Shown here: positions 1 through 22,651 of the stretch, piece after piece
Position numbering within the stretch: the stretch's first letter is position 1
Layout of the letters: every line of letters starts with the position of its first letter
Origin: a virus
Virus record (IMG/VR): IMGVR_UViG_3300001848_000215
Location: 1 to 22,651 of that record
Length of the DNA stretch: 22,651 nt
Reading direction: 5' to 3' (one strand)
Position numbers and translations under genes: made by a program
The notes under the pieces: generated by a model
Database searches by the model: none
What the model was told of the DNA's origin: nothing
The model's input: only the letters and a program-made list of their open reading frames with translations

Positions 1-179
1 GTTGCCAGCGGGAAATGGTTGACATCCAGCGAGCCAAGACCGTCCTCAGTCAAGATATAGACGGGATTGGGCGAACCAGCACCAAAGGTTGATTTGCCAA
101 TACCCTCGACGCCATAGACCATGATCCTGGGGGCGGCCATGGCATCATTCTTGCGTATGCTCTTTAGATCAAACGCCAT
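1..179 (-). CDS. P-loop ATP-binding protein, partial (C-terminus beyond left edge)
   Basis: Only the first 59 codons are inside the window, read leftward from ATG at 177-179. The visible protein starts MAFDLKSIRKNDAMAAPRIM and carries a Walker A motif, GVEGIGKST, at about residues 23-31, followed by a strand ending ILTEDG. This is the start typical of phage AAA_24/RecA-like nucleotide-binding proteins found in recombination and replication modules; that assignment is from family knowledge. The start overlaps the end of the upstream gene by 11 bases (ATGGCGTTTGA) and has GGAG about 9 bases upstream, so the two genes are probably translationally coupled. The substrate cannot be told from this fragment. 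Confidence 0.8.
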   Translation of the reverse strand, partial: MAFDLKSIRKNDAMAAPRIMVYGVEGIGKSTFGAGSPNPVYILTEDGLGSLDVNHFPLA

Positions 180-576
180 CGTCCGGCTCCTCAATAGTTA
201 TGCTGGTTTTCAGGGGTTTCACGGTTACCGCATCTGCTAATTTGCGCCACAAATCGGGCCGGTTTGCGCGATAGAATTTCAATGCGGCTTCGTCGGGCAT
301 GGTTTCGACCTTTATTGGCTTTTGTTCTTTGGGCCAATTAGCCGTTAATTCCAACAGCTTATCCAAATCAACCTTATAAGACAGCTTGCCAGTAGCATGA
401 ATTCGGACGCCGTTAGGCAGCGTTAGACTGGAAGAACCTTCCTCACGCGCTGGCGCCAACTTCAATATTTGGCTTTCAATCGCAAGGCGTTTCGCATTAG
501 CCTTGCGCTCTCTTGCCTTTACATTAAACCATTCTTGAGCCAGATGCTCAAGTTCGGCCTCACTATTCGACATCAT
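169..576 (-). CDS. conserved phage protein upstream of ATP-binding protein
   Basis: A 135-residue soluble protein. The N-terminal third is charged and helical (EAELEHLAQEWFNVKARERK). It is followed by a beta-rich stretch (GVRIHATGKLSYKVDLDKL) and ends VKPLKTSITIEEPDDGV. I know similar proteins from phage recombination/replication modules next to AAA_24 ATPases, where they have no assigned function. A longer reading is possible from TTG at 586-588, but ATG at 574-576 is preferred because GGAG lies 6 bases upstream of it. The gene overlaps the next gene leftward by 11 bases, and they form one leftward operon. Function is unknown; a role with the ATPase in recombination or replication is only suggested by position. 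Confidence 0.75.
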   Translation of the reverse strand: MMSNSEAELEHLAQEWFNVKARERKANAKRLAIESQILKLAPAREEGSSSLTLPNGVRIHATGKLSYKVDLDKLLELTANWPKEQKPIKVETMPDEAALKFYRANRPDLWRKLADAVTVKPLKTSITIEEPDDGV

Positions 577-711
577 GGGCTTCTCCAAATCGGGTCCGAT
601 TGGCTACCATGGGCCTTGCACAAAAAACAAGATGTTTTTTTTACAACATTTATCTTGCGCCCGATTCCCTTTAGTGCATATTCCGCAAATCACTACTGAT
701 AGGGACTTGTT
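577..711. promoter_or_regulatory. divergent intergenic region with imperfect palindrome
   Basis: This 135-base gap separates the leftward operon (first gene ends at 576) from the rightward helix-turn-helix and primase-helicase operon. It should hold promoters for both directions. An imperfect inverted repeat lies at 628-657: left arm CAAGATGTT, right arm AACAT then ATCTTG, separated by a T-rich stretch. It is a plausible operator for the helix-turn-helix protein just downstream. A weak rightward promoter could be TTGCGC at 655-660 with CATATT at 677-682 (16-base spacer). No strong consensus promoter is visible on either strand, so promoter positions are guesses. Confidence 0.35.
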
Positions 712-948
712 ATGGCTTACATCAAAGGCAGGTGCGAACCCGCCTATACTATTGTGCGCCGCCTTGGCGGCGTAATGAAAACAGCCAAAATCCTAGACCT
801 TACGCCTAGCACCGTCAGCCGGTGGCTCGTTGAAACTGGTACAGCCGGACAGATACCCCAGAAATACTGGATCACGCTCTTAAACCACGCCCTAGCCCGA
901 AACATCAATATAACGCTCAAAGACATTTCCGGCATCATCATCAAATAG
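712..948 (+). CDS. small helix-turn-helix DNA-binding protein (Cro/YdaS-like)
   Basis: A 78-residue protein. Residues 12-40 (YTIVRRLGGVMKTAKILDLT, then PSTVSRWL) read as a Cro/YdaS-type helix-turn-helix: one helix, the recognition turn and then the TPSTVSRW recognition helix. The segment IPQKYWITLL after it is typical of small phage repressors of this class. It probably binds DNA and regulates the divergent promoters directly upstream, by analogy with Cro-like proteins beside divergent phage operons. AGGG at 701-704 gives a reasonable ribosome site for ATG 712; a shorter start at codon 22 would cut into the fold. It is followed after 9 bases by the primase-helicase gene, so the two are likely co-transcribed. 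Confidence 0.75.
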   Translation: MAYIKGRCEPAYTIVRRLGGVMKTAKILDLTPSTVSRWLVETGTAGQIPQKYWITLLNHALARNINITLKDISGIIIK

Positions 949-957
949 GGCGCTAAA

Positions 958-2865
958 ATGCGTAACTCTGAGTTCTTGTCTGCCGTGTACGGCAGGCTAA
1001 AGGACGATTATGGCTGGACAACATCGTTTGCCAGCGACCCCAGCGAGGCCGCGCCTCAGGTCTGGGCTGGCACATCCTGGGCCGGTACTGGTCCGCAAAA
1101 GACCATCATAGACCAGCGCACGGAAGACAATAATTACTATTGCGTCAGCGTCATGTATGCCCGCGAGGGGCAAAAGCGCCGGTCTAAAGAGTGCTTCGGG
1201 CGCCTTGCCGTCTTGCTGGCCGATGATGCCGATCTAAAATCCCTCAACGGCGCGTCCAGCTATGCCTTGGAAACCAGCCCCGGCAAGTATCAGATTGGAA
1301 TCATTCTAGACCCTGAAGACCCCGATACCCGCAACCTACCCCTTATTGATGCCGTGCTTCACGCCATGGCGGCAAGTGGCCTGATTAACGCCGATCCATC
1401 AGGCAATAACTGCGTCCGATACGGGCGCCTGCTAGGCTCCAACACAAAGCGCCGGGATAGTGGCATCTGGACCGTCCGCGCCCTGTTCTGCCATCTGAAC
1501 GAAGTCTATAGCTTATCCGACGCCGTTGCGACCTTCGGCCTAGACCTGGACGCAATCAAAGCCGGTCTGTCCGCCCCCAAGCCCAAGCCGGAAGGCACGG
1601 GCGATGCCGTTGACCTTATCAAATCCCTGATTAACCCTAACCTTGAGCAGCGGTCTTACCACGACCCGCTTATGAAGCTGTCGGCGTCCATGATCGCCAG
1701 CGGCCTCAAGCCTGGCGCCACGGTCAACGTCCTGCGCTCGATCATGCTGGCCTCCAAGCCAGAGCAGGAAGGCCCAGAGCTGGACCGTTGGCGGGACCGA
1801 TTCGGCCCTGAGCTGGTCCGCATGGTGCAAGGGGCTGAGAAATACCAGCCCAAGCCGGAAGCACCTTTAGACCTTGCCCATTACTGGCGCACGGTCCCTG
1901 AATTGGGCGAAAGCACCAAGAATATTCGCTGGCTCGTTAAAAACCTGATCCCTGCCGATAGCATGGGCATGATTTTCGGCGCCTCTGGCACATTTAAATC
2001 ATTCCTTGCCCTGGACCTTTGCCTGTCAGTCGCCAATGGCCTCTCATGGACAGGCCGCAAGACCGAAACAGGCCCCGTCTGCTACATGGCTGCAGAAGGC
2101 GGGGCGGGCATCTATAAACGCATTATAGCCTGGCAGAATGGCGTGGAGCCGCCCAGCAATTTCCGCGTCTGCACCATCCCTATTTTGCTATCCGCCCGCG
2201 AGGAAATAGCCGCTTTGCGGCAGTCCATCATAGCCTTGCCGGAAATCCCCAAGCTGATCGTGATCGACACGCTTTCCCAAACCTTTGCCGGGGATGAAAA
2301 CAGCTCCAGCGACATCGCCACATATCTTCGCATGATAAACAGCGAAATCCGCGAGCCTTTTCACGCCACAGTTATCGTCATCCACCACAGCGGCCATAGC
2401 GCCAGCGAACGGCCCCGTGGTTCGAGCGCCATCACGGCCAACGTCGATTTCCTGCTAGGCTGCTTTCGCACCGATCCAGAAGCCATGAACGCCCGCCTCG
2501 AAGTGACCAAGCAAAAAGACGGCGACAAGGTTAGGGGCCTGTATTTTGAGCTTGAACGCCGCGTTGTCGGCAAGGACGAAGAAAACGAAGAAATATCCAG
2601 CCTTGTCGCAAACTTTAACGATGAAGTGGCAAAGGTACGAGAAAATGCCCTTGGCAGCAAATACGACAAGCTCATTATGCAAATGCTGACAGAAGCCAAT
2701 GGCGGGCAAGTGCTGGAAGAAAAGATGCGCCAAGCCGCTACGTTTATCACCAAAGGCAACAGGGAAAATGCCTCTCGCGGCATACGCCGCGCCCTGAAAG
2801 ACCTCAAAGACGCATTGCGTATCCGCGAAGGCGTAAATGGCTCATGGATGCTAAACGATAACTAA
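958..2865 (+). CDS. primase-helicase (RepB-type primase plus RepA-type AAA ATPase)
   Basis: A 635-residue two-domain replication protein. Residues about 50-175 look like a RepB/archaeo-eukaryotic-type primase: an acidic catalytic strand VLLADDAD (residues 85-92), then ETSPGKYQIGIILD (105-118) and RYGRLLGSNTK (154-164). Residues about 320-550 look like a RepA/AAA_25 helicase: Walker A GASGTFKS (341-348), Walker B LIVIDT (433-438), the VIHHSGH motif (474-480) and RGSSAI (487-492). The C-terminal 90 residues are helical and could be a winged-helix or partner-binding tail. It probably unwinds and primes the phage DNA. A Rep-type initiator role on the repeat region at 5437-5606 is possible but unproven. 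AGGGCG lies just before ATG 958. The stop overlaps that of the convergent gene by 4 bases. Confidence 0.85.
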   Translation: MRNSEFLSAVYGRLKDDYGWTTSFASDPSEAAPQVWAGTSWAGTGPQKTIIDQRTEDNNYYCVSVMYAREGQKRRSKECFGRLAVLLADDADLKSLNGASSYALETSPGKYQIGIILDPEDPDTRNLPLIDAVLHAMAASGLINADPSGNNCVRYGRLLGSNTKRRDSGIWTVRALFCHLNEVYSLSDAVATFGLDLDAIKAGLSAPKPKPEGTGDAVDLIKSLINPNLEQRSYHDPLMKLSASMIASGLKPGATVNVLRSIMLASKPEQEGPELDRWRDRFGPELVRMVQGAEKYQPKPEAPLDLAHYWRTVPELGESTKNIRWLVKNLIPADSMGMIFGASGTFKSFLALDLCLSVANGLSWTGRKTETGPVCYMAAEGGAGIYKRIIAWQNGVEPPSNFRVCTIPILLSAREEIAALRQSIIALPEIPKLIVIDTLSQTFAGDENSSSDIATYLRMINSEIREPFHATVIVIHHSGHSASERPRGSSAITANVDFLLGCFRTDPEAMNARLEVTKQKDGDKVRGLYFELERRVVGKDEENEEISSLVANFNDEVAKVRENALGSKYDKLIMQMLTEANGGQVLEEKMRQAATFITKGNRENASRGIRRALKDLKDALRIREGVNGSWMLNDN

Positions 2866-2878
2866 TCCGTGATTAGTT
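2860..2878. terminator. perfect hairpin spanning two convergent stop codons
   Basis: AACTAATC and GATTAGTT form a perfect 8-base stem with a 3-base loop (CGT). It sits exactly where the rightward primase-helicase gene and the leftward DUF6378-like gene meet and contains both stop codons. The location suits a bidirectional terminator or transcript-end structure. The stem is AT-rich and has no clear U-tract on either side, so intrinsic termination is not certain. Confidence 0.35.
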
Positions 2879-3122
2879 CCGCAATGATCGCAACATAGCC
2901 GCATATGTCTTGCAAGCTGTCCAGATGCCTGGGCGTTGCATTCAGCCGCGCCAGCTTCAAATCTACCATGCACCGGGCGACTTGTTCCGGCGTGACTTTA
3001 TAGCCCAGCGTACTGCTCCAGCGATTTGCCGTGTCCTGCATATTCTCGCGAATATCGCCATACGCCTCGCCGCGTTCGCGCAGGATCAGGCTGACATGGC
3101 TTAGAAAATCAGTGGCTTTCAT
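2862..3122 (-). CDS. DUF6378-like phage protein
   Basis: An 86-residue protein. The pattern FLSHVSLILRERGEAYGDIR, then ENMQDTANRWSSTLG, VTPEQVARCMVDLKLARL and DSLQDICGYVAII matches a phage family I know as DUF6378 (RxxxYGxxxxNF... W...LG...V....A..M..LKxAR....... DS..D..GY). The family is helical and resembles MazG-like all-alpha folds, but has no established reaction. ATG 3120-3122 overlaps the preceding gene's TGA (ATGA) and has GAGGAAGG a few bases upstream, so translation is well supported. This is the last gene of the leftward early operon. Confidence 0.8.
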   Translation of the reverse strand: MKATDFLSHVSLILRERGEAYGDIRENMQDTANRWSSTLGYKVTPEQVARCMVDLKLARLNATPRHLDSLQDICGYVAIIAELITD

Positions 3123-3310
3123 TTGACCTTCCTCAACTTGCTTTCCTGAATTACGCCCTTGCTTGCTTTATACGGCCATCCCACAGACGCGGCGGGGCTG
3201 GGCTGCGTGTAACGCTGCGCCCAGATCATATCGACATAATCCTGCTGCGTTGCACAGCCCTCGGCCAATTCCGCAAGAATGCGCCTGGCGTCTTTATCGT
3301 GATGCAGCAT
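3119..3310 (-). CDS. small phage protein, unknown function
   Basis: A 63-residue protein beginning MLHHDKDARRILAELAEG and ending in a basic tail (ESKLRKVK). The frame is open further upstream, but ATG 3308-3310 is chosen because AAGGAG lies exactly 6 bases before it. The alternative ATG two codons earlier is too close to that signal. The N-terminal half is predicted helical with acidic and basic residues. The middle (QRYTQPSPAASVGWPYK) looks unstructured. It overlaps the zinc-ribbon gene upstream by 17 bases and the DUF6378-like gene downstream by an ATGA. I do not recognise a family. Confidence 0.65.
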   Translation of the reverse strand: MLHHDKDARRILAELAEGCATQQDYVDMIWAQRYTQPSPAASVGWPYKASKGVIQESKLRKVK

Positions 3311-3461
3311 TTTCATCTCCTTGTTCGCGCTTACGGCAAATGTAGCAATCATACCAGAGCCGGTCCTTGGCGTCCCATTTTGCGGTGGCGCCTTTGGGCA
3401 ATTGAGCGCCGCACCGGCAGCGGACGGCGTAAGGCGTAGGTTTAAGCCTTTGCGTGGTCAT
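3294..3461 (-). CDS. zinc-ribbon mini-protein
   Basis: A 55-residue protein starting MTTQRLKPTPYAVRCRCGAQ. Two cysteine pairs, C15/C17 (CRCG) and C39/C42 (CYIC), are spaced like a zinc ribbon. The linker is basic and aromatic (KWDAKDRLWYD), and the tail is KREQGDENAASR. ATG 3459-3461 overlaps the preceding TGA (ATGA), and the gene runs 17 bases into the next one, so it lies in a translationally coupled chain. Phage proteins of this type usually bind nucleic acid or host protein, but there is no specific clue here. Confidence 0.65.
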   Translation of the reverse strand: MTTQRLKPTPYAVRCRCGAQLPKGATAKWDAKDRLWYDCYICRKREQGDENAASR

Positions 3462-3622
3462 GCCTTGGCCTTTTTGGGCTTAGGCTTACGCTTTGCGGCT
3501 TGCTTTTTATAAAAATCGGGATCGCCAGAGCTAATGCGCCGGTCCTTGCTCGCGCCGGTCCCGGCCTTGCCGCCCTTTGTGCCGATGCCTTTGAGATATT
3601 CTAGGATTGCTTCTTTGGTCAT
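3458..3622 (-). CDS. very basic small phage protein
   Basis: A 54-residue protein with a short helical start (MTKEAILEYLKG), a Gly/Lys-rich centre (IGTKGGKAGTGASKDRR) and a Lys-rich tail (KKQAAKRKPKPKKAKA). The strong positive charge suggests nucleic-acid binding; this is inference from composition only. ATG 3620-3622 is preceded by GAGGAAAG on the minus strand, a good ribosome site. It ends in an ATGA overlap with the zinc-ribbon gene. Similar Lys-rich mini-proteins are common in phage early regions without known function. Confidence 0.6.
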   Translation of the reverse strand: MTKEAILEYLKGIGTKGGKAGTGASKDRRISSGDPDFYKKQAAKRKPKPKKAKA

Positions 3623-3636
3623 GTTTTACTCTTTCC

Positions 3637-3807
3637 TCAAAAACAAGTGCCGCATGAGCAATGCGTGTAGCCGCCAGACTCGCAGCGGGGCGATGCGTCA
3701 TGCGGGGGGTGAAAGTCGCTGTTTGCGGCCCGTTCCTGGTCGCACAGCTTGCACTCGCCATGCGGGGCCTTGTGGCGCCGGGCGGGCTTTTGCGGATCAT
3801 CAGCCAT
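3637..3807 (-). CDS. Cys/His-rich mini-protein, likely zinc-binding
   Basis: A 56-residue protein. It contains H16-G-E-C19-K-L-C22, two later histidines (H33, H36) and C42, then a closing HCSCGTCF (C50, C52, C55). Seven cysteines or histidines in paired spacing suggest one or two structural zinc sites. The start, ATG 3805-3807, shares one base with the preceding gene's stop (TGATG), a coupling arrangement. An overlapping 89-codon frame on the same strand is longer but has no ribosome site and no recognisable pattern, so this reading is preferred. Function unknown. Confidence 0.6.
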   Translation of the reverse strand: MADDPQKPARRHKAPHGECKLCDQERAANSDFHPPHDASPRCESGGYTHCSCGTCF

Positions 3808-3965
3808 CAAAGCACCTGCTGAATAGCCGCATGGATCGCGTAACCAAGCAAAAACAGCACGGCAATCTCAAGGCCCAAAATTAGGGCCGAAACGCCAATG
3901 CGCGCGCCAGTGGCCAGACATGACCGCCAGGTGCGAGGAGGCGGGGGCGGGATATAGCATTGCAT
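3807..3965 (-). CDS. single-pass small membrane protein
   Basis: A 52-residue protein with a proline-rich start (MQCYIPPPPPRTWRS) and one strongly hydrophobic segment at about residues 28-46 (SALILGLEIAVLFLLGYAI), then a short tail. It is most likely a one-helix inner-membrane peptide. ATG 3963-3965 is chosen because GAAAGGA precedes it on the minus strand; the frame is open much further upstream but without a signal. The stop overlaps the start of the next gene (TGATG). Small membrane peptides of this kind in phage early operons may alter host envelope processes, but nothing specific shows that here. Confidence 0.6.
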   Translation of the reverse strand: MQCYIPPPPPRTWRSCLATGARIGVSALILGLEIAVLFLLGYAIHAAIQQVL

Positions 3966-4030
3966 CGGGCTATCCTTTCGTGGGTCAAGCGGATTGTCTT
4001 TGTTGTGCTTAGTATGGCCGGGCGGGCTAG

Positions 4031-4249
4031 TCAAGCGGGCTGCGCTGACTGTCCGGCTTGCGGGGCTTGCTCCGGCGCGCGGCGGTTCCAGTTGGCCCAT
4101 GCCTCGCTCAGACTGTCCCCGCCTGTCTGCGGGTTGACCTTGCATTCATCGCTATCACAGCCGACGTAATACCGCCCGGCTATGACATGAGCCAGGCCAA
4201 GGCCCGCCCCGCAAAAGGGGCAAGGCAGGGTGCGAGTGCGGAGGGGCAT
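4031..4249 (-). CDS. Lar-like (restriction-alleviation type) zinc-finger protein
   Basis: A 72-residue protein whose residues 8-57 fit the Lar pattern: CPFCG at 10-14, a strand RYYVGC (C31) with a second cysteine at C36, a G-G turn at 43-44, then EAWANWNRR at 49-57. In the family the four cysteines bind zinc. Lar of the Rac prophage relieves restriction by type I systems, but most phage relatives are untested, so an anti-restriction role is only a suggestion. ATG at 4247-4249 is preferred because TTTGGAG lies 8 bases before it. The tail (EQAPQAGQSAQPA) is low-complexity. The gene is separated by 65 bases from the membrane protein gene downstream. Confidence 0.75.
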   Translation of the reverse strand: MPLRTRTLPCPFCGAGLGLAHVIAGRYYVGCDSDECKVNPQTGGDSLSEAWANWNRRAPEQAPQAGQSAQPA

Positions 4250-4290
4250 TTTGCAGGCTCCAAAGTTTAGGTTGCCGGGTCTTTCCCGTA

Positions 4291-4317
4291 TATGCCCCCG
4301 CGAGTAGCAGGGGCATA
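4291..4317. other. perfect 8-base hairpin between early genes
   Basis: TATGCCCC at 4291-4298 and GGGGCATA at 4310-4317 form a perfect stem around an 11-base loop, in the gap between the gene ending at 4329 and the Lar-like gene starting at 4249. On the minus-strand transcript it would lie just upstream of the Lar-like ribosome site. It has no U-tract. It could be an RNA processing site, an attenuator or a partial terminator. Confidence 0.3.
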
Positions 4318-4328
4318 GGCTGGAAAGG

Positions 4329-4523
4329 TTAGGCGGCTGAATGAGCAAGGCGCATATAAACATTCGCCAAGGTATCGGCACGTTCCGCCCATGCCTCTAG
4401 CTGTTCCGGGCTGGCAATGGCGCTACCGCCATCCTGGGCCGCATAACGGCATTTCTGCGCGTAATGCATCAAGGCGGCGTACTGAATAGACGCGTCCTGC
4501 TGGTGGCGTTCATTCGGTGTCAT
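4329..4523 (-). CDS. small helical phage protein, unknown function
   Basis: A 64-residue protein starting MTPNERHQQDASIQYAALMH with an Ala-rich helical body (SPEQLEAWAERADTLANVYM). The frame is open from a TTG five codons earlier, but ATG 4521-4523 is preferred because TTTGGAG stands about 9 bases before it. It looks all-alpha, without cysteines or membrane segments. I do not recognise a family. Its leader matches those of two neighbouring early genes (see findings). Confidence 0.6.
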   Translation of the reverse strand: MTPNERHQQDASIQYAALMHYAQKCRYAAQDGGSAIASPEQLEAWAERADTLANVYMRLAHSAA

Positions 4524-4590
4524 GGCGTGTTTCTCCAAAGGTTAGAGTTAGTATCCGGCTGCAACGCCGCAACGCTGCGGGGAATGAGAA

Positions 4591-4869
4591 TCAGGCGGAA
4601 GTAAGCGGGGTTACGTGGTGCGGAAAGCGGCGCATGGGCCAAACCATGCCGTTGGAAAGTTCGCGGTAATCCTGGCCGTATGTCAGCCCCAGACGCTTCA
4701 TGCGGTTTCGGATGGCGCGGGCATAAGTACGGGCTTTGCCATGCTCCCGGTCGTCCATGAACAAGCCTGGGTCTGTTGCATGGTTTAAAGCGGCGCAAAG
4801 GCCCCAAACGGTATGGCCAGCTGTCCAAAACGTGCCGTCATAGCGGCGTTGCAAAAATGGGTAAATCAT
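4591..4869 (-). CDS. phage protein, unknown function
   Basis: A 92-residue protein (MIYPFLQRRYDGTFWTAGHT...). It is rich in aromatic and basic residues: RNRMKRLGLTYGQDYREL in the middle and MVWPMRRFPHHVTP near the end. ATG 4867-4869 is chosen over an in-frame TTG five codons upstream because CTTGGAG ends 9 bases before it. It lies between the gene at 4887-5060 (18 bases upstream) and the gene at 4329-4523. The basic character would allow nucleic-acid binding, but no motif supports that. Confidence 0.55.
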   Translation of the reverse strand: MIYPFLQRRYDGTFWTAGHTVWGLCAALNHATDPGLFMDDREHGKARTYARAIRNRMKRLGLTYGQDYRELSNGMVWPMRRFPHHVTPLTSA

Positions 4870-4886
4870 TATGCTATTCTCCAAGG

Positions 4887-5060
4887 TTAGGGTTTAGGCC
4901 AAGGTGCCGGCATCACAGGCACAGGCTTGCCGGCATAGCCCAAAGCCCATGCTTCAAGTTCCGGCAGATCGTAGCTGCTGTGGCGCACCTCGCCGTCCAG
5001 CATGAAAAAGTAGGCTTTCACGCCGTCGGGACGCTCGCAAATGATGATTTGGTGCTTCAT
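4887..5060 (-). CDS. small phage protein, unknown function
   Basis: A 57-residue protein starting MKHQIIICERPDGVKAYFFM, then LDGEVRHSSYDLPELEAWAL and a proline-rich tail (KPVPVMPAPWPKP). The pattern of strands and one helix suggests a compact alpha/beta fold. ATG 5058-5060 lies 2 bases after the preceding peptide's stop codon (TAG at 5063-5065), so it is probably coupled; the ribosome site itself (GGA) is weak. No family recognised. Confidence 0.6.
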   Translation of the reverse strand: MKHQIIICERPDGVKAYFFMLDGEVRHSSYDLPELEAWALGYAGKPVPVMPAPWPKP

Positions 5061-5062
5061 GG

Positions 5063-5143
5063 CTAGTATCCAGCTGCGGCGGCCAACAGGACCGCCAAAC
5101 AGCCGATAAAGCAGATTGCTAGGGCTAGGTGGTCGCTTCGCAT
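5063..5143 (-). CDS. 26-residue one-helix membrane peptide
   Basis: The peptide MRSDHLALAICFIGCLAVLL continues AAAAGY. A short charged start is followed by about 18 hydrophobic residues, so it is a minimal transmembrane peptide. It sits between two better-supported genes, 4 bases downstream of the preceding stop and 2 bases before the next start, which fits a real gene in a coupled chain. The ribosome site is weak (GGTGA). A peptide this short could also be a chance frame. Confidence 0.45.
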   Translation of the reverse strand: MRSDHLALAICFIGCLAVLLAAAAGY

Positions 5144-5147
5144 GGCT

Positions 5148-5261
5148 TCACCGCATCATAAGGGTTACAAAAGCAGATTGCGGCGCAACATAAGATGCAA
5201 CCATGAGCGCGCACCCGCCGATCACAAGCAGATAAATTGAAGCTGCGAAAAGATATTTCAT
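5148..5261 (-). CDS. 37-residue one-helix membrane peptide, first gene of leftward operon
   Basis: The peptide starts MKYLFAASIYLLVIGGCALM and ends QSAFVTLMMR. A hydrophobic helix covers about residues 4-26, with a basic residue at each end. ATG 5259-5261 has a perfect GGAGG 6 bases upstream, and the promoter at 5291-5318 lies just before that, so it is clearly the leading gene of this operon. The N-terminus could also be read as a lipoprotein-like signal (LLVIGGC), but the spacing is not classical. Function unknown. Confidence 0.65.
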   Translation of the reverse strand: MKYLFAASIYLLVIGGCALMVASYVAPQSAFVTLMMR

Positions 5262-5290
5262 TGATTGCCTCCGTTGATTAGGTGCCCCTC

Positions 5291-5318
5291 ATCATACATG
5301 GCAAGCGGCTTGCGTCAA
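5291..5318 (-). promoter_or_regulatory. sigma70-type early promoter with palindromic operator
   Basis: Read on the minus strand: TTGACG (-35, at 5318-5313), a 16-base spacer, then TATGAT (-10, at 5296-5291). This lies about 30 bases upstream of the first early gene's ATG. A perfect 13-base palindrome, GCAAGCGGCTTGC at 5301-5313, fills most of the spacer, where a bound repressor would block RNA polymerase. It is the best promoter in the window. The regulator is unknown; the small helix-turn-helix protein at 712-948 is one candidate. Confidence 0.65.
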
Positions 5319-5369
5319 TAGGGGGGGCAAGGGGGTTGCGCTAATTATTTTGCGAGGGGCGGGGCTGTT

Positions 5370-5392
5370 ATCTCTAGCAAGGCGCTAGAGAT
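5370..5392. repeat. inverted repeat (9-base arms)
   Basis: ATCTCTAGC at 5370-5378 and GCTAGAGAT at 5384-5392 are perfect inverted arms around AAGGC. It is about 50 bases upstream of the early promoter on its transcription axis and 55 bases from the TGTCC cluster, inside a gene-free region. It could be a protein-binding site or a cruciform/hairpin at an origin. No U-tract follows on either strand, so a terminator is less likely. Confidence 0.45.
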
Positions 5393-5436
5393 TAGGGGGT
5401 ATTGACTATCGCCATTCAGTGCCCGCCCCCCCACAT

Positions 5437-5606
5437 GGACAAAGCTGGACAAATGTTGCAGTGCAACATATGTCCGGGTGTGTTCTCGGAATGTTCTATT
5501 TTTTTGGCTTTGTATGTCCGGAAATGTCCGGCTTTGTCCGCGCAAAAAATGCAGCTGGACAAACCAGCCAAGGGGGACGTAGTCCCTTGGCTGTCCGGAT
5601 GTCCGG
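5437..5606. repeat. cluster of TGTCC(G)/GGACA repeats with 29-base palindrome; candidate origin
   Basis: Nine copies of TGTCC (six on plus: 5471, 5515, 5525, 5535, 5592, 5600) or GGACA (three: 5437, 5447, 5557) lie in 170 bases, most extended to TGTCCG. At 5447-5475 two copies bracket ATGTTGCA-G-TGCAACAT, making a 29-base dyad with a single mismatched pair. Three copies at 5515, 5525 and 5535 are exactly 10 bases apart, about one helical turn. Such iteron-like arrays bind replication initiators or regulators. The primase-helicase encoded at 958-2865 makes an origin plausible, but no protein-site link is shown. Confidence 0.5.
5566..5592. repeat. inverted repeat (9-base arms) within repeat cluster
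   Basis: AGCCAAGGG at 5566-5574 and CCCTTGGCT at 5584-5592 form a perfect stem around GGACGTAGT. The arms lie between two TGTCC/GGACA copies. It is followed by TGTCCGG copies and a (GGCT)4 run at 5605-5620. As RNA it would be a stable hairpin without a U-tract. As DNA it could be part of an origin or a binding site. Confidence 0.45.
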
Positions 5607-6174
5607 CTGGCTGGCTGGCTGTCGGGCCATGCTGCAGGGCTAACAGGAAAGCAGGGGCCAGGCATGGCCCGGCAAGGCTGCCATGGCATTGGCCCCGCCC
5701 AAGCCCTAGCAAGGCCGCAGGCTGGCCCGTGCGGCAGGGCCGGCGGTTATACCATGGCCCCGCGCCCCATGCCTGCCAGCGGGCCGCGCTGTGGCCCTGC
5801 CCGCCCCGCGTCTAGCTGCCCAGCGCCCAGCTCGCCGATGGCCTAGCTCGCCTTGCGGTTGCGCTTGCCTTGATCCGGCGCCGGGCCTGTCATGCTATGC
5901 CATTGATTCGTTTATGCTTTTGCCCGATTTGCGTATAACGTCTATTACGGGAAATCGTGCTGCATTGCGGTAAGTCATTGAAATTGCATGGCTGACAGCG
6001 TAAACTTGAGTTCGATTCTCAAAAAAATCTTCGACGGGGTGGGGTAGCTTTAAACATAGGCCCCCCCCACAAACGGGCCAATGTTGAGTTATCTTGCCCT
6101 GCCCGCAAAATTTTGCCGGGAAATCCAAAATCGGACCTTGCGCCGCGCTCAACAGGCGGTCCAGGCGCCAGATA
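5607..6174. other. gene-free GC-rich stretch between early and late operons
   Basis: I see no convincing gene here on either strand. The open frames that exist are Pro/Arg/Cys/Gly-rich with no ribosome site or family pattern. About 5607-5880 is very rich in GGCC, CCATGG and GGC words, while 5900-6030 becomes AT-richer. A possible -10 (TATAAC, 5934-5939) has no good -35. At 6006-6022, TTGAG-TTCGATT-CTCAA looks exactly like a tRNA T-arm, but no whole tRNA folds around it. A run GTGGGG...CCCCAC brackets 6040-6070. Confidence 0.5.
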
Positions 6175-6233
6175 TTGACTCTCGGCCCAAATCTGGGCAT
6201 ATTTGGCACAAATTCACTTAGATTTGGTGCAAA
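6175..6233 (+). promoter_or_regulatory. candidate late-operon promoter with ATTTGG repeats
   Basis: TTGACT at 6175-6180 (5 of 6 consensus) and CATATT at 6198-6203 (4 of 6) are 17 bases apart and lie directly upstream of the first late gene. The segment has CCAAAT...ATTTGG dyads: one inside the promoter (6187-6206) and a second (GCACAAAT...ATTTGGTGC) running to the start codon. These could be activator or repressor sites controlling the structural operon. The ribosome site for ATG 6234 is weak. Confidence 0.4.
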
Positions 6234-6404
6234 ATGCCTTCAACATCTGACAAGCAGCGCAGAATGATGGCTGCGGCTGCTCATGACCCTAAGTTTGCGA
6301 AGAAAGTTGGCGTGCCGGTGAAGGTAGCCAAGGAGTTCAACGCGGCTGACAAGGGGCCGAAGCTTGCCAGGGCCATGAAGAACATGGATCGGGACGATAC
6401 ATGA
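6234..6404 (+). CDS. small conserved phage protein upstream of terminase
   Basis: A 56-residue basic protein starting MPSTSDKQRRMMAAAAHDPK, then FAKKVGVPVKVAKEFNAADK and GPKLARAMKNMDRDDT. The pattern SxKQxxxMAAAAHxPxFAKKVGVPxxVAKEFxxADK is one I know from many tailed phages as a short protein of unknown function, often near replication or packaging genes. It ends with an ATGA overlap on the next gene's start, so it belongs to the late operon and is probably its first gene. There is no clear Shine-Dalgarno sequence; only TTGGTG lies just before the ATG. Confidence 0.75.
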   Translation: MPSTSDKQRRMMAAAAHDPKFAKKVGVPVKVAKEFNAADKGPKLARAMKNMDRDDT

Positions 6405-6706
6405 GGGCGCGTGGTAAGCAGTTTGAGAAGGGCAACACGGCGAGCCGGGGCCGTGGGCGTCCGGTTGGCGCCAAGGCCAAGTCCACGATGAAGGCCAAGG
6501 AGATGATTGCGAGTTTCATTGATGGGAACTCGGCGCGTCTGAACCAGTGGCTTGAAGAAGTGTATGAGCAGGACGGGCCACGGGCCGCGTTCATGTGCTT
6601 TTCGGATTTGATTGAATACCATGTGCCGAAGCTGGCGCGTAATGAGGTAACTGGCCCGGATGAAGGCCCTGTGGAGCTGGTTATTTCGTGGCAAGAAAAG
6701 AAGTAG
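6401..6706 (+). CDS. terS: terminase small subunit-like protein
   Basis: A 101-residue protein. The N-terminus KQFEKGNTASRGRGRPVGAK is the GxFxxGNxxxxGRPxG basic motif common at the start of phage small-terminase-like/DUF5681 proteins. The middle is helical (AKEMIASFIDGNSARLNQWL) and the C-terminus reads DLIEYHVPKLARNEVTG. It sits directly upstream of terL and overlaps it by 19 bases, the classic TerS position. TerS recognises the packaging site on phage DNA and stimulates the large subunit; this role is from family and position. It is shorter than many TerS proteins. Confidence 0.75.
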   Translation: MRARGKQFEKGNTASRGRGRPVGAKAKSTMKAKEMIASFIDGNSARLNQWLEEVYEQDGPRAAFMCFSDLIEYHVPKLARNEVTGPDEGPVELVISWQEKK

Positions 6707-8886
6707 CCATTGCCTATACGCCGCGTGATGCGTTTATGCCGTTTCACAACCGGACGCAGCGTTGGGCTTGCCTTGTGGCGCATCGGCGGGCGGGCAAGAC
6801 TGTAGCGGCGGTCAATGACATTATCCGGGCGGCGGTTACTTGCAAGACGCACAACCCGCTTTTTGGGTACATAGCCCCGTACCGCAGTCAGGCCAAGAGC
6901 GTGGCCTGGGATTATCTGAAGCGTTTCTGCAAACCAATCACAAAGGCTGCCAATGAAGCTGAATTGCAGATTGATCTTGTCAATAATGCGCGCATTCGTC
7001 TTTTCGGTGCTGACAATGCTGATGCTATGCGCGGTTTGGGTTTTGATGGTATTTTTATGGACGAGTATGGCGATTTTCGACCTTCTGTATGGGGTCACGT
7101 CATTCGCCCTACGCTTTCTGATAAACAGGGTTGGGCCGTTTTCGGTGGTACTCCAAAAGGTAAAAACCAATTTTGGGACATTTACCAGACGGCAAAGTTA
7201 GCGCCCAAAGAATGGTTTCTTTTGAGGCTTACGGCGACGGATAGCGGGATACTGCCGCAGTCTGAATTGGATGCTGTCAAGGCGCAGATTACGACTGACC
7301 AGTATATGCAGGAATATGAGTGCAGCTTTGAGGCTGCGATTCTGGGCGCGTATTATGGCGTTGAGATGCGGGAGGCGTCTGACCAGGGCCGCATTACTGC
7401 GGTGCCGTATGATCCCAGCATTCCGACATATACGGCATGGGATTTGGGGTATCGAGATGATACCGCTATTTGGTGGTATCAGGTGGTCCGCAATGAAATA
7501 CACATTATCGATTATTACGCTGTTTCCGGTGCTGGTATTTCTGATATTGCTAAGGTTGTTCTCGAAAAGCCTTACCATTACGGCAAGCACTATCTGCCGC
7601 ATGATGCGCGGGCTAAGACACTTGCTGCACAGGGCAAGTCTGTCATTGAGCAGTTGGCTGAGTTTCTTGGCTTAGCAAACATTGGCGTGGTGCCTGATCT
7701 TGGCGTTCAGGACGGCATACAGGCTGTTCGTATGACGCTGCCCAAGTGCTGGTTTGATGAATTGAAATGCCATGATGGCATTGAGGCTTTGCGCCAGTAT
7801 GAGCGTGAGTTTGATGAAGACAAAAAGGCGTTTCGCACAACGCCCAAGCATAACTGGTGCTTTACAGGCGACACAAAGGTATTGACACGTTACGGAACGT
7901 ATCAGATGATAGACCTACCGTATAGCGGAGAGGTTCTGACATCATGTGGCTGGAAGCAATACATCAATCCGCGTGTGACGCGGAAAAATGCCCGTCTTGT
8001 GGAAGTAACGTTCAAAGACGGTCTTATGGTGAAATGTACGCCGGATCATGCATTCAAAACGGAATTCGGGTGGATATCCGCAGAACACCTAACGCCGGGT
8101 ACAGTGATCCAATCTTCCTTGACCCAATTACCCAATATTTTGACGGTGGCTTATACCGCATTTGGGAAAGCGATAAATACTTTAAGCGCGGCGGCAAATA
8201 CTTGCACCGAGACGTTTGGAAAGCGGCTTTTGGCGTCATTCCAGACGGATGCCATATTCATCACAAAGACAGCAACCGCGCAAACAACAGGCTTTCAAAT
8301 CTCGAATGCTTGCCTGCCGCAATACATCTTCGCGAAACGCTTGCTGGACAACCAAAAAGAACATTCACTCAAGAAGCTCGCACTTCAGCAGCAGAATGGC
8401 ATCGTTCCGACGCAGGACGTTTATGGCACAAACGCCATGCAGAGCGTTCTAAAAGTTGGACAAAATGGAAGCGTGAATCAAAAGAATGCCTTGAATGCAA
8501 AAACACGTTTGATGCGTTGGTTCGCAAATCGGGGCACGCTCAAAAATATTGTTCATCCGCTTGCAAAGTTAAAGCATATCGCAACCGAGGCGGTCAAAAG
8601 CAAGCGGCAGCTCGTTATAGAGAACGTCAAAAATCTAAATGAAACTTCTGACGTTTGGTGCTTGACAGTGCCGGGCGCAGAAGAATTTTCCTTACAAAAC
8701 GGTGCGCTGGTTCATAATTGTTCGCATCCTGCAGATGCGTTCCGCATGATGGCGATTGCGTGGCGTGGCGAGGATTCCAAAAAGATTGTGGCTTTTGACC
8801 GTCCGTTGATTGTTGGTCCCGGCAATACGGCGACATTGAATGATATGTGGGCGGCAAACAAACCTAAGAGAAGGGCTAGATTATGA
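6688..8886 (+). CDS. terL: terminase large subunit precursor interrupted by an intein
   Basis: A 732-codon precursor that should splice to a 445-residue TerL (residues 1-390 joined to 678-732), the usual size. The ATPase domain has Walker A RRAGKT (33-38), Walker B IFMDEY (122-127) and a coupling-type motif FGGTPKGKN (152-160). The RNase H-like nuclease has WDLGYRDDTA (D252), LPHDAR (H305, D306) and, after the intein, SHPADAFR (D683). TerL pumps DNA into the prohead and cuts concatemers. The start is GTG at 6688, inside terS. The end overlaps the next gene by ATGA. The intein is placed so that D683, the last nuclease acid, is only five residues beyond the C-terminal splice junction. TerL is presumably inactive as a nuclease until splicing. 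Confidence 0.93.
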   Translation: MARKEVAIAYTPRDAFMPFHNRTQRWACLVAHRRAGKTVAAVNDIIRAAVTCKTHNPLFGYIAPYRSQAKSVAWDYLKRFCKPITKAANEAELQIDLVNNARIRLFGADNADAMRGLGFDGIFMDEYGDFRPSVWGHVIRPTLSDKQGWAVFGGTPKGKNQFWDIYQTAKLAPKEWFLLRLTATDSGILPQSELDAVKAQITTDQYMQEYECSFEAAILGAYYGVEMREASDQGRITAVPYDPSIPTYTAWDLGYRDDTAIWWYQVVRNEIHIIDYYAVSGAGISDIAKVVLEKPYHYGKHYLPHDARAKTLAAQGKSVIEQLAEFLGLANIGVVPDLGVQDGIQAVRMTLPKCWFDELKCHDGIEALRQYEREFDEDKKAFRTTPKHNWCFTGDTKVLTRYGTYQMIDLPYSGEVLTSCGWKQYINPRVTRKNARLVEVTFKDGLMVKCTPDHAFKTEFGWISAEHLTPGTVIQSSLTQLPNILTVAYTAFGKAINTLSAAANTCTETFGKRLLASFQTDAIFITKTATAQTTGFQISNACLPQYIFAKRLLDNQKEHSLKKLALQQQNGIVPTQDVYGTNAMQSVLKVGQNGSVNQKNALNAKTRLMRWFANRGTLKNIVHPLAKLKHIATEAVKSKRQLVIENVKNLNETSDVWCLTVPGAEEFSLQNGALVHNCSHPADAFRMMAIAWRGEDSKKIVAFDRPLIVGPGNTATLNDMWAANKPKRRARL
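7858..8718 (+). other. intein in TerL (Hint splicing domain)
   Basis: A 287-residue intein, TerL precursor residues 391-677. Block A starts at the nucleophile C391 (CFTGDTKVLTRYGTYQ). Block B is CTPDH with T451 and H454. Block F is SDVWCLTVPGAEEF (654-667). Block G is LVHN followed by C678 of the C-extein. All residues needed for standard Cys/His-Asn/Cys splicing are present. There is no LAGLIDADG or HNH motif in this frame. Residues about 480-650 are Thr/Ala/Lys/Gln-rich and read like the shadow of the HNH gene encoded in another frame of the same DNA. Insertion is at a conserved active-site motif, as is typical of inteins. Confidence 0.93.
7944..8642 (+). CDS. HNH homing endonuclease encoded out of frame inside the TerL intein
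   Basis: A 232-residue protein read in the -1 (+2) frame relative to terL and lying wholly within the intein DNA. Domains: N-terminal zinc knuckle CPSC (C16, C19); HRDVWKAAFG (88-97), the usual lead-in to phage HNH endonucleases; the HNH core HIHHKD (104-109), N111, N114-N115, NLEC (119-122) and H128; a TSAAEWHRSDAGRLWHKRH segment; and a C-terminal zinc knuckle with C182/C185 and C203/C207. The likely role is cutting intein-free terL alleles so that the element is copied in by repair. ATG 7944 has GGAGAGG 10 bases upstream (7927-7933), and an in-frame TAG at 7923-7925 bars a longer start, so independent internal initiation is the simplest reading. The stop is TGA at 8640-8642. Confidence 0.88.
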   Translation: MWLEAIHQSACDAEKCPSCGSNVQRRSYGEMYAGSCIQNGIRVDIRRTPNAGYSDPIFLDPITQYFDGGLYRIWESDKYFKRGGKYLHRDVWKAAFGVIPDGCHIHHKDSNRANNRLSNLECLPAAIHLRETLAGQPKRTFTQEARTSAAEWHRSDAGRLWHKRHAERSKSWTKWKRESKECLECKNTFDALVRKSGHAQKYCSSACKVKAYRNRGGQKQAAARYRERQKSK

Positions 8887-9206
8887 GTGGTGTTAACAAT
8901 CCGTATAGGTATCCGTATGAGCACGTTGCCGCGTCACAGACGGCCCAGGTGCTTGGTGGCACGGGCGCGGCGGGTGATTACCTGCATCGTCTGATTTGCA
9001 CGGTCAGCACGGCGGCGACGAGCTTGGTTCAGATCGTTGATGGCACGGGCGCGGGTATCCTGACCCATACCGTGTTGCCCAATAACGTGGGCGGCGGCGT
9101 TGGTGTTTATAACATTGAGTTCAATGCTGTTTCGGCAAATGGCGCGTGGAAAGTGACCACGGGCGCGGGCGTTGAAGTCATGGCCGTGGGCATCTTCAGT
9201 GCGTAA
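8883..9206 (+). CDS. small phage protein, probably virion-associated
   Basis: A 107-residue beta-rich protein: GGTGAAGDYLHRLICTVSTA, then TSLVQIVDGTGAGILTHTVLP and SANGAWKVTTGAGVEVMAVG. This Gly/Thr/Val pattern recurs in small proteins encoded between terL and portal in many tailed phages and looks like a beta-sandwich decoration or head protein. Its ATG overlaps the terL stop (ATGA). No membrane segment or signal peptide is seen. Virion location is inferred from position and composition; function is unknown. Confidence 0.7.
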   Translation: MSGVNNPYRYPYEHVAASQTAQVLGGTGAAGDYLHRLICTVSTAATSLVQIVDGTGAGILTHTVLPNNVGGGVGVYNIEFNAVSANGAWKVTTGAGVEVMAVGIFSA

Positions 9207-9357
9207 GGCGGGCTTGTACGCCAACATTCTGGCGAAGCAGGAGCGCATCAAGGCTGGGTCTGGCGAGCATATGCGTAAGCCAGGCGACCCAGGTGCGCCT
9301 ACGGCTGAAGCGTTTAAAGAGTCAGCCAAGACAGCCAAGAAGGACAAAGGCAAATGA
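9199..9357 (+). CDS. short basic phage protein
   Basis: A 52-residue protein, VRKAGLYANILAKQERIKAG continuing SGEHMRKPGDPGAPTAEAFK and a Lys-rich tail. The motif RKxGLYANIxAKxxRIKAGSGExMRKPGxxGAPTAxxFK is one I know from many phage genomes, usually next to portal or terminase genes, with no established function. GTG 9199 is chosen because known relatives begin at this RKxGLYAN point; a TTG nine codons earlier is the alternative. It overlaps the previous gene by 8 bases and the next by ATGA. Confidence 0.65.
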   Translation: MRKAGLYANILAKQERIKAGSGEHMRKPGDPGAPTAEAFKESAKTAKKDKGK

Positions 9358-9641
9358 CTGCTGCTTGGACGCGCAAGGAAGGCAAGAATCCCAAGGGCGG
9401 ATTGAATGCCAAGGGGCGGGCTTCGTACAAGGCTGAGACTGGCGGCACATTAAAGCCGCCCGTCAAGGCTGGTGACAATCCGCGTCGCGCGTCTTTTCTG
9501 GCGCGTATGGGCAATATGCCGGGGCCGATGGAAAAGGATGGCAAGCCCACGCGGCTTGCTCTTGCCTTGAAAGCCTGGGGCGCCTCAAGCAAGGAAGACG
9601 CCCGTGCCAAAGCAAAGGCCATTTCGGCAAGGAATAAGTAA
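9354..9641 (+). CDS. DUF6321-like phage protein
   Basis: A 95-residue basic protein: AWTRKEGKNPKGGLNAKGRA, SYKAETGGTLKPPV, RRASFLARMGNMPGPM and GKPTRLALALKAWGASS. This order (AWxRKxGxNPxGGLNxKGRxSY ... RRxSFxARMxxMxGPM ... G.PTRxALALxxW) matches the phage family I know as DUF6321, which lies beside terminase and portal genes. Its function is not established. The strong basic charge and position suggest a role with DNA or in the head during packaging, but that is inference. ATG 9354 overlaps the previous stop (ATGA). Confidence 0.75.
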   Translation: MTAAWTRKEGKNPKGGLNAKGRASYKAETGGTLKPPVKAGDNPRRASFLARMGNMPGPMEKDGKPTRLALALKAWGASSKEDARAKAKAISARNK

Positions 9642-9651
9642 GGAATAGAAC

Positions 9652-11958
9652 ATGGCCTTGGAAAAGTTTGATTCGACTGTTCAGCGTCTGCTCAACAGTA
9701 TTGCGACTTACAATTCTGAATTTAAGCGTTGGGAAGCTCGCACGACCAAGATCATTCGCCGTTACCGGGATGACCAGAATACCGGCACGGGCATGACCAA
9801 TGACGCCGCGCGGTTTAACATTCTTTGGTCGAATGTTCAGACGCTTGTTCCGGCTGTGTTTGCCCGGTTGCCCAAGGCTGATGTTTCGCGGCGCTTTGGC
9901 GACAATGATCCTGTCGGGCGCGTTGCGTCTTTGTTGATCCAGCGGGCATTGGATTACGAAATTGAGCATTACCCTGATTACCGTTCGTCTATGCGTCATG
10001 CCGTGGAAGACAGGTTCCTTGGCGGGCGCGGCGTGGCGTGGGTCCGCTATGACCCGCATATCAAACAGCAGGATATTCCAGAAGATGGCTTCCAAATCAC
10101 AGATGACGTCGAAGAAGGCGAAGCCCGCGAAGCGTCGGGCGACATCCACAACCAAACCGCAGGAAACGATGGACAGCCTGAGGAAATCGACTACGAGTGC
10201 GCCCCAACAGACTACGTTCATTGGCGCGATTTTGGACATTCTAGCGCGCGTACTTGGGAAGAAGTAACCCAGGTTTGGCGTTGGGTTTATATGTCCAAGG
10301 ATGCCGTGACGGAACGGTTTGGCAAGAAGCTCGCCAAGAAGATTCCGTTTAACAGCAGCCCGGACGGTCTGACCAAGTACGGCCAGCGTGAGAAGCCCAA
10401 CGACAAGGCCAAGATTTGCGAACTGTGGGACAAGGAAACCGGCAAGGTTTACTGGCTCATGGAAAACTGGCCGGAACTTCTGGACGAGCGTGATGACCCG
10501 CTTGATCTGGAAGGCTTTTTCCCGTGCGCCAAGCCTCTTTATGCCACGACCACCAGCGACAGTCTGGTGCCGGTCCCTGATTTTATTCTGTATCAGGATC
10601 AGGCCAATGAGCTTGATATTCTGACTGACCGCATTGACGGTCTGGTGAAAGCCCTGCGCGTCCGTGGTGTGTATGACGCTTCTCAGCCCGCACTGCAGCG
10701 TTTGTTGACAGAAGGCGACAACAATACGTTGGTCCCCGTCGATAAATGGATGGCCTTTAGCGAGAAGGGTGGGTTGAAGGGTTCTATTGACCTGCTGCCC
10801 ATTGAGACTTTGGCCTCCGCGCTCATTAACTGTTACCAGGCACAGGCCAACATCAAGGGGCAGATTTATGAAATTACTGGCATTTCAGACATTTTGCGCG
10901 GCGTTGGGGCGGCTTCTGAATCCGCCACGGCCCAGCAGCTCAAAGGACAATATGCTGGATTGCGACTGCGAGCTATGCAGGAGAGCGTTGCGCTCTTTGC
11001 GAGCGAGCTACTCAGGCTCAAAGCGCAAATAATCTGCACTAAGTTCCAGCCAGAAACTATCCTGAGATTTGCCGCTGCGGATCAAATGTCCCCTGCCGAC
11101 CAGCAGATGATTCCGCAAGCCCTTGCTTTGATGCAGGACAACCCGCTGCGCTCGTTCCGCATTCAGGTTGCGGCGGATAGCCTTGTTCAGCTTGACGAAA
11201 ACCAGAACAAGCAGGACCGCATGGAGTTTATGAATGCGTTCTCCAATTTCATGCGTGAAGCTGTCCCGGCGGGCCAGGCTTCGCCTGAAATGGTGCCGCT
11301 GCTCATGGACATGATGAAGTTTGGCATTGGCGGGTTTAAACAGGCTGAAGTCATGGAAGGCACGATTGACGCAGCGCTTCAGCAAATGATTGCCGCAGCG
11401 CAGCAAAAGGCCATGAATCCGCAGCCTTCGCCTGAAATGCAGAAAATCCAGGCGCAGACCCAGATGGAACAGGCCAAGGTTCAGGCTGATGCACAGGGCC
11501 AGCAGGCCAGAATGCAGGCTGATGTTCAGATTGAGCAGATGAAGGCTCAGATGAATGCCCAGCTAGAGACACAGCGCCAGCAGCATGAGGCCCAGCTTAA
11601 AATGCAGGAATTGGCCGCGCAGGAACAGTTTGACCGCTGGAAGGCTGAGTTGGAAGCGGCGACCAAGATCATGGTTGCCCGCATTGCCGCCAACCCTGGC
11701 ATGGACATTCCGGCCATTGAGGCCCAGCAGGCTGCTGCCGAAACTATTACGACAGAGCTTGGCGATAATGTCCGTCAGGCCATGGACCAGATGGCCCAGG
11801 CTCATAACAACATGGCGATGATGCACGGCGAAGCCATGCAGAAGCTGCATGATGTTTTGCAGGCGGCTAATGCGCCCAAGCGCGTTGTGCGCGGGCCTGA
11901 TGGCCGCGCGATTGGCGTTGAACCTGTCCAAGCTGTTTTGCCGGGAACCTTGCAATGA
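9652..11958 (+). CDS. portal protein
   Basis: A 768-residue protein matching long phage portals of podovirus-like and related phages. It starts with helical DSTVQRLLNSIATYNSEFKR, then NILWSNVQTLVPAVFARLPK (about residues 58-77) and HAVEDRFLGGRGVAWVRYDP. The centre includes DFILYQDQANELDILTDRID, a typical portal stem-approach helix, and ITGISDILRGVGAASESATA. Residues about 593-670 form a Gln/Ala/Met-rich coiled coil, probably the inner barrel. Twelve copies would form the ring at one head vertex through which TerL pumps DNA. AAGGAA lies 6 bases before ATG 9652. The end overlaps the next gene by ATGA. Confidence 0.9.
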   Translation: MALEKFDSTVQRLLNSIATYNSEFKRWEARTTKIIRRYRDDQNTGTGMTNDAARFNILWSNVQTLVPAVFARLPKADVSRRFGDNDPVGRVASLLIQRALDYEIEHYPDYRSSMRHAVEDRFLGGRGVAWVRYDPHIKQQDIPEDGFQITDDVEEGEAREASGDIHNQTAGNDGQPEEIDYECAPTDYVHWRDFGHSSARTWEEVTQVWRWVYMSKDAVTERFGKKLAKKIPFNSSPDGLTKYGQREKPNDKAKICELWDKETGKVYWLMENWPELLDERDDPLDLEGFFPCAKPLYATTTSDSLVPVPDFILYQDQANELDILTDRIDGLVKALRVRGVYDASQPALQRLLTEGDNNTLVPVDKWMAFSEKGGLKGSIDLLPIETLASALINCYQAQANIKGQIYEITGISDILRGVGAASESATAQQLKGQYAGLRLRAMQESVALFASELLRLKAQIICTKFQPETILRFAAADQMSPADQQMIPQALALMQDNPLRSFRIQVAADSLVQLDENQNKQDRMEFMNAFSNFMREAVPAGQASPEMVPLLMDMMKFGIGGFKQAEVMEGTIDAALQQMIAAAQQKAMNPQPSPEMQKIQAQTQMEQAKVQADAQGQQARMQADVQIEQMKAQMNAQLETQRQQHEAQLKMQELAAQEQFDRWKAELEAATKIMVARIAANPGMDIPAIEAQQAAAETITTELGDNVRQAMDQMAQAHNNMAMMHGEAMQKLHDVLQAANAPKRVVRGPDGRAIGVEPVQAVLPGTLQ

Positions 11959-12143
11959 TTACGACAACCAAGGGAATGATGGACGAGGCGCTTTTGGAAA
12001 AGCGTGAAGGCCAGACAGAAAATGACAATGAAACAACCTCATGGGTTGAATATTGGGACGGCGGTGAGTTGGTTCATCGTTCGGTTCATGTTCATCTTAA
12101 AAAGCCCATGATTTCTATATCTGAAATTGGAGGCTTTTCGTGA
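11955..12143 (+). CDS. small conserved phage protein downstream of portal
   Basis: A 62-residue acidic protein: TTKGMMDEALLEKREGQTEN, then SWVEYWDGGELVHRSVHVHL and KKPMISISEIGGFS. The pattern TTKGxMDExLLEKRExxxDNxxExxxWVEYWxxGELVHRSVHVxLK occurs in many tailed phages right after the portal gene, with no known function. The ATG overlaps the portal stop and the end overlaps the next gene's GTG (GTGA), so it lies inside a coupled chain. Confidence 0.7.
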   Translation: MITTTKGMMDEALLEKREGQTENDNETTSWVEYWDGGELVHRSVHVHLKKPMISISEIGGFS

Positions 12144-12595
12144 GTAACACTCAGGCAATGTGTACGTCCTTCAAGGGCGAAATTCTGTCGGGGGTCCACG
12201 CCCTTGGCACGACTGTAACGCGAGCCACGACGGCGGCTGACACGCTGAAGGCCGCGCTTTATCTGGCGTCGGCTACCGTCAATGCGGCGACCACGGCATA
12301 TTCGGCCACGGGCGAAGTTTCGGGCGCCGGGTATTCTGCGGGCGGCGTGACTGTCACCAATGCCACGGCGCCCACGACAAGCGGCACGACTGGTTACTGG
12401 ACGCCTTCGGCCAGCATTACCTATACCACGGTTACGCTGACCACAGCCTTTGATTGTGTTTTGATTTATAACTCAACTCAGAGCAACAAGGCTATTTCGG
12501 TTCATACGTTTGGCTCACAGACTGTGACTGCCGGGACGTTTACGCTGACCATGCCGACCAATGATGCGAGCAACGCCCTTATCCGCATTGCCTAA
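12140..12595 (+). CDS. small beta-rich virion protein candidate
   Basis: A 151-residue protein with a conserved-looking start (MSNTQAMCTSFKGEILSGVH, then TTAADTLKAALYLASATVN) and a Thr/Ser/Ala/Gly-rich body of alternating strands (YWTPSASITYTTVTLTTAFD, then SNKAISVHTFGSQTVTAGTF). Similar proteins lie downstream of portal genes in many phages and are usually annotated as structural. The start is GTG 12140, with GGAGG at 12129-12133 giving ideal spacing. A decoration or accessory head role is inferred from composition and place. Confidence 0.65.
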   Translation: MSNTQAMCTSFKGEILSGVHALGTTVTRATTAADTLKAALYLASATVNAATTAYSATGEVSGAGYSAGGVTVTNATAPTTSGTTGYWTPSASITYTTVTLTTAFDCVLIYNSTQSNKAISVHTFGSQTVTAGTFTLTMPTNDASNALIRIA

Positions 12596-12600
12596 GTCTA

Positions 12601-13461
12601 ATGGCGCAGGGCGGCTGGGACGTTGGCACATGGGATAGCGCCCTTTGGGATAGCCTCCCAATTACGGGCAACGCTGCTACCGGATCGCCGGGCAGCGTTG
12701 GCGTAGGTGCGCGTACTGTTGCCCTGACGGGCAATGGAGCCACAGGGGCGGCCGGGACCGTCACGCCGTCTGATACTACCGCCACCACCGGAAATGCCGC
12801 CACAGGAGCTGTAGGAACGCCCCTGGCGGCTATTTCGTTTGCCCTGACAGGCAATGCCGCTACCGGGGCAACGGGCAATATAACGCCTTCTGCCTTGTTT
12901 GCTTTGACGGGTAACGCCGCCACGGGATCGGCTGGCAACGTCATACCCGCCCTTTCAATCGGCCTGACCGGCGTTCAAGCCACGGGCGCCGTGGGTACTG
13001 AAGGCGAAGGAGTTACGGTTGCCCTAACGGGCGCTTCTGCCACCGGCCAGGTTGGAACCGTAACGCGGGGCGAAACATCCATTGGGCTAAATGGCGTTCA
13101 AGCCAGCGGCGCCGTAGGCAATGTAATTTTCGTACCGCCGCCCATTATTGTCATTGATGACACCCATGACGGCGATTACATCAAAAAGCGGCAAAAGCTA
13201 TTTGATGAGGAAATACAAAGGGTTGCCCGTAAACGGCAAGATATTGTAGCCGCTTACGAAAGAATAGTTGAAGGAAAGCCAGAAGTAGCCAAAGAACTCG
13301 TTTTTGGCTTTGAAGTAAAAGTCAAGAATAAAAACAATAAACAGCAAAAGACAATGCCAAGCATTGATTTTGACAAATTTATCAAAGACTTAGACCGCGT
13401 TGAGCGTCTTTGGAATGAATATTTGGAAATAGAAGATGAGGATTTGTTGGTGCTTTTATGA
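12601..13461 (+). CDS. repeat-containing virion protein candidate
   Basis: A 286-residue two-part protein. Residues 1-20 (MAQGGWDVGTWDSALWDSLP) are Trp-rich. Residues 21-176 are eight repeats of about 20 residues with core TGNAATGxxG. After a PPPIIVIDDTHDGDY hinge (about 179-193), residues 194-286 are charged and helical (KKRQKLFDEEIQRVARKRQD), ending very acidic (YLEIEDEDLLVLL). The repeat region probably forms an extended beta structure and the C-terminal part a coiled anchoring domain. Similar repeat-plus-DTHDGD proteins occur in phage structural modules. The ribosome site before ATG 12601 is poor. The C-terminal coding DNA is visibly more A-rich than the repeat DNA. Function unknown; fiber or decoration is a guess. 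Confidence 0.65.
   Translation: MAQGGWDVGTWDSALWDSLPITGNAATGSPGSVGVGARTVALTGNGATGAAGTVTPSDTTATTGNAATGAVGTPLAAISFALTGNAATGATGNITPSALFALTGNAATGSAGNVIPALSIGLTGVQATGAVGTEGEGVTVALTGASATGQVGTVTRGETSIGLNGVQASGAVGNVIFVPPPIIVIDDTHDGDYIKKRQKLFDEEIQRVARKRQDIVAAYERIVEGKPEVAKELVFGFEVKVKNKNNKQQKTMPSIDFDKFIKDLDRVERLWNEYLEIEDEDLLVLL
12661..13128 (+). repeat. eight tandem TGNAATG-type coding repeats
   Basis: Eight units of 18-22 codons share T-G-x-x-A-T-G-x-x-G: TGNAATGSPG, TGNGATGAAG, TGNAATGAVG, TGNAATGATG, TGNAATGSAG, TGVQATGAVG, TGASATGQVG and NGVQASGAVG. DNA between units has diverged at third positions, so expansion is not very recent. Units 1-5 are closest to each other and 6-8 have drifted, so the array may have grown from its front half. 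Confidence 0.8.
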
Positions 13462-13811
13462 GTAGATACCGCGCTATTTACGACAAAAAAGGCTTGCTGG
13501 CTGAGTACCAGGATGAAGAACTCATATGGGTTCGTGAAGAACTCGACAAGACAAACAAAGCAAAGCATCAAATAATGCTTGACATTCAACCATATAAAAG
13601 CATGGTTGACGGCAGTATGATTACTTCGCGTTCTCATCACAGAGAACATTTGCGCCGTCATAATTGCTTTGAAGTGGGAAATGAAAACATGGAACCAAAG
13701 GTTCCAACACCCATGTCAAGGGAAAAACGCAGGCAAATACTTCGGGAACAGCTTTTTAATGTTACCGATAGGGAATGCGACAGAGTTTTGGATCAACTAA
13801 GGAGACGATGA
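13458..13811 (+). CDS. conserved phage protein upstream of scaffold
   Basis: A 117-residue charged protein. The central stretch DIQPYKSMVDGSMITSRSHH then REHLRRHNCFEVGNE is a pattern I know from proteins encoded between portal and scaffold genes in many podovirus-like phages, where it has no established function. The C-terminus (REKRRQILREQLFNVTDREC...LDQLRRR) is helical and basic. ATG 13458 overlaps the previous stop (ATGA), and the end overlaps the scaffold start in the same way. The coding DNA is more A-rich than the capsid genes downstream. Confidence 0.7.
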   Translation: MSRYRAIYDKKGLLAEYQDEELIWVREELDKTNKAKHQIMLDIQPYKSMVDGSMITSRSHHREHLRRHNCFEVGNENMEPKVPTPMSREKRRQILREQLFNVTDRECDRVLDQLRRR

Positions 13812-14797
13812 ACTTGGACACCCAAGATCAGATCACTACAGAAGACGAAAAGGCTACTGATCGCAAGGAATTGCTGGCCCAGCAGTTTGACGAAATTGAA
13901 ACTCCATCGTCTGAAAAAGACGACCCCCCACGCGCCTCAAATGGCAAGTTTGTAGCAAAAGACGAACCGCAGGAAGCTGAAGAACCGGCAGAAGAACCTG
14001 TCTGGAAGCGCCCGCCGTCTAGCTGGAAACGCGATTACCACGAAGTTTGGAATACCGCTGACCCCCGCTTGCAGGAATATGCCTACAAGCGCGAAGAAGA
14101 AATGCGGGCTGGCATTGAGCCGCTGCGTTCCAAGGCTCAGTTTGCCGACCAAATTAATGAGGCTATCCAGCCTTATATGAATACTATTCAGGGCCTTGGT
14201 ATTGATGCCCCTCGCGCCATTAAGGCGCTTATGGAGGCCGACCACGCCCTTCGCTATAGCCCGCCCGACCAGAAGCGGGCTTACCTAGCCAATTTGGCTA
14301 GGCAGTACGGAATTGATTTGGGTGATATGGGCGTTGCCTCACAGGGCGGCCCCGTTGATCCAAATTATTATGCTCTCCAGAACGAATTAAACAGCGTTCG
14401 GGGCGAAATTGTGAATTTCAAACAGCAGCAGGAACAGGCTGAAAACCAAGCTCTGCTGGGTGAAATCAATAGTTTTGCTACTAAGGCAGAGCATTTTGAA
14501 GAAGCGCGTCCTACCATGATCCAGCTCCTACAGAGTGGTGTGGCTAGTACGCTAGAAGAAGCCTATGAAAAGGCTATTCGCCTTAACGATGATCTTTACC
14601 AGCAGATTCAGCAACGCTCACAGGCAGAAGCTGAAACCGCTAAAAGGGAATCGGCCAACCGGGCCGCGAAAGCGGCTAAGGCAGCAGCGGTTAGCGTTAA
14701 GAGTTCCACACCCGGAAATCGTACAACAACGACCAAAGCGCAAGATAGGCGTTCCATGCTGCTCGAACAATTCGACAGCATTAATGAACGCTTTTGA
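13808..14797 (+). CDS. capsid scaffold protein
   Basis: A 329-residue acidic, helical protein. The N-terminus is disordered and Glu/Asp-rich (TPSSEKDDPPRASNGKFVAK, EPQEAEEPAEEP). It is followed by WKRPPSSWKRDYHEVWNTAD, long helices with QYGIDLGDMG and a coiled coil (NELNSVRGEIVNFKQQQEQA), and a basic Ala-rich C-terminus ending LLEQFDSINERF. The order and its place directly before the major capsid gene are typical of internal scaffolds, which template the prohead and then leave or are degraded. ATG 13808 is preferred over ATG 13775 because AAGGAG lies 3-8 bases upstream and the stop of the previous gene overlaps it (ATGA). Confidence 0.85.
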   Translation: MNLDTQDQITTEDEKATDRKELLAQQFDEIETPSSEKDDPPRASNGKFVAKDEPQEAEEPAEEPVWKRPPSSWKRDYHEVWNTADPRLQEYAYKREEEMRAGIEPLRSKAQFADQINEAIQPYMNTIQGLGIDAPRAIKALMEADHALRYSPPDQKRAYLANLARQYGIDLGDMGVASQGGPVDPNYYALQNELNSVRGEIVNFKQQQEQAENQALLGEINSFATKAEHFEEARPTMIQLLQSGVASTLEEAYEKAIRLNDDLYQQIQQRSQAEAETAKRESANRAAKAAKAAAVSVKSSTPGNRTTTTKAQDRRSMLLEQFDSINERF

Positions 14798-14824
14798 TGT
14801 CAACCAACTTAAAGGAGCTTAACA

Positions 14825-15826
14825 ATGGCTTTCGCCAATAGCTCGATCAGCGACATCATTGCGACCAACATTCAGAGCCGCAGTGGTGAACTGGCCGACA
14901 ACGTGACTAACAACAATGCGCTTCTTCGTCGTTTGAAGGATCGCGGTAATGTGAAGACCTTCAGCGGCGGTAACGTCATCCTGCAGGAAATCATGTATAA
15001 TGATGCCAGCACGAACAACACCAACAGCTATAGCGGCTATGAAGTGCTGAACGTGTCGCAGAACAGCCCCATTTCGGCTGCTCAGTTCTCTATCACACAG
15101 TATGCCTCGGCGGTGACTATCTCCGGTCTGGAAATGATCCAGAACTCCGGCAAGGAAGCCATCATCGACCTGCTGGATGGTCGTATGAACGTTGCGGAGG
15201 CCCAGCTTGCCAACCGTATCGGCGGCGACATCTATCTGGACGGCACCGGCAACAGCGGTAAGAACATTACCGGCCTGGGCGCTGCGGTCCCTGATTCGCC
15301 TTCGACGGGCACCTACGGCGGTATTAACCGCGCGTCGTTCTCGTTCTGGCAGTCTGTTGCCTATTCTGGCGTTACCAATGGCGGTGCGGCTGTTACCGCC
15401 TCGAACATCCAGCAGTACATGGATGCCGTGGCTGTGCAGCTGATCCGTGGTACGGACAAGCCTGACCTGATCGTGGCCGACAACAACTACTATCGCCTGT
15501 ATCTGCAGTCGTTGCAGTCCATCCAGCGCATCTCGGACTCCGGTTCGTCGATGGCTGGCGCTGGCTTTGCTTCGCTGAAGTACTATGGCGCCGGTATGGC
15601 GTCGGACGTTGTGCTTGACGGTGGTATCGGCAATGCCGCGACTGCCAACCATATGTGGTTCCTGAACACCAAGTATCTGATGTTCCGCCCGCACGTGGAT
15701 CGCAACTTTGTTCCGATTGGCGGCGAGCGCCAGGCGGTCAACCAGGACGCCATCGTGAAGCTGATTGGCTGGGCAGGCAATCTGACCTGCTCTGGCGCTC
15801 AGTTCCAGGGCGTTCTGTATGCCTGA
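14825..15826 (+). CDS. major capsid protein (HK97-type, inferred)
   Basis: A 333-residue protein right after the scaffold. Landmarks: NALLRRLKDRGNVKTFSGGN near the N-terminus, SGYEVLNVSQNSPISAAQFS, SGLEMIQNSGKEAIIDLLDG, the domain core SNIQQYMDAVAVQLIRGTDK-PDLIVADNNYY, and a C-terminal KYLMFRPHVDRNFVPIGGER. This reads as the major-capsid family common in podovirus-like phages. The HK97 fold is inferred from family, not visible directly. AAAGGAG at 14811-14817 gives a strong ribosome site. The codon choice is rich in C-ending codons compared with terL, consistent with high expression. It should form the icosahedral head shell. Confidence 0.9.
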   Translation: MAFANSSISDIIATNIQSRSGELADNVTNNNALLRRLKDRGNVKTFSGGNVILQEIMYNDASTNNTNSYSGYEVLNVSQNSPISAAQFSITQYASAVTISGLEMIQNSGKEAIIDLLDGRMNVAEAQLANRIGGDIYLDGTGNSGKNITGLGAAVPDSPSTGTYGGINRASFSFWQSVAYSGVTNGGAAVTASNIQQYMDAVAVQLIRGTDKPDLIVADNNYYRLYLQSLQSIQRISDSGSSMAGAGFASLKYYGAGMASDVVLDGGIGNAATANHMWFLNTKYLMFRPHVDRNFVPIGGERQAVNQDAIVKLIGWAGNLTCSGAQFQGVLYA

Positions 15827-15852
15827 TGCCGTCTAACTAAAGGGTTAAAACT

Positions 15853-16389
15853 ATGGCTTATTCTTTTACTGAAAATCGCGCTGGTCTTCTCCAGATTGCG
15901 AATACTGACTCCGGCGTGACGATGGCGAATGGCACTTCTGCCATTCCCACGCCCCCGGCGACTCTCGGCATGGTTTGCCGCGCGTTCGATCCTACCTACG
16001 GCGAAGGCGAGTTCATTCTGCTTGTTGGCGTTGCCAACACGGTGGTTGGCTCGCTGGTGACCTACAATGCCACGACTTACCAGACCACCCTGTCGGCCAA
16101 CACGGCCAACCAGGCGACCCCGGTGGCCGTTGCTATGTCGGCTTGCACTGCCGGTCTGTTTGGCTGGTATCAGATTGGTGGCCTCGCGGTTGTCAAGAAG
16201 ACCGCCGTGGCCGTCAATGCCCAGGTTCCGGTTTACCAGTCTGCCACTGTGGGCCGCGTTATGCCCACGGCTGCGTCGGGTAAGCAGGTGCTGGGCGCCC
16301 GTTCGGCCAACCTTGCTACCGTTGCCTCGACTGTTTCGACCGTTGTTGTGTCGATCAATCGTCCGCATCTGCAGGGTCAGACCACCTAA
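15853..16389 (+). CDS. head decoration/stabilisation protein candidate
   Basis: A 178-residue Ala/Thr/Val-rich beta protein without cysteine clusters: PATLGMVCRAFDPTYGEGEF, then ILLVGVANTVVGSLVTYNAT, a central FGWYQIGGLAVVKKTAVAVN and a C-terminal TVSTVVVSINRPHLQGQTT. The segment around WYQIGGLAVVK resembles DUF2190-like capsid cement proteins. Directly following the major capsid gene is the usual place for a decoration protein that clamps capsomers. AAAGGG lies about 8 bases before the ATG. The stop overlaps the next gene by one base (TAATG). Confidence 0.75.
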   Translation: MAYSFTENRAGLLQIANTDSGVTMANGTSAIPTPPATLGMVCRAFDPTYGEGEFILLVGVANTVVGSLVTYNATTYQTTLSANTANQATPVAVAMSACTAGLFGWYQIGGLAVVKKTAVAVNAQVPVYQSATVGRVMPTAASGKQVLGARSANLATVASTVSTVVVSINRPHLQGQTT

Positions 16390-17735
16390 TGATCGTACCG
16401 TCTAACCTGGACGATACGATTCCCGTTGTGTGCAACACGGAAGATCGTGAGATTTTTGGCAACATTACTGCTGCCATTGCCCGTGATCTTCCGTGGTTGC
16501 AGCTTTCAGAGCCGCACGACGGGGTAGCTGTAATTGTGGGGGGTGGCCCTTCTATGAAGCCGCTGCTCCCCATGATTGCCGGTCATAAGGACGCTGGACA
16601 CGCTATTTTTGCCGTAAACGGAACTTTGCCGTCCCTATCCAGCGTTGACGTAACCCCTGACTATTTTGTGCTTTTGGACGCCAGAGCGCACAATCAGGGT
16701 TTTATTTATCCCAACAAGGCCACCAAATACCTGATCGCGTCCCAATGCAGCGACGGCGTTTTTGAGGCCCTAAACGGCCATGACGTCACAATCTGGCATC
16801 CGGCCTATCCTGGCATTCAAGATTACATTGGTGACCGTCTTTGCGCCTTGATTGGCGGCGGGACCACGGTTGGCTTACAGGCCATGAGCATCGCTTTTGC
16901 CATGGGCTATCGCTCGATTCACCTTTACGGCTTTGATTCCAGCTATTCCATGGCCGGGGAAGGCCATGCCTACGCCCAGCCAGCTAACGATGCCGACCCC
17001 CGCGAGGGCTATTGGGTAAACGGCAAGGAATACATTGCGGCGCCCTGGATGGCCCGGCAGGCCATGGAGTTCCAGACCGCTGCCCAACAGCTTGCGGACG
17101 CGGACGCGATCATTCAGGTCCACGGCCACGGGCTTCTTCCCGCCATTGCTAAAGCCATGTCTGAGCCGCCTAAGCCTATGGCGGAAATAGAGAAATATCA
17201 GGCTTTGTGGGGGACCAGCGTTTACCGAGATGTCGCGCCTGGCGAGCTATTTGCTGAACAATTTGTAGAAATAGCCGATCCGGCGCTCACAGATGTCATT
17301 ATTGACTTTGGCTGCGGCACCGGCAGGGGCGGATTAAAGATTGCCAAACTGACCCGGTGTGCTGTAGAACTTGTTGATTTTGCTGACAATTGCCGCGATG
17401 AAGGCAATGACTTGCCATTTACCGTGGCTGACCTGACCAAGCCCATTGGCGTCAGCGGAAACATTGGTTATTGCACGGACGTTATGGAGCATATTGCCCC
17501 CGGCGATGTCCCTGATGTCATTAAAAATATTATGGATTGTGTCGATAGTTGCTATTTCAAAATAGCCCTATTCGATGATAGTATGGGTCAGTTGATCGGC
17601 CACCCGCTTCATCTGTCGGTTTTCCCTAGTGAGTGGTGGCGAGACAATTTCTCTCAATATCACATCAAATACGAACATACGGATGAAGGCTCTGCCTGTC
17701 CCTATGCAACATTTTACGTTGTAAACATCAAATAA
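16389..17735 (+). CDS. DUF115 (MptE/Maf-like) and SAM methyltransferase fusion
   Basis: A 448-residue two-domain enzyme. Residues about 1-260 match DUF115, the domain of MptE-like diphosphokinases and Maf flagellar glycosyltransferases: VIVGGGPSMKPLL (48-60), a DYFVLLDAR strand (91-99) and GGGTTVGLQAMSIAFAMGYR (156-175) followed by LYGFDSSYS. Residues about 280-448 are a class I SAM-dependent methyltransferase: motif I IIDFGCGTGRGG (304-315), an acidic end at ELVDFAD (327-333) and CTDVMEHI (362-369). It lies between head and tail genes. Substrate is unknown; a sugar or nucleotide-sugar modification of a virion or host component is possible. The spacing to the decoration gene (TAATG) implies coupling. 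Confidence 0.8.
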   Translation: MIVPSNLDDTIPVVCNTEDREIFGNITAAIARDLPWLQLSEPHDGVAVIVGGGPSMKPLLPMIAGHKDAGHAIFAVNGTLPSLSSVDVTPDYFVLLDARAHNQGFIYPNKATKYLIASQCSDGVFEALNGHDVTIWHPAYPGIQDYIGDRLCALIGGGTTVGLQAMSIAFAMGYRSIHLYGFDSSYSMAGEGHAYAQPANDADPREGYWVNGKEYIAAPWMARQAMEFQTAAQQLADADAIIQVHGHGLLPAIAKAMSEPPKPMAEIEKYQALWGTSVYRDVAPGELFAEQFVEIADPALTDVIIDFGCGTGRGGLKIAKLTRCAVELVDFADNCRDEGNDLPFTVADLTKPIGVSGNIGYCTDVMEHIAPGDVPDVIKNIMDCVDSCYFKIALFDDSMGQLIGHPLHLSVFPSEWWRDNFSQYHIKYEHTDEGSACPYATFYVVNIK

Positions 17736-17746
17736 AGGACAAAATT

Positions 17747-18106
17747 ATGGCTATTCCCTCTCGAATCCTTGCTTCTGGCAATTCCCCGCTTGCGACCATT
17801 TCTATCGCTGGCGACGGCGCCACCGGTCTTGTTGCCACTGGTTCTTCTGCCACGGACGCCCTGCAGCTTTCGGCTGTGTTTAACACTCTGACCACTTCTT
17901 CGGCTTCTACGGGCGTCAAGCTGCCCCCGACTGAAGCTGGCGCTCTGGTTGGCATTCGCAACGATAGCGGTCAGACCATTACCGTCTATCCGGCCAGCGG
18001 TTCCACCATCAATGCCGGTGCTTCCAGCTACAGCCTGGCGACTGCCAAGACCGCCCTGTTCTTTGCCCCGTCCGCCACGACTTGGGCTGCAATTCTAACC
18101 GCCTAA
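17747..18106 (+). CDS. small virion protein candidate
   Basis: A 119-residue Ala/Ser/Thr-rich beta protein. The segment GVKLPPTEAGALVGIRNDSG, then TITVYPASGSTINAGASSYS and KTALFFAPSATTWAAILTA is a recurring pattern in small phage proteins (SxxxGxxLPxxxxGxxxxIxNxxxxxxxVYPxxGxxINxG) usually found in structural operons. It probably forms a small beta-barrel or sandwich on the particle. AAAGGAC lies 7 bases before ATG 17747. The start shows no signal peptide. Confidence 0.65.
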   Translation: MAIPSRILASGNSPLATISIAGDGATGLVATGSSATDALQLSAVFNTLTTSSASTGVKLPPTEAGALVGIRNDSGQTITVYPASGSTINAGASSYSLATAKTALFFAPSATTWAAILTA

Positions 18107-18117
18107 AAGGAGTATTT

Positions 18118-18693
18118 ATGCCTTTGGATAGCGATATCGCTAATGCCGATTCTCACCTGCACGTGGAGTTCTATATGTATGACAAGGCGCCGTTTAAGGA
18201 CACGCCTTTTGTGAGGATTATGGTTCCTGGCGATAAGACTAACATCATTGAGCAGCCCGTTCGCGAACATCACAAGGAACGGTTTATTCGTCAGTGGCTT
18301 TATTTCCAGTCCCAGAATAGCGACGGCCAAGTTGTCGGAACTAAGCTGGATCAGTGGAATACAGATAACCCTGATGAACTCAACGATCACCAGATGGCTG
18401 AATTGCAGATTCTCAAGTTTCAGACTGTTGAACAGGTTGCCACGGCGACTGACGCCCAGCTACAGCGCATCGGAATGGGTGCTGCTGGGCTGCGCGAACG
18501 CGCTAGGGCTTATCTGGTCCGCAAGAACCGCGTTGAAAGCGATTCGGAACTTGCCAAGACCCGCAGTGAGCTTGACGAATTAAAGGCTCAGATGGCCCTG
18601 CTTATGGCGCAGCGTAAGCCCGGCAGGCCGCGCAAGGAAGATGTAGATGTCCAGTACGACGATGCTTCAGTTGGTGCAACAAGTCACCAATGA
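18118..18693 (+). CDS. conserved phage structural-module protein
   Basis: A 191-residue protein. The core FKDTPFVRIMVPGDKTNIIE, then QPVREHHKERFIRQWLYFQS and a later LKFQTVEQVATATDAQLQRI match proteins I know from podovirus-like phage head-tail modules; their function is not established. A coiled coil follows (residues about 150-175, SELAKTRSELDELKAQMALL), then a basic GRPRK patch. The helix-hairpin-helix-like ATDAQLQRIGMGAAGLRERA suggests contact with DNA or protein. ATG 18118 is chosen because AAAAGGAG lies 6 bases before it. It overlaps the next gene by 47 bases. Confidence 0.7.
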   Translation: MPLDSDIANADSHLHVEFYMYDKAPFKDTPFVRIMVPGDKTNIIEQPVREHHKERFIRQWLYFQSQNSDGQVVGTKLDQWNTDNPDELNDHQMAELQILKFQTVEQVATATDAQLQRIGMGAAGLRERARAYLVRKNRVESDSELAKTRSELDELKAQMALLMAQRKPGRPRKEDVDVQYDDASVGATSHQ

Positions 18694-19555
18694 ACTAGGC
18701 ATTCCAACACCGACAACGGTAGCGGGCAATACAAATCAGGACGTTACCCAGATTTTGGCGTTGATGAACGCCTCTGGATATGAATTGTTGCGTAAAGCTG
18801 ACTGGCGCGAGCTAACCATGCCGCACAGTTTCTTTACGCAATATACAACGACTACTGGCAATTATACTACATCTTCGTTGCAGATAACCAACATCCCGTC
18901 CACTGCCGGGCTTGATACCAGTTACATGGTTGTTGGGACCGGATTTCCCAATGCCACGTTTATTTCCAGCGTGGATTCCGCCACTCAGGTCACAATCTCG
19001 CAGTATTCTGCCCAAGCTGTGACCGGCGGCACAATCTATTTCCAGAAAGTCAAATACGACCTTCCGGCAGACTATGACAGCATCGTTCCGCGCACACAGT
19101 GGGACAAAAGCAAGCATTGGGAAATGCTCGGCCCAGAAAGCGCCCAGCAGTGGGAATGGCTTTTGAGTGGCTTTATCAGCACCGGCCCGCGTATCCGCTG
19201 GCGCTTGTACGGCAACTATTTTCAGATTTGGCCGGGTAATTCGACGAACGAATATCTTGGCTTTGAATACCGCAGCAAGGGCTGGGCGCGGTCTGCGACG
19301 GGTGTCGTGCAGAACAGTTTTACGGCTGACAACGACACTTGCATTTACCCTGACCGGCTTATGGTTCTTTCGACCAAGCTCAAATATTTCCAGGCCAAGG
19401 GCTTTGATACCACGGCCCTGTTCCGTGACTATCTGCAAGAATTTGAAACGTCTGTTGCCCAGGACACTTCGGCGGCAAATCTGTCTTTTGCCCCGCGCCC
19501 TGGCACCGTGTTGATTGGCTGGGACAATATTCCCGACACTGGCTACGGGAACTAA
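18647..19555 (+). CDS. head-tail adaptor / tail tubular protein A-like
   Basis: A 302-residue protein. It starts TMLQLVQQVTNELGIPTPTT, followed by QILALMNASGYELLRKADWR, the typical helical start of phage head-tail adaptors (P22 gp4 or T7 gp11 type). A beta-rich insertion follows (about residues 60-130), then FQKVKYDLPADYDSIVPRTQ, EYLGFEYRSKGWA and CIYPDRLMVLSTKLKYFQAK. It likely sits below the portal ring as a 12-mer. The Shine-Dalgarno AAGGAAG lies inside the preceding gene, 7 bases before ATG 18647. The next gene starts one base after its stop. Confidence 0.8.
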   Translation: MSSTTMLQLVQQVTNELGIPTPTTVAGNTNQDVTQILALMNASGYELLRKADWRELTMPHSFFTQYTTTTGNYTTSSLQITNIPSTAGLDTSYMVVGTGFPNATFISSVDSATQVTISQYSAQAVTGGTIYFQKVKYDLPADYDSIVPRTQWDKSKHWEMLGPESAQQWEWLLSGFISTGPRIRWRLYGNYFQIWPGNSTNEYLGFEYRSKGWARSATGVVQNSFTADNDTCIYPDRLMVLSTKLKYFQAKGFDTTALFRDYLQEFETSVAQDTSAANLSFAPRPGTVLIGWDNIPDTGYGN

Positions 19556-19556
19556 A

Positions 19557-21113
19557 ATGACTTTTAGCCCACGCGCAATGGTTCAGGGTACAGCGGCACA
19601 AGTTCAGTCGCTACCCGCCCCGCTGGGCGGTTGGAACGCGCGTGATAGCCTTGCCAACATGGAGCCTACGGATGCCGTAACGCTCATTAATATGTTCCCG
19701 ACTGTCAGCAGCCTGACCATGCGAGGCGGTTATACCAAACACGCCACGGGCCTTGATGGCAAGGTGCAAACCTTGATGGTCTATAATAACGGCAACAACA
19801 GCAAGATGTTTGCCGTTACCAACGCGGGCAAAATCTATGATGTTACATCAGGCGGCGCGGTTGGCGCTCCGGTTGTCACCGGCCTGACCAATGGCATCTG
19901 GGAATATGTTAATATCACTACCGCTGGCGGCAGCTATCTCATGGCTGTCAATGGCGCAGATTCGGCCCTGCTTTACAACGGCGCGACCTGGACCAACCCG
20001 GCCATTACCGGCGTTACATCATCTACCCTTTGCAACATTACTCTGTTCAAGAACCGCCTTTGGTTCATTGAACAGTACACGCTAAAGGCATGGTATTTGC
20101 CGACCAATTCGATTGGCGGTGCGGCTCAGTACATTGACATGAGTTCCATCGCCAGATTTGGCGGTCATCTTGTCGATCTTGATACATGGACGATTGATGC
20201 CGGTTATGGTGTTGACGATAACCTGGCTTTCATTACCAGCATTGGCGAAACCATCGTTTATCGTGGCACGGACCCCGCCAGCGCGGCTACCTGGTCCCTG
20301 ATTGGCGTTTGGAAGCTGGGTTCCCCGGTTGGCAATCGGTGTATGTTGAAATGGGCGGGCGACCTTCTGATTCTGACCTATGACGGCCTTATGCCTCTGG
20401 CTGCGTCCTTGCAATCCAGCCGCCTAGATCCCCGCGTGGCTTTGTCTGATAAAATTCAGGGCGCCATTACATCTGCCACAACCAATTATGGCGGCAACCA
20501 TGCGGCTTTCGGTTGGCAAGTCGTTTACACGGCCAAAAACAATGCTGTCTGGATCAATATCCCTGTGGCTGACGGCCAGCAGCAACAATATGTCATGAAC
20601 ACCATTACCAAGTCTTGGTGCCAGTTTATTGGCTGGGCGGCGTATTGCTGGGAAATCTATCAAGACGACCCTTATTTTGGTTCTGATGGCTATGTCGCCA
20701 AAGCCTGGAATGACAATTACACTGATTACACCAGCAACATAACTACTCAGACGCTCCAAGCGTTTAATTACTTTGGCTCGCGTGGCGTTAAAAAGTATTT
20801 TACCCGCGCCCGGCCAAGCATCTTTTCCGATGGCAATCCGACCATCAGCGTCGGCATGAATATTGATTTTGATACATCTGACACCACGGCGCCGGTAACT
20901 TTTAGCGGACCGACTTATGGCGTTTGGGATGGGTTAACAAGCACTTGGGACGTTGCCATTTGGGGCGCGGACCCAGTAATTCAAAATACTTGGCTTGGAA
21001 TTACGGGCATTGGCTATTGCGGCGGTCTTCAGATGAAGACGGCCAGTAGCGGACTACAGATTCAATGGGCTTCAACCGATGTGGTGTATCAGACCGGATG
21101 GGCGGGCGTATAG
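19557..21113 (+). CDS. tail protein, likely beta-propeller (tubular B/stabilisation type)
   Basis: A 518-residue protein starting MTFSPRAMVQGTAAQVQSLP. The early motif APLGGWNARDSLANMEPTDA and VTLINMFPTVSSLTMRGGYT is the start shared by phage tail-tube or stopper proteins of podovirus-like phages. The remainder is a series of Trp-rich beta repeats (LFKNRLWFIEQYTLKAWYLP; AGDLLILTYDGLMPLAASLQ; TKSWCQFIGWAAYCWEIYQD), consistent with a propeller-like nozzle. ATG 19557 is preferred over ATG 19515 because it directly follows the adaptor stop. Exact role is inferred. Confidence 0.7.
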   Translation: MTFSPRAMVQGTAAQVQSLPAPLGGWNARDSLANMEPTDAVTLINMFPTVSSLTMRGGYTKHATGLDGKVQTLMVYNNGNNSKMFAVTNAGKIYDVTSGGAVGAPVVTGLTNGIWEYVNITTAGGSYLMAVNGADSALLYNGATWTNPAITGVTSSTLCNITLFKNRLWFIEQYTLKAWYLPTNSIGGAAQYIDMSSIARFGGHLVDLDTWTIDAGYGVDDNLAFITSIGETIVYRGTDPASAATWSLIGVWKLGSPVGNRCMLKWAGDLLILTYDGLMPLAASLQSSRLDPRVALSDKIQGAITSATTNYGGNHAAFGWQVVYTAKNNAVWINIPVADGQQQQYVMNTITKSWCQFIGWAAYCWEIYQDDPYFGSDGYVAKAWNDNYTDYTSNITTQTLQAFNYFGSRGVKKYFTRARPSIFSDGNPTISVGMNIDFDTSDTTAPVTFSGPTYGVWDGLTSTWDVAIWGADPVIQNTWLGITGIGYCGGLQMKTASSGLQIQWASTDVVYQTGWAGV

Positions 21114-21517
21114 TTAGCGGGCCAGAAGTGGGCCGATGGGTGGCAATGCAGATGAACGGCGCTTTTAGCCCGGACACCAGCACTGCAATAGGATTTGAGG
21201 ATGATAACGGCATTAGGGCTGGAGTCATTTATGAGAATTGGAATGGTAAATCTCTAGTAGTTCACTTGGCTATTAAGGGCCGGATTACTAGGGAGTTTTT
21301 GGGAGCAATCTTTAGATATGGATTTGTTACTTGCGGCATTGAAAAGGCCATAGCCCCCGTAAGTAGCGGAAACGAAAAGATTAATTCATTTGTGAAAAAA
21401 GTTGGGTTTATAGAAGAAGCAAGGATTACTGACGCAGCACCAGACGGCGACATTGTTTTGTACACGCTGAAAAAGGCTGATTGTAAGTATTTAGGAGAAA
21501 GTTATGGGAAAGCCTAG
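21098..21517 (+). CDS. GNAT-like acetyltransferase family protein
   Basis: About 139 residues. The body IVSGPEVGRWVAMQMNGAFS, AIGFEDDNGIRAGVIYENWN, SLVVHLAIKGRITREFLGAI and VSSGNEKINSFVKKVGFIEE-ARITDAAPDGDIVLYTLKK has the strand-helix order of GNAT acetyltransferases, with the N...FVKKVGF end typical of the C-terminal helix and strand. Phage proteins of this kind are found in the tail module of many podovirus-like phages. The start is uncertain: ATG 21098 or ATG 21065. The acetyl-CoA loop is degenerate, so activity is unproven. DNA composition is more AT-rich than its neighbours. It overlaps the genes on both sides. Confidence 0.65.
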   Translation: MGGRIVSGPEVGRWVAMQMNGAFSPDTSTAIGFEDDNGIRAGVIYENWNGKSLVVHLAIKGRITREFLGAIFRYGFVTCGIEKAIAPVSSGNEKINSFVKKVGFIEEARITDAAPDGDIVLYTLKKADCKYLGESYGKA

Positions 21518-22651
21518 TCCGCCCCCGGCACCGAATTACCAGCAGTCCGCTACTCAGCAGGGCGCGGCAAATGTTGAAGCCGCCCAGAAGACTGCAATCC
21601 TTAATAACCCAAATATCATCAGCCCCTACGGCAGGCAGACGGTCACTTATTCGTCTTCGCCTATCGTTGACCAGCAGGCCTATGACCAGGCCATGCAGAA
21701 CTGGCGCAATACGCAGGGCCAAACTGACGAAAATGGCAATCCTATTTCATCAGCCGCGCCCCCTGACATTTCTCAGTTTACTCGCGCGGGCGACCTTCAG
21801 CCTACCGTTACCCAGACGCTGACCCCTGAATCTCAGGCCGCTCTGGAAGCCCAGCAGCGCATCACGCAGAAGCTGTCCGGCCTTGGTGAAAGCGCCATTG
21901 GCACCGCCCAGAAGATCATGGGTACGCCATTCCAGTACACAGGCCCCGGCATTGAAACGTCCGCTGGCCCCGAATTGCCGCTCAATTACGGCCCAGCCAT
22001 GGGCATGTACGGCATGGCGGGCAGCGTAGCCCCCGACCAGTACGGCATGGCGCAGGGCATCAATGCTGCCGATTACGGCCAAGCGCAGGGAATTAACGCT
22101 GGGGCTTATGGACAGGCTCAGGGCGTCAATGCCTCCCCGTACGGCAATCTTCAGTCTCGGCTAGATTTGTCCAATGTCGCGGCCATGCCGGTCAATGCTG
22201 GTACGACAGCCCAGCAGGCAATTATGAACCGTTTGCAGCCGCAGATTGCCCAGCAGTCTGCCGCCCTTACCCAACAGCTTGCCAATCAAGGCATTACGCC
22301 CGGCTCTGAAGCCTGGAATAACGCCATGCGTGAGCAGCAGCAGCAGCAAAACGACCTTGTTAGCCAAGCTGCCTTGCAGGGCATCGGGCTTGATATTGCC
22401 GCCAATCAGCAGGGCTATGGACAAGCCCTTGGCGCGGCCAATTTGTATAATCAGGCCCTTGGACAGGGCTTCGGTCAAACCGCGCAGGCCCAGCAGATGG
22501 CTAATCAGGCCATTGCTCAGAATTACGGTCAGGGCATGGGCGCCCAGCAGCTTGCCAACCAAGCCATTGCCCAGAACTTCGGCCAAGGCCTACAGGGCAA
22601 CCAAGCTATAAATGCCGCTATTGCCCAAAATTACGGGCAGGGCATGGGTTC
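21504..22651 (+). CDS. Gln/Ala-rich virion protein, partial (C-terminus beyond right edge)
   Basis: The first 382 codons of an open frame that runs off the window. It starts MGKPSPPPAPNYQQSATQQG, followed by AANVEAAQKTAILNNPNIIS and PYGRQTVTYSS, a start I know from large phage virion proteins downstream of the tail nozzle gene. Later come QPTVTQTLTPESQAALEAQQ, short YGxAQGIN repeats, and RLQPQIAQQSAALTQQLANQ with GITPGSEAWNNAMREQQQQQ. Gln, Ala and Asn dominate and long helices are likely. It may be an internal or tail-associated (ejection-type) protein. AGGAGAAAG lies just before ATG 21504, which overlaps the GNAT-like gene by 14 bases. Confidence 0.75.
   Translation, partial: MGKPSPPPAPNYQQSATQQGAANVEAAQKTAILNNPNIISPYGRQTVTYSSSPIVDQQAYDQAMQNWRNTQGQTDENGNPISSAAPPDISQFTRAGDLQPTVTQTLTPESQAALEAQQRITQKLSGLGESAIGTAQKIMGTPFQYTGPGIETSAGPELPLNYGPAMGMYGMAGSVAPDQYGMAQGINAADYGQAQGINAGAYGQAQGVNASPYGNLQSRLDLSNVAAMPVNAGTTAQQAIMNRLQPQIAQQSAALTQQLANQGITPGSEAWNNAMREQQQQQNDLVSQAALQGIGLDIAANQQGYGQALGAANLYNQALGQGFGQTAQAQQMANQAIAQNYGQGMGAQQLANQAIAQNFGQGLQGNQAINAAIAQNYGQGMG
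22041..22146 (+). repeat. YG-x-AQGIN coding repeats
   Basis: Three and a half units of about 10 codons: YGMAQGINAAD, YGQAQGINAGA, YGQAQGVNASP, YG. Further right, 22497-22651 has a looser set built on NQAIAQNYGQGMG, NQAIAQNFGQGLQ and NAAIAQNYGQGMG. Both lie within the incomplete Gln/Ala-rich protein and continue toward the edge. Confidence 0.7.

Follow-up and report, generated by a model that had tools for sequence, protein, structure and literature searches.

We have found, in the DNA of a virus, a mobile class 1 intein located in the nuclease domain of the large terminase subunit TerL, which is very probably built as two overlapping genes: the product of the terL frame would perform the splicing and an independently translated HNH endonuclease, read from another frame of the same DNA, the homing. 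The stretch analysed (the window) comprises 22,651 nucleotides, positions 1-22,651 of the IMG/VR record IMGVR_UViG_3300001848_000215. An earlier note had proposed, from the letters of this DNA, that splicing and homing are separated here into two proteins from overlapping frames, a proposal supported by sequence comparison and by structure models. Homologues that routinely break the HNH frame and keep the TerL frame, or a frameshift or sequencing error joining the two frames, were to count against it, and neither was found. The features of the locus are collected in Table 1.

Table 1. Position of the terL gene, its intein and the nested HNH gene in the window, with the basis of each assignment.
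Feature	Position	Strand	Basis
terL, encoding the large terminase subunit and containing an intein; GTG start, precursor of 732 aa	6688..8886	+	PF03237, PF17289, phrog_2; tblastn matches to phage terminases
Class 1 intein, 861 bases, 287 aa, terL residues C391-N677; C1, block B TPDH, terminal HN, +1 Cys	7858..8718	+	Pfam, AlphaFold2, Foldseek
TAG stop in the HNH frame, upstream of the ATG with 18 open bases between	7923..7925	+	Sequence
GGAGAGG, Shine-Dalgarno-like, 10 bases before the HNH ATG	7927..7933	+	Modest enrichment over synonymous null
HNH_3 endonuclease gene, 232 aa, nested, -1 frame relative to terL	7944..8642	+	Pfam HNH_3 E 1.6e-15; PHROGs agrees; AlphaFold2
HNH ATG start codon	7944..7946	+	First base always A (74/74), at the wobble position of a terL codon that varies
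HNH N-terminal CxxC (C16, C19), on block B DNA	7989..8000	+	Host wobble T at both Cys codons always
Splicing block B, terL frame; shares its DNA with HNH codons ~16-39, with constraint on both frames	7990..8061	+	Substitution patterns
Intein linker, residues 91-247, terL frame, unstructured	8128..8598	+	AlphaFold2 mostly pLDDT <50; substitutions follow the HNH frame
HNH core, HNH_3 match, residues 85-129	8196..8330	+	No variation at H104, H106, H107, N115, N119 in 26 sequences
HNH C-terminal zinc finger C182, C185, C203, C207	8487..8564	+	All four Cys conserved in each of 26 diverse sequences
Splicing blocks F and G, terL frame	8605..8718	+	Profiles, AlphaFold2, residue check
C-extein with TerL nuclease motif CSHPADAFR	8719..8886	+	Empty relatives join 7857 to 8719, no base lost

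In the terL frame, the only Pfam match within the intein is Intein_splicing (E 7e-11), which bears out the earlier description of an intein at terL residues 391-677 devoid of endonuclease motif in this frame. AlphaFold2 predicted a Hint fold made of intein residues 1-80 and 251-287 (pLDDT 95-98), and Foldseek matched the model to the gp41-1 and DnaB inteins with a probability of 1.0, RecA inteins being also matched. Residues C1, T61, H64 and N287 are invariant in alignment A3, and in the nested inteins described below we observed C1 in 113/113, a terminal N in 113/113 (preceded by H in 105) and C, S or T at position +1 in 113/113. The sequence and fold features of a class 1 intein are present in the window, namely C1, TxxH in block B, a C-terminal N, C/S/T at +1 and the Hint fold. 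Based on the intact catalytic residues and the fold, we infer that the Hint domain excises itself and ligates an active TerL. The terL gene is a single unbroken ORF, and not two ORFs placed around an endonuclease gene as in a fractured gene. Two other ORFs of the window are recorded here: at 16389-17735 a phage ORF matches the MptE-like 6-hydroxymethylpterin diphosphokinase domain (PF01973, E 4e-19), a match not anticipated in such a gene neighbourhood, and at 958-2865 an ORF of 635 aa carries an AAA_25 domain (E 1.5e-34).

The coordinates and the Pfam match agree with what had been claimed for the second gene, a 232-codon ORF lying wholly in the intein, in the -1 frame and overlapping block B, and the GGAGAGG and the in-frame TAG said to precede its ATG were both located. 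Its product contains an HNH_3 domain with a conserved H/N/H core. Structure prediction, called for in the earlier note for both proteins, thus gave a Hint fold in the terL frame and an I-HmuI-like fold in the HNH frame, the latter model having a mean pLDDT of 82 and a best fold match, to I-HmuI (PDB 1u3e), that is weak (prob 0.94, E 0.15). Zinc knuckles had been described on both sides of the HNH core; the C-terminal one holds, with four invariant Cys in 26 HNH proteins, but on the N-terminal side there is one invariant CxxC pair only (C16, C19), and a complete zinc site is not established.

The nested layout is general. A search of IMG/VR with the HNH protein gave 33 loci, and an alignment of this protein at least 576 relatives, 80 of them kept, as well as 31 in bacterial genomes. 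Loci were classified with HMM profiles for the intein N-part, the intein C-part and the HNH. In this way, with each locus entered once, we counted 113 nested loci; a few of them are nearly identical to each other or represent one contig present in both of two collections. The HNH is in the -1 frame relative to the host gene in every one of them. The sequences are viral or prophage, cover several TerL families and several bacterial phyla, and go down to about 31% in HNH identity; the host protein was a terminase in 20/20 tested. Intein parts and HNH were on separate ORFs in 7 loci, and about 20 matches had no intein; an in-frame HNH fusion, as in a canonical HEN-bearing intein, was found in 0 of the classified loci. 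A blastn search of the intein DNA against phage records gave no match. Annotated phages with the nesting are Tetrasphaera phage TJE1, Acinetobacter phage Highwayman and Rhodobacteraceae phage LS06-2018-MD07; for the first two, terL alone is annotated at the locus, an annotation hazard by which the second gene is missed.

We also searched with a profile of intein blocks A-B alone, with no condition on the HNH, and obtained 80 loci, 74 of them distinct. Both frames are intact in 72/74, in a test limited by the fact that the profile itself was built from nested examples; of the other two, one runs off its contig and one (L256) is a mini-intein whose HNH core was lost by a large deletion, the host frame being open. 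All the complete inteins from this search have an open HNH (72/72), so that a broken HNH frame beside an intact TerL frame was seen in a single case, caused by a large deletion. Since the queries were built from nested examples, degenerate or in-frame forms may be under-sampled. The intein DNA of the window does contain an endonuclease gene; true mini-inteins are L256, L046 (Podoviridae ctRVW222) and the second intein of L048 (Microcystis phage Mic1), the last two lying without HNH in the same TerL nuclease motif. A TerL with two inteins was also observed (L026:1305-4856), an in-frame LAGLIDADG one upstream and a nested-HNH one in the nuclease motif.

Several observations indicate that the element is mobile. 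Two relatives (L140 and L141) have exact empty sites, with the flanks joined and no base lost, and the motif is empty in 66/80 of the closest terL genes. Metagenome 3300020044 holds both a filled allele (L002) and an empty one (L141). In addition, the TerL of L149 is 98% identical over residues 1-395 and is without this intein; four codons downstream it has an unrelated intein (L149:3683-4510) with a nested HNH in the same frame and an Ala-to-Cys change at the +1 junction, which suggests a +1 Cys supplied by the element itself. Finally, HNH identities of 58-64% were found alongside extein identities of just 25-35%. Mobility is deduced from the exact empty sites, the second nested intein in a near-identical phage and these mismatched HNH and TerL identities. 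That homing by this HNH, and not other recombination, is responsible is what the exact empty sites and the horizontal distribution suggest.

In a tree of the HNH proteins the nested, split and free states are intermixed, with at least 4 forced changes for the nested state; for instance, a free HNH (L038) stands beside a nested one (L041) with a support of 97. The split state, in the order TerL-IntN, HNH and IntC-TerL, occurs within the same HNH family in L042, L114, L120, L129, L130 and probably L045. In the last of these (Vibrio phage 1.238.A, NC_055735) the ORF annotated as 'hedgehog/hint domain protein' (L045:3530-3871) resembles the IntC-TerL half of a fractured terL, and the HNH ORF between the terL halves is unannotated. 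In Lactobacillus phage CL2 (L042) the annotated large terminase stops just past intein block B, and the C-terminal half with IntC (2487-2771), which overlaps the end of the HNH gene, is unannotated. Brochothrix phage BL3 (L050) has a split TerL intein with a 74 aa HNH remnant between the halves, apparently a stage of decay.

HNH proteins of some phages function in DNA packaging, and the HNH could accordingly be a packaging accessory of the terminase, similar to HK97 gp74, that the intein does nothing more than shelter. The constant choice of terL as host gene (20/20), the free-standing HNH relatives that adjoin terL and the cooperation between HNH proteins and terminases discussed in PMC10448857 would fit such a role. 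However, the 66 empty sites, the decoupling of HNH and extein identities, the HNH_3 domain with its I-HmuI-like fold and the mini-inteins without HNH at the same motif all speak against it, and we consider the accessory role unlikely.

How the two frames coexist was examined from their stops and their substitutions. Synonymous resampling of the window alone kept an open terL frame in about 7-9% of trials (P about 0.07-0.09). Over the 113 nested loci, 2.2-3.4 host-frame stops are expected per ORF and 0 were seen; the corresponding frame of free-standing or split relatives contains stops in 16/18. It is the comparative data, and not the window by itself, that exclude a terL frame open by chance. 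The remaining alternative frame has a mean of 16.1 stops (15.9 expected), as against 5.0 expected in the host frame with uniform synonym use, and the relative frame is probably always -1 because the other one would carry about 16 stops.

Substitution rates by codon position were determined on 33 disjoint pairs. In the extein, read in the host frame, the difference rates at positions 1/2/3 are 0.30/0.24/0.53, and downstream of the HNH, also in the host frame, 0.15/0.13/0.50. In the linker, read in HNH codons, they are 0.22/0.18/0.45, indicating selection on the HNH frame and drift of the host frame. Where the HNH overlaps block B the rates are 0.22/0.13/0.18, and the wobble signal is gone, which is what constraint on both frames would produce. 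An earlier set of 27 pairs, more closely related but overlapping, is in agreement. About 200 codons of the terL frame had been regarded as an otherwise meaningless linker; this applies to intein residues ~91-247 but not to the block B overlap.

At the start of the HNH gene, the A of the ATG falls on the third position of a host codon that takes nine forms (TCA, CCA, TTA, CAA, CTA, CGA, GTA, ATA, GAA), and this A is conserved in 74/74. Likewise, the first bases of the codons for Cys16 and Cys19 are host wobble bases and are T in 63/63 unique sequences; in the exteins just 15% of leucine codons end in T. These counts are phylogenetically dependent, yet the host residues changed repeatedly and the shared base never did. 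Upstream of the ATG, the enrichment in Shine-Dalgarno-like matched bases is weak (5.1 vs 4.7 under the synonymous null), and RNA folding around the start (z -1.8) was uninformative. Considering the selected start codon together with the selection on the HNH frame, the HNH is presumably translated from 7944.

If a -1 ribosomal frameshift from terL were the way to the HNH, the product would be a TerL-IntN-HNH fusion and the endonuclease would still be a domain of the precursor. The relative frame is indeed always -1, as such a shift needs, but stop density accounts for this choice. In many loci the HNH frame has a stop at a distance of 6, 12 or 18 nt ahead of its ATG, so that nearly no room is left for a shift, and the ATG is invariant at a host wobble base. 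In addition, in the more distant group II most HNHs start 215-290 nt after C1, past block B, with their own start codon; an HNH-frame stop lies 3-23 codons upstream of the HNH match, the start codon being unsettled in L037 and L127. We thus find frameshifting very improbable. As the group II HNHs are without an N-terminal extension, it was most likely in the clade of the window that the endonuclease became extended over block B.

Two other explanations have hardly any probability left. In the first, the insert would be an RNA intron carrying an HNH ORF, without protein splicing of the terL frame; intron-encoded HNH genes are common in phages (PMC11855218), but the intein blocks and the Hint fold are complete, the host frame is open in all nested cases and an Rfam search for introns at the gathering threshold gave no match, group I introns included, so that this candidate was rejected. 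In the second, an ordinary in-frame HNH intein was shifted by a recent frameshift or an assembly artefact and the terL frame stayed open by luck, as the P value of the window taken alone would allow, but the comparative data refute it: the nesting is common to 113 diverse loci, no in-frame version was found among those classified and constraint is dual over block B. The frameshift join or sequencing error against which the earlier note had warned is excluded by these 113 loci, by selection on the start codon and by the stops that the HNH frame has as close as 6-12 nt before the ATG.

The two-gene reading leads to the following model. Translation of the mRNA in the terL frame would give TerL with the intein, from which the Hint domain would excise itself while TerL is ligated. 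From the internal ATG, one frame back on the same mRNA, a free-standing 232-aa HNH_3 endonuclease with a zinc finger would be made. In a mixed infection this endonuclease most likely cuts an intein-less terL at the same motif, and repair of the break would copy the intein into the cut gene. The terL frame would stay open by necessity, with free drift between blocks B and F.

Textbook inteins have their endonuclease as an in-frame domain. On balance, we favour the view that the nested loci represent a widespread class of mobile inteins, so far undescribed, with one gene for splicing and an overlapping one for homing, that one lineage overprinted a new endonuclease N-terminus on block B, which would make this a truly dual-coding homing element, and that members of one endonuclease family pass between the nested, the split-gene and the free-standing state. 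Such a class divides splicing and homing into two proteins while the host gene stays continuous; the endonuclease need not be produced, nor evolve, together with the terminase. The host frame, for its part, must remain open over a long stretch whose amino acids hardly matter. These loci are natural material for studying the origin of overlapping genes, the interconversion of in-frame, split and free-standing homing genes, and the reason why relative frames are fixed.

Among known systems, fractured genes with split inteins and free-standing endonucleases were reportedly described by Dassa et al. in 2009. They share with the window the distribution of splicing and homing between separate proteins; their host gene is in two pieces, whereas the terL of the window is one continuous ORF. 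The HNH homing endonucleases of the I-HmuI type belong to the same role class as the nested HNH and provide its best, though weak, fold match. I-HmuI itself is encoded within a group I intron, unlike the HNH of the window, for which no intron match was obtained.

Closest to our case is the ShiLan domain (PMC11855218, 2025), an out-of-frame HNH in the open host frame of a methylase with no detectable intein or intron. In both, the insertion is open in the host frame and carries, in a second frame, an HNH gene with zinc fingers whose start codon is just inside the insertion; the distribution of both is mobile. ShiLan, which we compared by its description, is thought to stay in the methylase and has a GTG start and no visible RBS; in the window the HNH is enclosed by a complete intein, terL is the host gene and a splicing block lies within the overlap of the frames. 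On overlapping reading frames of actinophages, PMC11855218 cites bioRxiv 10.1101/2025.01.02.630785 (Gosselin et al.) and Gorbalenya 1998, 'Non-canonical inteins'. The earlier note knew of no precedent. This stands for inteins, as we found none described with an endonuclease read from another frame in the literature searched (10.1101/2025.01.02.630785, Dassa et al. 2009 and Gorbalenya 1998 being outside its scope), but not for an out-of-frame HNH in an open host frame, which ShiLan had already provided without intein.

The intein in the dCTP deaminase of cyanophage CL131 also combines a Hint splicing domain and an HNH_3 endonuclease in one unit (PMC6293099), but its endonuclease belongs to the precursor as an in-frame domain, and that of the window is a separate protein from another frame. 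According to the literature, HEN domains are inserted at one conserved site of inteins; unlike in these canonical HEN-bearing inteins, the endonuclease of the window clade starts before block B. Finally, the mycobacteriophage inteins of Kelley et al. 2016 (PMC5050341) are likewise found in terL; they occupy its ATPase domain, while inteins of the window type sit in the nuclease motif instead.
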